Shown piece by piece: positions 1 through 64,000 of a stretch of DNA of 64,000 nucleotides (position 1 is the stretch's first letter; each line of letters begins with the position of its first letter). A model generated the notes under the pieces. It was not told where the DNA came from. It was given only the letters and a program-made list of their open reading frames with translations, and did no database searches. Source of the stretch: Phycisphaeraceae bacterium (GTDB taxonomy: Bacteria > Planctomycetota > Phycisphaerae > Phycisphaerales > UBA1924); contig JAHBXB010000005.1 in the NCBI GenBank assembly GCA_019636655.1, positions 124,001-188,000 of the forward strand. Reading direction: 5' to 3'. The position numbers and the translations under genes were made by a program.

Positions 1-1
1 G

Positions 2-1282
2 CGCGTGCTCTACGACGCCATCGTCGACTTCGTCCCCGCTCCGAAGGACGACGCCGAAGCGTCCCTGCAGCTGCTCATCACCACGCTGGACTACAACGAC
101 TACGTCGGCCGCATCGGCATCGGCCGCGTCTACAACGGCCGGATCTCCCCGGGCCGCCCCGTCGCGGTCATCAAGCGGGACGGGACGTTCCAGCAGGACA
201 AGCCCGCCAAGATCCTCCGCTTCGAGGGTCTCGGGCGTGCCGAGACCGACGAAGTCGTCGCCGGTGACATCTGCGCCCTCGTCGGCCTGCAGAGTGTCGA
301 TATCGGCGACACCATCGCCGACATCGAGAACCCGGTTGCCCTCCCCCCCGTCACCGTCGACGAGCCCACGCTCACGATGGTCTTCCGCATCAACGACTCC
401 CCGTTCGCAGGCCAGGACGGCGACTACGTCACCAGCCGGCAAATCCGGACCCGGCTCGAGAAGGAACTGCAGCACAACGTCGCCCTCCGCGTCGAGCCAG
501 GGGCGACCACCGACGAGTTCATCGTCTCCGGCCGCGGCCTGCTGCACCTGGGCATCCTGCTCGAGACGATGCGCCGGGAGGGCTACGAACTCTCGGTCGG
601 CAAGCCCGAGGTCGTCATCAAGGAGGTCGACGGCGTCGAGCACGAACCGATCGAGTGGCTGGTCGTCGATGCTCCCAACGACGCCGTAGGGCCGGTCATG
701 GAACTCGTCGGCGCTCGCAAGGGCGAGGTGAAGTCCATGGAGCCCCGCGGCGACGCCATCACGCACATGGAGTTCGAGATCCCCGCCCGTGGCCTCATCG
801 GCCTCCGCTCCCGCCTGCTCACGGCGACCCAAGGCGAGGCGATCATGCACCACACCTTCGAACGTTTCGCCCCCGTCTCCGGCCCGCCCCCGACCCGTCA
901 GCAGGGCGTTCTCGTCTCCATCGAGGCTGGCGCGGTCACGACCTACGCCTGCGAACTCCTTGCCGAGCGCGGGGTCCTGTTCGTCTCGCCGGGCGACAAG
1001 GTCTATGCCGGGCAGGTGGTCGGCGAGCACACCCGCGACAACGACCTGGTGATCAACATCACCCGCCTCAAGCACCTCGACAACATGCGCGCCGCCAGCA
1101 AGGACAAGACCGTCGTCCTCAAGGCCCCCCGCAAGGTCACCCTCGAGTACGCCCTGGAGTACATCGAGGACGACGAACTGGTCGAGATCACCCCGGCTTC
1201 GATCCGGGTCCGCAAGCGGATCCTCGATGAGTCGATGCGCAAACGCTCCGAACGGGCCCAGCGCGATCGCGACGAGGCCTGA
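2..1282 (+). CDS. typA: Translational GTPase TypA/BipA, C-terminal part (5' truncated by window)
   Basis: Ribosome-associated translational GTPase of the EF-G/LepA superfamily, involved in ribosome assembly and stress adaptation. The frame is open at the window edge, so the N-terminal G domain lies upstream. What is present (about 426 residues) corresponds to the beta-barrel domain II (DYNDYVGRIGIGRVYNG, near residue 30), domains III and V, and the TypA-specific C-terminal domain (RGLIGLRSRLLTATQGEAIM, LKHLDNMRAASKDK). These segments are typical of TypA rather than LepA or EF-G. No frameshift is seen. It ends about 150 bp before rplU on the same strand. Confidence 0.95.
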   Translation, partial: RVLYDAIVDFVPAPKDDAEASLQLLITTLDYNDYVGRIGIGRVYNGRISPGRPVAVIKRDGTFQQDKPAKILRFEGLGRAETDEVVAGDICALVGLQSVDIGDTIADIENPVALPPVTVDEPTLTMVFRINDSPFAGQDGDYVTSRQIRTRLEKELQHNVALRVEPGATTDEFIVSGRGLLHLGILLETMRREGYELSVGKPEVVIKEVDGVEHEPIEWLVVDAPNDAVGPVMELVGARKGEVKSMEPRGDAITHMEFEIPARGLIGLRSRLLTATQGEAIMHHTFERFAPVSGPPPTRQQGVLVSIEAGAVTTYACELLAERGVLFVSPGDKVYAGQVVGEHTRDNDLVINITRLKHLDNMRAASKDKTVVLKAPRKVTLEYALEYIEDDELVEITPASIRVRKRILDESMRKRSERAQRDRDEA

Positions 1283-1434
1283 TCGACCAGGCACGGCCCC
1301 GCCTCGCCCCCCGGTCCCCATCCGCCTACCATCCCGCCCCCGCAGCGAACCGGGCTCCAAGCCGGGCGGCCGGCCTCACGCGAGGCCACGGCACGCCCCC
1401 CCGGCAAGTGCGGCTGTACCAAGGGTTTGCACCC

Positions 1435-1767
1435 ATGTCGTCCACCTACGCAGTCATCGAGGCCTCCGGCGGCCAGCTCAAGGTCACCCAGGACCTTGAG
1501 ATCCTCATCGATCTGGTCGAGTCCGGCGCGGTCGAGCAGGGCAAGTCGATCACCTTCGACAAGGTTCTCCTGGTCGGCGGCAACGGCGCCACGAAGATCG
1601 GCGCCCCCTACGTCGCGGGAGCCACGGTCACCGCTCAGGTCCTTGAGCCCGAGTTCAAGGGCGAGAAGATCTACATCCACAAGCACCGCCCCAAGAAGAC
1701 CTACAAGCGCAAGACCGGTCACCGCCAGCGCTACACCCGCGTCAAGATCACCGGGATCAACGGGTAA
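1435..1767 (+). CDS. rplU: 50S ribosomal protein L21
   Basis: Large-subunit ribosomal protein that binds 23S rRNA. The 110-residue product has the usual N-terminal beta strand (YAVIEASGGQLKV) and the basic C-terminal signature (KHRPKKTYKRKTGHRQRYT). The ATG at 1435 was chosen over an in-frame GTG at 1408 because L21 proteins begin a few residues before YAVI, and an AAGGG lies upstream. rpmA (L27), the usual downstream partner, is absent. Instead a strong terminator follows and the next gene is on the opposite strand. Confidence 0.95.
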   Translation: MSSTYAVIEASGGQLKVTQDLEILIDLVESGAVEQGKSITFDKVLLVGGNGATKIGAPYVAGATVTAQVLEPEFKGEKIYIHKHRPKKTYKRKTGHRQRYTRVKITGING

Positions 1768-1808
1768 CGATCGGTTCCGCGACAGTCATTCGACCTACTC
1801 CAGCCAGA

Positions 1809-1837
1809 CGGCGACCCTCACCCGGGTCGCCGTTTTT
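1809..1837 (+). terminator. Rho-independent terminator of rplU
   Basis: A perfect 9-bp stem (CGGCGACCC, 1809-1817, with GGGTCGCCG, 1824-1832) and a 6-nt loop are followed directly by five T. It sits 42 nt after the rplU stop. The T run touches the stop codon of the convergent asparaginase-domain gene. Confidence 0.9.
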
Positions 1838-2385
1838 CATTGGCTCCCGCCGGCCGATCCATGACCGCCCGCCACGAACGTCCCCCTGTCCCGATCCTTC
1901 ACCACCCCGGGGAACCGCAGCGCCCGCCCGTGTGCCGCTACGTACACCCCCGGCTCCATCACCCCCGCCCCGAACAGCGCCTCGGTCAGGTTCTGCAGCG
2001 CATCGCTCCGCTTCATCTCGTACGGCCGCATTGCCCCGGTCAGCACGATCGGCACCCGCGGCCGCGGGAACGCCGCCGCCAGCCGTTCGCCGGTGAGGCA
2101 CAGGGTGTCGGTTCCGTGCAGGATCACGATTCCCCCTGCGCCCATGGCGTTGCCGTCCATCGCCCCAGCTCCGCGGGCCGCTTCGACGATCGCCTCGCGA
2201 TCCGCCTCCGTCATCACCAGGCTGTCCTTGCTCATCAGCTCGATGATGCGGACGCTGGTCCCCTCCAGCCGAAGCCGCTGCAGCATCCGTCCCACGATCG
2301 ATCGCCGGTTCTCCAGCGACCCCGACCGCTCGTCGTATGTCTTCTCAATGGTCCCGCCGGTGGTGATCAGTGTGACTTGCCGCAT
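1837..2385 (-). CDS. Asparaginase-family protein, N-terminal domain only
   Basis: Predicted amidohydrolase of the type I/II L-asparaginase fold. The 182-residue product keeps the family motifs: TTGGTIEKTYDE (first catalytic Thr, near residue 8), HGTDTLCLTGE (Thr-Asp pair, near 94), LTGAMRPYEMKRSDA (near 116) and a Lys in GVVKDRDRGTF near 160. Classical asparaginases have about 330 residues with a second C-terminal domain that is missing here. Stand-alone short asparaginase-domain proteins do occur, so this is probably a real gene, not a truncation. The substrate is unknown. It is convergent with rplU. Confidence 0.8.
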   Translation of the reverse strand: MRQVTLITTGGTIEKTYDERSGSLENRRSIVGRMLQRLRLEGTSVRIIELMSKDSLVMTEADREAIVEAARGAGAMDGNAMGAGGIVILHGTDTLCLTGERLAAAFPRPRVPIVLTGAMRPYEMKRSDALQNLTEALFGAGVMEPGVYVAAHGRALRFPGVVKDRDRGTFVAGGHGSAGGSQ

Positions 2386-2428
2386 GCGCCGCCCGGCCTC
2401 CGTCAGGCCCGCCCCAATCCTCTGCCGT

Positions 2429-2959
2429 CTACTCGTACTTCAGCACCGAGTGCACCGGCCCGTACTTCGACATCCTCGCCGCACCCTTCAGGAACACCAG
2501 CTCGATCAGCACAGTGATCCCGACGATCTTCGCCTGCATCCTCGACACGAGGTCGCAGCACGCCTGCATCGTCCCGCCCGTGGCCAGCAGGTCGTCCACC
2601 ATCAATACCGACTGCCCCGGCTGCACCGCATCGACGTGGATCTCCAGCGAGTCACTCCCGTATTCCAGTTCGTACGACGTCCGCGCCGTCTTCGACGGCA
2701 GTTTCCCCGGCTTGCGCACGGGCACGAACCCCGCCGACAAGGCCTGCGCCAGCGCGATCCCGAAGATGAACCCGCGCGACTCCGCCCCGATCACCAGCTC
2801 CACGCCCCTGCCGCGGAACGGGTTTGCCATCAGTTCCACGGCGAGCGCCAGCCCTGCCGGATCGCGCAGCAGCGGCGTGAAGTCCTTGAACACGATCCCC
2901 GGCCTGGGGAAGTCCGGCACATCTCGGATCATCTGCTTGAGTTGCTGCACCTCGTTCAT
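2429..2959 (-). CDS. apt: Adenine phosphoribosyltransferase
   Basis: Purine salvage enzyme converting adenine and PRPP to AMP and pyrophosphate in the cytosol. The 176-residue product matches the usual Apt length. It has the N-terminal DVPDFPRPGIVFKDFTPLL segment, the GAESRGFIFG loop and the PRPP-binding motif VLMVDDLLATGGTM near residue 125. The ATG at 2959 is preferred over an in-frame start at 3013 because Apt begins about there and a TACGCT box lies 8 nt upstream. It is divergent from groES, with a short shared intergenic region. Confidence 0.95.
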   Translation of the reverse strand: MNEVQQLKQMIRDVPDFPRPGIVFKDFTPLLRDPAGLALAVELMANPFRGRGVELVIGAESRGFIFGIALAQALSAGFVPVRKPGKLPSKTARTSYELEYGSDSLEIHVDAVQPGQSVLMVDDLLATGGTMQACCDLVSRMQAKIVGITVLIELVFLKGAARMSKYGPVHSVLKYE

Positions 2960-2967
2960 AGGCGCAC

Positions 2968-2973
2968 AGCGTA
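2968..2973 (-). promoter_or_regulatory. -10-like box before apt (leaderless candidate)
   Basis: TACGCT on the minus strand, 8 nt before the apt ATG, with no Shine-Dalgarno sequence between. This fits the recurrent TANNNT-start spacing in this window. Confidence 0.45.
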
Positions 2974-3041
2974 CGTCCCCCGCGCCTCCCGCGTCCGGCC
3001 CCCGCCCCGGCAAGCCTTCACCCCGGGTGCGCCGCCTTCCC

Positions 3042-3047
3042 TACACT
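3042..3047 (+). promoter_or_regulatory. -10-like box before groES (leaderless candidate)
   Basis: TACACT 8 nt before the ATG at 3056. A weak TTCACC lies 18 nt further upstream. There is no Shine-Dalgarno sequence. Confidence 0.45.
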
Positions 3048-3055
3048 CCCGCTAT

Positions 3056-3385
3056 ATGCGTAAGGACCAACGCGCCCAGTCCGCCAAACTCGAGGTCGTC
3101 GAACCCATCGGCGACCGTGTGCTGATCCGCAAGGACGAGGACAAGAAGCAGACCAAGGCGGGGATACACCTCCCCGACAAGATCGAGATCCCCACGATCA
3201 CGGGTCGGGTCGTCGCGATCTCCGCGAAGGTCGGCCGCGATGAGAACTACCCCATCAAGCAGTACGACCGCGTCCTCTTCAACCCCAAGCACGCCATTCC
3301 CGTGGAGTTTGAGGGCGACAACCGTCTGTTCGTCATCCCCATCGAGGACATCGTGGCGGTGTTCCGGAAGTCAACGGCGGATTGA
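3056..3385 (+). CDS. groES: GroES-family co-chaperonin (orphan)
   Basis: Co-chaperonin that caps the GroEL cavity. The 109-residue product has the Cpn10 core: VEPIGDRVLIRKDEDKKQTKAG (near residue 13), a mobile-loop/IHLPDK region, a GRVVAIS strand, and the C-terminal VIPIEDIVAVF. The N-terminal charged extension and divergent loop differ from canonical GroES, and no groEL is adjacent. It may therefore be a secondary GroES-like protein. The start at ATG 3056 is supported by the TACACT box just upstream. Confidence 0.88.
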   Translation: MRKDQRAQSAKLEVVEPIGDRVLIRKDEDKKQTKAGIHLPDKIEIPTITGRVVAISAKVGRDENYPIKQYDRVLFNPKHAIPVEFEGDNRLFVIPIEDIVAVFRKSTAD

Positions 3386-3480
3386 CAGATCGCCCGCATC
3401 GGTTCGCAGCACGCAGCCGGCGCGGTATCCGCGGCAACCGAACTGCTCCACCGCTTGGCAGAACGCCTCAGCAGAAATGC

Positions 3481-3532
3481 CGGAAGCCCGACGCGCCGCG
3501 AGAATGCGAGTCTGTCGGCGCGGGGCTTCCGG
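3481..3532. terminator. Imperfect hairpin between convergent genes
   Basis: An inverted repeat with 16-bp arms (CGGAAGCCC, a 2-nt bulge, then CGCGCCG, pairing with 3516-3531) lies between groES and the convergent small gene. There is no long T run on either side (TTTCT on the minus side), so a terminator role is only likely. Confidence 0.5.
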
Positions 3533-3544
3533 GCACGACGCCCG

Positions 3545-3832
3545 TTAGAAGCAGTTCTTCCGCACGTGCGCTGTGACGATCTCCCTGGCCCGCTTTACGT
3601 TCTCCGTCTCCTGCCGCTTGACGTCCCGCCAGAAGGTCTGCAGGTCGGGGTCGGCCTCGGCGTTGGCGATGTACTGGTCGCAGCGCCACAGGAAATCCAG
3701 CCGATGGCTGAGGAAGTGAATCAGGTCGCGGTCGTGGTCTTCGCACCCCTTCGTCTCGCCGACATGCGTGTACTGCTGCTCCGCCGCGGGGTGGGCCGTC
3801 GGTGACTGCCGGGCTGTGGTGGGAGGTGCCAT
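3545..3832 (-). CDS. Small hypothetical protein, helical and charged
   Basis: A 95-residue protein of unknown function. After a low-complexity N-terminus, residues 25-90 look like an amphipathic helical bundle (DRDLIHFLSHRLDFLWRCDQY, then DVKRQETENVKRAREIV) with His/Glu/Asp at helix-compatible spacing. This is loosely reminiscent of ferritin-like or haem/metal-binding helical proteins, but no family is recognised. The start is supported by an AAAGGAG site (minus strand, about 3850-3856) at good spacing. No membrane segment is visible. Confidence 0.65.
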   Translation of the reverse strand: MAPPTTARQSPTAHPAAEQQYTHVGETKGCEDHDRDLIHFLSHRLDFLWRCDQYIANAEADPDLQTFWRDVKRQETENVKRAREIVTAHVRKNCF

Positions 3833-4055
3833 GGTGGGAGACTCCTTTCGAGTAGTCGTCTCGCCCGCACGCCGGGAGCGACCGGTTCCTTCCGGTCGTG
3901 CGCGCTACCCGAAACGCTAGCGGCGAGCGCCCGCCGCGGCGACGCCGTTTCCGCGGCTCCACGAGGCTTCTCCGCAACCTCCACCGAGTCCGTTCGCAGC
4001 GCGTTTGCCGAACTCGCACACCTGCAACCAGACCGCACGACCGCCCGCCATGAGG

Positions 4056-4061
4056 TACCCT
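4056..4061 (+). promoter_or_regulatory. -10-like box before aroA (supports the TTG start)
   Basis: TACCCT 7 nt before the TTG at 4069, with no Shine-Dalgarno sequence. The spacing matches the other leaderless candidates and supports the rare TTG start. Confidence 0.45.
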
Positions 4062-4068
4062 TCGCCGC

Positions 4069-5592
4069 TTGAACGCACCGACTCCCAGCTTTTTCGCTGT
4101 CGCTGATCTCCCGCTGGCGGAGTTCCCCAATGCGGTCCACGTTCCGCCGCTGGCCCAGCCGTTCGATGCCGCCATCACGCCGCCAGGGTCGAAGAGTCTG
4201 ACCAACAGGGCCCTTCTCCTGGCCGCGCTCGCCGACGGCACGTCGACACTCACCAATGCCCTTGTCGACGCGGACGACACACGAGTCATGATCACGGCCC
4301 TGCGCCAACTCGGCGCTGAAATCCGCGCCGAGGGCGCCACGCTCCACATCCGCGGCGTCGCCGGCCGCTGGCGGCCCGCGTCCGGCAGTGGGGGGGAGAC
4401 TCTCGATCTTGAGAACGCGGGCACCGCGGTCCGGTTCCTCACAGCCGCCGCCATCCTCGCCCTTCCCGGGTCGGGCCCGATCACCATCGATGGCAACGCC
4501 CGGATGCGAGAGCGCCCGATCGCTGGTCTGGTCGACCTGCTGCGCACGCTCGGCGCCGCCGTGGAGTACGCCGGCAACCCGGGCTTTCCGCCGGTCCGCG
4601 TGCATCCGGTGGCCGACCTGCAAAGCCTCCGGAGCACCTTGCTGATCAACTCGACTGCATCAAGCCAGTTCATTTCCGCCCTGCTGCTCATCGCCCCGTT
4701 TCTCCCCAACGGGCTCGCGGCCAGCCTCCTGCCGCCTGTGACCAGCGAGTCGTATGTCAACATGACGCTGCGCCTGCTGGAGTCGCTCGGTATTGTCATC
4801 AAGACCGCGGACATCGGTCCACCCGGCGGCCCGCGGCAGCGAGACATCCGCATCAACCCCGGCCGTCAGTCGGCGTCGTCCCGCAGCCTTTCAGCCTCCG
4901 GACTCGCAGCGTTCGAACTCGACATCGAGCCTGATGCAACAAGCGCCACGTATCTCTGGGCCGCCGCCGTGCTCGCAAACGGCTCGCGCACCACGACGCC
5001 CGGCCTGGGCCCGGCCAGCCTGCAGGCCGACGCCGCGGGTTTCCTCAACGCGCTTCGCGCCATGGGTGCGGCCGTCGAAACCGCCTGCGCGGACAGCAGC
5101 CGTATCCCACGCCCGGCCGGCATGTCCGTCCGATCCGCGGCCGCCCTGCGGCCCATCGATCTGGACTGCTCCAACATCCCCGACGCCGCAATGACCCTCG
5201 CTGTCCTCGCCTGCTTCGCCACGCCCTGGCCGGCAGACCCTGCTGCCACTTCCACGCTCCGGGGCCTGCGCACGCTCCGCGTCAAGGAATCCGACAGGCT
5301 CGCCGCGCTCCAGGCCGAACTCACCAAGCTCGGCGCCACGGTCGAGATCCTCACGACCAGGGACGACGAGGCCCTCCGCATCACCCCGCCGCCGCGCCTC
5401 CCCAGCCCAGCCGAGCCTCTCGTCTTCGAGACCTACGACGACCATCGCATGGCCATGTCCCTCGCCCTCATCGGCCTGCGCGTTCCCAACGTCGTCATCC
5501 GCAACCCGGCCTGCGTCGGCAAGACCTACCCGACATTCTGGCGGGACCTCGCGGGGGTATACACGCCTGCGGGTCCCACTCAAACCTTGTGA
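4069..5592 (+). CDS. aroA: 3-phosphoshikimate 1-carboxyvinyltransferase (EPSP synthase)
   Basis: Sixth step of the shikimate pathway, joining phosphoenolpyruvate and shikimate-3-phosphate to form EPSP. The 507-residue product has both half-domains: PGSKSLTNRALLLAAL near residue 40, LENAGTAVRFLTAA near 120, TSESYVNMTLRLLESLG near 226, LRVKESDRLAAL near 405 and YDDHRMAMSLALIG near 460. It is longer than the usual ~430 residues because of an N-terminal extension of ~30 and inserts near residues 265 and 345. The start is TTG at 4069; no ATG or GTG lies between the TACCCT box and the conserved core. Confidence 0.95.
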   Translation: MNAPTPSFFAVADLPLAEFPNAVHVPPLAQPFDAAITPPGSKSLTNRALLLAALADGTSTLTNALVDADDTRVMITALRQLGAEIRAEGATLHIRGVAGRWRPASGSGGETLDLENAGTAVRFLTAAAILALPGSGPITIDGNARMRERPIAGLVDLLRTLGAAVEYAGNPGFPPVRVHPVADLQSLRSTLLINSTASSQFISALLLIAPFLPNGLAASLLPPVTSESYVNMTLRLLESLGIVIKTADIGPPGGPRQRDIRINPGRQSASSRSLSASGLAAFELDIEPDATSATYLWAAAVLANGSRTTTPGLGPASLQADAAGFLNALRAMGAAVETACADSSRIPRPAGMSVRSAAALRPIDLDCSNIPDAAMTLAVLACFATPWPADPAATSTLRGLRTLRVKESDRLAALQAELTKLGATVEILTTRDDEALRITPPPRLPSPAEPLVFETYDDHRMAMSLALIGLRVPNVVIRNPACVGKTYPTFWRDLAGVYTPAGPTQTL

Positions 5593-5932
5593 GCGGGAAA
5601 GTAGGAGGCGCTGGAACAAGTGCCCCTCCTTCGAGCATCGCAGGGCACCGCACGCCCCCGGCCGCTCACGTCGCAGGCCCTCCCAGGCTCCATAACTCCG
5701 TCGCCCGGGCACATCTCGCTTCACACACGTAACATCCCTATTGCATCCCACGAACCGCCGCCGGTATCCTGACCTTGCGGCCCTCACCGCTCTGCCCGTG
5801 GGTGTGTTCCAACCCGCTCTCGCCCCGCGGCTGACCGGCGCTCGACGCCAGTCAGCCGGTTCCGCGCACGCCGGTTCTTCGCGCTCTTCCCCGCACGAAG
5901 GCATCGCACGGTCGCGGCTTTGGAACCGTCTC
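5593..5932 (+). other. Intergenic region upstream of the large secreted protein gene
   Basis: 340 bp without a convincing gene. It contains one good promoter candidate (5741-5770). The frame of the downstream gene is open from TTG 5741, but that codon lies inside the -35 element, so most of the open stretch is probably untranslated leader. Confidence 0.5.
5741..5770 (+). promoter_or_regulatory. Sigma70-like promoter for the secreted propeller/heme protein
   Basis: TTGCAT (5741-5746), 18 nt, TATCCT (5765-5770). Transcription would start near 5777, which excludes the TTG at 5741 as a translation start. Confidence 0.5.
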
Positions 5933-8488
5933 GTGGCCTACGACCCCTCTTTCGCGATCGGCCGCCTTGCTGCGATCCTCGCCGCGGCCCTCTCGCTCTC
6001 ACCCGCCCTCGCCGGCCCACGCCCCGACTGCCCAGGCGACTTCACCCGCGACGGCTCGGTTGACCCTGTCGATGTCTCCACCTTCATTCGTGCCTGGGTC
6101 GCCCTCGATCCCGCGGCGGACTTCAACTCCGACGGCCTCGTCACCGCCCCCGACGTATCGTCCTTCATCTCCGCGTGGCTCGGCTCACTCGCGACCACCG
6201 GGGGCCACTGCCCGCTCGCCAATCCCCCGGCCCCGATCGTCTTCGTCTCCCGGCGCATCCCGGCCTGCGGCTCTGATGCGTGGTCCACGCCCCGCGCCCT
6301 CCCCGGCGTCGGCCCCGCCACCAGGTTCATCCCCGCAGCGCCGGGGTCGCTGATGATCCTCGAACCCTCCGGCCAACTCCGCACCCTCATCAACGGCGCC
6401 AACCCCACATCTGCCTCCTTCAACCTCATCGACGTCAACGCCCCGGCGGTCTCCTACGACGCCCAGTGGATCGCCTTCGCCGGCCTCCCCGCGCCCCCAC
6501 CCGGCACCACCTACCCCTCCCTCCCCAACTCCAACCCCGGCGCCTGGCGTCTCTTCCTGATCCGCCCCAACGGCGCCGACCTCCGCCAACTCACCTTCTC
6601 CAGCCAGGACTCCCTCGATCTCTCCCAGTTCGGTTCCGCGGCCGCGGCCCTGCGCCCCTACGACGACACCGACCCCGTCTTCCTCCCCGATGGTCGCATC
6701 TGCTTCTCCTCGACCCGTTTCCCCTCGTTCTCGCACTACGCGGCGACGCGCACCACCAATCTCTACGTCATCAACACCAACGGCACGCGCCTCATCCGCC
6801 TCACCGCCGACCGCAACGCCGCGGACCGCCCCCTCGTCGACCCGATCTCCGGCCGCATCGTCTACTCCCGCTGGATCCGCAACCCCCGCTTCCCCGCCGC
6901 CTCCGCCGACACCACGATCCCCGTCGATCCCGATGATCCCGGCCAGGGCTTCCTCGAGTCCAACGGCCTCACCACCGACCCCGCCGCCGCCGTCGGCGGC
7001 CCCTCCATGAACCGCAACTTCTGGCAACTCATCAGCCTCAACACTGACGGCAGCGCCATCCGCCTCTGGTCCGGCCGCGGGCGCGACCAGCACCTCAACC
7101 ACGCCTATCCCGGCTCCTTCGCCCCCGACGGCACGCTCTTCGCGGCGTACTACCCCGACCTCTCCCTCACCCACACCGCCGGCTTCGGCGGCATCCGCCA
7201 CTGGTCCCCAGGCCCGCACCCCTGGCTTCCGGTCCTGGGCGTCACCGACACCTCCGCCCCGCCCCTCAATCCGATCGCGCCGCACATCCGCGCGGCCCCC
7301 CTCTACGCCACCGACCCCGAGTTCATCCCCGCGCCCGGCGGCAGCGGGGGGGGTGGGGGGGTGGTCCTCTCCGCCGCCCCCGACCTCCACCAGGATTACG
7401 GCCTTTACCTCTGCGCCCCCGACGGCTCCAACCTCCGCCTCCTCCTCGACCTCCCCAACACTTCAGAACTCCGCCCCCGCGTCATCCGCTCGCGCCCGCT
7501 CGCTCCGCTCATCCGCGATCAATACCGCGATTTCCCCACCGAGCCCGCCCCTCCCCTCCTCCCACCCGCCAACCCCGAGTCCTTCCTCGCCCCAGGCCAC
7601 ACTTTCATCTTCTACTCCTTCAACATCTACGCCAACGCCGACGTCGATACCGACATCATCTCCGCCCCCGCCGTCGGCTCCGCCGACTTCATCCGCTTCT
7701 TCGCCGATCCCCAGCGCACCAGCCCCGGCTTCGCCAGTCTCGATTGGCCCATCCACCTCGGCGATACCCCGATCCGCCCCGACGGCCTCCCCGCACTCCC
7801 CGGCGGCGGCGCCTCGCTCTCCTTCCCGCCCGCTCCGGGGAGTCTGCCGCTCTTTGAACAACTCCGCTCCAACTCAGGCATCGTCCCCCTCACCGGCGGC
7901 CCCACCCCCGAAGGCGCGGCCCACGGCGGGGCCGCCAACTTCGCCCCCCCGGGCACCTCCACCGTCTGCGTCGGCTGCCACACCGGCCACTCCATGATCC
8001 CCGTCCCCGCCGACGGCTCCGAGGCCGTCTGGACCAATCTCGCCCCCGGCGCCGCCGTCACCACCTCCTCCTCCCGCACCCCCACAGCCCACCTCGGCCT
8101 CATCGACCGCCGCGCCCTCAAGGCCGACCCCCAGTCCACCTGGACCTCCGCCCCCAACCAGCCGGACAACCAGTGGGCCCGGCTCACCTTCCCCGTCCCC
8201 ATCGCCGTCCGCCGCATCGTCCTCTACGACGTCAACCCCTCCGCCGCCTCCACGCTCCACACCGCCTCCGCCCGTATCCGCCTCTACGAGGACGCCGCCG
8301 CCACCCTCCTCCGCGCCGACACCACCGCCTCCAACCTCTCCCCCTCCGGCACACCCATCCCCTTCCCCGACCTCTCCCGCATCCGCGCTGTCCGCATCGA
8401 TCTCCTCTCCGTCTCCGGCTCCTTCCTCTCCGCCCCCGCGGCGGGTCTCGCCGAGATCGAAGTCATCGCCAAGGGCGAGGCTCCATAG
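5933..8488 (+). CDS. Secreted protein: dockerin-like repeats, beta-propeller, CxxCH heme site, discoidin-like C-terminus
   Basis: A predicted exported protein of 851 residues from GTG 5933. A signal peptide (LAAILAAALSLSPALA, cleavage near residue 27) is followed by two dockerin-like EF-hand repeats (GDFTRDGSVDPVDVSTFI, near 35; ADFNSDGLVTAPDVSSFI, near 60). Residues ~100-560 hold TolB/WD40-like propeller strands. A single c-type heme motif CVGCH is at 679-683, and residues ~700-850 resemble an F5/8 type C (discoidin) sandwich (WARLTFPVPIAVRRIVLYDV). The order recalls HZS-alpha-like planctomycete proteins. Alternative starts are GTG 5798/5804. Function is unknown; an extracytoplasmic redox or binding role is inferred. 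Confidence 0.75.
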   Translation: MAYDPSFAIGRLAAILAAALSLSPALAGPRPDCPGDFTRDGSVDPVDVSTFIRAWVALDPAADFNSDGLVTAPDVSSFISAWLGSLATTGGHCPLANPPAPIVFVSRRIPACGSDAWSTPRALPGVGPATRFIPAAPGSLMILEPSGQLRTLINGANPTSASFNLIDVNAPAVSYDAQWIAFAGLPAPPPGTTYPSLPNSNPGAWRLFLIRPNGADLRQLTFSSQDSLDLSQFGSAAAALRPYDDTDPVFLPDGRICFSSTRFPSFSHYAATRTTNLYVINTNGTRLIRLTADRNAADRPLVDPISGRIVYSRWIRNPRFPAASADTTIPVDPDDPGQGFLESNGLTTDPAAAVGGPSMNRNFWQLISLNTDGSAIRLWSGRGRDQHLNHAYPGSFAPDGTLFAAYYPDLSLTHTAGFGGIRHWSPGPHPWLPVLGVTDTSAPPLNPIAPHIRAAPLYATDPEFIPAPGGSGGGGGVVLSAAPDLHQDYGLYLCAPDGSNLRLLLDLPNTSELRPRVIRSRPLAPLIRDQYRDFPTEPAPPLLPPANPESFLAPGHTFIFYSFNIYANADVDTDIISAPAVGSADFIRFFADPQRTSPGFASLDWPIHLGDTPIRPDGLPALPGGGASLSFPPAPGSLPLFEQLRSNSGIVPLTGGPTPEGAAHGGAANFAPPGTSTVCVGCHTGHSMIPVPADGSEAVWTNLAPGAAVTTSSSRTPTAHLGLIDRRALKADPQSTWTSAPNQPDNQWARLTFPVPIAVRRIVLYDVNPSAASTLHTASARIRLYEDAAATLLRADTTASNLSPSGTPIPFPDLSRIRAVRIDLLSVSGSFLSAPAAGLAEIEVIAKGEAP

Positions 8489-8641
8489 CCCCCTCCCCCC
8501 CGCGCGCCCGCCGCGGCTGACCAACCCACCACCCCCGACTACCCTCCCCCGTACGCCCCAGCCCTCAGCCATCCCGAGGGATGCCCGGGCCTCCCCATCC
8601 CCGCGGCGTCCCCCGCACCCCCCCAAGGACCCCACCGCCCC

Positions 8642-9133
8642 ATGCCCTCACTCGACATCGTCAGCCGAATCAACTTCGCCGAGCTCGACAACGCCATCAA
8701 CAACACCCTCAAGGCCGTCGCCACCCGCTTTGACTTCCGCAACTCCCCCGTCGAGATCACTGTCGACCGCAAGGAGAAGAAGCTCAAGATGGTCGCCGCC
8801 GACGACGGCAAGATGAAGGGCCTCCACGAGATGTTCACCTCGGCCGTCATCAAGCGCGGCCTGCACCTCAAGTCCTTCGAGTTCGGCGAGATGGAGCAGG
8901 GGGCCGCCGGCCACACCAAGCGCGAGGTCAAGCTCAAGGAGGGCCTCACCCCCGAGCTCGCCAAGCAGATCGCCAAGATGGTCAAGGAGACCAAGATCAA
9001 GGTCCAGGCGAGCATCCAGGGCGACGAGGTCCGCCTCACCGGCAAGAACATCGACGACCTCCGCACCATCATGGCCATGCTCGACAAGGCCGGCCTCGAG
9101 CAGCCCCTCCAATACATCAACATGAAAAGCTAG
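8642..9133 (+). CDS. YajQ family nucleotide-binding protein
   Basis: A 163-residue cytosolic protein of the YajQ/UPF0234 family. Members bind nucleotides, and some bind cyclic di-GMP and act as effectors with transcription factors. Diagnostic segments are [20 protein letters not shown] at the N-terminus, [11 protein letters not shown] near 32, [20 protein letters not shown] near 98 and [21 protein letters not shown] near 122. Length and start match the family. A possible AAGGA lies about 13 nt upstream. It stands alone between C-rich spacers, and the sequence does not show a specific partner. Confidence 0.92.
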
Positions 9134-9273
9134 CCCCCCCCTCCCCCCTCCCCCCTCCCCCAGCCCTTCGGGGCCTTCAGGCCGCTCATCCCCGGCCCCC
9201 GATCTCCCCTCCCCTCGATATCATCCGTCCCATTCCCACACGCCTCAGCCCCTCTCGCCCCCCGGAGCCCCTC
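9134..9273. other. Pyrimidine-rich spacer between yajQ and icd
   Basis: 140 bp that begins with a run of CCCCCCT-type units (9134-9165), almost pure pyrimidine on the plus strand. No gene or clear hairpin is seen. It presumably carries the icd promoter, which could not be identified with confidence. Confidence 0.4.
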
Positions 9274-10755
<1,482 letters not shown>

Positions 10756-10770
10756 GAGTGGATTTCTTCC

Positions 10771-12351
10771 GTGCCTGTACCGCCAAAGGACACTGTAAGC
10801 GCCAACTCCCTTGACTGGGCCAGGGCACACGTCTCTCGATACGGTGACACGGATGTGTTTCCGGTTCCCTTTGAGTTCGAGTGTTTGTGGGCTGATTGGT
10901 CTGCGGTCCAGACTGCGCTAATCAACCAAGACCTTGGGACGGTAGCCCCTCGGGCGACTCGCACGATGCTTGTGCCGAAGTCGCAGGGGGGGTTTCGGGT
11001 CGCCACGCAACTCGACCCCCTCGATGCACTTCTCTACGCGGCGATGGGGTATGAAGCGGCCGCAAAGATCGAAGACTCGCGAGTTCCGGCTGACAAGAGG
11101 GTCGCGTGTTCGTTTCGACTCAGCCCTCAATCGACGGGCGACCTCTTCGTCGCGAACGCTGACGGCTGGAAGGATTTCCAGGAACACTCTGGTCAACTGG
11201 CCAAACACCGCTCGTGTGATTTCGTTGCCCTGGCGGATATCAGCGACTTCTACAACCAGATTTACCACCATCGACTGAACAACTCACTGGCGGCAGCAAT
11301 GGTGCCTGCCCCTCGGCCCGACAGTGTGGAGGCATTCATCGGTCGATTCACGGCGCAGCAGTCGCGCGGGATTCCCGTCGGCCCGTCAACATCGATCTTG
11401 CTCGCCGAAGCATGCCTCAGCGATGTCGATCACCGACTAATTCATTGCGGGTTCAATCACACCCGCTATGTAGACGACTTCCGGATTTTCTGCAAAAGCG
11501 AGGCGGAGGCGGTCCATGCACTGCACGAGATTACCCATTACCTCTTCACGGCACACCGCCTCTCCCTCCAGGCACATAAGACACGCATCGTCCTTGCAAA
11601 GGACTTCATCCGACAAGAGTTGGTCGAACCGGAGGAGCGTGAGAACGCCGCAAAGATCTCACAAGGAAAGAGGCTCATTGAGCGAGCGATGGATGCGGCT
11701 GCCTACGCAGGCTTGGAGGTTGACGAGGACGAGATTCTCGAGGCAAAGGAGCAAGAAATCGTTCGGAAGGCACTTCTATCGACGTTCAAATCGTGCGTGC
11801 GAAAGCCGCCGATCCATCTCGGCCTTGGCCGGTACGTGCTAAGAAGGGCCAGTTCGCTCCGCATCAGGGCGCTTCTGCGGCCCGTTGTCGAGCATCTTCC
11901 GATATTGACGCCAGTCTTCCGCGAAGTCATCCACTACTTCGATAGAATCTGGAATGATGAGGTCCGTGATGTCTTGTCGTCAGCGCTCCCAGATTTCTTG
12001 TCGAAAGACTCTCAAGGTTGGCTCCCATTTGTCCGTGACTGGACGCTTTGGCTCGCCGCAAAGCGACAATTCCTTCCGTCGAAGACCGCGATCCAGTTGG
12101 CAGATGACTCGAAGCCTACTTTGGTCGGATGCCGATACCGAGCTCTCTTGGCCGGTTGCTATGGCGAGGTTGACTGGGTCCGAGATCAGAAAGAACGGTG
12201 GATGAACGCCGGACCCTGGGAGCGCCGCGCGATTCTCTGGGCCGGTTCAGCGCTGCCCCGGGACGAGCGCCGAGCGTGGTTGGAACCGGTTACGCGGAGT
12301 CTCGATCTCACTGATGCCGCTATTGCGAAGAGGGTACGGGCACTTTCGTAG
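10771..12351 (+). CDS. Group-unassigned (UG/Abi-like) reverse transcriptase, probable defence gene
   Basis: A 526-residue RNA-directed DNA polymerase. The palm motifs are intact: motif A ADISDFYNQIYHHRL (Asp156, residues 155-169), motif B RGIPVGPSTSILLAEA (199-214) and motif C RYVDDFRIF (catalytic Asp235-Asp236). The N-terminal GDTDVFPVPFEFECL segment and the long helical C-terminus (after ~275) are like the stand-alone bacterial defence RTs rather than retrons or group II intron RTs: no maturase or HNH domain and no retron X/Y signatures. It starts at GTG 10771, 15 bp after icd, with no clear ribosome site. Base composition is distinctly lower in GC than icd, suggesting transfer. The exact class is not assignable from sequence alone. 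Confidence 0.85.
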   Translation: MPVPPKDTVSANSLDWARAHVSRYGDTDVFPVPFEFECLWADWSAVQTALINQDLGTVAPRATRTMLVPKSQGGFRVATQLDPLDALLYAAMGYEAAAKIEDSRVPADKRVACSFRLSPQSTGDLFVANADGWKDFQEHSGQLAKHRSCDFVALADISDFYNQIYHHRLNNSLAAAMVPAPRPDSVEAFIGRFTAQQSRGIPVGPSTSILLAEACLSDVDHRLIHCGFNHTRYVDDFRIFCKSEAEAVHALHEITHYLFTAHRLSLQAHKTRIVLAKDFIRQELVEPEERENAAKISQGKRLIERAMDAAAYAGLEVDEDEILEAKEQEIVRKALLSTFKSCVRKPPIHLGLGRYVLRRASSLRIRALLRPVVEHLPILTPVFREVIHYFDRIWNDEVRDVLSSALPDFLSKDSQGWLPFVRDWTLWLAAKRQFLPSKTAIQLADDSKPTLVGCRYRALLAGCYGEVDWVRDQKERWMNAGPWERRAILWAGSALPRDERRAWLEPVTRSLDLTDAAIAKRVRALS

Positions 12352-12360
12352 ATGCTCGGG

Positions 12361-12433
12361 TGTCGGCGGGATGGCACCGGCGTCCCGTGCCACTTACCGT
12401 CCAAGCAGCACCGAGCGACGCAACCCGCCGACG
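12361..12433. ncRNA. Nested stem-loop between the RT and nuclease genes (structured RNA or terminator)
   Basis: GTCGGCGGG (12362-12370) pairs perfectly with CCCGCCGAC (12424-12432). Inside it, TGGCAC (12372-12377) pairs with GTGCCA (12387-12392). It lies 10 nt after the RT stop, between convergent genes. It could be a terminator without a T run, or a template-like RNA for the RT. The sequence cannot decide between these. Confidence 0.35.
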
Positions 12434-12507
12434 AGGTTTATGGGGGGCGGTCGATCCGGTGGTACGAGCAGTTCCGGCGGGGCAGGCAGGTGGCACCCAT
12501 TGAGGGT

Positions 12508-13458
12508 TCAGACTAGCGGCTTCTTGTCGACGATCGCTGCTCGGACCTTCGCACGAATGAGGTCTTTGAGGCATCCATCGCGTTCGAGCAGTAGAACAAT
12601 TTCGGAGAGGTGCCCCAATAGGAATACGCTCTTGGCGAGCGACTCGCGACACGTCGTGATCGCAGGCTCTGTGAAACCGGATTGTGAAATTAGAAGCCCT
12701 CGCGCTGCGCTCCTATTGAACACGCGTACGAGATGATGTGAGACCTCGCCCACTCCAAGCGGTTGCGCTCGCCATTTCATTTCCACGAGGTAGACGTGGC
12801 CGTCCAGTTCGACTACGCCGTCGATCTGTTCGATCACTCCCTCGCCGTCGTCGCCCACGCGCCTGAAGGCATCGCGGATCAGGATCCCATGCGACTTGAA
12901 CAAGCGATTGAGCACGCCCTCAAGCGCCGTTCCGCGCCAGCTAGCGTTGCTCTCAAGGAAAAGCGCATTGAGGTTGGCCCGGATCTCCTCTCGCTCTACC
13001 TTCACGCGGTGGCGCTCCGCGATCGCGGCCTCTCGCCTCCGGCGGAGGTCCTGTTCGGCCTTTTCTCGCTCCTGATTCATGCGAGTGAATGAGTCTTTGA
13101 TGTTCACCAGCTTGGCGATCTCAGCGACATAGCCCTTTGCCTCCATGCGATCGTTGTCGTAGCAAGTGGAAAAGTTGTCCCATTGGGTCACTCGCTTCAG
13201 TACCTCACGGCGCTGCGCCAATGCAGCATCGCCGCGTTCATTTAGCCGCGTCAAGACACGTCGAACAATCTCGAACTTTGTGATACTGTCCCTATCCCGC
13301 TGAACCTGATTGCTCAACTCGAGGAGTTCGCTGGCAGTGACGCCGCAGCCCGTAAAGAAGGTCAGGACATCACGCTTTCCCTTGATGAGCCGAGGGACCG
13401 CGTTAATGAGGAGCGCCATCAGCTCCGGCGGGTAGTGGTGGACAAGCGATTCGTTCAC
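12508..13458 (-). CDS. Mrr-type restriction endonuclease-like protein
   Basis: A putative DNA endonuclease of 316 residues. Residues ~175-270 form a PD-(D/E)XK core of the Mrr_cat type: Glu180 (GTALEGVLNRLF), Asp213 (EQIDGVVEL), Glu226-x-Lys228 (YLVEMKW), then the Mrr-like GLLISQSGFTEPA near 254. Residues 10-125 are an all-helical domain (PELMALLINAVPRLIKGKRD; NIKDSFTRMNQE) that I recall from other restriction-endonuclease annotations. A charged coiled coil spans ~125-165. It starts at GTG 13458. Lower GC than housekeeping neighbours, and convergent with the RT, so a defence role is likely. No cognate methylase is adjacent. Confidence 0.78.
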   Translation of the reverse strand: MNESLVHHYPPELMALLINAVPRLIKGKRDVLTFFTGCGVTASELLELSNQVQRDRDSITKFEIVRRVLTRLNERGDAALAQRREVLKRVTQWDNFSTCYDNDRMEAKGYVAEIAKLVNIKDSFTRMNQEREKAEQDLRRRREAAIAERHRVKVEREEIRANLNALFLESNASWRGTALEGVLNRLFKSHGILIRDAFRRVGDDGEGVIEQIDGVVELDGHVYLVEMKWRAQPLGVGEVSHHLVRVFNRSAARGLLISQSGFTEPAITTCRESLAKSVFLLGHLSEIVLLLERDGCLKDLIRAKVRAAIVDKKPLV

Positions 13459-13554
13459 GCTTCATTGACCCCTGATGACCCGTCCGAAGTCGCCATATGG
13501 CCTCCATGCTGAGAGAACGATAGGGGGTCGTCCGTCAGCACGTGGCACGGACAT

Positions 13555-13644
13555 CGTGCCACCGACTCAACCGGCTCTGCGGTGTAGTCGGTGCGTCTTC
13601 CCTTCGGCACCGACTGACTCCAAAGCGAGTAAGTCGGTGGCACG
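13555..13644 (+). repeat. REP cloverleaf palindrome, copy 1 (complete)
   Basis: 90 bp in the same orientation as the other copies. The outer arms are GTGCCACCGACTCA (13556-13569) and a right arm ending GTCGGTGGCAC (mismatch near the inner end). Internally there is AGTCGGTGC/GCACCGACT. In this copy the internal hairpin is preceded by GTAG, the tetranucleotide often found beside REP hairpins. Confidence 0.85.
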
Positions 13645-13661
13645 CCCCCTCCCCCTCCGCC

Positions 13662-14102
13662 TCACGGCCGCGTCGCGATGAAGATGATCCAGATGACCAA
13701 GGCCACCAGACCCAGCGCGCACCCCGCAATGAGGAGCCCGAGCCTGGTTTCGGCGACGCCGAAGTCGGTCCGGTAGGGGTCGAAGCCCAGGGCCGAGTCG
13801 CCGGATCGCGCGGCCGCGGGACGCTTCAGCCGGATGCGCTGCGAGTCGAACTTCTCGAGCAGCACCCACCCCGCCTTGGCCTCTTCTTCCAGCGCCCGGC
13901 GGAGCACCTCCGGCTTGCGGAACGCGCCGGTGGCCGAGCGAAGGATCTTGAACTCCCACCCCCCCGCCCCCCCGGTCCCCCCCGTCCCCGCCTCGCCCAG
14001 GTCGGCGTCGCTGTACCCGGTCATGCGTTCTTCCTCCTGCTGCTCGGCCCTGCGCCGGGCCGCCGCGGCCCCCGCCGCCGCCGCCGATGCTCCTGCGCTC
14101 AT
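13662..14102 (-). CDS. Small membrane protein with DUF4177-like domain
   Basis: A 146-residue protein. An Ala/Arg/Glu-rich start and a Gly-rich linker lead to a compact segment (WEFKILRSATGAFRKPEV, then EEEAKAGWVLLEKF, residues ~48-90) that looks like the DUF4177 fold, a short alpha-beta unit ending in GW. A single C-terminal transmembrane helix follows (LLIAGCALGLVALVIWIIFIA, ~120-140). The start is supported by AGGGGAG about 8 nt upstream. It ends 18 bp from a REP copy. Function is unknown; membrane anchoring by the tail is inferred. Confidence 0.65.
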   Translation of the reverse strand: MSAGASAAAAGAAAARRRAEQQEEERMTGYSDADLGEAGTGGTGGAGGWEFKILRSATGAFRKPEVLRRALEEEAKAGWVLLEKFDSQRIRLKRPAAARSGDSALGFDPYRTDFGVAETRLGLLIAGCALGLVALVIWIIFIATRP

Positions 14103-14247
14103 GCTGCTCCCCTAGTGCTGACCCCGCTGACCCCGTCACGCGACATGCGAAGACCGCGACAATCGTACTCTCCCGTCAGCGATTCGGGGCTCTGGTATCG
14201 TGCCAACGCGAAACTCCCCCCGCCCCTTCGCGAAGAACTCCCGCACC

Positions 14248-14646
14248 ATGTTCGACACACTCTCGCTTATCCCGGTCTGGGCCCTGATCCCGATCCACCT
14301 CGTGCTGGGCATCGTCGCCGGCGTCGTGCAGGTCCGGCGCGGCTTCTCCCGCGGCGTCGCGGTGGGGGTGCTGGTCGCGCTCGCCGCGGTCTTCGGCGCG
14401 GGCCAGGCCGCGCGGTGGGACTGGAAGACCCGCGAGTCCGTCCTCGGCGGCCCGGCCGACTCCACCCTCCGCCTCCGCCAGGAGGCCCTGGGCGTCGGCG
14501 CGACCTACACCCGCAACCGCCAGGAGTGGATGGCCAAGACCGAGGACCAGCGCTGGTCCTGGCGACTCACCACCTTCGGCCTCGTCGCCGGCTCCCTCCT
14601 CGCCGGCGGCATCCCGACCATCCTGATCCTCACCCGCCGCGAGTAA
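14248..14646 (+). CDS. Hypothetical membrane protein with two TM helices
   Basis: A 132-residue protein of unknown function. Helix 1-2 (LIPVWALIPIHLVLGIVAGVV and GVAVGVLVALAAVFGAG) lies in the first 50 residues, followed by a soluble charged stretch and a third hydrophobic segment near 105-125 (TFGLVAGSLLAGGIPTILIL). The ATG at 14248 is preferred over GTG 14200 because a TATCGT promoter-like box overlaps the latter. It is followed 10 bp later by the first zinc-ribbon membrane gene, so the two are probably co-transcribed. Confidence 0.55.
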   Translation: MFDTLSLIPVWALIPIHLVLGIVAGVVQVRRGFSRGVAVGVLVALAAVFGAGQAARWDWKTRESVLGGPADSTLRLRQEALGVGATYTRNRQEWMAKTEDQRWSWRLTTFGLVAGSLLAGGIPTILILTRRE

Positions 14647-14656
14647 GTCCCCCGGC

Positions 14657-15391
14657 ATGCCCCAACCCCGCACCACCTCCCGCGCCTCATCACCCCGCCG
14701 CCGCCTCATCGCCGCGATGATCTGCCTCGCGTCGGGCGCATTCGCGACGCTCGCCACGGCCTGGGGTCCGGAGGTCTATCTCGCGATCCGCGCGAGCAAG
14801 CAACCCGGCTACCGCCTCGATCAATGGACCGGCGCGGAGCAGCGTCATGTCGTGGACGACCAGGGCATGCGGGTTGGGAAGACGCGATGGATGCCCCTGG
14901 TCGAAGAGTGGCGGCTCGAAACGCTGCCGGTGTTGCCGAACCTCGGCGCTCCCGCGGTCAACCTCAACGCCGTGCCAACGTGGGCCCTCCGGCCCCCGCC
15001 GGCATTCCGCGATGGCTTCCGCCCGCTGAACGGCATCGACACGGCGACGACGGCAACCGGCTGGCCCTGCCGCGCCGCTCGCCGCGTCACGCTCAACGGC
15101 GGAAACGACGGCTATTTCGACTACGAGTCGAGGTACCAGTGGGACCTGAAGTTCCTCCCCAACTCCTCCGCCTACCTGCCGCTCGGCCCGATCTGGCCCG
15201 GCCTGCTCGCCGGCGTGTGCTTCTGGTCCGCGATCATCGCCCTCGCCACCTTCGGCCCCGGCGCGCTCCGCCGCGCATGGCGACGCCGACGCTCGCGCTG
15301 CGAGACCTGCGGCTACCCCCTCCACGACCTCCCCCGCGGCGAGTGCCCCGAATGCGGCGCCCCGATTGGCCTCCCCAGAGTGTCAGCATGA
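14657..15391 (+). CDS. Zinc-ribbon membrane protein, tandem paralogue A
   Basis: A 244-residue protein. The N-terminal arginine-rich stretch leads into one TM helix (LIAAMICLASGAFATLATAW). A ~140-residue extracytoplasmic-looking middle follows, then a second TM segment (LLAGVCFWSAIIALATFGPG) and a basic linker (RRAWRRRRSR). The C-terminal zinc ribbon CETCGYPLHDLPRGECPECG places four Cys in a C-x2-C...C-x2-C arrangement. Both ends match the next gene closely while the middle differs. Function is unknown. The ribbon module recurs in five other proteins of this window. Confidence 0.65.
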   Translation: MPQPRTTSRASSPRRRLIAAMICLASGAFATLATAWGPEVYLAIRASKQPGYRLDQWTGAEQRHVVDDQGMRVGKTRWMPLVEEWRLETLPVLPNLGAPAVNLNAVPTWALRPPPAFRDGFRPLNGIDTATTATGWPCRAARRVTLNGGNDGYFDYESRYQWDLKFLPNSSAYLPLGPIWPGLLAGVCFWSAIIALATFGPGALRRAWRRRRSRCETCGYPLHDLPRGECPECGAPIGLPRVSA

Positions 15392-15426
15392 TCCGGTCTC
15401 GCGCGCGAGTCTTTGCCAGACGGAGG

Positions 15427-15432
15427 TATTCT
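15427..15432 (+). promoter_or_regulatory. -10-like box before paralogue B
   Basis: TATTCT 7 nt before the ATG at 15440, supporting that start over GTG/ATG codons upstream. Confidence 0.45.
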
Positions 15433-15439
15433 GACGCCA

Positions 15440-16198
15440 ATGCCCCCACCCCGCTCCCCCTCACCCCGCCGCCGCCTCATCGCCGCGCTGACCTCCCTCG
15501 CGGCGGGCGCCCTCGCGACGCTCGCGACAGCCTGGGGACCGGAGGTGTACACAGCGATTCGGGAGAGCAATCAGCCTGGCTATCGCGCAGATCGAATACT
15601 CAGCGCCAACTCGCAGGGTGTCGGGAACACCAGGCGCGGAGTCGCGGGCACGGTGATGAGTTTGTGCTTTATTGAGGAATGGAGCCTCTGGCTCGTGCCC
15701 AACTTGAGATTGAATCAGGCGGACGTCGTCCGAGATGACTCGCCGCCATGGGTCCTGTGGCCACCAGAAGCGTCTGACGGTTGGACGACGACCACCGCAT
15801 CCGGCTGGCCCTGGCGAGCCGCATTCTGGGCCGTTCTCTACAGCAGGGGTGATGATGGGAACTACTGGCCGTCCGAACACAACCGGTGGATCCTGAGAGT
15901 GGCGAGCAGCACTTATGTCTCTCTGCCCCTCGGCCCGATCTGGCCCGGCCTCCTCGCCGACATGTGCTTCTGGTCCGCGTTCTTCGCCCTCGCCACCTTC
16001 GGCCCCGGCGCACTCCGCCGCGCATGGCGACGCCGACGCTCTCGCTGCGAGACCTGCGGTTACCCCCTGCACAACCTCCCCCGCGGCGAATGCCCCGAAT
16101 GCGGCGCCCTCCCGGCGGCGACTGATCGACACCTCGACCGGGGCATGCGGCCCGCAGTGTGGTTTGGTACCTTGACCACCTATGTGGCCATTCAATAA
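15440..16198 (+). CDS. Zinc-ribbon membrane protein, tandem paralogue B
   Basis: A 252-residue paralogue of the preceding gene. The N-terminal TM region (RRRLIAALTSLAAGALATLA) and the C-terminal TM plus ribbon (CETCGYPLHNLPRGECPECG) are nearly the same as in paralogue A at the DNA level. Residues ~40-165 are strongly diverged. The tail after the ribbon is longer and runs 17 bp into the next gene. ATG 15440 is chosen because a TATTCT box lies 7 nt upstream. Unknown function; tandem duplication with conserved ends is directly visible. Confidence 0.65.
   Translation: MPPPRSPSPRRRLIAALTSLAAGALATLATAWGPEVYTAIRESNQPGYRADRILSANSQGVGNTRRGVAGTVMSLCFIEEWSLWLVPNLRLNQADVVRDDSPPWVLWPPEASDGWTTTTASGWPWRAAFWAVLYSRGDDGNYWPSEHNRWILRVASSTYVSLPLGPIWPGLLADMCFWSAFFALATFGPGALRRAWRRRRSRCETCGYPLHNLPRGECPECGALPAATDRHLDRGMRPAVWFGTLTTYVAIQ
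16168..16173 (+). promoter_or_regulatory. -10-like box before the DUF695-like gene
   Basis: TACCTT 8 nt before ATG 16182, inside the 3' end of paralogue B. No Shine-Dalgarno sequence. Confidence 0.35.
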
Positions 16199-16631
16199 GA
16201 AGCGAGTTCCCGATCCATCCGAAGATCCTGGCAACGCATGGGCCCTCGCAGAGGCCGAGGACGAGTCCGGCCGGACCCTGCTCCGATACAACGAGTGGAC
16301 GCGGAAACTGATAGGACACCCGAACTACCAATATCAGGTCGGCGTCGCGATCCCGCGGCTGATCGACGACGGGGCGCCAAGTGAGCCGACCGTGGAGCAA
16401 CTCGAGGCGTTCGAAGACGACCTGATGCGATCCCTGTCGGACGGACGGCTGGCCATCCTGGTGGCCGTTATCACCATGCCGAGGATGCGGGAGTTCGTGC
16501 TGTACACGAGAGATCACGTCGCCGCAATGACCGCGATCGAAGGCCTGAGGCAGCGCACCGAGGGCCTGATCGTGCAGGCGGTGTGCCAACACGATCCAAA
16601 GTGGAAGGTGTTCACCGGTCTGGTGCCATGA
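16182..16631 (+). CDS. DUF695-like protein
   Basis: A 149-residue soluble protein. The pattern WALAEAEDESGRTLLRYNEW, the central YQVGVAIPRL strand and the C-terminal REFVLYTRDH followed by a short helix resemble DUF695 domain proteins, whose role is undefined. No signal peptide or membrane helix. It overlaps the 3' end of the zinc-ribbon paralogue by 17 bp and is convergent with the secreted propeller gene, 49 bp away. The family assignment is from motif memory and is moderate. Confidence 0.6.
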   Translation: MWPFNKKRVPDPSEDPGNAWALAEAEDESGRTLLRYNEWTRKLIGHPNYQYQVGVAIPRLIDDGAPSEPTVEQLEAFEDDLMRSLSDGRLAILVAVITMPRMREFVLYTRDHVAAMTAIEGLRQRTEGLIVQAVCQHDPKWKVFTGLVP

Positions 16632-16680
16632 TGCAGTGCCCGCGTGTCCTCCGGCAGCACCGTCTCACACCCACACACAA

Positions 16681-17628
16681 TCAGCGCCGCCGCCGCCGAA
16701 GCACCGCCACCACCCCAAGCCCCAACACCCCCGCCGCGCCCGGCGCGGGGATCGCCGGGCGGAACTCCAGGTCCACCGGCTTGGTGTTCGTCGAACTGAA
16801 GCTGGCGTCGATCTCCGCGTAGGTCACCGGGTCGAACGAGTGCACGTTCGTGGTCAGGCCGTCCACCGCGTAGATCCGCCCATCGTGCGGGCTGAGCGCG
16901 ATGCCGTGGATGCGGCCCCACCCCGTCCCCGCGAATGTCGTGATCGGGTTCCAACTGCTGTCGAAGACGTGGGCCATGTTGTCGCCCATCGCCGTGACGA
17001 TGCGGCGTCCATCGGGCATGAACACGATGTCGTTGGTGTGGCCCATCCCCAGGCCCCACTGGTTCAGCACCGCCCCCGTGACCCCGTCGATCTCGTACAC
17101 GCCCGCGCCCACGGCGTACGAGCACACGAAGAGATTGCCGTTGGGGCCGAAGACCATGTCCGAGGGCTCGTTCACGCCCGTGGCGAACGTGCCCAGGTAC
17201 GCGCCGGTGTCGGCGTCGTACTCGCGGATGTCGTCGGTGCTCATGTCGCCGATGAGGACCGTGTTCGTCCCCGGCCGCCACACGCCCGCCCACTGCCAGC
17301 CGCCGCCGGCGTTGTACGTCTGCACGACCGCACCCGTGTTGCGATCCAGCCGGCGCACGCCCGCGCCGCCGAAGGCCGAGCCCACGAGCACATCGCCCAC
17401 CGCGCCGCCGGTGTGGATGGCCATGATGTTCCCGGTGAGCGGCGCGGCGTTGAAGAACCCCATGGACGCCCCCGTGACGCCGTTGAACTGCCACACGTTG
17501 CCGGGGCCTTCTTCGGTCACGTACAGGTCGCCGACCGCCGCGCTCGCGGGGACGCCTGCGAGCAGGCCCGCCACCGAGCCCGCGAAGACGCCAATGCACA
17601 GCCGCCGCAGGGTGTTGATCTGCTTCAT
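16681..17628 (-). CDS. Secreted NHL/SMP-like beta-propeller with PEP-CTERM-like tail
   Basis: A 315-residue exported protein. The signal peptide is MKQINTLRRLCIGVFAGSVAGLLAGVPASA. The body is a chain of ~40-residue blades (DLYVTEEGPGNVWQFNG; EPSDMVFGPNGNLFVCSY; RIHGIALSPHDGRIYAVDG) as in NHL or SMP-30-type propellers. The tail, IPAPGAAGVLGLGVVAVLRRRRR, has the Pro-hydrophobic-Arg layout of PEP-CTERM/exosortase-type sorting signals. The start is fixed by AAGGAGAGAG directly upstream of ATG 17628. A role at the cell surface or in the matrix is inferred. No catalytic residues recognised. Confidence 0.75.
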   Translation of the reverse strand: MKQINTLRRLCIGVFAGSVAGLLAGVPASAAVGDLYVTEEGPGNVWQFNGVTGASMGFFNAAPLTGNIMAIHTGGAVGDVLVGSAFGGAGVRRLDRNTGAVVQTYNAGGGWQWAGVWRPGTNTVLIGDMSTDDIREYDADTGAYLGTFATGVNEPSDMVFGPNGNLFVCSYAVGAGVYEIDGVTGAVLNQWGLGMGHTNDIVFMPDGRRIVTAMGDNMAHVFDSSWNPITTFAGTGWGRIHGIALSPHDGRIYAVDGLTTNVHSFDPVTYAEIDASFSSTNTKPVDLEFRPAIPAPGAAGVLGLGVVAVLRRRRR

Positions 17629-17782
17629 CTCTCTCTCCTTGGCCCGACACCCGCGGCGGTCAAGCGCACGGCACACACCGAAAAGCGTTGACCCCTGCCG
17701 CATGGAGCGGGCGTGGGGCCGGGCAATCTCTCTCCGTGAGCAGTCTACACGAAAGCCATTGCCTCGGGCGCGGCCGGCCGTC

Positions 17783-17788
17783 TAACCT
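17783..17788 (+). promoter_or_regulatory. Promoter-like boxes before the DUF1801 gene
   Basis: TTGCCT (17759-17764), 18 nt, TAACCT (17783-17788), then 6 nt to ATG 17795. No Shine-Dalgarno sequence. Confidence 0.45.
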
Positions 17789-17794
17789 CCTCGC

Positions 17795-18205
17795 ATGCCA
17801 ATCTCAGAGGACATCAAGTCGTACAACGCCGCCCAATCCGCCGCCGACAAGCGCATCTGCGACACGCTCGCCAAGGCCATCGACGTCGGCCTGAAGCCCG
17901 CCGGCGCCGAGTGCAAGATCTGGCACCGCCACCCCGTCTGGTTCATCGACGGCAACCCGATCGTCGGCTACAGCAAACTCAAGGACAGCGTGCGCCTGCT
18001 CTTCTGGAGCGGCCAGTCCTTCGATGAGCCCGGCCTCGCCGCCGCCCCGCCCGACACCAAGTTCAAATCCGCCGACGCCCGCTACACCGCGGCGAAGGAC
18101 ATCTCCGCCAAAGACCTCAAACGCTGGCTCGCGAAGTCGATCGACATCCAGTGGGACTACAAGAACCTCGTGAAGCGCAAAGGCAAACTCCTCCGCCTGA
18201 AGTAG
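17795..18205 (+). CDS. DUF1801 (YdhG-like) domain protein
   Basis: A 136-residue cytosolic protein of the YdhG/DUF1801 type. Visible family features are the KIWHRHPVWFIDGNPIVGYS strand-turn and the LLFWSGQSF segment near residue 70, followed by a C-terminal helix-rich LKRWLAKSIDIQWDYKNLVK. The biochemical function of the family is unclear, though it includes iron-chaperone-like (frataxin-fold) proteins. Start ATG 17795 sits 6 nt after a TAACCT box. A GC-rich perfect hairpin follows. Confidence 0.75.
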   Translation: MPISEDIKSYNAAQSAADKRICDTLAKAIDVGLKPAGAECKIWHRHPVWFIDGNPIVGYSKLKDSVRLLFWSGQSFDEPGLAAAPPDTKFKSADARYTAAKDISAKDLKRWLAKSIDIQWDYKNLVKRKGKLLRLK

Positions 18206-18221
18206 CCCCCCTCCCCTAGGT

Positions 18222-18244
18222 GGCCCGGCTCTCCGAGCCGGGCC
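18222..18244. terminator. Perfect GC hairpin after the DUF1801 gene
   Basis: GGCCCGGCTC (18222-18231), loop TCC, GAGCCGGGCC (18235-18244), 17 nt after the stop. No T run follows, so termination is plausible but unproven. Confidence 0.5.
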
Positions 18245-18402
18245 GTCCCCAGCCCCCGCCCCTCCCCACATGGACGGCCAGATCAAACCCGCTCGGCATC
18301 GAGCGCCACCGACGATCGCGCCGCCAGTACTGTCGAGCCGGGCGCCATCGCCGAATGGCGGAGGGCCCGGGTCTTCCGTCCTGCCTTCGAGGGACCATCG
18401 AA

Positions 18403-18570
18403 TTGAACGACTCCGACCACGTCGCACTGCTTGCCGACGCATCGCTGCTGCTTGGCGGCGTGGTCGGTTGCCTCCAATGCGGCGAACTCCATTGGTACCG
18501 GGTAATGGACCGCCTGCTCAACGACGAGGACGACAGCCAGCACGCGCAGGAACTCTTCCAGATCGGCTAG
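18403..18570 (+). CDS. Possible small protein of unknown function
   Basis: A 55-residue open frame from TTG 18403, with GAGGGA about 9 nt upstream. Residues 8-27 are hydrophobic (ALLADASLLLGGVVGCLQC) and the C-terminus is acidic (DRLLNDEDDSQHAQELFQ). It lies in the ~550-bp stretch between the DUF1801 gene and the RAYT, before a REP copy. No homologue is recognised, and it may be chance. A longer in-frame start upstream (18220) would read through the hairpin and is less likely. Confidence 0.3.
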   Translation: MNDSDHVALLADASLLLGGVVGCLQCGELHWYRVMDRLLNDEDDSQHAQELFQIG

Positions 18571-18632
18571 CGCTGCCGCGGGAGGCGGGGGAGGGGGGAT
18601 TGGACCAAGGCCGCGAACCGATCACCAAGGTC

Positions 18633-18723
18633 GTGCCACCGACTCAACCGGCTCTGCGGTTTAGTCGGTGCTCCTGCCCTTCATCCCCACCGACTGACTC
18701 CATGGCGACTGACTCGGTGGCAC
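18633..18723 (+). repeat. REP cloverleaf palindrome, copy 2 (complete), upstream of the RAYT
   Basis: 91 bp with outer arms GTGCCACCGACTCA and TGACTCGGTGGCAC (one mismatch) and an internal AGTCGGTG/CACCGACT hairpin. It ends 31 bp before the transposase start and is in the same orientation. Confidence 0.85.
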
Positions 18724-18754
18724 TCCCTACCCGTCCCTATTAATCTGCCCCCCG

Positions 18755-19342
18755 GTGGACCCGTCTCAACCAACTCGAAAGAGGATGAAGCGGTTCGAAC
18801 TCCCCGGCGGCGTCCGCTTCATCACGTTCTCCTGTCAGCGACGGCTCCCGCTGCTCTCCAATCCGTCCATCCGCCGCATCATGGTCGATTCGATCGCTCA
18901 GGCACGAACCTCGCACGGCTTCGAACTCTTCGCATGGGTGCTCATGCCCGAGCATGTTCATTTGCTCATCCGGCCGCACCAAGACACCCCGCTGGACCGC
19001 CCACTCAAGTCGATCAAACTCGCCGTCGCCAAAGCGGCGATCCGCCGTTGGCGTGATCTGGGAGCCAACAGGTTGCTCACCAATATCGACGACGGCCGCG
19101 GCACCCCTCGCTTCTGGCAGAAAGGCGGCGGCTTTGACCGCAACGTCCGCGACGCCGCCGAGTTCTGCAGGGAAGTCCGCTACATCCATCGCAATCCTGT
19201 GGAGCGTGGCCTCGTGACGGCGCCTGAACTCTGGACTTGGTCGAGCGTCCACTGGTGGATGGGCCATCGCGGCGACGAACTCCCATGCGATCCGCCGCCC
19301 GGCCGCCCCGACTCCTGGGCCCGCTGGATGGGCTTCAGATGA
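18755..19342 (+). CDS. REP-associated tyrosine transposase (RAYT, Y1 family)
   Basis: A 195-residue single-strand DNA transposase-like protein of the IS200/Y1 superfamily. The HUH motif is WVLMPEHVHLLI (His67, His69). Other family segments are FITFSCQRR near 22, PRFWQKGGGFDRNV near 119 and EVRYIHRNPVERGLV near 140. It is framed by REP palindromes: copy 2 ends 31 bp upstream and copy 3 begins 4 bp after the stop. That is the classical RAYT arrangement. At the position where I expect the nucleophilic Tyr (GGGYDRN in relatives) there is Phe127; Tyr143 is the nearest alternative. The start is GTG 18755, or ATG 18785. Confidence 0.9.
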   Translation: MDPSQPTRKRMKRFELPGGVRFITFSCQRRLPLLSNPSIRRIMVDSIAQARTSHGFELFAWVLMPEHVHLLIRPHQDTPLDRPLKSIKLAVAKAAIRRWRDLGANRLLTNIDDGRGTPRFWQKGGGFDRNVRDAAEFCREVRYIHRNPVERGLVTAPELWTWSSVHWWMGHRGDELPCDPPPGRPDSWARWMGFR

Positions 19343-19345
19343 GCC

Positions 19346-19384
19346 GTGCCACCGACTCAATCGGCTCTGCGGTTTAGTCGGTGC
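19346..19384 (+). repeat. REP palindrome, copy 3 (left half only), downstream of the RAYT
   Basis: 39 bp matching the left part of the other copies (GTGCCACCGACTCAATCGG... to AGTCGGTGC). The right half is missing or eroded. It starts 4 nt after the RAYT stop, and its TTAG supplies the stop codon of the gene on the opposite strand. Confidence 0.8.
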
Positions 19385-20078
19385 ATCCTGTGTTCGGCAA
19401 CGCACGGTCAGTTGGTGCCACCGGCCGCGGCATCCACGCGCGTTCGAACGCGCGGCGCCAATCGTCGCCAAGCAAGCCTGTCTCGAAGTGGTGCGCTGCG
19501 CCGGTCGAGAGCATGCAATAATGCTCCCATATTTGCTGCATCGCCCAGAGGAGACGCTGGTGATAGCGAATGTGGGGTCGTCCCGAGTCGCGTCGGCTCC
19601 TGTGCGCGACCCGGCTGTTGATATGGTTTCGCAGCGGTTCCGCCCGCTCGTTAAGCCATTCCAGGTGGCGCAATGCCCTAACAGGCGGATAAATCTGGGC
19701 TGTGCAGTCCGCAGCAAGACGGGAGAAGTCCTCATCGCCCAACGCCTCCCATTCGGCAGCATGCTCCGGGTAGGCTGCGACGTATCTCTGGACATAATCT
19801 GAACGTCGAAAGATGACGTCCCGCCTCGCGACGCGAGAGATTAGCGATGCCAAGCAAATGCTGCGAGAATCGCGATCGACTTGGCGTCGGAGACCCATTC
19901 CGAAGGCGATGAAGTGTGATCGCGTGATGAACTCCATCGCCTCTCCGGGCTCTCCAGCGTGCGGATTGACAAGAAGGTTGCTGTTGAGTCCGCACCACAG
20001 CTCGTGATCGGATTGCAGCTGGATCAGATCGTTGAGAACGATATCCAGTTCCACAGCGAAGGAGTTAATCTTATTCAT
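19374..20078 (-). CDS. Hypothetical helical protein ending inside a REP element
   Basis: A 234-residue soluble protein, lower in GC than housekeeping neighbours. It is mostly helical and contains LNERAEPLRNHINSRVAHRSRRD near residue 150. That stretch is faintly like the R-N-x-x-x-A-H segments of HEPN/AbiU2-type proteins, but not enough to assign a family. The start is supported by AAGGAAG about 7-13 nt upstream. The last codons (CTD-stop) are made of REP copy 3 sequence, so the original C-terminus may have been altered by REP insertion. Confidence 0.55.
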   Translation of the reverse strand: MNKINSFAVELDIVLNDLIQLQSDHELWCGLNSNLLVNPHAGEPGEAMEFITRSHFIAFGMGLRRQVDRDSRSICLASLISRVARRDVIFRRSDYVQRYVAAYPEHAAEWEALGDEDFSRLAADCTAQIYPPVRALRHLEWLNERAEPLRNHINSRVAHRSRRDSGRPHIRYHQRLLWAMQQIWEHYCMLSTGAAHHFETGLLGDDWRRAFERAWMPRPVAPTDRALPNTGCTD

Positions 20079-20145
20079 CGGAGTCCCTTCCTTTAGTTCA
20101 CCACACTAGAGTAGGTGGGTATGACCCGGCAGGTAGCACTGACGC

Positions 20146-20236
20146 CGTGCCACCGACTCAACCGGCTCTGCGGTTTAGTCGGTGCGTCCTGCCCTCCGGC
20201 ACCGACTAACTCCAAAGCGAGTGAGTCGGTGGCACG
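20146..20236 (+). repeat. REP cloverleaf palindrome, copy 4 (complete, best preserved)
   Basis: 91 bp. The outer stem GTGCCACCGACTCA (20147-20160) pairs perfectly with TGAGTCGGTGGCAC (20222-20235). Three inner hairpins are ACCG/CGGT (20161-20174), AGTCGGTGC/GCACCGACT (20177-20207) and CTC/GAG (20210-20221). Together they form a cloverleaf. Confidence 0.88.
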
Positions 20237-20371
20237 CCTACCCGTCACGGATAGTCTGCCAGACGCATCCTCCTGGTGGCACCAAGCTTCCCCCAGCCGT
20301 GCCACGTCCCCCTGTTCGTCTGCCCAGCGGCACCCCCCAAGGCACCGCGCCTCTCCCCGCCGGAGGGAGTC

Positions 20372-20400
20372 GCAGAGGGAACCAGCATGGTTCCCTCTGC
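20372..20400. repeat. Second palindrome family, copy 1
   Basis: A perfect 13-bp stem (GCAGAGGGAACCA with TGGTTCCCTCTGC) and a GCA loop. A relative lies on the other side of the metallopeptidase gene at 20936-20962. Confidence 0.75.
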
Positions 20401-20445
20401 ATCCGCGCCGACTGTCCGCGTCCACACATCATGCTCGGTCGTTCA

Positions 20446-20451
20446 TACTGT
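20446..20451 (+). promoter_or_regulatory. -10-like box before the metallopeptidase gene
   Basis: TACTGT 8 nt before ATG 20460. No Shine-Dalgarno sequence. Confidence 0.4.
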
Positions 20452-20459
20452 CTCTCCCG

Positions 20460-20921
20460 ATGTTCACGCCCCAACAGTTCGAGGTACTCTTTCCCCTCGC
20501 TTGTGCCTGGGCAGAACGCCAGGAGGAAGTCGCCCTTTGCCACGGCGTCCCGCTTTCTCCAAGCCAGTCGGCTGATGCCGCGAGGATCGGTATCGCGCGG
20601 CCCGAACGCATCCGGCTTCTGAACGTCGACCGCATCCCGCAGCCCGATGACCCGTCGCTGCTCGCCGCGGCTGACGCTCTCCAGTTCCTGACCCCGGCAA
20701 CGACGGGATTGTGCCTGCGCTACGGGATCTTCGTGCACCGCGATGCATGGGGCGATCGCCGCCTGGTGGTCCACGAACTCGTTCACACGCTGCAGTACGA
20801 GCGCTTGGGCGGGTTTCGCGAGTTCCTCCGCCAGTACCTTCTGGAGTGCATGACGGTCGGCTACTCCGCATCCGCAATGGAACAGGAAGCGGTCAGCGTC
20901 ACCAGCCGGATCTGTTCGTAG
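20460..20921 (+). CDS. Small HExxH protein, putative zinc metallopeptidase
   Basis: A 153-residue protein with a zinc-protease signature VVHELVHTLQYERLGG near residue 108 (HELVH), preceded by YGIFVHRDAWGDRR and followed by a helix containing Glu (LLECMTVGYSAS), a possible third ligand. No signal peptide is evident. The length is that of a minimal metallopeptidase domain, as in DUF4157-like proteins. A TACTGT box lies 8 nt before the ATG, and related palindromes stand on both sides. Substrate is unknown, and the family call rests on the HExxH motif only. Confidence 0.6.
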   Translation: MFTPQQFEVLFPLACAWAERQEEVALCHGVPLSPSQSADAARIGIARPERIRLLNVDRIPQPDDPSLLAAADALQFLTPATTGLCLRYGIFVHRDAWGDRRLVVHELVHTLQYERLGGFREFLRQYLLECMTVGYSASAMEQEAVSVTSRICS

Positions 20922-20935
20922 CGCTCGGCCCATCC

Positions 20936-20962
20936 CAAAGGGACCAGCATGGTTCCTTCTGC
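20936..20962. repeat. Second palindrome family, copy 2
   Basis: AAAGGGACCA, loop GCA, TGGTTCCTTC. The same core as 20372-20400 (GGGA-CCAGCATGGTTCC), with substitutions that largely keep pairing through one G-T wobble. Confidence 0.65.
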
Positions 20963-21051
20963 GCCAGCAACCCTCCGCCCCCGCAAGCCCGAGCGCAACT
21001 CCCCACCACGTCACCACTTGAGCCAATTTTTGCATTCCTATCAAAACCCTA

Positions 21052-21079
21052 TTGACACACCGTCAAAAACCCGTATCCT
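21052..21079 (+). promoter_or_regulatory. Sigma70 promoter TTGACA-N16-TATCCT
   Basis: TTGACA (21052-21057) and TATCCT (21074-21079) are separated by 16 nt. The ATG at 21089 is 9 nt after the -10, so the transcript would have almost no leader. This is one of the two best promoters in the window. Confidence 0.75.
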
Positions 21080-21088
21080 GCCCTGGTC

Positions 21089-21763
21089 ATGCTCAATCTC
21101 CCCTCCTCCTTCAACCCCTCCCCCGACCTCGCGGCGAAGATCCTCGATTCCGTCACCGACCCCACACTCACCCTCCGCGACGTCGCCGACCTCCACAACA
21201 CCACCGTCGAGGCCCTCGTCCTCTGGTTCGCCGAGCCCGAGATCGCTGAACGGCTGGACCAGATCGAATCCACCATCGCCCGCCGCACCCGCATCGTCGC
21301 CTCCAACTTCCTCCCCGCGGCCACCATCGCGCTGGGCCGCTCCATCGACGAGCACAACTCAGACGAAGCCCACTTCCCCGTCCGCGCCGGCGACCAGCGA
21401 GGGTTAGAACTCCGCCGCCGCTCCCGCGAAACCGCCCGCCGCGCCGCCGCCCTCCTGCTTCGCCTCGCCAACTTCACCCCAGGCCCGCGACACTCCACCT
21501 CCACCCCGCGCCCAGCTCACGCACCATCCCCAACACGCACGCCCACCCCTGCCCCATCCTCCCAATCCATCGCGCCCTACCCGCCAACCGCTCCTCCAGA
21601 TCCACTCTCGCCCCCGCCGACCCCCTCGCGCGCACCGCATCCCGCCACAGCCCACACCACCGCGCCCTCCCGAATCTCGCTCCCCCAACTCAGCCCCGCC
21701 GCGCGCACTGGCCACGATGGGCGGCGCTTGCCGCCCCCGACCCCGTGCTCAGCCGGGCCGTGA
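21089..21763 (+). CDS. Hypothetical protein with possible N-terminal helix-turn-helix and Pro-rich tail
   Basis: A 224-residue protein. The first ~130 residues are helical. TLTLRDVADLHNTTVEALVLWFA (near residue 27) has the spacing of a helix-turn-helix, and a second helical, Arg-rich stretch lies at 105-130. From ~133 to the end it is low-complexity Pro/Ser/Thr/Ala and probably disordered. There is no signal peptide. A strong promoter directly abuts the ATG. DNA binding is inferred only from the helix pattern. Confidence 0.55.
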   Translation: MLNLPSSFNPSPDLAAKILDSVTDPTLTLRDVADLHNTTVEALVLWFAEPEIAERLDQIESTIARRTRIVASNFLPAATIALGRSIDEHNSDEAHFPVRAGDQRGLELRRRSRETARRAAALLLRLANFTPGPRHSTSTPRPAHAPSPTRTPTPAPSSQSIAPYPPTAPPDPLSPPPTPSRAPHPATAHTTAPSRISLPQLSPAARTGHDGRRLPPPTPCSAGP

Positions 21764-21784
21764 TGTCTGCTCGGTCCGCCGCGA

Positions 21785-22756
21785 CTACCGCCGGAACCCG
21801 CCGCCCCCGTGCCACCCGGAGAACCGCGCATCGGTACGCGCCTGGGCCGCCCCGAGATACGCCCCGTTGTGGTACCAGTTGTGGTAGTACCACGGCAGCG
21901 CCGCGTACCCCAGTCCCCCGTAGTACCAGTTCGGGTACACGGTGTTCTCCGCCATCGCCGTCGCGTTCGCCTGCGCCTGCTGCGCGGCCGTCAGGTGCTG
22001 CTGCGCTGCGCACATCGACTGCTGCATCTGCTGCATCGCTTCCTGCTGCTGCTGGGCCTGTTGCTGCAGTTGCTGCTTCTGCTCCTGGATCTGCTTCTCC
22101 TGCTGCTGCGCCTCTTTGGCCGCCAGCGCCGCCGCCTGCTGAGCCTCGGCCGCCTTCTGCTGCTCGGCCTGCAGTTTCAACTCCCCCGGCACCCACGCCT
22201 GGTAGTCCGACACCTTCCCCTTCGCCTCCAGGAACTGCGACATCGCCCGCACCCGCAGCCGGTTGTCCCCCATCGTCGCCCACTGCCGCTGGCAACTCGA
22301 GGTGTACAACTGCAGGTACGCCCCCAGCTCATCCTTCGGGACATCCGCCAGCGCCGTCGCGTACGACGACCCCGCCATCGGCCCGCGCAGCAGCGCCACG
22401 CTGATCTGCAGCGCGTTGTCCATCGTCAGCGGCGCCGGATCCGGCACGGCTTTGAACCCCGCGAACGCCTCCCCAAGCCCGCTCGCCTGGATGTACCCGC
22501 TCATCAGGTCCGCCTCGGTCACGGTCTGCGCGCCCAGTTCGTCGAGCACGTCGTTGGTGAACATCAGCGCCCGGATCCGCTCCAGTTCGCTCACCGTGCT
22601 CAGGTCGACGGTCTGCCAGGTGAGCGTCTTGATCTCCGCCGGCAACTTCGAGAGATCCACCGTGGGCTGCTGCGCCGCGGCCGCGCTGCACCACACCCCG
22701 GCAACCACACCACAGATCGCGGCACGACAGATCGCGGTACGAAGGATCGTTCGCAT
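21785..22756 (-). CDS. Exported glutamine-rich coiled-coil protein
   Basis: A 323-residue predicted periplasmic or surface protein. The signal peptide is MRTILRTAICRAAICGVVAG...SAAAA. A globular helical part (residues ~32-170) follows, then a long Gln/Ala/Glu coiled coil (~180-265, with runs such as QQQEKQIQEQKQQLQQQAQ). The C-terminus is Tyr/Trp/Gly-rich (YPNWYYGGLGYAALPWYYHN). The start ATG 22756 places the signal peptide at the N-terminus; longer in-frame starts are unlikely. The Gln codons create a CTG/CAG-rich DNA tract on the plus strand (about 22015-22100). No family recognised. Confidence 0.65.
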   Translation of the reverse strand: MRTILRTAICRAAICGVVAGVWCSAAAAQQPTVDLSKLPAEIKTLTWQTVDLSTVSELERIRALMFTNDVLDELGAQTVTEADLMSGYIQASGLGEAFAGFKAVPDPAPLTMDNALQISVALLRGPMAGSSYATALADVPKDELGAYLQLYTSSCQRQWATMGDNRLRVRAMSQFLEAKGKVSDYQAWVPGELKLQAEQQKAAEAQQAAALAAKEAQQQEKQIQEQKQQLQQQAQQQQEAMQQMQQSMCAAQQHLTAAQQAQANATAMAENTVYPNWYYGGLGYAALPWYYHNWYHNGAYLGAAQARTDARFSGWHGGGGFRR

Positions 22757-22890
22757 GTTCACTGCTCCTGGTCGGTGTTCGCCAATCCCGGCACCCCAGC
22801 CCCGCCTGCCTCGCCCCCGCCTTGCTGTCATCATCATATGGAATCCCGGCCGCCCGCGGCAGCCCCCCCTCCCGCCCCCCGGCCGACCCC

Positions 22891-22896
22891 TATCCT
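22891..22896 (+). promoter_or_regulatory. -10-like box before purQ
   Basis: TATCCT 5 nt before ATG 22902. No Shine-Dalgarno sequence. Confidence 0.45.
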
Positions 22897-22901
22897 CGAT
22901 C

Positions 22902-23771
22902 ATGCCCTCCTCCCCCCGAGCCCTGGTCATCCGCGCCGCCGGCACCAACTGCGATTCCGAGATGGTCCGCGCCTTCGAACTCGCCGGCGCCCGCGTCGAT
23001 CTGGTCCACCTCGACCGCCTCACCGCCGAGCCCCAGCGCCTCGACGACTTCGACCTCTTCGGCTTTCCCGGCGGCTTCTCCTACGGCGACGACATCGCCT
23101 CCGGCCGCCTCTTCGCGGTGCGTCTCCGCGAGCGTCTCTACCCCGCCCTGCGCGCGGCGGCGGAGCGCCACGCCCCCATGATCGGCGCGTGCAACGGCTT
23201 CCAGGTTCTCGTCCAGGTCGGCCTCCTCCCCGGCCCGATGCCGCCCGCCTCCACGTGGCCCGAGGCCCCGCCCGTGCAGACCTGCGCCCTGGCGCACAAC
23301 GTCCTCCCCGCCGGTGGCAGCGGCTTTGTCGATCGCTGGGTCCGCGTCGACCCCAACCCCAAGTCGCCCTGCATCTGGACCCGCCCGCTCGTCGACGCCT
23401 TCCGCGCCGACCCCGCCCGCGCCGAGCGATTGCTCCGCCTGCCGATCGCCCACGGCGAGGGGCGGTTCGTCACCCACTCCCCGGCGGAACTCGATGCGAT
23501 CGAGTCGAACCACCAGGTCGCCCTCCGATATGCCTCGTGGGAGGGCGGCACCGACAACCCCAACGGTTCGTCGGGCAGCGCCGGCGGAGTCGCGGGCATC
23601 TGCGACGCCTCGGGCCGCATCTTCGGCCTCATGCCGCACCCCGAGCGGTACCTCGACTGGAACCGCCACCCCTTCTGGACCCGCCTCGAGGAGTCCGACC
23701 GCCGCGGCGACACTCCCGGCCTGATGATGTTCCGCGCCGCCGTCGAAACCGTCGCACCCGCGCGAGTCTGA
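22902..23771 (+). CDS. purQ: Phosphoribosylformylglycinamidine synthase, glutaminase subunit
   Basis: Glutaminase component of FGAM synthase, supplying ammonia to PurL for the fourth step of purine synthesis. The 289-residue product has the class I amidotransferase core: LVIRAAGTNCDSEMVRAFELAGA (N-terminus), FPGGFSYGDDIASG near 51, the nucleophile Cys in GACNGFQVLVQ near 92, IAHGEGRF near 188, and HPERYLDW near 248 with the His-x-Glu pair. It is longer than bacterial PurQ (~225) because of inserts near 130 and 220. A 3-nt gap to the next gene suggests co-translation. Confidence 0.93.
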   Translation: MPSSPRALVIRAAGTNCDSEMVRAFELAGARVDLVHLDRLTAEPQRLDDFDLFGFPGGFSYGDDIASGRLFAVRLRERLYPALRAAAERHAPMIGACNGFQVLVQVGLLPGPMPPASTWPEAPPVQTCALAHNVLPAGGSGFVDRWVRVDPNPKSPCIWTRPLVDAFRADPARAERLLRLPIAHGEGRFVTHSPAELDAIESNHQVALRYASWEGGTDNPNGSSGSAGGVAGICDASGRIFGLMPHPERYLDWNRHPFWTRLEESDRRGDTPGLMMFRAAVETVAPARV

Positions 23772-23774
23772 TCC

Positions 23775-24695
23775 GTGACGACACCCCCGATCTCGCCGCC
23801 GACGCAGCCTCCAACGTTGTCGCCCCCGGCCAACCTGGACTGCGTGAAGTGCGGCTACTCCCTGGCCGGGATCCCCTCCAACGGCCGCTGTCCCGAATGC
23901 GGCATTCTGGCGGACTATTCACGCCGCGGCGTGCTGCTGTGCTACGCCAACCCCGAGTTCCTCGCGCGGATCCATGCTGGAGCGGTGCTGGTCTTCATGG
24001 CGCCGCTGCTGTACATCGGAATGCTCGTGCTCAGCTTCGCGGCGGCCATGCTCAGTGCGGGCATCGTCACACCTGTATTCAGCGTCGGGGATCTGCTCTT
24101 TGCGATGGTCCAATGCGTGGTTTCCGGCGTCGGGCTCTACGGCTGGTGGCAGCTGAGCACGCCGGACCCGCGGCACGGCGATTCGCTCGGCGGCGGGGCC
24201 GCGAGGAAGACGCTCCGCATCACGGTCGTCATCATCGGCGTCGGGCTGGTGTTGACGACGATCGGCGCCGGATGGACAGGGGCGGTGACCCCGATTGTCC
24301 GCGGCGGGTCGGCGGGGTCTGGCGCCGGCCTGATGCTGGGGCTGCTGGCTATCGGCGCTGCGGTCCTGAGCTGGATCGCGTGGATCGTGAAGTTCTTCGC
24401 CTCGATGGTCCACATCCGGACGATCGCCCGCCGCATCCCGTCGTACGTGCTGGCCAAGCGGGCGGAGAACATCATGCTGTCGGGCTCGATCATCACCGTT
24501 GGAGCCATTCCGGCGATGCTCATCGGGGCATTGCTTGGTCCGGCGATCTTGTGCCCGGCCATCGTTCTCATCGTCGCGTGGCTCGTCTGGATTGTCATGT
24601 ACATCCTGCTGCTGAACCATGTCCGGGTGGCGCTGAGAGATGTCAAGGCAACGTCCGCCGGGTTCCTTGCATCGGCGGGTGTCGAGGGGCCGTAA
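23775..24695 (+). CDS. Zinc-ribbon multi-spanning membrane protein
   Basis: A 306-residue protein. A Pro-rich start is followed by the zinc ribbon CVKCGYSLAGIPSNGRCPECG (residues ~23-43), then about six hydrophobic helices (for example VLVFMAPLLYIGMLVLSFAA, LRITVVIIGVGLVLTTIGA, ILCPAIVLIVAWLVWIVMYI). It starts at GTG 23775, 3 nt after the purQ stop, so it is probably co-transcribed, but no functional link to purine synthesis is evident. The ribbon module is here N-terminal, unlike the tandem pair at 14.7-16.2 kb. Confidence 0.65.
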   Translation: MTTPPISPPTQPPTLSPPANLDCVKCGYSLAGIPSNGRCPECGILADYSRRGVLLCYANPEFLARIHAGAVLVFMAPLLYIGMLVLSFAAAMLSAGIVTPVFSVGDLLFAMVQCVVSGVGLYGWWQLSTPDPRHGDSLGGGAARKTLRITVVIIGVGLVLTTIGAGWTGAVTPIVRGGSAGSGAGLMLGLLAIGAAVLSWIAWIVKFFASMVHIRTIARRIPSYVLAKRAENIMLSGSIITVGAIPAMLIGALLGPAILCPAIVLIVAWLVWIVMYILLLNHVRVALRDVKATSAGFLASAGVEGP

Positions 24696-24801
24696 GTCGC
24701 GTTGCCGCAACGGCCTCGGGCGTGGCGGCAGGGTGCGTGCCGGTGGGGGAGGGGGTGGGTTGTGCAGCCGGCGGGGGCGGATAGCCGTACAAGGATGTGA
24801 C

Positions 24802-25890
24802 ATGCCCATCGATCCCCGCACCTTGAATCGGCCGGCTGTGTACGTCACGGAAGATCGCGCCTGTGTCGGCTGCGGGTACAACCTGATCGGGCTGCGCACC
24901 AACCAGCCGTGCCCGGAGTGCGGGCGGCCGATCTACCAGAAGTCCAAGGGCGCGTTCAACGAGCACGTGGTCGAGGCGCCGCTTGAGTACCTGACGCTGC
25001 TCCGGCTCGGCGGGGCGCTCATGTTCTTCGGGTACGTGGGGATGATCGTCTCGCTGTTCATCGCCGGGAAGTCGGCGTCGCCGCTCGGGTCGTTCCCGCT
25101 GGCCGCCGCGGCGGTGGCGTGGTGGCTGGGGGTGGTCGTGGTCACGCGACCACGACCGGTCATGCCGAGCATGGAGGCCAACCCGGCGACGGAGTGGGTG
25201 GCGATCCGTCTCTCGGCGCGGATCACGCAGGCGTTCTGGCCGCTCTTCGCGGCGCTCGCGGCCATCGCGGCGCTGGGGTCGCGGGCTCCGATCTCGGTGG
25301 ACATCCTCTCGGTGCTGGCGTCGATCGCGCTGCTGGTGGCCGCGGCGGGGATGCTCCCGGTCTGCCTGCAACTGAACAACCTCAGTTACTGGGCGAGGGA
25401 TTCGTGGTCGTTCTATGCGCTGCGGACGCTGTCGATCGCCGGGCCGATCTCGTGCTTCCTCGGCCCAGCCACGGTGAGCAACGGCCTGCCGGGCCTGGTG
25501 GGCATCATCGGCTCGCCGTCGGCTCCTGAGGCGCTGGTCTACATCGTGCTCTTTGCGATCTTTGTCGTGATCCCGCAGGGCGTGCTGGTGGTGACGCTGT
25601 TCCGCTTCTACCAGATCGGCCGGTGGGCGGTGACCAACCACGATACGAGCGCGGCGCGGGAGCAGCGGTTCCTGGACCGGTTCGCCGAAGCAGAGCGGAA
25701 CCGGCCGGCGGTGGTGCCGGATCCTGACCCGTACGCCAACATCGGATCGGCCCTTCCCCGCGCGGCGGACCACGACTCGGCGCCGCTCTCGAGCGGTCCG
25801 CTCAAGCCCGCCGGTCGTTCGGGCGTGGGCCGCAAGAAGTACACGCGGCCGGATGACAAGCCGCCGGTGCGGTTCCCGATGAGCGGGTGA
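24802..25890 (+). CDS. Zinc-ribbon multi-spanning membrane protein
   Basis: A 362-residue protein with the ribbon CVGCGYNLIGLRTNQPCPECG at ~residues 19-39, followed by about seven hydrophobic segments (LGGALMFFGYVGMIVSLFIAG; FPLAAAAVAWWLGVVVV; LVYIVLFAIFVVIPQGVLVV). It has a ~90-residue hydrophilic tail rich in Arg/Pro/Asp. Start ATG 24802 is preceded by AAGGA with 6-nt spacing. It has the same architecture as the preceding gene, so the two are probably paralogues. Unknown function. Confidence 0.68.
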   Translation: MPIDPRTLNRPAVYVTEDRACVGCGYNLIGLRTNQPCPECGRPIYQKSKGAFNEHVVEAPLEYLTLLRLGGALMFFGYVGMIVSLFIAGKSASPLGSFPLAAAAVAWWLGVVVVTRPRPVMPSMEANPATEWVAIRLSARITQAFWPLFAALAAIAALGSRAPISVDILSVLASIALLVAAAGMLPVCLQLNNLSYWARDSWSFYALRTLSIAGPISCFLGPATVSNGLPGLVGIIGSPSAPEALVYIVLFAIFVVIPQGVLVVTLFRFYQIGRWAVTNHDTSAAREQRFLDRFAEAERNRPAVVPDPDPYANIGSALPRAADHDSAPLSSGPLKPAGRSGVGRKKYTRPDDKPPVRFPMSG

Positions 25891-25932
25891 GCTGGCGGGT
25901 GTGGGCGGCTGCTGGGCGCGGTGGCGAAACCC

Positions 25933-25938
25933 TACACT
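25933..25938 (+). promoter_or_regulatory. -10-like box before mnmA
   Basis: TACACT 6 nt before GTG 25945. It overlaps codons of the longer start at 25921 and argues for GTG 25945. Confidence 0.45.
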
Positions 25939-25944
25939 TGCCGC

Positions 25945-27150
25945 GTGTCCACCGCGAAGCCCAAGGTGCTGGTTGCCATGTCCGGCGGCGTTGATTCGTC
26001 GGTCGCGGCCGCGCTGTTGAAGCGGGACGGGTACGACGTGGTCGGCTGCTTCATGCGGCTGGGCTCGCCGGGGGAGACGCTCGACGAGATGGTTCAGGAT
26101 CAGCCCGGCGCGTGCGAGGCGAAGGGGCCGAAGATCGGGCACCAGGGGTGTTGCTCGATCAATGATGCGGCGGATGCGCGGCTGGTCGCCGCGGAACTGG
26201 GCGTGCCGTTCTACGTCTGTAACTTCAAGAAGGACTTCGGGCGGATCATCGACTACTTCGTGGATGAGTACGTTGCGGGGCGGACGCCGAACCCGTGCGT
26301 GCGGTGCAACGACTGGCTCAAGTTCGGCAAGTTGCACGAGTACGCGAGGCAGATCGGGGCGGACTTTGTCGCCTCGGGCCACTACGCGCGGATCGGTCCA
26401 CTCCCCCAGGCCCCGCATGTCCCCCGCCTCCTCCGTGCCATCGACCACACCAAGGACCAGTCGTACGTGTTGTTCGGCATGCCGCACGGCCAACTGGGGC
26501 ATACTTTACTTCCGATCGGCGGATATTACAAGCCCCAGGTGCGGGATCTTGCGAAGGAGTTCGGGCTACCGGTGTTCGACAAGCCGGACTCGCAGGAGAT
26601 CTGCTTTGTCAGCACGGCGAGTTACGCCGACCTGGTGGAGACTCGCCGGCCGGGGAGCGCGAAGCGTGGGGACATTGTGGATGAGACGGGGCGGAAGATC
26701 GGGTACCACCTGGGGCAGCACCGGTACACGATCGGGCAGCGGCGCGGGGTGGGTGTGGCCGCGGCGGGGGGCGAGGCGGTGTACGTGATCGAGAAGGATG
26801 CGGCGGCGAACACGATTACGGTTGGCCCGCGGGAGCGGCTGCTGGCCGCGGGGTGCACGGCGCTGGAGGCGAACTGGCTGGCGCCGCGCGAGGGGCTGCC
26901 GCGGGACGGGGCGTGGGGCGGGTGTTTCGCGAAGTTCCGGTACAACGCGGAGCCGGTGGCGGCGCGGTTCCGGGTGGTGGAGGATGCGGCGGGGGCGACG
27001 CCGTCGGGACGGGTAGGGGCGTTCGAGGTGGAGTTTGATGAGCCGCAGTCGGCGGTGGCGCCGGGGCAGGCGATCGTGCTGTACGAGGCGGATCAGCCGG
27101 AGTGTGTGATTGGGGGAGGGTGGATTGGGGCGGCGCGGGCTGGGGGATGA
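25945..27150 (+). CDS. mnmA: tRNA-specific 2-thiouridylase MnmA
   Basis: Catalyses 2-thiolation of U34 in tRNA-Lys, -Glu and -Gln using sulfur relayed to an active-site cysteine. The ~401-residue product has the PP-loop VLVAMSGGVDSSVAAALL at the start, the first catalytic Cys in GRTPNPCVRCNDWLKF near residue 115, the second in DSQEICFV near 217, and GxHxGQHRYTIGQRRG near 255. An insert of about 25 residues (LDEMVQDQPGACEAKG) follows the first strand. GTG 25945 is preferred over GTG 25921 because a TACACT box lies 6 nt upstream. Confidence 0.93.
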   Translation: MSTAKPKVLVAMSGGVDSSVAAALLKRDGYDVVGCFMRLGSPGETLDEMVQDQPGACEAKGPKIGHQGCCSINDAADARLVAAELGVPFYVCNFKKDFGRIIDYFVDEYVAGRTPNPCVRCNDWLKFGKLHEYARQIGADFVASGHYARIGPLPQAPHVPRLLRAIDHTKDQSYVLFGMPHGQLGHTLLPIGGYYKPQVRDLAKEFGLPVFDKPDSQEICFVSTASYADLVETRRPGSAKRGDIVDETGRKIGYHLGQHRYTIGQRRGVGVAAAGGEAVYVIEKDAAANTITVGPRERLLAAGCTALEANWLAPREGLPRDGAWGGCFAKFRYNAEPVAARFRVVEDAAGATPSGRVGAFEVEFDEPQSAVAPGQAIVLYEADQPECVIGGGWIGAARAGG

Positions 27151-27168
27151 TCGCGGGTGTGGCTGAAG

Positions 27169-27483
27169 TCAACGTCCGCCAGTTTGCTTCTTCCGACGAA
27201 GCCACCACCAATCAGATGCCTTGTCTGTCGCGTTGTCCGACATCCGGCCAAGCGCCCAGAATGGAATCCACACGATAATTCCAACGACAATCGCGCCGCC
27301 AATGCCGATGCTCGACCATACAAATCGAGTTGCGAAGAATGCTATGGCACCAAAGATAATGCCAGAGTGTCGAATGCCGTCGCCAAAGCTATCGGCAAAG
27401 AAATCAAACAGGCTCTGGTTTCGCGTCGTTGGTCTATCATTTCTGTTGTGTGATGTCGCGTTCTGTCGTTCGTCAGCAGTCAT
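27169..27483 (-). CDS. Small membrane protein of unknown function, low GC
   Basis: A 104-residue protein from ATG 27483. A hydrophilic N-terminus is followed by a hydrophobic region with two likely TM helices (GIIFGAIAFFATRFVWSSIG and GAIVVGIIVWIPFWALG) and a basic end (WWWLRRKKQ). The DNA is clearly poorer in GC than mnmA beside it, suggesting acquired sequence. No family recognised. It is convergent with mnmA, with an 18-bp gap. Confidence 0.5.
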   Translation of the reverse strand: MTADERQNATSHNRNDRPTTRNQSLFDFFADSFGDGIRHSGIIFGAIAFFATRFVWSSIGIGGAIVVGIIVWIPFWALGRMSDNATDKASDWWWLRRKKQTGGR

Positions 27484-27576
27484 ATGTGTAGGCGAGCATT
27501 CTGTGCTGCGGCGCAGAGGGCGGATCATGGGCTAGACAGGCCCGGTTTGTTGAGTGGGAGGGGGGGGGTGGCTGTA

Positions 27577-29286
27577 TCAGCACCCGCCGGTCTGGACGCC
27601 AGCGAGCCATGCTCCGATGAAGGTGGCGATGTCGGCGGGCTCCACCGCGCCGTTGCCGTCGAAGTCGCCGGCGAGGGTGCCGGCGTTGAGGCTACCGAGC
27701 CAGGTGGAGATGAAGACGGCGATGTCGGTGGGCTCGAAGGCGCCGTTGCCGTCGGCGTCGGCGGGGCAGGTGGTGGCGGGGATGAAGGCGATGCCGCGGG
27801 CGTCGGGGCCGGCGAGGGCGGCGATCTGGGAATCGGTCATGGCGTCGTCGGTGAAGAGGAGGTTGGCGATGTAGACGCTCTCGCCGCGGCCCTGGAGGTC
27901 GGCGAAGAGGCAGACGGTGGAGCCCATGGGGGCGGGGTTGGCGGCGTTGGGGGCGAGGACCCAAGGGTTGGGGAAACTGCCCCAGTTGGACCACGTTGCC
28001 GGGGGGACGGCGGTGCCGAGGGGCTGGGTGCTGGAGACGTCGGCGTACCTCGGGTCGGTGGACTTGGTGGAGTTGTAGACCCAGCCGCCGTCGCTTTCGC
28101 CGATGAACTGGCCGTTGACGAAGATGCGGCTGGTGCCGATTCGGTAGGAATCCGCGGAGATGGCGAGGCGCATCCACTGGTCAGGCCCGATGGCGCTGGT
28201 CTGGATGAAGTCGCCGGGCTGGGGGGTGTAGCCGATGCTGGTCTGGCCGGCGACCTGGCGGATGAAGGCGTCGGCGGAGGCGTCGTTGTTGTGGTTGTTG
28301 TCGAAGAGGGCGAGGGGGTACTCGGCGGACCACGCGGCCGCGGGGATGTAGAGGTCCATGATGAGGGTCCAGGAGGCGAGCTTGTCGTCGGGCCAGAAGT
28401 CGCGGGTGTTGGGCCACATGGCGAGGCCGAGGCCGCGAGATTTGGCGCGGTTGCCGGGGTCGGCGAGGTTGCGGGTGGGGCTGGTCTTGTAGACGGTGGC
28501 GGTGCGGCCGTTGATCGCGGGGAGGCCGAAGGTGGCGGTGGTCCCGAAGGAGGACTGGGCCTGCGTGACGCCGGTGGGGGTCGCCGGGTTGGGGTACTGG
28601 GTTTCCTGGCCGGGGCCGCCGAGGATGGGGCCGAAGGCGGGATCGTCGAGATAGCGGATCTTGGAGGGGCCGGATGCGGGGAACTCGCCTGTTTCCTTGA
28701 CGCTCGAGAGGTTGCCGTCGAAGTGCCACTCGGTGGTGACCGGGGCGGGCGGGGTCCACGCTTCCATGGTGGCGGCGCCGGCGGTGACGTTGAGGCCGAC
28801 GAAGACGGGCTTGGTGATGTTGCGGATCCCGGCGCGGCCGGTGCGGTCGGCGAGGATGTCGAGGGCGAGGGTGAGGCTCAGCGTGAGGCCGGAGAAGGTG
28901 CCGCCGACGGGCTCGAAGTAGACCTGGGTGGGGACGGTGCCGGGGGGGTTGCGCATCGCGCCGTAGACGACGCGGTACATCCCCGGGTTGAAATCGTTGA
29001 GGACATCGCCGAGGGGCTTGGGGCTGGGGATGAAGACCGCACCCAGGAGGCCGGTGCCCTGTATCGTTGGGTTGAAGGTGTACTTGTAGCCGGGGGCGGC
29101 GGAGATGGTCGCGGCGCCGCTGGTGCGGACGACGTCGGGAGGGCTGGTCCCGGTGGAAGGGACGCTGATGCCGGCGAGGTTGACCGACACGCTGGGCTGT
29201 GCGGCGGCGAGGCCCGCGGCCGCGGCGATGGCGGCGGCGCCGACGGCGAGTGATGCGGCGGGTCGAAGGGTTCGTGCGTGGGCCAT
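27577..29286 (-). CDS. Secreted LamG-like protein with C-terminal dockerin-like repeats
   Basis: A 569-residue exported protein. The signal peptide is MAHARTLRPAASLAVGAAAIAAAAGLAAAQ. The middle has a concanavalin/LamG-like pattern (LASWTLIMDLYIPAAAWSAE; DQWMRLAISADSYRIG; RIFVNGQFIGESDGGW; VYIANLLFTDDAMTDSQIAAL, residues ~320-500). The C-terminus carries two dockerin-like calcium loops (DADGNGAFEPTDIAVFI; DFDGNGAVEPADIATFI). The start is fixed by AAGGAGA 7 nt upstream of ATG 29286. A binding role outside the cytoplasm is inferred. Dockerin-like pairs of this sort are common in planctomycete secretomes without cohesins. Confidence 0.75.
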   Translation of the reverse strand: MAHARTLRPAASLAVGAAAIAAAAGLAAAQPSVSVNLAGISVPSTGTSPPDVVRTSGAATISAAPGYKYTFNPTIQGTGLLGAVFIPSPKPLGDVLNDFNPGMYRVVYGAMRNPPGTVPTQVYFEPVGGTFSGLTLSLTLALDILADRTGRAGIRNITKPVFVGLNVTAGAATMEAWTPPAPVTTEWHFDGNLSSVKETGEFPASGPSKIRYLDDPAFGPILGGPGQETQYPNPATPTGVTQAQSSFGTTATFGLPAINGRTATVYKTSPTRNLADPGNRAKSRGLGLAMWPNTRDFWPDDKLASWTLIMDLYIPAAAWSAEYPLALFDNNHNNDASADAFIRQVAGQTSIGYTPQPGDFIQTSAIGPDQWMRLAISADSYRIGTSRIFVNGQFIGESDGGWVYNSTKSTDPRYADVSSTQPLGTAVPPATWSNWGSFPNPWVLAPNAANPAPMGSTVCLFADLQGRGESVYIANLLFTDDAMTDSQIAALAGPDARGIAFIPATTCPADADGNGAFEPTDIAVFISTWLGSLNAGTLAGDFDGNGAVEPADIATFIGAWLAGVQTGGC

Positions 29287-29380
29287 GGCCGATCTCCTTG
29301 TCCACCAGCGTACCACATGATCCGTTGCCCTCCAGCCCCGAGGGAAGTAGGCTGGAGGGGTGTTGTTCCGGGCAGTCCTC

Positions 29381-30322
29381 ATGGCGCGTCCTATTCCACG
29401 AGTTCCGCGGCCATTTCGAGGGTTTACGCTCATCGAACTGCTGGTGGTGATCGTGATCATCGCCTTGCTGGTGGGGTTGCTGCTACCGGCGCTGTCGTCG
29501 GCGCGGGAGACGGGGAGGCGGGCGATCTGCGCCTCCAACCAGCGGCAGTTCGCGATGGCGGGGGCGGCGTACGCGAACGACACCAAGGCGGGGGTGTTCA
29601 TCCCGACGTTCTTCGACTGGGAGGACAACCTGGGGTGGTTCTACCCGGAGTATGTCTCGGACCTCAAGTCGTTCATCTGCCCCTCGACGCGGAACCGGAT
29701 CCGGCCGGGGCTGATGCTGAGCACGGATTCGGGCGAGGACATCGAGGGGACGTACGGGCGGGACTTTCTGCGGGACACGTACTGGTCGGCGCGTGATCGG
29801 GATGATGACGGCGGGAGCGGGGCGGGAGGTGGGGTGGGGGGCGGGGGGCACTCGTACGAGGTGCGGGCGTGGTTCTCGCCGGGGAAGTGGCTGGACGGGA
29901 CGATCACGTGGGGGGCGGACCGGGGGAGCGTGGGGAGGCAACTGGGGTGGTCGGCGCGGGAGGCGCCGGACATCCAGACGATGGCGACGCAGAACGTGCT
30001 CAAGACGCACGCGACGGTCACGTTCCCGGATCGGTGCACGCTGACGATCGACAACGACAACGACCAGTCGCTGTCGCCGATCATCGGCCGGCCGGACGGG
30101 ATCAACAACTGGCCGGACCCGTGGAACAACCACGGCAAGGACGGCTACAACGTCAGTTTCGCGGATGGTCATGCGCGGTTTGTCGCCGCGACCCCGGCGC
30201 TGATCCGGATGTACCTGGATTCGTACGACTCGCCGCCGACGAACTTCCGGCAGGTGTCGCCGTATCGCGACCGGCCGACGACGTACAAGGGGCAGACGAT
30301 CACGGAGTATTACCTGCCGTAG
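29381..30322 (+). CDS. Pseudopilin-like protein with prepilin N-terminal methylation motif
   Basis: A 313-residue protein. The N-terminus [27 protein letters not shown] is a type IV prepilin/pseudopilin signal: cleavage after Gly, N-methylation of Phe, and a single hydrophobic helix that anchors or assembles the protein. The body has the H-X9-DG-type C-terminal motif [11 protein letters not shown] near residue 263, typical of the planctomycete DUF1559-like expansion. A Gly-rich loop lies near 150. The start is ATG 29381; TTG 29360 is an alternative. It is divergent from the LamG-like gene. Confidence 0.78.
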
Positions 30323-30357
30323 GGCGCGTCGCGGGCGGGAGTGGGAGCGGTCGATAC

Positions 30358-30398
30358 AAGAAAAAGGCGTCGCGGCGGCGTTGGGGCCGGCGCGACGC
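30358..30398 (-). terminator. Rho-independent terminator of the sulfatase gene
   Basis: On the minus strand an 8-bp GC stem (GCGTCGCG/CGCGACGC, arms at 30391-30398 and 30367-30374) is followed by CTTTTTCTT. It lies 35 nt after the sulfatase stop. Confidence 0.8.
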
Positions 30399-30432
30399 GG
30401 GAGGTGTGATTCGTGAGGCGGTTGGGCGAGGA

Positions 30433-32004
30433 TCAGTGCCCGCCCATTCCCGATTCGATCTGCTTCTGGATCTTCTCGAGGTTGAACGAGCCGGGGGTCT
30501 GGCTGGGCGGGTAGTCCTTCATGGTCATGAGGAACTTGCCCGCGAACTGCTGCATCGGCGCGAGAACGAACACGCGGCTGAGGAACCAGTCGTCGTAGAC
30601 GTTGGCGCTGTGCTGGGCCTTCTCGAAGGGATCGCGGCGGAGGTTGAAGAGCAGGGGGACGCGCAGCTCGGTGAACGGCTCACGCCACACGCCGAACCCG
30701 ACACCGCGGTTTTCGAGGAAGACGGCCTTCCAGGCGTCGTAGCGGATGGCGACGATCTGGCCGTCGTCGTTGACGTACATGAACTCGTGGCGGGGTGACT
30801 CCTTCGCCTGCCCGGTGAGGTAGGGGAGCATGTTGTAGCCGTCGATGTAGTTGCGGTAGTGGCGGCCGTTGAGGTCAACGCCGGCCGCGAGCTTCTCCTT
30901 GATGTCCGGCGCGCCGGCGGCGGCGGCGAAGGTGGGGAGCCAGTCCTCGTGGGCGAGGACGCCGGTGAGGGTGACGCCGGCGGGGAACTTCCCCGGCCAG
31001 CGGACGAAGGCGGGGACGCGGTAGGCGCCCTCCCAGTTGCTGTTCTTCTCGCTGCGGAAGGGAGTCATGCCGGCGTCGGGCCAGGTGTTGTAGTGGGGGC
31101 CGTTGTCGGTGGAGTACATCACGATGGTGTTGTCGGCGATGCCCAGGTCGTCGAGGAGCTTGAGCAGCTCGCCGACGTTGAGGTCGTGCTCGATCATGCC
31201 GTCGGTGTACTCGTCGTTGCCCTTGTGGCGGTGCTCGGGCCGGACGTGCGTGCGGAAGTGCATGCGGGTGCCGTTCCACCAGCAGAAGAAGGGCTCGCCG
31301 GCCTTGACCTTGCGGGTGATGAAGTCCTTGGCGGCGGCGACGGTCTCGTCGTCGATCGTTTCCATTCGCTTCCTGGTCAGCGGGCCGGTGTCCTCGATCT
31401 TCTGGCCGCCCTTGCCGTCGGCCCAGCAGTGGAGGACGCCGCGCGGGCCGTAGACCTCCTTGAAGGTCTTGCCGTTGGCCAGGACCATGTCGCCGGGGTA
31501 GTCCTCGTTCTCCGGCTCCTCCTCGGCGTTGAGGTGGTAGAGGTTGCCGAGGAACTCGTCGAAGCCGTGCATGGTGGGCAGGTGCTCATCGCGGTCGCCC
31601 TGGTGGTTCTTGCCGAACTGACCGGTGGCGTAGCCCTGGGACTTGAGGACGGTCGCCATGGTGACGTCCGTCTTCTGCCATCCCTCCTTGGCGCTGGGGA
31701 GCCCGACCTTGGTCATGCCGCTGCGGACGGGCACCGAGCCGCTGATGAAGGCAGCGCGGCCGGCGGTGCAGGACTGCTGGCCGTAGTAGTCGGTGAAGGC
31801 GAGGCCCTCCTTCGCGACGCGGTCGATATTGGGCGTCTGGTATCCCATCATGCCGCGGCTGTTGTGACTGATGTTCCAGATGCCGATGTCGTCGCCCCAA
31901 ATGACGAGGATGTTGGGCTTGGTCGGCGTCTTCTGGGCACTGGCGATCGAGGCCATGAGCAGCAGGAGAACTGCCGCCGGCAGGATGGTCAGCATGCGAG
32001 GCAT
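30433..32004 (-). CDS. Arylsulfatase-type sulfatase, exported
   Basis: A 523-residue sulfatase of the alkaline phosphatase superfamily, predicted to hydrolyse sulfate esters outside the cytoplasm. The signal peptide is MLTILPAAVLLLLMASIASAQ. Metal ligands are in ILVIWGDDIG near 32. The maturation signature is Cys79 in SCTAGRAAF (C-x-A-x-R), where formylglycine would form. Further ligands are in GKNHQGD near 135 and YSTDNGPHYNTW near 303. Cys-type maturation would need a formylglycine-generating enzyme not seen here. The ATG 32004 start is preceded by AAAGGCGG. The natural substrate is not predictable. Confidence 0.9.
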   Translation of the reverse strand: MPRMLTILPAAVLLLLMASIASAQKTPTKPNILVIWGDDIGIWNISHNSRGMMGYQTPNIDRVAKEGLAFTDYYGQQSCTAGRAAFISGSVPVRSGMTKVGLPSAKEGWQKTDVTMATVLKSQGYATGQFGKNHQGDRDEHLPTMHGFDEFLGNLYHLNAEEEPENEDYPGDMVLANGKTFKEVYGPRGVLHCWADGKGGQKIEDTGPLTRKRMETIDDETVAAAKDFITRKVKAGEPFFCWWNGTRMHFRTHVRPEHRHKGNDEYTDGMIEHDLNVGELLKLLDDLGIADNTIVMYSTDNGPHYNTWPDAGMTPFRSEKNSNWEGAYRVPAFVRWPGKFPAGVTLTGVLAHEDWLPTFAAAAGAPDIKEKLAAGVDLNGRHYRNYIDGYNMLPYLTGQAKESPRHEFMYVNDDGQIVAIRYDAWKAVFLENRGVGFGVWREPFTELRVPLLFNLRRDPFEKAQHSANVYDDWFLSRVFVLAPMQQFAGKFLMTMKDYPPSQTPGSFNLEKIQKQIESGMGGH

Positions 32005-32228
32005 GGTGGGCCGCCTTTCTTGTTGGAGCAATCAAACAATCGAACGATGAAGCACGGACGAGCGGATCGGGATCGCATCGCCAGGAGGACGCGGCTTGCA
32101 AGGGAATCCGGCTCGCATGGAGCCGTCACGAACGCATAGTACTTCGTTGGAGGCCGTGCCTCAACCGCCAAGAGATCGACGGGTCTGGTTTCGCCGCGCT
32201 TCATGGCGCCGCGGGACTCGGGCGTGTC

Positions 32229-33119
32229 TTACTGCTTCTTAAAGATCATCAGGTAGTTAAAGCCGCGGAGGAAGAAGTTCTGCTCCTTGGCGGCCTTGTG
32301 CCAGTTGCCGCGGGAGAGTTTCTCGTTCTGGCGTACGACGGCGATCAGGTCGACGGGCTTCATGAATCGGCGGAGGAGAGAGAAGAGCTCGAACCCGATG
32401 GGCATGAAGACCCCGCCGCCCTCGCCCGCTGCGCCGCGGCGTTTGCGCCAGGAGTCGGAGACGTAGAGGGCCATGTAGCGCCGGGGCTTGAGCACGCGGT
32501 GAGCTTCGCCGATGACGGCGGCCATGGCCTGGTAATAGGCGGCGCCGCTGTCGGGGGCATCGGGGGCGGCGTCGAGCTTGCCGATGCAGGCGGGGTCGTC
32601 GGAGTAGTCGACGTGCGTGGAGTAGGGGGGGTCGACGAAGAGGAAATCGGCGGTCGAGTCTTCGAGCGGGAGCGAGCGGGCATCGGCGCGGAGGATGTCC
32701 GGCCGGCTCGGCGCCAGGTCGTAGCCGACGGCGCGACGGTTGAGGTCGCGGGCCACATCGAGGGTGGTGCCCGAGCCGCACATCGGGTCGACGACGAGGT
32801 CGTTCTTGCGGGTGTAGCGGGTGAGCACCTGCCAGATGATCCACGACGGTGTGGCGCCGACGTAGGCCTTGTCGCCCTGCATCGCGCCGGGCCCCTTCGG
32901 CGCGGCAGATGTGCTGCGGACGATCTTGCCTTCGTCACTGACCCACGAGTCGTAGTGCTGGCTCGGGTATTCCCAGAGCGTGGTGGTGAGGATGCGGAGC
33001 GGGGGCTTTTCCGGGGGCCTGCCGCGGCGGGCCTCGGGGGGGCGTGAAGAACCGATAGGGAGACCGTGACCGGGGCGATCGCCCGGGGTTCTGCCTCGAG
33101 GACCGTCGCGCGGCTTCAC
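32229..33119 (-). CDS. DNA methylase, N4/N6-methyltransferase family (solitary)
   Basis: An S-adenosylmethionine-dependent methyltransferase of 296 residues. It has motif I VVDPMCGSGTTLDVARDL near 110, motif IV FVDPPYSTHVDYSDDP near 161, and a C-terminal strand-rich half (RYMALYVSDSW; NFFLRGFNYLMIFKK). The order I-then-IV and the DPPY tetrad suggest adenine-N6 or cytosine-N4 methylation. RNA targets cannot be excluded. There is no restriction gene nearby. It starts at GTG 33119, overlapping the preceding nrnA-like stop by GTGA. It is last in the ribF - nrnA-like - methylase operon. The first ~40 residues are low-complexity and may not be translated. Confidence 0.8.
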   Translation of the reverse strand: MKPRDGPRGRTPGDRPGHGLPIGSSRPPEARRGRPPEKPPLRILTTTLWEYPSQHYDSWVSDEGKIVRSTSAAPKGPGAMQGDKAYVGATPSWIIWQVLTRYTRKNDLVVDPMCGSGTTLDVARDLNRRAVGYDLAPSRPDILRADARSLPLEDSTADFLFVDPPYSTHVDYSDDPACIGKLDAAPDAPDSGAAYYQAMAAVIGEAHRVLKPRRYMALYVSDSWRKRRGAAGEGGGVFMPIGFELFSLLRRFMKPVDLIAVVRQNEKLSRGNWHKAAKEQNFFLRGFNYLMIFKKQ

Positions 33120-34168
33120 CCCTTCACCGCCGCGAGCACCGCCCGCTTTGCATGTTCGGCGTTCATGGAGACCTTGGCGCCCGACGCCCGCGCGTGCCCG
33201 CCGCCGCCGAGTTCCGAGGCGACGAGGTTCACATCAATCTCGCCGGGTCCGGCCTTGCTCCGGAAACTGATCTTGCAGCAGGGCGAGCCGTCGTCGCCGG
33301 GCGCTTCCTCTGTGATGACGACGGACACCATCACGCCCATGAGGGTCAGCGGCATCTCGACGAAGCCGGTGGAATCGTTGCGGTCGGCGCCGGAATCGAT
33401 GAAGTCTTTTCGCCGAATGACCATGACCGCGGTCCTGGTGGTCTCGTCCACATCGAGGGAAGCGAGTGAGCGGGCGAGGAGCCGGAGGCGCGATGGGCGC
33501 TCCTGCTGCTCGATCACGCGGTACAGGCGGCAGTGGTCGACACCGGCCTCGAGCAGGTCCGCGGCGAGCCTCATCACCGCGGGCGAGACGCTCTGGTGGC
33601 GGAACCAGCCGGTGTCGGTAGCCAAGCCGAGATAGAGCGCCTCGGCGACATCGATCGGCAGCGCGGCGGTTGAAGGGACGGCGAGGAGTTCGCGGCAGAC
33701 CGGGGCGAGGACCTGGGTTGCGGAGGCGGCGGAGGTGTCGATCAGTCGGACGGCGGCGACGTCGGCGTCGCCGCGGAGGTGGTGGTCGATGCAGATCGTG
33801 CGGTCGGCGCGAGGCTGAAGGAAGCCCTTCAGGTCCGCGAGCTGCGACCAGGAGCCGGTGTCGACGACCGCGATTCCTTCCGGCTCGGGCTCTCCGGCGG
33901 CGAGCGAGAAGGGCTCGCCCGGGCGGATCTTGCGGGCGGGCGTTGATCCGATGATCTCATCGATCCAATGGGGCTGCGGCCCGACCAGCCACGCCTGGGC
34001 CGAGGCGCCGGTGCGGTTGATCGCCCGTACGAGTGCGAGCACCGTTCCCGCGGCATCACCGTCGGGCTTGGCGTGGGCCGCGACCGCCCAGGTGCGCCGC
34101 GACCGGATGATCGAGGCCATGCCGGCGCTGTCGGTGGTTGAGGTCCATGGTGCGCCCTTGGTCGTCAC
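33116..34168 (-). CDS. DHH-family phosphoesterase (NrnA-like oligoribonuclease/pAp phosphatase)
   Basis: A 350-residue protein of the DHH/DHHA1 family. Members hydrolyse nanoRNA and 3'-phosphoadenosine 5'-phosphate with Mn2+. It has the metal motifs HAKPDGDAAGT near 32, VVDTGSW near 103, the DHH-equivalent CIDHHL near 127, LATDTGWF near 180, and the DHHA1 signature ELGGGGHARASGA near 322. Start GTG 34168 overlaps the ribF stop by GTGA, so translation is probably coupled. Longer in-frame starts upstream run into ribF and are rejected. Confidence 0.85.
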   Translation of the reverse strand: MTTKGAPWTSTTDSAGMASIIRSRRTWAVAAHAKPDGDAAGTVLALVRAINRTGASAQAWLVGPQPHWIDEIIGSTPARKIRPGEPFSLAAGEPEPEGIAVVDTGSWSQLADLKGFLQPRADRTICIDHHLRGDADVAAVRLIDTSAASATQVLAPVCRELLAVPSTAALPIDVAEALYLGLATDTGWFRHQSVSPAVMRLAADLLEAGVDHCRLYRVIEQQERPSRLRLLARSLASLDVDETTRTAVMVIRRKDFIDSGADRNDSTGFVEMPLTLMGVMVSVVITEEAPGDDGSPCCKISFRSKAGPGEIDVNLVASELGGGGHARASGAKVSMNAEHAKRAVLAAVKG

Positions 34169-35136
34169 GGGGTCGTCTCCATTTCGCACGCCACAATGGA
34201 GCGTACCCGCTCGCAGTCTCGCGTGATCTGGGCCACCAGCGTCTCGAGCGATTCGAACTTGGCCTGGTCGCGGATCCAGGCGAGGAACTCCAACTCGATG
34301 GGCCACTGGTATTCGCTCAGGCCGGGGAGCGTGGACCAGCGCCGGTCGGCGGATGGCTCGATCATCAGGTAGGCTTCGACGCAGGTGGATTCGCCGCCGA
34401 AGTGCGGCTTGCTGCCGATGGAGACCGCGGCGGGGACGGCGCGGCCATCGGGGAGACGGGCGCGTCCCGCGTAGACGCCGTCGGCGGGGTGCATGCAGTC
34501 GGTGTCGATGTTGGCTGTGGGGAAGCCGATGGTGCGGCCGCGGCGCTCGCCGTGGACGACGGAGCCCTGGATGCTGTAGGGCCTGCCGAGCATCCGTGCG
34601 GCGTCGCGGACTCGGCCGTGGTGGACGAGCCAGCGGGTCATGGTGCTGGAAGCAACCACAGCGGTGTCGTCGGAGAGCGCGACCTCGACCGGATCAACGA
34701 CCTCGACGCGGAAGCCGGAGGTAGTCCCCGCGGCACGGAGCATGGCCATGTCGCCGGCGCGGCCCTTGCCGAATCGGAAGTCCTCGCCCTCAACGAACGC
34801 GATCGGCGCGTACTGCTCGATCGTCCGCCGCAGGAACTCTTCCGCCGAGCAGGCGAGCAGGGCGGGGGTGGGCTCGAGGCGGACGATGTCATCGACACCG
34901 GCCTCGTGCAGCCACGCGGCCTTCTGGTTGAATGTGCACAGCCGGGGTTTGGTCTCGCTGGGCCGGAGCACGGTCACCGGGTTGGGGTCGAAGACGATAG
35001 CGGTGGCACGGGCGGCGCCGCCCGCCTGGCGGGCCAGTTCGCCGGCCCGGCGCGCGAGCGACTGGTGGCCGAGGTGGACGCCGTCAAAGGTTCCGATGGT
35101 GAGTACCGAGGGCACGGCTGATCCCCAAAAGGCCAA
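34165..35136 (-). CDS. ribF: Bifunctional riboflavin kinase/FAD synthetase
   Basis: Makes FMN from riboflavin and then FAD from FMN. The 323-residue product has the FAD synthetase nucleotidyltransferase domain (VLTIGTFDGVHLGHQSLARRA at the start, VEGEDFRFGKGRAGD near 114) and a C-terminal flavokinase barrel (GRTIGFPTANIDTD near 201, GVYAGRARL near 220, ELEFLAWIRDQ near 285). The start codon is TTG at 35136, supported by a TACCGT box 6 nt upstream and by the conserved N-terminus. It is first gene of the GTGA-linked operon with the nrnA-like and methylase genes. Confidence 0.93.
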   Translation of the reverse strand: MAFWGSAVPSVLTIGTFDGVHLGHQSLARRAGELARQAGGAARATAIVFDPNPVTVLRPSETKPRLCTFNQKAAWLHEAGVDDIVRLEPTPALLACSAEEFLRRTIEQYAPIAFVEGEDFRFGKGRAGDMAMLRAAGTTSGFRVEVVDPVEVALSDDTAVVASSTMTRWLVHHGRVRDAARMLGRPYSIQGSVVHGERRGRTIGFPTANIDTDCMHPADGVYAGRARLPDGRAVPAAVSIGSKPHFGGESTCVEAYLMIEPSADRRWSTLPGLSEYQWPIELEFLAWIRDQAKFESLETLVAQITRDCERVRSIVACEMETTP

Positions 35137-35142
35137 GTGGCA

Positions 35143-35148
35143 ACGGTA
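35143..35148 (-). promoter_or_regulatory. -10-like box before ribF (supports the TTG start)
   Basis: TACCGT on the minus strand, 6 nt before the TTG at 35136. No Shine-Dalgarno sequence. Confidence 0.45.
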
Positions 35149-35215
35149 GGTCGATCGGCCGCGTCGCGGGCGGCGGCGTGGACGTCACGGGCGAGGCTCG
35201 GTGGCTGCTCAGGGT

Positions 35216-35221
35216 TACACT
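35216..35221 (+). promoter_or_regulatory. -10-like box upstream of putA
   Basis: TACACT 40 nt before the ATG at 35262, so putA would have a short leader. The -35 element is not clear. Confidence 0.3.
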
Positions 35222-35261
35222 TGGGCGAGCCACCCGAACATCCGCGCCGGAGCGTTACCAC

Positions 35262-38200
35262 ATGGCGTTGTTTGCCCGAAAGTCCAAGGCCACCCCGTCG
35301 AAGCCCGCGCCCGTGAAGGTCGCCGCGAACGGATCCGGCTCGCGCGCCGATCCGGCGGGGAGCGAGGCGAGGATCCTGGAGATCGGGACGGACAAGTTGC
35401 GGCGCGCCCGGGCGCACTCCTCCGGCCTGCTCAGCGCCAAGTTCTATTCCGATGCGCTGATGAACTGGTCGATGAAGGATCCGAACTTCAAGGTCCAACT
35501 CTTCCGCTTTGTCGATGCGTTCCCGATGCTGCGGACCTCGGACGATGTGTTCGACCATCTCAAGGACTACCTGTCGCAGCCGGGCGTCACAGTGCCGGGT
35601 GTGATCGACGCCGCGATCAAGGCGGGGGCGTTTGCCAAAGGGCTGGCGGCGGGGCAGATCTCCAAGCAGATCGCGGGGATGGCGGCGAAGTTCATCGCGG
35701 GGACCGACGCCGCGAGCGCGCTGCCGAACCTCAAGGAACTCTGGGGCGACGGGATCGCGTTCAGCGTGGACCTGCTGGGCGAGGCGTGTGTCTCGGAGGA
35801 AGAGGCGGACGCCTACCAGCGCAAGTACCTGGACCTGGTGAACAACCTTCCCGGGCAGGTCGCGGTGTGGAAGCCCAACCCGCGGCTGGAGTCGGACCAC
35901 CTGGGGCCGATCCCGCGGACGAATGTCTCGGTGAAGATCTCGTCGCTCTCGGCCCGGTGCGATCCGATCGATACCGAGGGTTCGATCCGCGAACTCATGG
36001 GGCGGATGACGCCGATCCTGGAAGCGGCCGCGAAGCACGGCGTGTTCGTCAACTTCGACATGGAGCAGTACTCGCTCAAGGACCTCACGCTCGAGCTGTT
36101 CATGCGGTGCGCCGAGCAGTTCCGGGCGGGCAAGCCGGGGGGGATGCACCTGGGGTTGGCGATGCAGGCGTACCTGCGATCGGGCGACGAGGATGCGGAA
36201 CGGATCAGCGAGTGGGCCGCCCGCACCGGGCACACGGTGACCGTGCGGCTGGTGAAGGGGGCGTACTGGGACTACCAGGTGATCCACGCCGAGCAGATGG
36301 GCTGGCCCTGCCCGGTCTGGACGACCAAGCGGCAAACGGATGCGTGCTTCGAGCGGATGGCGAGCCGGTTCCTGGATGCGTCGCCGCGGAGCGCGGGCAC
36401 GGGCGGGGTGAAACTGGCGCTGGGCTCGCACAACGTGCGGTCCATCGCGGCCGCACTAGAGGGGCTGGAGCGGCGGGGGCTGCCGGCGCCCGCACTGGAA
36501 CTGCAGATGCTCCACGGCATGGCAGACCAGCTCAAGTACGCCGCGGCGGAGATGGGGCTGCGGATCCGCGAGTACGTGCCCGTCGGGGAGATGATCCCAG
36601 GGATGGCGTACCTCGTCCGCCGCCTGCTGGAGAACACCAGCAACGAGTCGTGGCTCAAGGCGGGGTTCCTCGACAACGCCGATCCGGCGAGGCTGCTGGC
36701 CTCGCCGCACGGCGAGGAGGGCTCGCCCGACGGCGACCGCGACGGGATCTCCCTGGAGGGAGGAGGGCGCTCGGCCGGGATCAGCCCGGTTCGCCACGCC
36801 CTCTCACCGGCGGTCCCGGGGGTCGGGGACTCCAAGCCGTTCTTCAACGAGTCGATGCGGGACTTCTCGCGGCGGGACCAGCGCGAGGCCTACAGCCGCG
36901 CGATCGCCGGGGCCTCGGTGCCCACGGTCGCCAACGACCGGACGCCGGAGCAGGCTCGTGAGATGGTCGCCAGGGCGGCGGCGGCGTTCCCCGCGTGGCG
37001 GGATGCGGATGCGCTGCTGCGGTCGCGCGTGCTGGTGCTCGCCGCGGAACGGATGAGGGCGCGGCGGGATGAGTTGTCGGGGATCATGATCAAGGAGTCG
37101 GGGAAGACGTGGCGGGAGGCGGATGCGGACACGTGCGAGGCGATCGACTTCTGCGAGTACTACGCCCGCACAGCGCCGCAGTTGTTCTCGCGGTCGCGGC
37201 TGGGGAGGTTCATCGGCGAACTGGACGAGACGTGGTACCAGGCGAGGGGCGTCGCGGTGGTGATCTCTCCATGGAACTTCCCGCTGGCGATCTGCACGGG
37301 GATGACGGCGGCGGCGCTGGTGACCGGGAACACGGTGATCGTGAAGCCAGCGGAACAGACGCCGGGGATCGCGAAGGTGATGTTCGACATCCTCCGCGAG
37401 GCGGTGCGGGAGTGCGGCGGCTCGCCCGAGGTGCTGCAGTTCTGCCCGGCGCCGGGGGAGACGACCGGCGCGGCCCTGGTGCGAGATCCCCGTGTGGCGC
37501 TGGTGGCGTTCACGGGGTCCAAGGCGGTGGGGCTGGATATCAACGCGGCGGGGGCCGCGGTGTCGCAGGCCGAGGGAATGCGGTCGTCGGATCCCGGCAC
37601 GGCGCACGTCAAGAAGGTCATCGCTGAGATGGGGGGCAAGAACGCCGTCATCATCGATACATCCGCCGACCTGGACGAGGCGGTGCTGGGTGTCCGGCAC
37701 TCGGCGTTCGGGTTCCAGGGTCAGAAGTGCTCGGCGTGCTCGCGGCTCATCGTGGTCGACCCCGAGGGAGAGGAGGGGCCCGCGATCCGGCACTTGGTGC
37801 ACCGGCTGGTGGAGGCGACGCGTGCGCTGGTCATCGGCGATCCGATGCTGCCGGGCACGGATGTGGGCCCGGTGATCGATGAGGAGGCCGCCAACCGGAT
37901 TCGATCATTTGTGGAGAAGGCAAAGCAGGAGGGGTGCCGGCTCGAACTCGAGATGCCCCTCCCGCTGGACAAACCCGCGGTCGCGGCGGCCCGCGTCCGG
38001 TATGTTCCGCCGACAATCTTCTCCATGGTGCGCCCGGAGCACACGATCGCCCGCGAGGAGATCTTCGGCCCGGTGCTCGCCGTGATGCACGCGCCGACGT
38101 TCGAGGCGGCGTTGCAGATCGCGAACGCATCGCCGTACAAGCTCACGGGCGGCGTCTTCTCGCGCAAGCCCTCCAACCTGGAGCGGGCCAAGCGTGAGTT

Positions 38201-38387
38201 CCGCGTCGGCAACCTGTACCTCAACCGGGGCATCACCGGGGCACTGGTGGCCCGGCAGCCGTTCGGTGGCTTCGGGATGTCCGGCGTGGGCTCGAAGGCC
38301 GGCGGGGCCGACTATCTGCTGCAGTTCGTGGAGCCGCGGGCAAGCTGTGAGAACACGCTGAGGCGGGGGTTTGCCCCAGAGTTGTGA
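35262..38387 (+). CDS. putA: Bifunctional proline dehydrogenase/L-glutamate gamma-semialdehyde dehydrogenase
   Basis: Oxidises proline to glutamate in two steps. The 1041-residue product fuses an FAD-dependent PRODH barrel (VSVKISSLSARCDPID near 220; RLVKGAYWDYQVIHAEQMGW near 325; MLHGMADQ and YVPVGEMIPGMAYLVRRLLEN near 420-455) to an aldehyde dehydrogenase domain (VVISPWNFPLAICTGM near 663, EMGGKNAVII near 788, catalytic Cys823 in GQKCSACSRL). It lacks the N-terminal RHH repressor domain and C-terminal extension of E. coli PutA (1320). Start ATG 35262 is supported by length. A low-complexity insert of about 40 residues separates the domains. Confidence 0.95.
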   Translation: MALFARKSKATPSKPAPVKVAANGSGSRADPAGSEARILEIGTDKLRRARAHSSGLLSAKFYSDALMNWSMKDPNFKVQLFRFVDAFPMLRTSDDVFDHLKDYLSQPGVTVPGVIDAAIKAGAFAKGLAAGQISKQIAGMAAKFIAGTDAASALPNLKELWGDGIAFSVDLLGEACVSEEEADAYQRKYLDLVNNLPGQVAVWKPNPRLESDHLGPIPRTNVSVKISSLSARCDPIDTEGSIRELMGRMTPILEAAAKHGVFVNFDMEQYSLKDLTLELFMRCAEQFRAGKPGGMHLGLAMQAYLRSGDEDAERISEWAARTGHTVTVRLVKGAYWDYQVIHAEQMGWPCPVWTTKRQTDACFERMASRFLDASPRSAGTGGVKLALGSHNVRSIAAALEGLERRGLPAPALELQMLHGMADQLKYAAAEMGLRIREYVPVGEMIPGMAYLVRRLLENTSNESWLKAGFLDNADPARLLASPHGEEGSPDGDRDGISLEGGGRSAGISPVRHALSPAVPGVGDSKPFFNESMRDFSRRDQREAYSRAIAGASVPTVANDRTPEQAREMVARAAAAFPAWRDADALLRSRVLVLAAERMRARRDELSGIMIKESGKTWREADADTCEAIDFCEYYARTAPQLFSRSRLGRFIGELDETWYQARGVAVVISPWNFPLAICTGMTAAALVTGNTVIVKPAEQTPGIAKVMFDILREAVRECGGSPEVLQFCPAPGETTGAALVRDPRVALVAFTGSKAVGLDINAAGAAVSQAEGMRSSDPGTAHVKKVIAEMGGKNAVIIDTSADLDEAVLGVRHSAFGFQGQKCSACSRLIVVDPEGEEGPAIRHLVHRLVEATRALVIGDPMLPGTDVGPVIDEEAANRIRSFVEKAKQEGCRLELEMPLPLDKPAVAAARVRYVPPTIFSMVRPEHTIAREEIFGPVLAVMHAPTFEAALQIANASPYKLTGGVFSRKPSNLERAKREFRVGNLYLNRGITGALVARQPFGGFGMSGVGSKAGGADYLLQFVEPRASCENTLRRGFAPEL

Positions 38388-38498
38388 TCGCGCGTCGCGG
38401 GATCTTCCGGTCGGCATCGAACGCACCGGAGTCGCTAGAATGTCGTGCGTGCGAGAGTCGGGCATTCCGTGCCGGGCCAGGAGCAGCCTTCGTTGACC

Positions 38499-39989
38499 AT
38501 GGCGACGTCGAATAACAACCACCGGGTGCATCCCGCATCGGCCGACGCTCCCGCGCGCGGCGGAGCCGCCTTCGACCTGCGTGCCCTCCTCGATGGTCCC
38601 GGCGCCGATCCGGTCGGCCTGATGGAGGAGCACATCAACCCCTCGTTCGCGCGGGTGCTGCGGACGATCGGCTTTGATCCGACCTATGTCCGCGGCGAGG
38701 GGGCCTACCTCTTCGACGACCAGGGCAACCGCTACATCGACTGCCTGGGCGGCTACGCCGTTTTCGCCCTCGGCCGGAACCATCCGGTCATCAAGGATGC
38801 GATCCGCCAGGCGCTGGACCTAGACCTGCCCAACCTCCCGGGCGTCGGCCCGTTCCGCACGGCCGGGCTGCTCGCGAAGGAGTTGCTCGCCGTGGCTCCG
38901 GGCAATGCCGGCGGTGCGCCGCCGGGGGGCGCGGGGTTGGACACCGTGTTCTTCACGAGTTCCGGTTCGGAGGCCGTTGAGGTCGCTCTTAAGTACGCCA
39001 GGGTGTTCACCGGGCGGGAGCGGTTCGTGTACTGCTCGAAGTCGTACCACGGCCTGACGCTGGGCTCGCTCTCGGTGAATGGCAACGCGGATTTCCGCGA
39101 TGGATTCGGCTCGCTGCTCAACGCATCGGAGGTGCCCTTCAACGATCTGGCTGCCCTCGAGCAGGAGCTTCGACGCGGTCAGGTCGCGGCGTTTGTCGTC
39201 GAGCCGATCCAAGGGAAAGGTGTTCATATTCCCGCCGCGGGCTACCTGGCGGGGGCGCAGGAACTCTGCCGCCGGTATGGCGCGGTGCTCATCGCCGATG
39301 AGATCCAGACCGGCTTCGGCCGCACCGGCGCGATGTTCGCGTGCGACCACTGGGGCTTCGTGCCGGACATGATGGTCGTCGCCAAGGCCCTCTCGGGCGG
39401 CCTGGTTCCCGTTGGTGCGGTGCTCACGCGGCGGGACATCCATACTGCGACGTTCTCATCGCTCGACCGCTGCTCGCGGATGCAGACCACCTTCGGGATG
39501 AACGACCTCGCGATGGTCGCCGGTCTGGCGACGCTGCACGCGCTCCGCACCGAGCGGCTCGTCGAGCACACGGCGCACGTGGGGGACTACCTCCTTGCCT
39601 CGCTCCGCGAGCGGCTCGCTCCCTACCAGATGGTCAAGGATGTCCGCGGCAAGGGGCTGATGATCGCCATCGAGTTCGCCTCGCCCAAGTCGCTCGGGCT
39701 CAAGGTCGGTTGGAACCTGCTGCACTCGGTCGACCACAGCCTCTTCTGCCAGGCGATCCTGATGCCGCTGTTCTCCGAGCACCGGATCCTCGCCCAGGTT
39801 GCGGGGCACCGCCAGGATGTGATCAAGCTCATCCCGCCGCTGGTGCTCTCGAAGGCCGACTGCGACCAAGTCGTCAACGCGCTCGATGCGACGATCGGCG
39901 CCTGCCACACGTTCCCCGGCCCGGCGTGGGAGGTGGGCAAGAAACTGACCGCGGCGGCCATGAAGCGCATGGCCCCGGCGAAGGCCTGA
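38499..39989 (+). CDS. Class III PLP-dependent aminotransferase (ornithine/putrescine type)
   Basis: A 496-residue fold-type I aminotransferase. It shows YLFDDQGNRYIDCLGGYAVFALG near 66, FFTSSGSEAVEVALKYAR near 148, SKSYHGLTLGSLS near 180, the PLP-Asp motif IADEIQTGFGRTGAMF near 264, and the Schiff-base Lys in VVAKALSGGLVPVGA near 295. Class III enzymes include ornithine, acetylornithine and putrescine aminotransferases. The gene follows putA, and ornithine aminotransferase feeds glutamate semialdehyde into its second active site, so a RocD-like role is inferred. ATG 38499 is chosen over GTG 38445. A TAGAAT box lies upstream at 38436. Confidence 0.85.
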   Translation: MATSNNNHRVHPASADAPARGGAAFDLRALLDGPGADPVGLMEEHINPSFARVLRTIGFDPTYVRGEGAYLFDDQGNRYIDCLGGYAVFALGRNHPVIKDAIRQALDLDLPNLPGVGPFRTAGLLAKELLAVAPGNAGGAPPGGAGLDTVFFTSSGSEAVEVALKYARVFTGRERFVYCSKSYHGLTLGSLSVNGNADFRDGFGSLLNASEVPFNDLAALEQELRRGQVAAFVVEPIQGKGVHIPAAGYLAGAQELCRRYGAVLIADEIQTGFGRTGAMFACDHWGFVPDMMVVAKALSGGLVPVGAVLTRRDIHTATFSSLDRCSRMQTTFGMNDLAMVAGLATLHALRTERLVEHTAHVGDYLLASLRERLAPYQMVKDVRGKGLMIAIEFASPKSLGLKVGWNLLHSVDHSLFCQAILMPLFSEHRILAQVAGHRQDVIKLIPPLVLSKADCDQVVNALDATIGACHTFPGPAWEVGKKLTAAAMKRMAPAKA

Positions 39990-40107
39990 CGGGTTCCAAG
40001 CGGCGGGCCCGCTCGTTCGTTATCCTCAACGAGGATCACCCGGTTTTAGTCCCACGCCAACTCGGGCTTGGGGTGTGGCCGGGTACAACCTCTCGGGGAG
40101 ATTCATC

Positions 40108-40686
40108 ATGACGCAGACGACTGGAACACCCGGCGCGGGGGTCGCGGCGGGCAACGTGGCCGCGGGAGTTCGTAAGACCTCGGGCGCCGCCATGATCTTC
40201 GGCATCCTGCTCGTGCTCGCGGGGACGGTGGCGGTCATGGTGCCGCAGGCGACCTCCATTGCCTCCGCCATGTTCATCGGCTGGATGCTGATTGTCGGCG
40301 GGGTGCTCGGGTGCGCGGCGTCGATGGGGCTGGGGGGTGGAGTGCGGATCATCGCCGGCCTCCTGCTGGGGCTGGTCAGCATCGTCGCGGGATTCCTGAT
40401 GGTCTGGGACCCGGTGACCGCGGTGCTGGGAGTCAGCCTCGCGCTGGGGATCTACTTCCTGGTCGCCGGCGTCATGCGGCTGCCCATGGCCATGCACCTC
40501 AGGGGCACCGGGCACGCGGGGTGGGTGCTCTTCGGGGCGATCATCGACATCCTGCTGGGCGTCATCGTGCTGCGGAGGTGGCCCATTGACTTCTGGATCG
40601 TGGGGCTGCTCGTCGGGTTCCAACTGATCTTCACCGGCTGGTTCTGGATCATGGCCGGGTCGTGGGTGCGCAAGGCGGCCGCGTAG
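40108..40686 (+). CDS. HdeD/DUF308 family membrane protein
   Basis: A 192-residue integral membrane protein with six hydrophobic helices in three pairs (AAMIFGILLVLAGTVAVMV; AMFIGWMLIVGGVLGCAAS; IIAGLLLGLVSIVAGFLMVWDP; LALGIYFLVAGVMRLPMAM; GWVLFGAIIDILLGVIVL; WIVGLLVGFQLIFTGWFW). This is the DUF308 repeat of HdeD-type acid-resistance proteins. The start is supported by GGGGAG 5 nt upstream. The role is inferred only from family; no acid-response context is visible. Confidence 0.85.
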   Translation: MTQTTGTPGAGVAAGNVAAGVRKTSGAAMIFGILLVLAGTVAVMVPQATSIASAMFIGWMLIVGGVLGCAASMGLGGGVRIIAGLLLGLVSIVAGFLMVWDPVTAVLGVSLALGIYFLVAGVMRLPMAMHLRGTGHAGWVLFGAIIDILLGVIVLRRWPIDFWIVGLLVGFQLIFTGWFWIMAGSWVRKAAA

Positions 40687-40753
40687 CGGCCCGGACGCGC
40701 GACCATTCCGAGGCGCGGGCCCCGGTTCCGGTTGTCTTTCGGACGCCGACAGC

Positions 40754-40759
40754 TACGAT
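40754..40759 (+). promoter_or_regulatory. Promoter-like boxes before dapL
   Basis: TTGTCT (40732-40737), 16 nt, TACGAT (40754-40759), then 8 nt to ATG 40768. No Shine-Dalgarno sequence. Confidence 0.5.
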
Positions 40760-40767
40760 CCGCGCGA

Positions 40768-41964
40768 ATGTCGAAAACCGTGAAATCAGACCGCCTCCTC
40801 GCCCTCCCGCCGTTCCTGTTCGACGAGATCGACCGCAAGAAACGCGAGCGGATCGCCGCGGGCGCGGACGTCATCAACCTCGGTGTAGGCGACCCCGACC
40901 AACCGACCCCGGAGTTCATCGTCGATGAGATGAACCGCGCTATGCGGGAGCTGGTCAACCAGCAATACCCCGCCGTCGGCGGCGGCATGCGGGTTTTTCG
41001 CGAGGCCGCGGCGGAATTCATGCAGAGGCGCTTCGGCGTCACGATCGATCCGATGCGGCACGTGATCGCACTGCTCGGCAGCAAGGATGGAATCGCCCAC
41101 CTTCCATGGGCGGTGACCAACCCCGGCGACCGCGTGCTGGTGCCGGACCCGGCCTACCCGGTCTACGAGATCGGCGCCACGATGGCCGGCTGCGTTGTCG
41201 AGAAGATGCCCGTCTCCCGGGAATCGGGCTGGAAGCCGCTGCTCGAGAACGGCGCCCCGTCCGACGCGGCGGCCCGGCTCCTCTGGCTCAACTACCCGAG
41301 CAACCCCACGGCGGCCTCCGCGGATGTGGGCTTCTACGAGCGGGCGATCGAATGGGCCGCTGGGCACTCGGACAAGGCTCGCCCGATGATCGTCTGCTCG
41401 GACCTCGCGTACAGCGAGCTCTACATGTCCGACGGCCGGCCGCCGAGCCTCTGGCAGGCCCGCAACGCGGGCATCAACGACACCCCCGCGATCGAGTTCC
41501 ACTCGCTGAGCAAGACGTTCAACATGACCGGATGGCGGCTCGGCTTCGCCGTCGGCCATGCCGACGTGGTGGGCGCACTCAACGCCGTCAAGAGCAATGT
41601 TGACTCGGGCACGTTCAACGCGATCCAGCAGGCCGGGGCGGCGGCGCTCCGGCGATTCGATGGTCCGGAGGTCGCGGCGATGCGGCGGCTCTACCGCGAG
41701 CGGCGGGACGCGGCAGTAGCCGGGTTCCGTGCAGCGGGGTGCGAGATCGAGTCGCCGGACGCCGGGTTCTTCGTCTGGGCCCGCACGCCGCACGGGATGG
41801 ACTCGATGCAGTTCGCGGCCCGGCTGCTGGAGAAGGCCGATGTCGTGGTGGTGCCGGGCGCGGGCTTCAGCCCCCGCGCCAGGGAGTACTTCCGGGTCGC
41901 CCTGACGGTGGACTCCCATCGCCTGACCGAGGCCGCCGAACGGATGAAGCGGCTGACGTGGTGA
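40768..41964 (+). CDS. dapL: LL-diaminopimelate aminotransferase (class I/II)
   Basis: A PLP enzyme that probably converts tetrahydrodipicolinate and glutamate directly to LL-diaminopimelate for lysine and peptidoglycan synthesis. The 398-residue product has LPPFLFDEIDRKKRERIAAG at the N-terminus, INLGVGDPDQPTPEFIV near 34, the YPSNPTA loop near 173, DLAYSELY near 213, and the PLP Lys in SLSKTFNMTGWR near 249. The opening residues and GDPD motif fit DapL better than aspartate aminotransferase, but other class I/II specificities are possible. ATG 40768 follows a TACGAT box. Confidence 0.85.
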   Translation: MSKTVKSDRLLALPPFLFDEIDRKKRERIAAGADVINLGVGDPDQPTPEFIVDEMNRAMRELVNQQYPAVGGGMRVFREAAAEFMQRRFGVTIDPMRHVIALLGSKDGIAHLPWAVTNPGDRVLVPDPAYPVYEIGATMAGCVVEKMPVSRESGWKPLLENGAPSDAAARLLWLNYPSNPTAASADVGFYERAIEWAAGHSDKARPMIVCSDLAYSELYMSDGRPPSLWQARNAGINDTPAIEFHSLSKTFNMTGWRLGFAVGHADVVGALNAVKSNVDSGTFNAIQQAGAAALRRFDGPEVAAMRRLYRERRDAAVAGFRAAGCEIESPDAGFFVWARTPHGMDSMQFAARLLEKADVVVVPGAGFSPRAREYFRVALTVDSHRLTEAAERMKRLTW

Positions 41965-42138
41965 TTGTGGGTCCAGGCTTCGGGAACCGGGGGATTCCCA
42001 CGGGCGTAGCGCAGATCAGCCGATAGTCATTCGTGTGTGTGGTCGGCCCACTCGGGCCGGAGAGAAGTCGGCAGGAACCGTTGCGGAGACGGTCGTTCGA
42101 GTCCGCTGTGTCGGTACGCGCGTTGGTCTGGAGCGGTC

Positions 42139-42909
42139 ATGTGGTTCATCGTGGCAGCGGTCCTGGTTCTCGTGGCCGCGGCGTGGTTCGTCGTGGCCAA
42201 GCTGTCGGCACGCGCGGCTGAGGAGCGGGCCGAGCGAGTGCGGCGCTACGCGATCCGCGATACCGGCGAGCGGCTCGGCTTTGCTCCATCCGCGACCGAA
42301 ACGTCCGCGGACCCGCAGGCCGATACGGCGACAACCATCCAGTACCTCTCCCGCGGGCCCGGGGATGAGATCCCGGCGGCCTCGATCGAGCCTGATCTTG
42401 CGTCTATCGCGTCGGCCGAACCCGGCGCGGGGGATGGCGGAACGCACGGCCGCCTGGTGACCACCCCCGACGGCGAGATGATCCTGACAACGCCCCCGTT
42501 CTCACAGCGGCCCACGCTGCTGAGCAACCGCGAGGCGGAATATGCCGCCGCGATCCGCAAACGCCTGCCCGAGTCGCTCGTGCTCTGCCCGAAAGTCCGG
42601 CTCGAGTCCATGGTCATGCCGACGCCACCCGATGGGCGCGACCCCGCCGACTGGCGCACGTGGCGCAAGCGGGTACGAGTCCGGGCGGTGGACCTGGTGA
42701 TCTGCGACGCCCGGACATGGCGGCCAGTTCTGGCGATCGAGATCGATCAGCCCGGCACGCACGCCAGGCAGGTCGCAGGCGGCGTCGACCGGATGGTCGA
42801 CGAGGTACTCGCGACGGTTGGGATCCCGCTCGTGCGCTGCCGCGGCGACGATGCGAGCGCCGATTGGCCGATGATCGCCCCCTACCTTGCGGGCGCAGCG
42901 GGGAAGTAG
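42139..42909 (+). CDS. Membrane-anchored DUF2726 protein
   Basis: A 256-residue protein. One N-terminal TM helix (MWFIVAAVLVLVAAAWFVVA) is followed by a ~100-residue hydrophilic linker. A C-terminal DUF2726-type domain (residues ~130-250) contains LLSNREAEYAAAIRKRLPE, a charged VRVRAVDLVICDART and LAIEIDQPGTHARQ. The E...D...E-x-D spacing of this domain resembles a degenerate nuclease fold, but the typical E-x-K is E-x-D here. The function of DUF2726 proteins is unknown. Start ATG 42139 puts the helix at the N-terminus. It is convergent with the following gene (7 bp). Confidence 0.75.
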   Translation: MWFIVAAVLVLVAAAWFVVAKLSARAAEERAERVRRYAIRDTGERLGFAPSATETSADPQADTATTIQYLSRGPGDEIPAASIEPDLASIASAEPGAGDGGTHGRLVTTPDGEMILTTPPFSQRPTLLSNREAEYAAAIRKRLPESLVLCPKVRLESMVMPTPPDGRDPADWRTWRKRVRVRAVDLVICDARTWRPVLAIEIDQPGTHARQVAGGVDRMVDEVLATVGIPLVRCRGDDASADWPMIAPYLAGAAGK

Positions 42910-42916
42910 CCGCGCC

Positions 42917-44101
42917 TTAGATGGGACTGGATGGCGCAGCGACCCCCTCGAACGCAACTCCCCGTTTCGGGATCGATTCGCCGCATTCGGGGCAGGCATC
43001 CGTCGCGAGGTCGAGCAGGCTGTACCCGCACGCAGCGCACAGCGGCTCCCGTGTCCGAACGCTCAGCACGAGCCGGCAACCAGCGCAGAACGAGTCGCCG
43101 ATCGGCGCCACCTGACGAACACGGCACCTGGGGCAGGCCAGGTCGATGCCCGTGAACTCTTTCGTCGTGGCCGTTGTCTCCACGCTCACCCGGCGGCCCA
43201 GCCGAAGTTTCAGAGCTATCGCCAGCGTGCCGCACACGGTCAGGATCCCCGCGGCCGCGGTCAGCCGAGCCAAGGCATCCCCGGAGGAGTCCCAGCGACC
43301 ACTGTCGCCGAACCCCACAGCGAGATAGGCCGCGCCGCCTGCCGTGACCAGAGCCGCCGCAACGGTGCCCCGGCGAAGCCAGACCCAATTGCCGGGCATG
43401 TTGATCCGCACCAGCAGGTTCGCAAAGGCCAGCCCAATCGTGCCCGCTGTGAACGACGAGTAGATGCGCCAGAGCTCCTGCGCCGGCGCCCGGTACATGG
43501 ACGTTTCTTTGGCCGCGATCGCGGCGCCCGCAATCGCGAACAGCACGCCGAGATACCTCCAGGGTCGGTCCTCCGGCTTCGTGCCGACAAGGCAGAGCGA
43601 ACCGAACAGAAGGATGGTCCCGGCGGTCAGCGACACGGTGCCGAGTTGGTCCAGATCGAGCCAGATCGCCATCGCGATTCCCACCCACATCGCGGCCGCG
43701 AGCGTCGCAGTGACCGGCCACGCCCGTTGCCATGCCGCCGCCGACTTTGCTGCCGTGGCGCCGGTCACCACTCCGCCCAGGACCGCCGTCGCGGTCGCCG
43801 TTCCAATGAGTTGCATGAACAGATTGAACCCCAGCACGTCGGCCCATGTCGTCATCAGCACCATCCAGAACGTCGCCAGCAGCGTCACCAGGCCCACCAT
43901 TGCGGCGGGCCGCTGTTCGCGACGGTCCAGCAGGCGGGTCATTTGCACGAGAATGCCCGTCGCTACCGACCCCTCGATGCACGTCAGCACGATGCGCCAC
44001 AGCACCATCGAACTACCGGTGAACACCGCGAGGACGGCCGAGAACGCCGCCGCGGCCAGCAGCGCGAGGGTGATCCGAAGCAACAATCTTTTCGTGGGCA
44101 T
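42917..44101 (-). CDS. Multi-spanning membrane protein with double C-terminal zinc ribbon
   Basis: A 394-residue protein. About ten hydrophobic helices fill residues 8-300 (for example LLLRITLALLAAAAFSAVLAV, AMVGLVTLLATFWMVLMTTW, TVSLTAGTILLFGSLCLVG). The cytoplasmic-looking C-terminus has two Cys pairs sets: CPRCRVRQVAPIGDSFCAGC near 322 and CAACGYSLLDLATDACPECG near 357. The second is the recurrent ribbon of this genome. Unknown function. It lies 72 bp downstream of the 136-residue gene on the same strand. Confidence 0.65.
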   Translation of the reverse strand: MPTKRLLLRITLALLAAAAFSAVLAVFTGSSMVLWRIVLTCIEGSVATGILVQMTRLLDRREQRPAAMVGLVTLLATFWMVLMTTWADVLGFNLFMQLIGTATATAVLGGVVTGATAAKSAAAWQRAWPVTATLAAAMWVGIAMAIWLDLDQLGTVSLTAGTILLFGSLCLVGTKPEDRPWRYLGVLFAIAGAAIAAKETSMYRAPAQELWRIYSSFTAGTIGLAFANLLVRINMPGNWVWLRRGTVAAALVTAGGAAYLAVGFGDSGRWDSSGDALARLTAAAGILTVCGTLAIALKLRLGRRVSVETTATTKEFTGIDLACPRCRVRQVAPIGDSFCAGCRLVLSVRTREPLCAACGYSLLDLATDACPECGESIPKRGVAFEGVAAPSSPI

Positions 44102-44173
44102 GAACAGGCTCCCGGAGGGCTTCCGAGCGGCCAGCGTACATCAGATCAAACAGCCTGGGAGTTCGTACCCACC

Positions 44174-44584
44174 TTACTCAGGCGTTGTAAACCCGCGGCG
44201 GTACCGCACCTGGTCCGCAACCCGTGCCACCCCGGCGGGCGTCAGGCGTGCGGGGGAGTCGCATTCGGGCATCGGCCGCGCCGCGGCGAGGAAGTCGGCC
44301 GTGTTGCCGCGGTAGGTCTGCTTTCCATCAATGAGGAAGCACGAACCCGCCCGCCACGCTTCCGGTCCGCCCTCGCGGTAGTCGCTCATGTCAACGCGGA
44401 CCGGCTTGCGGCTGGCCTGGTGAAACGCCTGCTTCGGGCTCACCGGGGCCCAGCAGGAGCGGTCCCCTTCCTCGGCGTAGCAGACGAAGTACTCCCCCTC
44501 GACGATCGGTTCGTCCGCCGAGCAGGGGCATCGCTCGGCGGAGAGGTCACCATGACTGATGAGCAGTGCATCACCCAACGCCAT
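44174..44584 (-). CDS. Hypothetical protein, 136 residues
   Basis: A soluble protein of unknown function with no signal peptide. Features are several Cys residues (CPCSADE near 19, EYFVCYAEEGDRSCWAPVSP near 32) and a compact strand pattern (RVDMSDYREGG; SCFLIDGKQTYRGNTADF). The Cys/Tyr/Trp content suggests a small folded domain, possibly metal-binding, but there is no recognisable motif. A GGAGG lies about 10 nt upstream of the ATG. It follows the thiolase gene by 27 bp and is probably co-transcribed. Confidence 0.5.
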   Translation of the reverse strand: MALGDALLISHGDLSAERCPCSADEPIVEGEYFVCYAEEGDRSCWAPVSPKQAFHQASRKPVRVDMSDYREGGPEAWRAGSCFLIDGKQTYRGNTADFLAAARPMPECDSPARLTPAGVARVADQVRYRRGFTTPE

Positions 44585-44611
44585 TCCGGTGGCCTCCGTG
44601 GCGGGCGTGTC

Positions 44612-45799
44612 TCAGATCTCGATCACCATCGCCACCGAGTTGCCGCCGCCCAGGCAGAGCGCCGCGACGCCGCGCTTCCCGCCCGTCCGCTTGAGTTGAT
44701 GGATCAGCGTGGTCAGCACGCGGGCGCCGCTGGCCCCGATCGGGTGCCCCAGCGCGATGCCGCCGCCGCAGATGTTGAGCTTCTTCTCGTCGATCCCAAT
44801 GGCCTTGGTGTTGCACAGGATCTGTGCCGCGAAGGCCTCGTTGATCTCGAACAGGTCGATGTCCTTCACCCCCAGCCCAGCTTTCTTCAGCACTCCCTCG
44901 ATGCCGCTGATCGGCGCCGCGAAGATGTCCTTGGGCGCCACGCCGCTGGTGTGATACGCCACGATCCTCGCGACAGGCTTGATGCCCAGGCTCTCCGCCG
45001 TGGCGCTCGACGCCACCGCGAGGGCAGCGGCGCCGTCGCTGATCTGGCTGGCGTTCGCCGCCGTGACGGTGCCGTCCTTCTCGAACACGGGGCGGAGTTT
45101 CGCGACCGAGTCGATCGTCGAATCCGCCCGGATCCCTTCGTCCGCGCTCACGCCGGGCGACTTTCGGTCCATGCACTGCTCGCCCGTCAGCGCCACGATC
45201 TCATCTTTAAACCATCCCTGCTTGGTCGCCTCAGCCGCACGCTGGTGGCTCTGGACGCTGAAACGGTCCTGGTCGGCTCGGCTGACCTCGTGCTTCTTCG
45301 CGATGTGGTCTGCGGCGTTCCCCATTGCCCAGCACTCGAAGGCGCACCGGAGGCCGTCGTACGCCATCACGTCCTCCATCGGCGTGGGGCCGAACTTCAC
45401 GCCTTCGCGGACGCGAGCGAAGTGGGGGGCGGCGGTCATGTTCTCGAACCCGCCCGCGATCACCACCCCTGTGTTGTCGCCCGCCTTGATCGACTGCGCC
45501 GCCTGCATGACCGCCTGCAGACCGCTGCCGCAGACCTTGTTCACCGTGACCGCCGACATGGTCTCCGGGAGCCCGGCCTTGAGCGCCGCCTGCCGAGCCG
45601 GGTTCTGCCCGAGCCCCGCCTGCAGCACACAGCCCATGATCACCTCCTGCACCGCGTCCTTGAGCTTGGGCTGTTCGGACAGCAGCGCCTGGATCGCGTA
45701 CGACCCGAGGATCGGGGAGGGAACCTTGGACAGGCCGCCGAAAAAACGGCCGATAGGGGTCCGCTTCGCGGCAAGAATGACAGGCTGGGTGGTCGACAT
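44612..45799 (-). CDS. Acetyl-CoA acetyltransferase (thiolase)
   Basis: A biosynthetic-type thiolase condensing two acetyl-CoA, or cleaving acetoacetyl-CoA. The 395-residue product has the acyl-accepting Cys in VTVNKVCGSGLQAVMQA near 85, NEAFAAQ near 320, the His in GGGIALGHPIGASGARVL near 345, and the second Cys in ALCLGGGNSVAMVIE at the C-terminus (CLGGG rather than the more usual CIGGG). The start ATG 45799 is supported by AAGGAGAAT upstream. It is divergent from the CPBP protease gene. Specificity for acetoacetyl-CoA versus longer substrates is not certain. Confidence 0.93.
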   Translation of the reverse strand: MSTTQPVILAAKRTPIGRFFGGLSKVPSPILGSYAIQALLSEQPKLKDAVQEVIMGCVLQAGLGQNPARQAALKAGLPETMSAVTVNKVCGSGLQAVMQAAQSIKAGDNTGVVIAGGFENMTAAPHFARVREGVKFGPTPMEDVMAYDGLRCAFECWAMGNAADHIAKKHEVSRADQDRFSVQSHQRAAEATKQGWFKDEIVALTGEQCMDRKSPGVSADEGIRADSTIDSVAKLRPVFEKDGTVTAANASQISDGAAALAVASSATAESLGIKPVARIVAYHTSGVAPKDIFAAPISGIEGVLKKAGLGVKDIDLFEINEAFAAQILCNTKAIGIDEKKLNICGGGIALGHPIGASGARVLTTLIHQLKRTGGKRGVAALCLGGGNSVAMVIEI

Positions 45800-45846
45800 G
45801 CTCGGATTCTCCTTCGAAGTCCAAGGATAGGTCTCAACCGCACAAG

Positions 45847-46563
45847 GTGAAGCCCCTGCCGCGAGGCGATTCGCCATCTCCGGTCCCTGATCCGTCGCCT
45901 CAGGCTCTCGTGCCGGCGTCCCCGGGCCGCCGCGCATGGCTGGCCTCGGAGTTACTGGTCCTCTTCGGGATTGGACCGGCCGCGTTGTGGCTGATGCCTG
46001 TCCGCGGCCTGGTCATCCCGATTCTGCTCCTTGTCGCGGCGGGGGTCCTCGTAGTCCTCCTGACCGATCGCACGTTCGATCGACGCTTGCTCTGGGGCCG
46101 GACTGGACTGCGCCGCGAAGCCCCCCGGATCTGCATCCAGTTCGCGATCGCCGCTGCTGCCATCGCCGGAGCGATTCAGTTGACCAGGCCCGACCTTTCG
46201 TTCGCGTTCATCCGCGGCAACCCAAGGGTCTGGGCGGTCGTGATGGTGCTCTATCCGCTCCTGAGCGCCTATCCGCAGGAACTTGTGTACCGCACGTTCC
46301 TGTTCCACCGCTACCAGCCACTTCTTCGCGGACGCGCGGCCCTCTTTGCGGCCAGCGCTGCGGCCTTCGGTTGGGCTCATGTCATCCTGGACAACTGGCT
46401 CGCCGTCGGGATGTCCACGCTGGGCGGCGTGCTCTTCGCCTGGACCTATTCGCGCAGCCGTTCCACCGCCGCGGCCTGGTTCGAGCACTCGCTCTACGGC
46501 TGCATGGTCTTCACCGTCGGCCTCGGCGCGTTCTTCTACGGCGGACGCCTGCGGGTCCTCTAG
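45847..46563 (+). CDS. CPBP-family intramembrane protease-like protein
   Basis: A 238-residue membrane protein of the CPBP/Rce1-like (Abi) family. About six TM helices are present. The signature segments are YPQELVYRTFLFHRY near 140, FGWAHVILDNW near 173 and EHSLYGCMVF near 217. Canonical members have EExxxR; here the first Glu is Gln (QELVYR), so catalytic competence is uncertain. The family includes proteases and non-proteolytic immunity or maturation proteins. It starts at GTG 45847, in a 47-bp divergent region with the thiolase gene. Confidence 0.8.
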   Translation: MKPLPRGDSPSPVPDPSPQALVPASPGRRAWLASELLVLFGIGPAALWLMPVRGLVIPILLLVAAGVLVVLLTDRTFDRRLLWGRTGLRREAPRICIQFAIAAAAIAGAIQLTRPDLSFAFIRGNPRVWAVVMVLYPLLSAYPQELVYRTFLFHRYQPLLRGRAALFAASAAAFGWAHVILDNWLAVGMSTLGGVLFAWTYSRSRSTAAAWFEHSLYGCMVFTVGLGAFFYGGRLRVL

Positions 46564-46581
46564 CGATGCCCCGGCGCAGGG

Positions 46582-47520
46582 TTACTCAAACCGGTTGAAC
46601 ACCAGCTCGCCCAGGGTCGCCGGGCGGTGCTCGGCGAGAAGGGCCAGTTCCGAGGGCATCAGCCGATTCCTTGCTGCATCGTCCACGCTCAGCGGCTGCG
46701 CGAGCGTCCCCGGCGAGAGCACGACGTGATCATCGAACGCCTCGCGGATGGCATCGTCATCCACATACACCCGCGGCGACTGGTCCACATCCTCGCACAC
46801 GGCAACCAGCGGGTGCACCGTGTGCAGCAGGATGTCGCGCCGGATCCCGCCATGGCCTTGCAGCGTCACCACGCAGAAGCTGGCCCCGCCATCGATGCCC
46901 CGGAACCCCGCCACCTCCCACCCGGTGCGCCGCGCAAACTCGGCACAGCGGGCTCGGAACTGCGCGATATCCGCCGCCGACGTCGGCGTGACGCCGTTGG
47001 GAACGATCCCGCTGATCCCCGGCCTCAGGAGCGAGTCGACCGGCACGAGGCGTCCGGCGCCCATCTCGGCCTCGATCTGAGCCCGAGCCGCCCGCCGCGC
47101 GGTGGACTCGGTCGGCGCCGGCCCGCCCGCATCCACCATCCTCTCGAGCATCGCCCGCTCGCTGGTGCGAATCCGGGCGGCCATCCATTCACTCCCGCCA
47201 CCCACGACGATGTACAGCACCAGCATCAGCACACCGACCGTGAACGCCATGATCCCGCCGATCGCATTGAGCGTGTACAGCACGCCTGCGATCACGAGCA
47301 CCGCGAACGCGAGGAGCAGCCGCCACGACCACTTCAGCGCGGCCCCAGAGGCTGTGCGGTGCTCGGGGAAGTGGTCCTGCACCGCCGCGATCCGGTCCTC
47401 CCGGATCGCTGGGTGGATCGGTGCGACCGATGGCCCCGTTTCGACGGTGAGTACCCTCTCGCCGCCCGCCGGGCGCACGGAAACAAAGCCCTTCTTCTCG
47501 GAACCAGTAGTGGGTGCCAT
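46582..47520 (-). CDS. Hypothetical membrane protein with large soluble C-terminus
   Basis: A 312-residue protein. Two TM helices (LLLAFAVLVIAGVLYTLNAIG and IMAFTVGVLMLVLYIVVGGG, ~residues 67-110) separate a short N-terminal arm from a ~200-residue soluble domain. That domain contains EFARRTGWEVAGFRGIDGGA and RRDILLHTVHPLVAVCEDV. No enzyme motif or family is recognised. The start ATG 47520 has an AAGGAG 7 nt upstream. It is convergent with the CPBP gene and divergent from the MmgE/PrpD gene. Confidence 0.55.
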   Translation of the reverse strand: MAPTTGSEKKGFVSVRPAGGERVLTVETGPSVAPIHPAIREDRIAAVQDHFPEHRTASGAALKWSWRLLLAFAVLVIAGVLYTLNAIGGIMAFTVGVLMLVLYIVVGGGSEWMAARIRTSERAMLERMVDAGGPAPTESTARRAARAQIEAEMGAGRLVPVDSLLRPGISGIVPNGVTPTSAADIAQFRARCAEFARRTGWEVAGFRGIDGGASFCVVTLQGHGGIRRDILLHTVHPLVAVCEDVDQSPRVYVDDDAIREAFDDHVVLSPGTLAQPLSVDDAARNRLMPSELALLAEHRPATLGELVFNRFE

Positions 47521-47701
47521 CGTCACGCTCCTTTTCGGTCAGGGTCGCGCGGCGAGGGTGGCGTTGATGCCCCGCAGAAGCCGGTCATCTCGACCACGGG
47601 CGGCGCGGCGTGCTACGCTGGATTCCTTATTCTACGACCGCAGTTCCGGCCGTGTTTGTTCCATCTCCAGATCGTCCGTCGACCCCGCAGGAACCCCGTC
47701 A

Positions 47702-49354
47702 ATGCCCGTCACCTCCGATACCCGTGTTGTCCTCCCCGCCGACACCAACCAGGCCCTCGGCCTGGGCCAGTTCGCTGTCGAGTTCATGAACGGCGATCAA
47801 GGGGTCCGCGGCGAGCCCGACGACACGGTCCTCGATCGCACCAACATGTTCCACACCGACGCTGTCCTCTGCGGCGCCTCGGCCCTGGCGCTCGGCGCCA
47901 ACTCCCCCACGGTGCTCCGCAACGAAGCGCTGCAGTACCGAATGCCGCCCGCGGGCACCGGCACACTCGGCGGCGTGCTCGGCTCCTCCAACGGCCAGGC
48001 CCGGCGGGGCGGGGCGCCGGTCTTTGGTTCACGGGTCGATGTCGCCGTGGAGAAGGCCATCCTCGCCAACGCCGCCGCCGTCCGCGAATGGGATTCCAAC
48101 GGGACCAACTTCGGCTACTCCACCCAGCGTCCCCACCACCGCGCCGGCGAGTTCGGGCACAACGACTTTTACTCTGTCCCCCTTGCCGCGGCCCAGATGA
48201 TGGGGCGCGACGGCGAGTACGCCCTCCGCGGTATGATCCTGCTCGACGAGATCCGCGGCCGCCTCGCCGAGGTCTTCAGCCTCAAGACCTACAAGATCGA
48301 CCACGTCGTCCACGGCGCCATCGGTTCCGCCGCCGCGTTCGGCGCCATGATGGGCGCGACGCCCGAGCAGATCGAGTCGGCCATCGGCATGTTCGTCGCG
48401 CACTTCATCCCCTTCCGCGCCATCCGGCACGGCCACCAGCTCTCCGATTCCAAGGGCGCCAGCGCCGCCATCTCCACCGAAGCCGCGATCCAGTGCATGA
48501 AGCGGTCCATGGCCGGCTTCATCGGCCCCAAGGACATCTTCCGCAACCCCGAGGCGGTCTTCTGCCTGATGAAGAAGTACGGCGGCGAGAGCATTCCCAA
48601 GGGGCAGTCCCCGTTCGACCTGGTTCTCAGCCGCGCCGGCTCGGACTTCACGGTCATGGGCATGCACTTCAAGATCGGCCTCTACGAGCACCAGTCCGCC
48701 GGCGCCCTGCAGGGACTGATCGATCTCATCGCCAAGAACCCGCGGCTGCTCGATGATCCCTCCGGCGGCCGCATCGGGCAGATTGTCGTCACCGCCTACG
48801 AGCCGGCGTTCTCGATCATCGGTGACCCCCACAAGCGGGACCCCCACACCCGCCAGAGCGCCGACCACTCGATGCTCTACCTCGTTTGCACCATGCTCCG
48901 CAAGGCCCTGGAGGCCAGGCACGCGATGCGCGGCTCCGACGGCCGGACGCTCACGTGGCACGAACTCATGCTCCTGCCCCACGATTTCAGCCACGCGGCG
49001 ATCATGCACCCGGTCACCCGGTCGCTGATGGCCAAGATGACCTTCCAGCACGGCGGCCCGGAGTACGACGCCAAGTACCCCGACGGCATCCCCACCTCGA
49101 TGCAGATCACCGACGATGCCGGCGCCGTCGCCGATTCGGGGCTGGTCATGTACCCCGCCGGCCACGCCCGCAACACCACCGCGGACCTCAAGGCCCTGCT
49201 CCACACCAAGTGGTCTCGACTCGGCGAACTCGCCGTGGGCGAGGGAAACGCCGCGGGCCTGATCAAGCGGCTGAGCGGCCTGGAGAAGAAGAAGCCCCGC
49301 GACATCGCCGAGCTCTATGACTTCGAGATCGTCAACCGCGGCAAGTTCGAGTAG
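47702..49354 (+). CDS. MmgE/PrpD family protein (2-methylcitrate dehydratase-like)
   Basis: A 550-residue enzyme of the MmgE/PrpD fold, whose best-known members dehydrate 2-methylcitrate in the propionate cycle. Family features seen are LDRTNMFHTDAVLCGASALALG near 45, RPHHRAGEFGHNDFYSV near 142, IDHVVHGAIGSAAAFGAMMG near 198 and RHGHQLSDSKGASAAIS near 238. It is longer than the typical ~480 residues. No prpC or prpB is nearby, so the exact substrate is open; cis-aconitate-decarboxylase-like activities are also known in this fold. A TATTCT box lies about 70 bp upstream. Confidence 0.82.
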   Translation: MPVTSDTRVVLPADTNQALGLGQFAVEFMNGDQGVRGEPDDTVLDRTNMFHTDAVLCGASALALGANSPTVLRNEALQYRMPPAGTGTLGGVLGSSNGQARRGGAPVFGSRVDVAVEKAILANAAAVREWDSNGTNFGYSTQRPHHRAGEFGHNDFYSVPLAAAQMMGRDGEYALRGMILLDEIRGRLAEVFSLKTYKIDHVVHGAIGSAAAFGAMMGATPEQIESAIGMFVAHFIPFRAIRHGHQLSDSKGASAAISTEAAIQCMKRSMAGFIGPKDIFRNPEAVFCLMKKYGGESIPKGQSPFDLVLSRAGSDFTVMGMHFKIGLYEHQSAGALQGLIDLIAKNPRLLDDPSGGRIGQIVVTAYEPAFSIIGDPHKRDPHTRQSADHSMLYLVCTMLRKALEARHAMRGSDGRTLTWHELMLLPHDFSHAAIMHPVTRSLMAKMTFQHGGPEYDAKYPDGIPTSMQITDDAGAVADSGLVMYPAGHARNTTADLKALLHTKWSRLGELAVGEGNAAGLIKRLSGLEKKKPRDIAELYDFEIVNRGKFE

Positions 49355-49368
49355 ACGCCCACGATGGA

Positions 49369-50913
49369 TTGAACCCGCTACCGATCGGAGCCGGTAGCGA
49401 CAGCGTTGAACCGCGGACGACGTCGACTCGCCGCGGCGTTGGCGCAGGAGTCAGAACCCGACGCTGGAGGCCCTCGGTGCTGATCGGCATTGGAATCGGC
49501 GTCCTGGCCATCATCGCCGTGATGCTGGCGCTGGACCTTGGTCTGTGGACGCGCCGCGACCGGGATGTGACGCCGGGCGAGGCGGCCGCCTCCGTCTCGC
49601 TCTGGGTCCTGGCGGCGATCGGGTGCGGGTTGCTCCTCGCGCGAATCCACGGCCAGGATTGGGCCGATGTCATCGACGAGACCGGCCTCCGCATCAGCGC
49701 GCGGGATATCCCTCAGCACATCTGGCTGCAGTACGCCTCGGTGTACTTCACGCAGCTCATGCTCAGCCTCGACAGCGTCGTCATCCTCGCAGCGGTCTTC
49801 GCCGAACTCGAGATCCGCGGCCGGCAGGGCCGCCGCCTGCTGTTGTGGATCGTGCTGCTGTCGCTGATGGTCCGGACCTCCCTGATCGGCGCGGGCTCCG
49901 TTATCGTCGCGACGCCGTGGGGCCGCTGGGTGTGCGCCGGCCTGCTGATCGCGACGACCGTCCGCCTGCTTGTGGTCCGCCGCCGCGACTCCAACATCGC
50001 GCGCCGGCTGCTGCTGGGCATGAAGCGAGGCATTCGGCGCTCCTCGTCGGCCCGTACGGTGTCCCCCGCCATGGCCGTGCTGATCGCCGTCGGCGCCGAG
50101 GCCGTCTTCTCGATCGATTCCGTGCCCGCGGCACTCGCGGTGTCACCGCACCCCTACATCGGGATCGTCGGCAGCGTCATGGCCGTGCTCGCGATGCGGT
50201 CGCTCTACTTCGCGATCGGCCCGGCGATGTCCCGCCTGCGGTACGTTCGGCTGTCGATCATCCTCGTGCTCGTGATGCTCACCGTGAAGGTGCTCTACGC
50301 GGACTACCGCCCTGAGGTGACCGCCGTGACGCTTCTCGGATCGCTCGGGGTCGTGGGCATCGGGTTCGGCGCCTCGCTGCTCCGGCTCCGACGCGGAGCC
50401 CCTCGCGCCATCGAGCCGACACCGCTTGAAGATATCGAGGAGGCGGCGCTGGCCGTCCGCCGCAACCTCCGCAAGGTCGCGGTGCTCATTGCGGGGACGA
50501 TGATTCTGCTGCTGGGCGTGGTCATCGCGCCGCTCCCGGGTCCCGGGTTCGTGATCCTGGCGCCGATCGGGCTCGCCGTGCTGGCCACCGAGTTCCTCTG
50601 GGCCCGCGCGCTGCTGCAGCAGATGAAGTCCCGCCTTGCCGATGCGCAGAAGACGACCGAGCGCCTCGCCTCCCGTTCCTCCCCGTGGCTCGTGCCGCTC
50701 GTCTTTGCGGGGTATACGGCGGGCATATTCGTGCTGGCGCACCTGATGCCGCCGCGCGGCACCCGGTTCGTCTGGCTCGGCTCGATCGGCGGCTACCTGC
50801 TGCTGACGTTCTGGGCGGCGAGGGTGCTGCTCCTCGCCCGCGCACGATCCGCCGAGTCCGCCTCGAAGAGACAAGACGACCCCGGCGTTCCGCCGGGCAG
50901 CGGTTTGGGATAA
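49369..50913 (+). CDS. TerC-family membrane protein fused to PGPGW domain
   Basis: A 514-residue membrane protein. Residues ~110-330 form a TerC/Alx-type unit (VYFTQLMLSLDSVVILAAVFAEL near 123; AVGAEAVFSIDSVPAALAVSPHPYI near 240) with the paired acidic residues in helices thought to bind metal or tellurite-related ligands. Residues ~365-415 contain IAPLPGPGFVILAPIGLAVLATEF, the PGPGW-type transmembrane domain. Two further TM helices end the protein. The start is uncertain (TTG 49369 or later). It is followed 10 bp later by the antiporter gene, suggesting an ion-homeostasis operon. Confidence 0.8.
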   Translation: MNPLPIGAGSDSVEPRTTSTRRGVGAGVRTRRWRPSVLIGIGIGVLAIIAVMLALDLGLWTRRDRDVTPGEAAASVSLWVLAAIGCGLLLARIHGQDWADVIDETGLRISARDIPQHIWLQYASVYFTQLMLSLDSVVILAAVFAELEIRGRQGRRLLLWIVLLSLMVRTSLIGAGSVIVATPWGRWVCAGLLIATTVRLLVVRRRDSNIARRLLLGMKRGIRRSSSARTVSPAMAVLIAVGAEAVFSIDSVPAALAVSPHPYIGIVGSVMAVLAMRSLYFAIGPAMSRLRYVRLSIILVLVMLTVKVLYADYRPEVTAVTLLGSLGVVGIGFGASLLRLRRGAPRAIEPTPLEDIEEAALAVRRNLRKVAVLIAGTMILLLGVVIAPLPGPGFVILAPIGLAVLATEFLWARALLQQMKSRLADAQKTTERLASRSSPWLVPLVFAGYTAGIFVLAHLMPPRGTRFVWLGSIGGYLLLTFWAARVLLLARARSAESASKRQDDPGVPPGSGLG

Positions 50914-50923
50914 GGTGCACGGC

Positions 50924-53569
50924 ATGCACGACGACCTGCCGCTGATCAAGACCATCGCCGCCGGGTTCACCGGCGCCTGGCTCCTGGGTCTGCTGACCCA
51001 GCGGCTGCGGCTGTCGCCGATCGTCGGCTACCTGCTCGCGGGCGTCCTCATCGGCCCGTACACGCCGGGGTTCGTCGGCGACGTGAAGATCGCACAGCAA
51101 CTCGCCGAGGTCGGCGTCATCCTCCTCATGTTCGGCGTCGGCCTGCACTTCAACCTGAAAGACCTCCTCGCGGTCAAGGGCGTCGCGATCCCCGGGGCGA
51201 TCGGGCAGAGCCTCGTCGCGACCCTGCTCGGAATGCTGATCTTCGGGATGCTGGGCTTCCCGTTGCAGGCGGGCGCGGTGCTCGGCATGGCGATGGCCGT
51301 CGCCAGCACGGTGGTCCTGATGCGGGTGCTCATGGACGCCGACGTGCTCAACTCCCCGCAGGGTCACGTGGCCGTCGGCTGGCTGATCGTCGAGGACATC
51401 TTCACCGTCGTGCTCCTCGTGCTGATCCCGGTGCTCGGCAAGGGGCTCGTCGACGGCGCGGACGCCGCGGCAGCCGGCGAGACCGCGCCGCCGGCGCTCT
51501 GGGTCACGCTCGGGCTGGCGATGCTCAAACTCGGGGCCCTGGTCGCGATCGTGCTCTTCGGCGGATCGCGGGTCATCCCCTGGGTGCTGGTGCGGGTGGC
51601 CCGCCTCCGGTCCCGCGAACTCTTCACGCTGACGATCCTGGTCTTCTCGATCGCGATCGCCGTGGGCTCGTACTACTTCTTCGGCGCCTCGATGGCCCTC
51701 GGGGCATTCCTCGCCGGGATGGTCGTCTCCCAATCGCCGGTCAGCCACCAGGCCGCCGCCGATGCGCTGCCGATGCGCGACGCCTTCGCCGTTCTGTTCT
51801 TCGTCTCGGTCGGCATGCTCTTCGACCCCACGATCCTGGTGCGAGAGCCCCTCATGATCCTCGCCGGGCTGGGGATCATCCTGCTCGCCAAGCCGATCGT
51901 CGCGCTCATCATCGTGGCGATCCTCGGCCACTCCGTGCGCACCGCGCTGACGGTGGCGATCGGCCTGGCGCAGATCGGAGAGTTCTCCTTCATCCTCGCG
52001 GAACTGGCGGAGCGAGAGCGCCTGCTGCCCCATGCGGGCTACCACATCCTGGTCGCCTCCGCGATCATCTCGATCGTGGTGAACCCGCTGCTGTTCCGCT
52101 CGGTGCCCACAGTTGAAACATGGCTCCGCTCCCGGCCGGCGCTCTGGCGGCTGTTGAACGGACGCGCCGAGCGTTTGGCCCTCGCGCGGAACCGAGACGC
52201 AGCGGACGCCACCCGGCAGCGCCACCAGGCGGGCGAACGCCTGGCCGTCGTCATCGGCTTCGGCCCGGTCGGCAGGTCGGTTCACCGGCTCCTGCGCGAG
52301 GCCGGGGTCTCGACCGTCGTCGTCGACCTGAACCTGGACAGTGTGTCGCGCCTCAACGAGCAGGGCGCCGCGGCCATCTTCGGCGATGCCTCGCACGAGA
52401 GCATCCTCGAGCAGGCCGGAGTCCGCCACGCGTCCCACGTCGTCCTCACCCTGCCCAGCGCCGCCGAACGCGCCGCGGTGGTCGCAGCGATCCGCAACCT
52501 CAACCCCAAGGCGCGGATCCTGGTCCGCGCACGGTACCTCAGCGAGCGGGAAGACCTCGAAAGGGCCGGTGCAACGCTCGCCGTGTTCGAGGAGGCCGAG
52601 GCCGCCGTGGCACTCGCCCGCCTCGTGCTGGCGGACACCGGCGTCCACCGCGAGGCCGCCGAGCGGAAGGTGCGGGACCTGCGGCTGCAACTGATCCGCG
52701 AGAACATGGCCCACATCCGCAGCCAGCGCGTCCGGAGCGTGATGGTGCCCTGGACCCGCGTGAAGCGGCTCGCGCGGTCGGCCACCCGGGAGCAGGTGCT
52801 AAGCGAAGTCGCGGCCCACCGGTTCTCCCGCTGGCCCGTTCTTGATGACCGGTCGGGCCAGGTCAACGGCTACCTGCTCTCGAAGGATCTGATCGCCGGC
52901 GCATCGACGGGCAGCGACTGGACCGGCCTTGTCAGACCGCTCGAATCGATCGGGCCCGACGACAGCGTCGAGTCGATTCTCGCGCGGATGCAGAGCGAGG
53001 GCGCCACGCTCTACCTCGTCACCGACGGCGCCGCCCCGATCGGCATGATCACCCTCGAGGACATCCTCGAGCAGGTCGTCGGCCGGATCGAGGACGAGTA
53101 CCCGCACGAGGAAGGGATCTCTCTCGCCGAAGCCGTGAACGCCGGCGGCGTGGTGCTCGACCTCATCGCCAGCACCCGGGACGAGGTCATCCGCGATCTG
53201 GCCGCGAAGGTAGCGGGACGGGTCGCGCCGGGAGACGACGTCGCCGCGCTCGCCATCGCCCACGAGAACGAGTTCTCAACAGACCTCGGGGTGGGCATCG
53301 CCGTCCCCCACACGCGCTGCGCGGGGATCGTCTCGCCGGTAGTCGTGTTCGGGCGGTGCGCCCAGGGCGTGGTCTTCTCCCCCGGATCGCCCGAGCCCGT
53401 GCGGCTGGTCTTCCTGCTCGTCACGCCGGAGGACGATCCCGAGGCGCAGCTGGCGCTCCTCGCGCAGGTCGCCGCGTGCACCAACGAACCCGCGGCGAGG
53501 GAGAGCCTGCTCAAGGCCAGCCGCGCCGACGAGGTGATCGGGCTCCTCTCGAAGCGCCGCCCCGGCTGA
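50924..53569 (+). CDS. CPA2 cation:proton antiporter with TrkA-N, CBS and PTS EIIA domains
   Basis: An 881-residue four-part protein. Residues ~1-395 are a KefB/CPA2-type exchanger of about 12 helices (PIVGYLLAGVLIGPYTPG; MRDAFAVLFFVSVGMLFDP). Residues ~435-560 are a TrkA-N Rossmann domain (LAVVIGFGPVGRSVHRLL) that would bind NAD(H). Residues ~600-725 are a CBS pair (RVRSVMVPWTRV; GMITLEDILEQVVGRIEDEYP, as in CorC-type proteins). Residues ~732-880 are an EIIA type-2-like domain with the phospho-acceptor position His796 in GIAVPHTRC. This suggests transport gated by nucleotides and possibly phosphorylation. ATG 50924 follows the TerC stop by 10 bp. Confidence 0.88.
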   Translation: MHDDLPLIKTIAAGFTGAWLLGLLTQRLRLSPIVGYLLAGVLIGPYTPGFVGDVKIAQQLAEVGVILLMFGVGLHFNLKDLLAVKGVAIPGAIGQSLVATLLGMLIFGMLGFPLQAGAVLGMAMAVASTVVLMRVLMDADVLNSPQGHVAVGWLIVEDIFTVVLLVLIPVLGKGLVDGADAAAAGETAPPALWVTLGLAMLKLGALVAIVLFGGSRVIPWVLVRVARLRSRELFTLTILVFSIAIAVGSYYFFGASMALGAFLAGMVVSQSPVSHQAAADALPMRDAFAVLFFVSVGMLFDPTILVREPLMILAGLGIILLAKPIVALIIVAILGHSVRTALTVAIGLAQIGEFSFILAELAERERLLPHAGYHILVASAIISIVVNPLLFRSVPTVETWLRSRPALWRLLNGRAERLALARNRDAADATRQRHQAGERLAVVIGFGPVGRSVHRLLREAGVSTVVVDLNLDSVSRLNEQGAAAIFGDASHESILEQAGVRHASHVVLTLPSAAERAAVVAAIRNLNPKARILVRARYLSEREDLERAGATLAVFEEAEAAVALARLVLADTGVHREAAERKVRDLRLQLIRENMAHIRSQRVRSVMVPWTRVKRLARSATREQVLSEVAAHRFSRWPVLDDRSGQVNGYLLSKDLIAGASTGSDWTGLVRPLESIGPDDSVESILARMQSEGATLYLVTDGAAPIGMITLEDILEQVVGRIEDEYPHEEGISLAEAVNAGGVVLDLIASTRDEVIRDLAAKVAGRVAPGDDVAALAIAHENEFSTDLGVGIAVPHTRCAGIVSPVVVFGRCAQGVVFSPGSPEPVRLVFLLVTPEDDPEAQLALLAQVAACTNEPAARESLLKASRADEVIGLLSKRRPG

Positions 53570-53617
53570 GCGGTACGATGGGCCGGTCGACACAGGGCCG
53601 ATCCCGGGAGCCGCCCC

Positions 53618-54403
53618 ATGGGCCATTCGTTGCAGCCAGCCGAGACCGACCTGATCCGCGACGTCGGCGACGCCCTCGCCACCGCCCGATCCGTGGTCGT
53701 CATGACCGGCGCCGGCATCTCCGCCGAGAGCGGCATCCCGACGTTCCGCGACAGCATGGCCGGCCTATGGAAGGACTTCGACCCGCTCACGCTCGCCACG
53801 CCCGAGGCCTTCGAGGCCGATCCCGCCATGGTCTCTAAGTGGTACGAGTGGCGCCGCCTCGGCTGCCTCGCGGCGGAGCCCAACCCCGGACACGCCGCCT
53901 TGGCCGAGCTGGAGAGGCGCCTCGGCAAGGACCACCGGGCGTTCACGCTCCTGACCCAGAACGTCGACCGCCTGCACCATAAAGCGGGGAGTCGCAACGT
54001 GGTCGAACTGCACGGGTCGATCACGGTGTGGCGGTGCACCCGCACCGGGCGGGAGGTAGAACCTGGGCCCGAGGAAGCGACCGTCTTCCCGATCCGGTCC
54101 CCTTTTCACGAGGCCGGACTCCTGCGGCCCGGGGTGGTCTGGTTCGGTGAGATGCTGCCGGAACAAGCCCTGCGGGCCGCCGACGAGGCCGTGGCCGCGT
54201 GCGACCTGTTTATGTCGGTCGGGACCAGCGCGGTGGTCTATCCCGCAGCCGGATACCTCCACCAGGCGCGGCTGCGGGGCGCCCGGACGGTGGAGGTCAA
54301 CATGGGCGCGACCCCGGCGAGCGGGGCGGTCGATTGGTCGATCCGGGGTGCATCCGGGACGGTGATGCCCGCTTTGGTGCAACGGGCGTTCGCGGAGCGC
54401 TAA
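53618..54403 (+). CDS. Sirtuin, class III-like NAD-dependent deacylase with degenerate zinc site
   Basis: A 261-residue Sir2-family protein. NAD-binding and catalytic motifs are intact: VMTGAGISAESGIPTFRDS near 28, LLTQNVDRLHHKAGSRN near 112, catalytic His132 in ELHGSI, GVVWFGEML near 172, VGTSAVVYPAAGYL near 203. Tyr76-x-x-Arg79 (WYEWRR) is the class III acyl-pocket pair typical of desuccinylases. The zinc tetrad is unusual: after HGS only one Cys remains (VWRCTRTGRE) and the second CxxC is absent (FPIRSPFHEAG). NAD-dependent deacylation is the family role; folding without zinc is inferred. Confidence 0.87.
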   Translation: MGHSLQPAETDLIRDVGDALATARSVVVMTGAGISAESGIPTFRDSMAGLWKDFDPLTLATPEAFEADPAMVSKWYEWRRLGCLAAEPNPGHAALAELERRLGKDHRAFTLLTQNVDRLHHKAGSRNVVELHGSITVWRCTRTGREVEPGPEEATVFPIRSPFHEAGLLRPGVVWFGEMLPEQALRAADEAVAACDLFMSVGTSAVVYPAAGYLHQARLRGARTVEVNMGATPASGAVDWSIRGASGTVMPALVQRAFAER

Positions 54404-54493
54404 GGTCAACGGGCAAGACGGTGTAGAACGCGGGGGACGCGGTATGCTCTTGGTGGTGGAATGTGTGAAAGGGCGTCCTAGGGACAACCCCGG

Positions 54494-56887
54494 ATGAACG
54501 AGTCGGACGTTACCCGTGCGCCTGATCCCGTGCAGAGGACGCCCCTGCGCGGACCGGGATCGTCGCACGTCGCCGCGCCGGCCGTCCCGAACCGTATCGG
54601 CAAGTACCAGATTCAGCGGCTGCTCGGGCAGGGCGGCATGGGTGCGGTCTACCTCGCTCTGCAGGACCAGCCCAAGCGGACGGTCGCGTTGAAGATGATC
54701 CAGGGAGCGGTGGCGACTCCCGCGGCCCTGCGGCGGTTCGAGTACGAATCGCAGATGCTGGCCCGGCTGCGGCACGTGGGCATCGCGCAGGTCTACGAAG
54801 CCGGAACGCACGACGACGGCCACTCGGTCGTGCCCTACTTCGCGATGGAGTACGTGCCCGGGGCGATGACGCTGACGGCGTACGCCGAGGCGAAGAAACT
54901 CGGGGTCCGAGAGCGCCTGGAGCTGTTCCTCAAGGTGTGCGATGCGGTGCAGCACGGGCACCAGCGCGGCGTGATCCACCGGGACCTCAAGCCCGCAAAC
55001 ATCCTCGTGGACACCGGCGGCCAGCCCAAGATCATCGACTTCGGTGTCGCCCGCAGCGCCGACGAGCAGGGGGGCGAGCACACGATCGTCGGGCAGGTGA
55101 TCGGCACACTGCAGTACATGTCCCCCGAGCAGTGCGTGGGGGATACCCAGAACGTCGATGTGCGGTCGGATGTCTACGCCCTCGGCGTGGTGTTGTACGA
55201 GCTCCTGACCGGGAACGTCCCCTACGACCTCAGTCAGTCGCCCCTGCCGCGTGCAACTCGGATCGTCTGCGAGCAGGCCCCCGAGCGGCCCAGCCGGGTG
55301 AGGTCGGAGTTGAAGGGGGACCTGGAGACGATCGTCCTCAAGGCGCTGGAAAAGGAGCGCGAACGCCGCTACCAGTCGGCATCGGAACTCGCCGCGGACA
55401 TCGGGCGTTTCCTGAATGACGAACCGATCCTGGCACGCCCGATCGGCCCGGCCGGACGGCTCGTGAAGTGGGTCAAGCGGAACCGTCAGGTCGCGTCGCT
55501 CGCCGCGGCGGCGGTCGTGGTGCTGGCGCTGGTAACCGGGTTCCTGATGACCCGGATCGTGGTCGAGGTGAAGCGGACGGCCGACGCCCTGCGCGAGGCG
55601 CAGCGGAACCTGACCGCCGCGAGCCAGAACTTCGAACTGGTGCGGAAACTGGTCGAGTTCGGCGAGTTCGAGGACAACAGCCGGTTGGAGGAGGGGCGGG
55701 TCGATGTCGAAAAGCTGCTGGACGATGCCGACGCCCGCGTGACCGCGAACCCGCCGGAGATGGCCGCGACCGAGGCGGACTTCCGCGAGATCCTCGGGAC
55801 GGGCTACCTCGCGATCCGGCAGATCGACAAGGCGATGCGGAACTTCGATCGCACGCTGGAGATCCGCACGAAGAACTACCCGGACCCGAGCCCCGAGCGG
55901 GCGAACATCATGCACATGCAGGCGGCCACGCTCTACCGGTACGAGGACTACGACCGCGCCAAGGAGCTGTACGAGCGGTCGCTGAGGATGCGGGAGCGAT
56001 TGCACTCCGGTGACGACAAGGAAGTGGCGCTCAGCCTGAACCACCTGGGCGCGTGCGAGCAGAAACTCGGGAACTACAAGACGGCCGAAACGCTCCTGAC
56101 CCGGGCCCTGGAGATGCGCGAGCGGCTGTACTCCTCAAAGCACATCGATGTCGCGGCGAGCCTGAACAACCTGGCAGGGCTGTACTACGACCGCGAGGAG
56201 TTCCAGAGAGCGGCGCAGCTCTTCCGCCGGTCGCTGGCGCTCGTGAGCGAACTCAAGGGGCCGGATTCGGCCGAGGCCTCGTACGCATCGCACAACCTCG
56301 GCCGCTGCCTGCTGGCGCAGGGGGATGCCGACGGAGCGGTGCCGCTGCTGGAGCGGGCCGTGGCCATCCGGCTGAAGTACTTCAAGGAAACGGACCCGCG
56401 CGTGGCGGAGAGCCGCATGTGGCTGGTGCGGGCGATGCTCAAAGGCTCGGACCAGAGCGAGGCACGCCTCGCCGATGCCGAAGCGCTGGCGCGGAAAGTA
56501 CAGGATGCGACCCGCCAGACGTCGCTCTCGGGCGCCAAAGCGAGCGAGGCCCGGGCGACCCTGGCCGCGGTCCTGCTGCGGCAGGGCCGCGCGGAGGAAG
56601 CCGAGCCGCTGCTGAGGTCGGCCGTCAGTTCGTCCAAGTCGGTCCGCAATCCCTCCGCGGCGGAGATCGCGGATCGCGAGAGCCTGTACGGTGAGTGCCT
56701 GACGCAACTTGGGCGGTACGACGAGGCCGAGGGTTTGCTCCTCGCAAGCCTGAGCTCCCTTCGGTCGGTAAAGGGGGATGAGAGCCAGCGAACACGCGAC
56801 GCCGCGGCCCGGTTGATGGGCCTCTACGTGGCGATGGGAGAGCCCGCCCGCGCGGAGAAGTGGGCCACACTGGCGGGGAAGAAGTAG
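54494..56887 (+). CDS. Membrane-bound Ser/Thr protein kinase with C-terminal TPR array
   Basis: A 797-residue Hanks-type kinase (PknB-like). Residues ~36-310 are the kinase domain: LLGQGGMGAVY P-loop, Lys67 in VALKMIQG, HRDLKPANILVD (Asp164), DFGVAR (Asp182) and MSPEQCVG. A TM helix follows (VASLAAAAVVVLALVTGFLM, ~333-353). After a coiled linker, a TPR region (~430-790, for example EVALSLNHLGACEQKLGNYKTAETLLTRAL split over repeats) would act as an extracytoplasmic or partner-binding module. This layout is common in planctomycetes. It follows the sirtuin gene by about 90 bp. Start ATG 54494. Confidence 0.92.
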   Translation: MNESDVTRAPDPVQRTPLRGPGSSHVAAPAVPNRIGKYQIQRLLGQGGMGAVYLALQDQPKRTVALKMIQGAVATPAALRRFEYESQMLARLRHVGIAQVYEAGTHDDGHSVVPYFAMEYVPGAMTLTAYAEAKKLGVRERLELFLKVCDAVQHGHQRGVIHRDLKPANILVDTGGQPKIIDFGVARSADEQGGEHTIVGQVIGTLQYMSPEQCVGDTQNVDVRSDVYALGVVLYELLTGNVPYDLSQSPLPRATRIVCEQAPERPSRVRSELKGDLETIVLKALEKERERRYQSASELAADIGRFLNDEPILARPIGPAGRLVKWVKRNRQVASLAAAAVVVLALVTGFLMTRIVVEVKRTADALREAQRNLTAASQNFELVRKLVEFGEFEDNSRLEEGRVDVEKLLDDADARVTANPPEMAATEADFREILGTGYLAIRQIDKAMRNFDRTLEIRTKNYPDPSPERANIMHMQAATLYRYEDYDRAKELYERSLRMRERLHSGDDKEVALSLNHLGACEQKLGNYKTAETLLTRALEMRERLYSSKHIDVAASLNNLAGLYYDREEFQRAAQLFRRSLALVSELKGPDSAEASYASHNLGRCLLAQGDADGAVPLLERAVAIRLKYFKETDPRVAESRMWLVRAMLKGSDQSEARLADAEALARKVQDATRQTSLSGAKASEARATLAAVLLRQGRAEEAEPLLRSAVSSSKSVRNPSAAEIADRESLYGECLTQLGRYDEAEGLLLASLSSLRSVKGDESQRTRDAAARLMGLYVAMGEPARAEKWATLAGKK

Positions 56888-56921
56888 TCGCGTGTTCGTC
56901 GGCGGGGTGAGGTGATGGGGT

Positions 56922-56950
56922 AGGGGGAGGAAGGGGAGGGGGAGGGGGGG
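56922..56950 (+). repeat. Homopurine G-rich tract before the MOSC gene
   Basis: 29 bp of A/G only, ending in a run of eight or more G. It lies just upstream of the AGGAGGT site and in an otherwise open frame. Prone to slippage or sequencing error. Confidence 0.7.
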
Positions 56951-56952
56951 GC

Positions 56953-56959
56953 AGGAGGT
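56953..56959 (+). promoter_or_regulatory. Strong Shine-Dalgarno site for an ATT-initiated MOSC gene
   Basis: AGGAGGT, a full anti-Shine-Dalgarno match, then 6 nt, then ATT at 56966 in the MOSC frame. No ATG, GTG, TTG or CTG is available at this spacing. Confidence 0.6.
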
Positions 56960-56965
56960 CAGCCG

Positions 56966-57559
56966 ATTCAGCCCGGTCGCATCGTCCAACTCAGTGTCTC
57001 CCGCGGCGGGGTGCCCAAACTGGCGGTCGAACGCGCGCAGGTCACGCCCGAGGGACTCGTCGGGGACGGCCACCACGACACGAAGCACCACGGCGGGGTC
57101 GATCGGGCGGTCTGCCTGTTCGCGATGGAAGTCATCGACCGGCTCCGCGCCGAGGGGCACCCGATCGGGCCCGGCACGATCGGCGAGAATGTCACCGTGG
57201 CGGGTCTCGAATGGAAAGCCGTAGCCCCGGGCAGGGTGATCGAGTTCGCGGGCGGCGTTGTGTTGGAAGTAACGGCCTACACCACGCCGTGCTCAACAAT
57301 CCGTGAATCGTTCCGTGGCCTGGAGTTCAACCGGGTCAAGCAGGAACAGCACGCGGGCGACAGCCGCGTGTACGCGAGGGTCGTGAGGGAGGGTGAGTTG
57401 CGGGTGGGGGAGACGGTGTGGGTACGAGTCTCGGGCCTCGAATCATGCTCGGCCGCGCAAATCTCCGCCGATCTCCGGGAAGAACACCCGTCGACTGCCG
57501 GGCCCGCCGACGCGGACACACGAGCAAGCGGCCCGGACGATCCAGTCAGACGTAGCTAG
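56966..57559 (+). CDS. MOSC domain protein, probable ATT start
   Basis: A 197-residue MOSC-domain protein of the YiiM-like type, a family linked to molybdenum-cofactor sulfur handling and detoxification. The domain begins GRIVQLSVSRGGVPK, followed by GLVGDGHHDTKHHGGVDRAV near 34, GENVTVAGLEWK near 71, the conserved Cys in TTPCSTIRESF near 108, and SRVYARVVREGELRVG near 133. The only classical start (GTG 57011) would delete the first strand. ATT 56966 restores it and has a perfect AGGAGGT 6 nt upstream. The ~30-residue tail after the domain is low complexity. Its stop overlaps that of the convergent HTH gene in a CTAG. Confidence 0.75.
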   Translation: MQPGRIVQLSVSRGGVPKLAVERAQVTPEGLVGDGHHDTKHHGGVDRAVCLFAMEVIDRLRAEGHPIGPGTIGENVTVAGLEWKAVAPGRVIEFAGGVVLEVTAYTTPCSTIRESFRGLEFNRVKQEQHAGDSRVYARVVREGELRVGETVWVRVSGLESCSAAQISADLREEHPSTAGPADADTRASGPDDPVRRS

Positions 57560-57768
57560 TCAGGGTCTCTCCTGTACTCTAGAACATCACCTGGCTGGCA
57601 CTCCAAAGCCCTGCAGACCGCATCCAGTGTTGAGAATCGGATGGCCCTTGCTTTCCCGTTCTTCAATACGGAGATATTGGCCATCGTAATGCCGACTTTC
57701 TCGGCAAGCTCGGTGACGCTCATCTTCCGCTTGGCCAGCATGACGTCGATATTTACGATGATTGACAT
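57556..57768 (-). CDS. Small XRE/Cro-CI transcriptional regulator (YozG-like)
   Basis: A 70-residue DNA-binding protein that is essentially one helix-turn-helix: VNIDVMLAKRKMSVTELAEK, then VGITMANISVLKNGKARAIR (recognition helix) and FSTLDAVCRALECQPGDVLEY. Length and sequence fit the YozG-like regulators commonly paired with DUF2975 membrane proteins, and exactly such a gene lies 55 bp upstream. GC is markedly lower than in flanking genes. The ATG 57768 start is favoured by length and by a TATATT box 4 nt upstream. It probably controls its own operon; the operator is not identified. Confidence 0.85.
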   Translation of the reverse strand: MSIIVNIDVMLAKRKMSVTELAEKVGITMANISVLKNGKARAIRFSTLDAVCRALECQPGDVLEYRRDPD

Positions 57769-57772
57769 GTTT

Positions 57773-57778
57773 AATATA
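57773..57778 (-). promoter_or_regulatory. -10-like box before the YozG-like gene
   Basis: TATATT on the minus strand, 4 nt before ATG 57768. The spacing is tighter than for the other boxes. It may serve as an internal promoter. Confidence 0.3.
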
Positions 57779-57823
57779 GTGGACACGAGACGTATTGGAT
57801 CCGTGAAACATCTGTCGGCGGTC

Positions 57824-58324
57824 TCACACCGTGAGATCGTTCTCAGACTTCATGTCAACGGCATTCTGTAGAATCCGTTGAAACGTCGCCGCCGCGGTGG
57901 CGACGACAATGCAGGCAAAGGTCAGGATGATGCGAAGCATGACTTCAACGGGCCGGTCATCTGGGTCGTCAAGTCGCATGAACAGCACGCTTACTGCTAT
58001 AAAACCGATAATGGATATCGCGCAAAACTTGATAGTCCGAAGAGATCTCACGGATGCTTGAGAGAATGCCTGGTTTCGTCCTGCATACCCTAACAGTTTG
58101 AAACCACTATAGAGAGCAACGTAATATGGAACAGATGCAAGATACACATACGCCAGGAATGGATCCTTAAAGTAGATCTCAAAGACCGTGGCTCGCACGT
58201 TCCGGCCCTCTAGGTGAGGCTCCCAGAGCATGAAAGCGAGAGAGCCAATGCCGATGAGCACAATGACTCCCTGTAGAAACGCCGTGGAGCTCCGCTTGGT
58301 CAGCTGCGATTTGAGGCTTGCCAT
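57824..58324 (-). CDS. DUF2975 membrane protein
   Basis: A 166-residue protein with four TM helices (AFLQGVIVLIGIGSLAFMLW; FLAYVYLASVPYYVALYSGF; TIKFCAISIIGFIAVSVLFM; MLRIILTFACIVVATAAATF). This matches DUF2975 proteins in length and topology. It is upstream of a YozG-like regulator, the usual partner, so the pair probably forms a small regulated module of unknown physiological role. A textbook TTGACA-N16-TATGCT promoter lies directly before the ATG. Low GC compared with neighbours suggests recent acquisition as a unit. Confidence 0.82.
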   Translation of the reverse strand: MASLKSQLTKRSSTAFLQGVIVLIGIGSLAFMLWEPHLEGRNVRATVFEIYFKDPFLAYVYLASVPYYVALYSGFKLLGYAGRNQAFSQASVRSLRTIKFCAISIIGFIAVSVLFMRLDDPDDRPVEVMLRIILTFACIVVATAAATFQRILQNAVDMKSENDLTV

Positions 58325-58330
58325 ACGCCC

Positions 58331-58358
58331 AGCATAGCCCCGGAATATCGGATGTCAA
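58331..58358 (-). promoter_or_regulatory. Sigma70 promoter TTGACA-N16-TATGCT of the DUF2975 gene
   Basis: On the minus strand TTGACA (58353-58358) and TATGCT (58331-58336) are separated by 16 nt, with 6 nt to ATG 58324. It has the same spacing as the promoter at 21052 and is near-leaderless. Confidence 0.75.
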
Positions 58359-58491
58359 CAAGGATTTATCGAAAATCGTGATAATTCGATTGTTTAGCGT
58401 GGGTATGGGTGCAGACCGCTTCAGCCTGAGAATCTCCGACGCGGCTGGCTTCGCAGGCCCGGACCCCGGCGACAAGGAGTCTTAGCAATGG

Positions 58492-58932
58492 TCAAGGGTC
58501 ACGCCCGCATTCAGGACACACGGTTGACGAAACAAGCCCCCTGAGGTCGTACCCGCACCGGCAATGTCCGTGACGTGGCTGCCGGTCAGGGCAGCATCGC
58601 CAGCACCACGCCGTGAGGATGAGCACAAGAGCCATCGGAACCCAGAGCGGAACGAATACCGCATCGATTCGCGAATCTCCGCCTATCCCCGGCAAGAGGT
58701 ACCAGCCGACTTCCGGACGTGCCAGCTGAATGTGCCAATAGCTGTCGAGCAGGGGCAGTCCAGGCCCTCCAATAGGCCATTGAACGAACAACGTACCCCA
58801 CTCCAGGATTACCATCCTCTGAGTCGGGCTTATTCGTGCAACGAGCCTGAACATGCTCAGCATGATGGCTGCCAGCAGCAAGAGCGATATCACCAGGCCC
58901 AGCCATGCTCCGAAGTGTGTCAGCCGCTTCAT
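58492..58932 (-). CDS. Small membrane protein with C-terminal zinc ribbon
   Basis: A 146-residue protein. Two TM helices (FGAWLGLVISLLLLAAIMLSMF and VPLWVPMALVLILTAWCW) flank a ~60-residue middle. The C-terminus CRCGYDLRGLVSSTVCPECG is the same ribbon module seen in five other proteins of the window. ATG 58932 lies 7 bp after the stop of the upstream SpoIIE-type phosphatase gene, so it is probably co-transcribed with it. Unknown function. A longer open frame upstream overlaps the phosphatase and is rejected. Confidence 0.65.
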   Translation of the reverse strand: MKRLTHFGAWLGLVISLLLLAAIMLSMFRLVARISPTQRMVILEWGTLFVQWPIGGPGLPLLDSYWHIQLARPEVGWYLLPGIGGDSRIDAVFVPLWVPMALVLILTAWCWRCCPDRQPRHGHCRCGYDLRGLVSSTVCPECGRDP

Positions 58933-58939
58933 AGCTGCC

Positions 58940-60379
58940 TCACGATCGACAGTCGCCCGGTATCTCTGCGGGCGTAGTCGAAATCGTGGCGATGAGCACA
59001 TCGTCCTCGGCCGCTCCAACCCGGCGCATCGAGATCCGCTGCAACGCGGCCGCGGGAATGCTCCCAGGAGCAGGTACTTCGTCCAACACCCACCTGAGCG
59101 CATCCTCCCCGAGCAGGCGGCCGTTGGCGTCCCGGCCCTCAATTGCTCCATCGGTGTACAGCACAAGAACGGCCCCGGGACCGATGCGGGCCTCAACCTC
59201 GTCTGCCTCGTATTCCCCCGGTGCAAACGGACCGAGGATCGCGGCTGTGGGGCGAATGGTGGAAACGGACCCATCGGTCGCACGCAGCATCGGCGGGGGG
59301 TGACCGGCGATGCACAGACGGGCGCACCCATCCGGCCAAATGCGAGCCGCCGCGGCCGTCGCGAAGACCGACTCGTCCGCCAGCGTCAGGTGCACGTAGC
59401 GGTTGAGGGCGCGGACGAGTTCCGAAGGCGCAGCGCTCTCGGACTCGGCAAGGAGCCGCTTGATCTCACCGTGCAGGCGGTTCACGGCCAGGGCCGCGGC
59501 GACACCGTGCCCCGTGACATCAATCATGATCACCAGTAGCGACCCGTCGCGCCCGCGTACCAGGTCGAGGAAGTCGCCGCCGATCTGCCGCATCGGTTCG
59601 TACGCGTACTCCAGCCGGATCGGGCCCGTTCGCACGGGCGCCGGAAAGAGCCGCTCGTGCAGGCGACGCGCCATCGCGAGTTCCCGCTCGACCTCGGCGT
59701 ACCGCGCGCCCGCCATCCTCAGCCCAAGCGTTTCCCGCAGTCTCCCGGCGCGGAGGACAGTCACCGCGACGCCGGGAATGCCCGCGAGAAGCGGGAGGCT
59801 TAGGCCAAGCGCGACCGAGCCCCCCAGGTCCCGCGAGCCCGACGAGACCAGCGGCGCGAGAGCCGCCCACGCGATCGGCGGAAGGCACGCCTCGAGCACG
59901 GTCCACGGCACGATGATCGCCGCGGCGCTGTGAAGCAAGACCATGAACCCCGCGAGCGCCACGATCGGGCTCACGTGAACCCCCAGTCCGAGCGCGTGCA
60001 TCGCCCGGTCGGCGCCCTTGGACAGATCCTCGGTTCCCTGCCCCTGGCTGAGCGCCGCCATCGTGACAATCCAGATTGTCCGCCACACCAGGGCACGGAG
60101 CGTCAACTGCTGAAGCCGGCGCTTCCGGATCCGCGGCAAAACGATGATCGCGACACCAGTCGCGAGACCCACGATCACCCAGGCCCGCCCGGCTCGTGTG
60201 TCGGGCTCTGGGAGAACCGACGAGCGCAGCCACCACTGGATCCCGGCAAGCAGGATGAGCAGCAGGCCGACGACGGTTCCGAACGACGCCACACGCTGGC
60301 GCAGCAGGCCGAGTCGCGCCTCGTCCATCTCCCGTTGGGAAAGTTCGAGGCTGGGGGACATGGAATGGCCGTCGCGCAT
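58940..60379 (-). CDS. Membrane-anchored SpoIIE/RsbU-type PP2C serine phosphatase
   Basis: A 479-residue protein. About six TM helices fill residues ~30-225. They are followed by a short coiled linker (VERELAMARRLHERLFP) and a C-terminal PP2C-SpoIIE domain. Metal-binding motifs are MRQIGGDFLDLV near 263, IMIDVTGHGVAAALAV near 283, AGHPPPMLRA near 352 and LYTDGAIEGRDANG near 404. Relatives dephosphorylate anti-sigma antagonists, though no STAS or anti-sigma gene is adjacent. A TATGCT box lies 6 nt before ATG 60379. Confidence 0.9.
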   Translation of the reverse strand: MRDGHSMSPSLELSQREMDEARLGLLRQRVASFGTVVGLLLILLAGIQWWLRSSVLPEPDTRAGRAWVIVGLATGVAIIVLPRIRKRRLQQLTLRALVWRTIWIVTMAALSQGQGTEDLSKGADRAMHALGLGVHVSPIVALAGFMVLLHSAAAIIVPWTVLEACLPPIAWAALAPLVSSGSRDLGGSVALGLSLPLLAGIPGVAVTVLRAGRLRETLGLRMAGARYAEVERELAMARRLHERLFPAPVRTGPIRLEYAYEPMRQIGGDFLDLVRGRDGSLLVIMIDVTGHGVAAALAVNRLHGEIKRLLAESESAAPSELVRALNRYVHLTLADESVFATAAAARIWPDGCARLCIAGHPPPMLRATDGSVSTIRPTAAILGPFAPGEYEADEVEARIGPGAVLVLYTDGAIEGRDANGRLLGEDALRWVLDEVPAPGSIPAAALQRISMRRVGAAEDDVLIATISTTPAEIPGDCRS

Positions 60380-60385
60380 CGAAAG

Positions 60386-60391
60386 AGCATA
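60386..60391 (-). promoter_or_regulatory. -10-like box before the SpoIIE-type phosphatase gene
   Basis: TATGCT on the minus strand, 6 nt before ATG 60379. No Shine-Dalgarno sequence. Confidence 0.45.
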
Positions 60392-60479
60392 CTGAGTTCC
60401 CAGGTGGGCGAAGGCGACGCCGTGTTGCGAAGGGCACGAGCGCCGGGCGCGCGCACACCCGCGATCGGAGACCTTTCCG

Positions 60480-60485
60480 TATAAT
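60480..60485 (+). promoter_or_regulatory. Consensus -10 box before the GNAT-nitrilase gene
   Basis: TATAAT, the exact consensus, 6 nt before ATG 60492. The -35 element is not clear. Leaderless candidate. Confidence 0.6.
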
Positions 60486-60491
60486 GACGGA

Positions 60492-62099
60492 ATGCCTCAT
60501 CCCCATCCCCAGCCGGACTCCAATCGCCTTCCGAATCCGGTGGAGCCGCTCGAACTGGCCGAGTTCGAGACCAAGTTGTCGGTGCGCAACCTGCGTCCCG
60601 AGGACTTCGACGCGATCGTGTCGCTCCAGTCGCGGTGCTTCCCCGGGATGACGACCTGGGGGGCCGAGCAGATCAACAGCCAGCTGCGGACATTCCCCGA
60701 AGGCCAGTTCTGCGTCGAGTACGACGGCCGGATCGTCGCCTCGGCCAGCAGCCTCATCGTCGACTTTGAGCGCCACGAGCACTGGCACGACTGGAAGATC
60801 ATCTCGGACTCGGGGTACATCCGAAACCACGACGCCCTCGGCGACACGCTCTACGGGATCGAGATCATGGTCGATCCCGAGTTCCGCGGGCTGAAACTCG
60901 CGCGCCGGCTCTACGAGGCGCGCAAGCAGCTCGCCCGCGCCCGCAACATCCGCCGGATCATCATCGCGGGCCGGATCCCCGGCTACAACGCCCAGGCCGA
61001 TCGCATGTCCGCCTCGGAGTACACCGACCACGTCATCGCCAAGAAACTCTTCGACCCCGTCCTCACGGTGCAGCTCTCCAACGGCTTCGCGCTCAAGGGG
61101 CTGATCCCGAACTACTTCCCGAGCGACACCGCCTCGCGCGGCTACGCGACCTTCCTCGAATGGACCAACCTCGACTACGTCAAGGATCCGAACCAGCGGT
61201 TCCAGGCGGTCACCCGGGTCCGCCTCTGCCTCGCGCAGTACATGATGCGACGCGTCACGAGCTTCGACGAGTTCGCCAAGCAGTGCGAGTTTATCGTCGA
61301 CGTCGGCTCCGACTACAAGAGCGACTTCGTCGTGTTCCCTGAACTGTTCACCACGCAACTGCTGTGCCTCATCGAGACGGGCCGTCCGTCCGTCGTCGCC
61401 CGCCGGCTCGCGGAGTACACGCCCCAGTACCTCGAACTGTTCAACAACCTCGCCATCCGCTACAACGTCAACATCGTCGGCGGCTCGCAGTTCGCGGTGG
61501 AGGGCGACGACCTGTTCAACATCGCCTACCTGTTCCGGCGCGACGGCACCATCGGCAAGCAGTACAAGATCCAGATCACGCCCAACGAGGCCAGGTGGTG
61601 GGGCGTGAGCCCGGGCAACCGGGTCGAGGTCTTCGATACCGACCGCGGCAAGGTCGCCATCCTCATCTGCTACGACAGCGAGTTCCCGGAGCTCGCCCGG
61701 ATCGCCGCCGGAAAGGGCGCCAAGATCCTCTTTGTCCCCTTCAACACCGACGAGCGGTACGGCTACCTCCGCGTGCGGCACTGCTCCCAGGCCCGCGCGA
61801 TCGAGAACCAGATGTACGTCGCCATCGCCGGGTGCGCCGGCATGATGCCCTTCGTCGACAACGCCGACATGCACTACGCCCAGTGCGCGGTGCTCACGCC
61901 CTCGGACTTCCCCTTCGCCCGCGACGCGGTCGCGAGCGAGAGCATGCCCAATATCGAGACGGTCGTCGTCCACGACGTCGACCTCGAACTGCTCCGGCGC
62001 AACCGCATGGACGGCACCGTCCGGCCCTGGACCGACCGCCGCAAGGACCTGTACAGCGTCCGGTACATCGACCCCGAGACCGGGCCCCAGGAGGTCTGA
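60492..62099 (+). CDS. Fused GNAT acetyltransferase / nitrilase-family carbon-nitrogen hydrolase
   Basis: A 535-residue two-domain protein. Residues ~28-215 are a GNAT fold ([42 protein letters not shown], the acetyl-CoA loop). Residues ~240-530 are a nitrilase domain with the catalytic triad visible: Glu284 (VVFPELF), Lys359 (KQYKIQITP) and Cys393 ([11 protein letters not shown]). This arrangement is the same as in YhcX-type proteins of Bacillus. It suggests linked acyl transfer and amide hydrolysis, but substrates are unknown. It is convergent with the MATE gene, 10 bp apart. Confidence 0.9.
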
Positions 62100-62109
62100 T
62101 CCCTCGGCT

Positions 62110-63711
62110 CTACACCCTCATCGACAGCCAGCCCCCCTGCACGAACCGCCACAGGAACATCGCCGCCCGGAGCACGATCTCGATGCACAGGCCGATCCAC
62201 AGCCCCGCCAGCCCCCCGCCGGACCAGAACGGGTTGTGCATTAGGCCCCCGCCCGGCAGCGGGATGTCGGCCCCGCTCAGGGCGTACGCCAGCGGCAGGC
62301 GGATCCCATAGGTCGTGATCCAGGTGATCCACATCACGACCTTCACGTCCCCGGCCCCGCGCAGCGCGGACCGGAGCACGATCGCCACCGCGAACGGGAC
62401 CTGGATCGTGCCGGTGATGAAGAGCAGTTGCGGGACGATCTCCAGGTGGATCGGCTGCGACGAGACCAGGCCGGTGATCTGGCGCGGGATGAGCATGAAA
62501 GCGGCGCCCGTCAGGGCCATGATCGCCGCGGCCAGGCCGGTGCAGGCCAGCGCCGAGCGCCGGGCCATCCGGGGGCTGCCGGCCCCGAGGTACTGCCCCG
62601 TCAGCGCCGCGGCGGCCGTGCCGAGCGAGAGGCCGGTCAGGAAGGAGAACGACTCGATCCGCACGGCCACGATGTGCGCCCCGAGCAGGCCGCTGGAATC
62701 GCCGCCGGCGCTCTGCTGGACGGCGATCCAGCCGACCATGATCGCGATCAGGAAGTTGCCGGCCCACATGCCGAGGGTCTCGAGGAAGTTCGGGAAGCCG
62801 ACCCTGAGGATCCGGCGCATCGTGTGCCAATGCGGCCGCAGGCGCTTGCGCCGCAGCACGATCCCCGGCGAGCCGGAGACCAGCAGCCGCAGGATCACCG
62901 CGGCGCCCGCGGCCTGGGCGATGACAGTCCCGAGCGCGATGCCGGTCACGCCGAGGTGGAACGGGAAGGGGTTGTGGAGGATGACGTGCGTGACCTCCTG
63001 GCCGTTCACGATGGATGAGCGGGTCAGGTCGACTCCGGCGAGGATCCATGAGACGGCCATGTTGATCACGTTGACCAGGACCATGGACTTGAGCGGGCGG
63101 TAGGAGTCGCCGGCGGCGCGGGCGCATTCGATGCCCGCCGACAGGACCGACAGCATCGGGACGCCGAGGCACGAGACGAGGATGTACCGGAAGAACTCCG
63201 CCTTCGCCGGGCCGGTGAGGCTAAGGACGGACGCGAGCGGGACCGAGAGCGCGGCGACCAGGAGCGCCATGCCGACGCCGCTGATCGCGGCGAGCAGGAT
63301 CGACTGCCCGAGGGCGGCGTTGGCGACGGCGAAGCGGCGGCCGCCTACGGACCGGGAGATCAGGGCGGTGGCGCCGACGCCGATGGCCATGACCACGATT
63401 CCTACCAGCCAGAGGACGTAGGCGGCGCCGCCGATCGCGTCGGTGGCCGAGGAGGAGACGCCCGCCGCGAGGACCGTGTCGGTGAGGCCCACGAGGGCGG
63501 TGAGGAAGGACTGGGCGAGGATGGGCCAGGAGAGGGTGCGGATGGCGCCCCACATGGTGAGGCCGGCGAGGCGGCCGGAGATGAGGCGGCCGTCCGGGGT
63601 GATGCCCGGGGTGCGGGGCGGGCGAGAGGGGAGGATCGGCGGCGCGACCTCGAGGGAGGGGTCGAGTGTTTCCGGGTCGAGCGGGGCGGTGATGGGGCTG
63701 GTGGTGGCCAC
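62110..63711 (-). CDS. MATE-family multidrug/toxin extrusion transporter
   Basis: A 533-residue polytopic inner-membrane protein with 12 predicted helices in two homologous halves. Motifs are WPILAQSFLTALVGLTDTVLAAG near 59, ALISRSVGGRRFAVAN near 115, GFPNFLETLGMWAGNFLIAIMV near 300 and AAALTGQYLGAGSPRMARR near 365. MATE proteins export cationic drugs or metabolites in exchange for Na+ or H+. The N-terminal ~45 residues are Pro-rich and extend beyond the family core; the start at 63711 could be later. No regulator is adjacent. Confidence 0.9.
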   Translation of the reverse strand: MATTSPITAPLDPETLDPSLEVAPPILPSRPPRTPGITPDGRLISGRLAGLTMWGAIRTLSWPILAQSFLTALVGLTDTVLAAGVSSSATDAIGGAAYVLWLVGIVVMAIGVGATALISRSVGGRRFAVANAALGQSILLAAISGVGMALLVAALSVPLASVLSLTGPAKAEFFRYILVSCLGVPMLSVLSAGIECARAAGDSYRPLKSMVLVNVINMAVSWILAGVDLTRSSIVNGQEVTHVILHNPFPFHLGVTGIALGTVIAQAAGAAVILRLLVSGSPGIVLRRKRLRPHWHTMRRILRVGFPNFLETLGMWAGNFLIAIMVGWIAVQQSAGGDSSGLLGAHIVAVRIESFSFLTGLSLGTAAAALTGQYLGAGSPRMARRSALACTGLAAAIMALTGAAFMLIPRQITGLVSSQPIHLEIVPQLLFITGTIQVPFAVAIVLRSALRGAGDVKVVMWITWITTYGIRLPLAYALSGADIPLPGGGLMHNPFWSGGGLAGLWIGLCIEIVLRAAMFLWRFVQGGWLSMRV

Positions 63712-63781
63712 GGGCGGGGGTCGTCTGTGAGAGCGGGCGATCGGCCGTGGCTTGGGGTGCGTGTGGGTGGGGGCGGGGGGG

Positions 63782-64000
63782 TCAGGTGAGGAGGCGGTCG
63801 AGCAGTTCGGGGACGCCCTGGCCGCGGGTGGCGACGGTTTCGAGGATGGGGCGGCGGCCGGCGACGTCGCGGAGGTCGCGGACGAGTTCGTTCTGGCCGG
63901 GGCTGTCGGCCTTGTTGCAGACGAAGAGGTCGGCGATTTCGAGGATGCCGGCCTTGTCCATCTGGACGGCGTCGCCCATGCCGGGGGTGAGGACGACGAC
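63782..64000 (-). CDS. MeaB/ArgK-type GTPase, C-terminal fragment (5' part beyond window)
   Basis: G3E-family chaperone GTPase associated with methylmalonyl-CoA mutase. Only the last 72 residues lie in the window, beginning VVVLTPGMGDAVQMDKAGIL. GDAVQMDKAGILEIADLFVCNKAD contains the guanine-specificity motif (NKAD), and ETVATRGQGVPELLD is the usual following strand and helix. It stops at 63782, earlier than many MeaB proteins that carry a C-terminal dimerisation arm, so this one seems short. The reading frame runs off the window edge. Confidence 0.82.
   Translation of the reverse strand, partial: VVVLTPGMGDAVQMDKAGILEIADLFVCNKADSPGQNELVRDLRDVAGRRPILETVATRGQGVPELLDRLLT

Follow-up and report, generated by a model that had tools for sequence, protein, structure and literature searches.

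Behind the isocitrate dehydrogenase gene (icd) of a Phycisphaeraceae bacterium, a gene for a reverse transcriptase (RT) and a gene for a nuclease face each other, and the question arises whether the two form a defence system of their own or are residents of the same island. In a first-pass annotation of the window, that is, of the whole stretch of 64,000 nt that was analysed, the pair was taken for a defence locus whose RT class and whose RT-nuclease pairing may not have been described, with a shared defence hotspot as the alternative. The features concerned are as follows (window positions).

9274-10755, plus strand: icd (isocitrate dehydrogenase), the native left boundary.
10756-13660: segment of foreign composition from icd to the next native gene; other genes are found there in a relative (G670).
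10771-12351, plus strand: putative RT gene of the UG7/Drt8 family, 526 aa, intact open reading frame with a GTG start; RT domain approximately residues 1-285, helical C-terminal domain approximately residues 287-524, as predicted from profile, alignment and structure model.
12508-13458, minus strand: putative Mrr_cat PD-(D/E)XK nuclease gene, 316 aa, intact open reading frame, assigned by profiles, alignments and model.
13538-13647: REP-like palindromic element just past the start of the nuclease gene, with further copies elsewhere in the genome.
13662-14102, minus strand: 146-aa gene, the right boundary; a homologue, 62% identical over 119 aa, lies beyond the matching place in G670.

The GTG start of the RT gene is located 15 nt past the icd stop codon; the RT and nuclease genes are convergent with their 3′ ends 156 nt apart and thus, as already stated in the first-pass annotation, not an operon. 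Both were also said to be lower in GC than icd, and this holds, with GC and GC3 of 0.582 and 0.658 for the RT gene, 0.578 and 0.697 for the nuclease gene, and 0.657 and 0.962 for icd. They are the lowest-GC pair among 40 mechanically picked ORFs (a 234-aa ORF at 19374-20078, GC 0.587, was listed apart from this set).

The insertion site behind icd

A match to icd was found in 41 genomes and the region behind it was fetched for 11 of them. The closest relative fetched, G670, has icd DNA 88% identical to that of the window; homology between the two ends at the icd stop codon and restarts at window position 13661, and the interval in G670 is filled by approximately 2.2 kb of other DNA (64-69% GC) encoding an amidohydrolase, with only a 40%-identical match in the window's genome, and a DUF1801 protein. 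Within the stretches fetched behind icd, the 146-aa gene on the right-hand side has a counterpart only in G670 among the 11 relatives. A second relative, G672, carries another low-GC gene directly behind icd (L126, positions 7245-8198), which has a match to nucleoside deoxyribosyltransferases barely over the Pfam cut-off. Because G670 and G672 carry other genes there, the site behind icd is variable across relatives. An insert of foreign composition is supported; at its ends, no convincing direct repeats were found.

The distribution of both genes is patchy. Drt8 matches of at least 300 bits occur in 3 of 298 genomes of the class and in 4 of 392 genomes of the phylum, the window's genome (G000) being counted in both; matches to the nuclease occur in 9 of the 298 class genomes, all but that of the window at 68 bits or less, and none in G218 and G234, the two other genomes of the class that match Drt8 strongly. 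In phage genomes the RT matched one of 50,697 records, weakly, and the nuclease had no match. Composition and patchy distribution together suggest that RT and nuclease arrived by transfer.

Two further observations concern the surroundings. REP-like palindromic repeats are present in the window at 13538-13647, 18631-18727, 19345-19402 and 20129-20238; CCGTGCCAC occurs eight times against 1.5 expected, and the repeat has a hairpin z of -4.45 and eight matches across the genome. Amid these repeats lies a Y1_Tnp gene (18755-19342) which resembles a REP-associated tyrosine transposase. Elsewhere, the window's genome has a different, second RT-like ORF (L022, G000:C1:641399-641827) in a 573-aa open frame, with 33% identity over approximately 130 residues.

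Family and phylogeny of the reverse transcriptase

The RT had been described as a 526-residue protein with intact motifs, which was confirmed; the ORF at 10771-12351 is uninterrupted and D156, D159, G200, P202, G204, D235 and D236 are invariant in UG7 alignments of 11 and 12 rows. The PADLOC profile Drt8 (PDLC03783) matches the RT with 461 bits over residues 10-522, which is nearly its full length, the runner-up being UG21 with 156 bits. Drt8 is a name which we take, in keeping with the order of the PADLOC accessions, to stand for UG7, and DRT8 was reportedly named by Mestre et al. in 2022. An undescribed RT class, as had been considered for this protein, was rejected on that match; judged by profile and alignment, the RT is a new example of the already named family UG7/Drt8. 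It is 23-35% identical to most of the UG7 members aligned and 42-43% to the closest complete ones.

Phylogenetic analysis places the RT with Drt8-matching RTs and apart from other UG RTs, in trees holding four and one non-UG7 rows, respectively. Its subclade consists of L133-L136 and L079, with a support of 99/99 in the second tree and, with L001 added, of 91/100 in the first. A grouping of the RT with the clade whose members have a PD-(D/E)XK partner (see below) was rejected (p-AU 2e-49; this grouping was chosen for testing with the first tree already known). Both trees were built without L006, in which the RT is in two pieces, and without the near-duplicates L139 and L142, the second one also without L001, L073b, L080 and L081. 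Scanned singly, 13 other RTs had Drt8 as their best profile, L064 had UG21 and L080 had UG20; L064, L080 and L081 (the latter with 132 Drt8 bits) fall apart from the UG7 RTs in the first tree.

Of two tree methods applied to UG7, one assigned it to a lineage related to Abi and the other left its placement unclear, according to the part of the study consulted (PMC4244168). As one refutation of its reading, the first-pass annotation had named RT homologues falling in a fully characterised DRT class, which applies in part; the class is named and is reported to confer phage resistance, but its mechanism is stated to be unresolved in the sections consulted of two papers (PMC13213688, PMC13314766).

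Fold of the reverse transcriptase

A structure model of the RT made from a 12-row alignment (pLDDT 87, pTM 0.84) is helical from residue 287 onward, in agreement with the long helical C-terminus noticed earlier. The top Foldseek hits are DRT4, UG15 and DRT6 (E 8e-12 to 2e-11). By VIA, 443 residues of DRT6 are aligned with model residues 11-519 (Z 19.8, rmsd 4.4), and DRT4 (Z 16.5), AbiK (Z 16.4) and AbiA (Z 16.5) also match along most of the length. DRT4 (UG15) and DRT6 are Class 1 DRTs; they share the overall fold of the RT, but belong to different UG groups and are only 14-15% identical to it. As far as the available text of a recent study goes, Class 1 DRTs typically combine the RT with a helical, HEAT-like domain in one protein (PMC13174585), and the model predicts just this architecture, with a helical HEAT-like C-terminal domain behind the RT domain.

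It has to be considered whether the protein is instead the RT of a mobile element, that is, of a group II intron, a diversity-generating retroelement (DGR) or a retron. Group II RTs do reach the top VIA score (Z up to 20.6, tied with the 19.8 of DRT6); however, these matches cover only residues 4-346, those to DGR RTs mostly the RT domain, and it is DRT4, UG15 and DRT6 that Foldseek puts first. Further, the RT scores 56 bits at the NCBIfam equivalog level for group II intron RTs, where the cut-off is 300, against 461 bits for Drt8, and no match to Rfam at gathering scores was found in the window. A mobile-element RT is therefore a very improbable reading.

Class 1 members studied are described, in the portions consulted of two papers, as synthesising DNA without a nucleic-acid template, some of them primed from a tyrosine (PMC13174585, PMC9508834). 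No N-terminal tyrosine comparable to the priming residue of AbiK (Y44) is conserved in the UG7 alignment; one tyrosine outside the RT motifs, Y312, is well conserved (18 of 20 rows). As to a noncoding RNA beside the RT, its flanks fold no better than shuffled sequences (z 0.23, 1.06 and 1.11), and no sigma-70-like promoter site was found next to the RT.

The nuclease and its relatives

The assignment of the second gene product to the PD-(D/E)XK nucleases with E180, D213, E226 and K228 as catalytic residues proved sound, these four being invariant in two 8-row alignments. It scores 27.2 bits with Pfam Mrr_cat (cut-off 21) and 28.7 bits with PADLOC mREase_IV; by these profiles and alignments it is an Mrr-type PD-(D/E)XK nuclease with intact catalytic residues. 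The model (pLDDT 87, pTM 0.55) has a helical N-terminus, a long coiled-coil-like helix at residues 101-168 and the nuclease domain at approximately residues 172-310.

The four closest homologues are encoded on plasmids of Azotobacter, Klebsiella and Citrobacter and on a viral contig (L172); they are 44-47% identical over the whole nuclease (coverage at least 98%), and in all four cases ABC-3C genes follow directly downstream. ABC-3C is assigned to the Lamassu superfamily in the part consulted of PMC10586767. The nuclease is what the window has in common with such loci, but the three other components are missing; tblastn with the ABC-3C protein, the middle component and the ATPase gave no match within the window, and a search of the window's genome with the ABC-3C protein, run without a positive control, gave none either. 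More distant homologues adjoin AbiEii-type and Qat genes or AbiEii-type and Hachiman genes, so the nuclease family is one that occurs with ABC-3C, AbiE/Qat and AbiE/Hachiman genes; another one, in L084, has no annotated partner adjoining it. In L176 (positions 2695-9530) a homologue is located between type I specificity-like and HsdR-like genes, and a weak RT match follows 4.9 kb on.

The nuclease might, taken by itself and compatibly with the preferred reading of the RT, be an independent type IV-like enzyme which cuts modified invading DNA and has nothing to do with ABC-3C. The mREase_IV and Mrr_cat matches and the solitary homologue in L084 are consistent with this, as are the fold matches, in which MspJI leads and AspBHI is also found; MspJI acts on modified DNA, and so does AspBHI according to its entry title. 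However, none of the fold matches is strong (the best has E 5e-4 and TM 0.28), the N-terminus consists of helices rather than of a known modification-reading domain, and each of the four close homologues stands directly upstream of ABC-3C genes. We regard this reading as possible, though rather doubtful.

Reverse transcriptases of the family and nuclease partners

Relatives on viral contigs were found with alignment queries, single-sequence scans having found none; the scan with the UG7 alignment gave 39 loci, including ten strong ones (L133-L142). At L137-L142 and in G234 (L063), a gene of approximately 250 aa comes after the RT gene and overlaps it. Those of L137 and L141, scanned singly, match the PADLOC profile RTasPDDEXK (PDLC03797) with 225-231 bits, and a profile made from the partner genes themselves matches at exactly these seven of 27 loci, the window being negative. 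Five sampled RTs with this partner form one clade (100/100), and the L138 pair of RT and RTasPDDEXK has close copies in 105 of 5,426 complete E. coli genomes. The idea that a pairing of RT and PD-(D/E)XK nuclease is new in such RTs was therefore rejected; in kind, it is known from one UG7 clade. Like the window, these two-gene DRT8 loci combine an RT of this family with a PD-(D/E)XK nuclease, but their genes overlap and their RTs belong to the partnered clade, whereas the window has convergent genes and an RT of another clade. Nor is the nuclease of the window a member of RTasPDDEXK, a candidate assignment that was rejected; it gave no match to PDLC03797 at E up to 1, and profile-profile comparison detected no similarity (probability 0.1%, both profiles being shallow).

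A recurrent nuclease neighbour of RT homologues, which the first-pass annotation had asked about, was not found in either search direction. The profile of the window's nuclease (which misses L061, one of 24 nuclease loci) matched at none of the 26 other RT loci, a number that includes near-duplicates (L137-L139, L141/L142) and short contigs, L001 ending 71 nt past its RT. Twenty-three of the 26 were counted as UG7: 13 by Drt8 as best profile in single scans, L077-L079 by the Drt8 genome search alone (301-509 bits), and seven (L004, L006 and L138-L142) by tblastn match or place in the tree; L064, L080 and L081 belong to the 27 loci and were excluded from this count. Conversely, no UG7-like RT was found at 22 of the 23 other nuclease loci, eight of which have only approximately 1.5 kb of flank; the exception is the weak RT match of L176 (42 bits, 4.9 kb off).

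Neighbours of UG7 RTs were surveyed at 20 loci with 101 ORFs, of which 95 were scanned (the five neighbours in the window and L137:9231-9539 were left out). RTasPDDEXK was found in four, among the first 25 of 107 and of 509 families listed; NERD, Gabija proteins, a CBASS-type cyclase, SAVED and type I specificity appear once each among the families listed. Near the five members of the RT's own subclade, neither Mrr_cat nor NERD was found in the 23 of 26 neighbour ORFs that were scanned singly; neighbours there include an HsdR-like gene, a helicase with a PLD-type nuclease domain and a terminase. PD-(D/E)XK-type neighbours occur at three of the 20 loci, the window included, which is too few for a rule, though it lends some weight to the exchange of partners considered below.

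Several loci are worth describing individually. A UG7 RT is directly followed by GapS4a and GapS4b genes, each over its NCBIfam cut-off, in L135 (2406-6013); another, 42% identical to the RT of the window, stands directly behind type I HsdR- and HsdS-like genes in L134 (1539-7572). In L078 (7995-10300; G442), the gene that comes after the RT gene and overlaps it encodes NERD and topoisomerase zinc-ribbon domains, and the two may be another pair of RT and nuclease; apart from RTasPDDEXK, it is the only recognised gene of nuclease type found immediately after a UG7 RT in this survey. The UG7 RT of L077 (7216-12079; G365) has an extra N-terminal stretch which recurs at the start of two adjoining genes, one of them with an iSTAND match, and which looks like a recruitment domain. 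Finally, the UG7 RT of L079 (4074-5831; G477) carries, as an N-terminal fusion, a helix-turn-helix domain (HTH_3).

These data bear on a reading of the pair as one system, in which the usual PD-(D/E)XK partner of a UG7 RT would have been swapped for an unrelated, convergent Mrr-type nuclease. There is precedent in the overlapping PD-(D/E)XK gene of the partnered clade and in the NERD-domain gene of G442, and both genes of the window share composition and insert; effectors of the family also seem exchangeable, because a Cap17 effector with SLOG and PNP domains is given for DRT8 in the part consulted of PMC10952713. Against a swap speak the convergent arrangement, the mutual absence at 26 RT loci and at 22 of 23 nuclease loci, the lack of detectable similarity between the shallow profiles of nuclease and RTasPDDEXK, and the subclade neighbours scanned for Mrr_cat and NERD, and it appears improbable. 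To be judged just as unlikely is its general form, in which UG7 RTs would be a platform with interchangeable PD-(D/E)XK effectors (RTasPDDEXK, NERD, an Mrr nuclease borrowed from ABC-3C/Lamassu) and the window a newly assembled convergent case. The neighbours of UG7 RTs elsewhere, which include Gabija, CBASS-type cyclase, SAVED, type I restriction-modification and GapS4 genes, argue for shared islands; of the two readings offered in the first-pass annotation, the shared hotspot is the better supported one.

Proposed function and implications

The locus as a whole is probably best read as a stand-alone UG7 Class 1 RT beside a separate Mrr-type nuclease, both co-resident behind icd; the pair resembles two residents of one defence island more than a novel system of two components. 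What remains of the defence locus first proposed is an RT of defence type and a nuclease of restriction type; the novelty does not, as both the class and the kind of pairing are known.

The RT would accordingly be a stand-alone, defence-associated Class 1 enzyme from a UG7 subclade that lacks the PD-(D/E)XK partner known in the family. If DRT4, DRT6 and AbiK are taken as a guide, it probably oligomerises by means of its helical domain and, when phages infect the cell, probably makes untemplated, protein-attached DNA; this product may, by the same analogy, block phage growth or stop the cell. The nuclease would be a separate effector, either the orphan of an ABC-3C/Lamassu-type system or a stand-alone type IV-like enzyme, and the two genes would be found together because both arrived in the variable site behind icd.

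For the family, the survey sets one UG7 clade, with its nuclease partner, apart from the UG7 RTs that lack this partner. With the mechanism of DRT8 stated to be unresolved in the papers cited above, so far as consulted (PMC13213688, PMC13314766), an RT without that partner, such as the one described here, could reveal what the enzyme does on its own.
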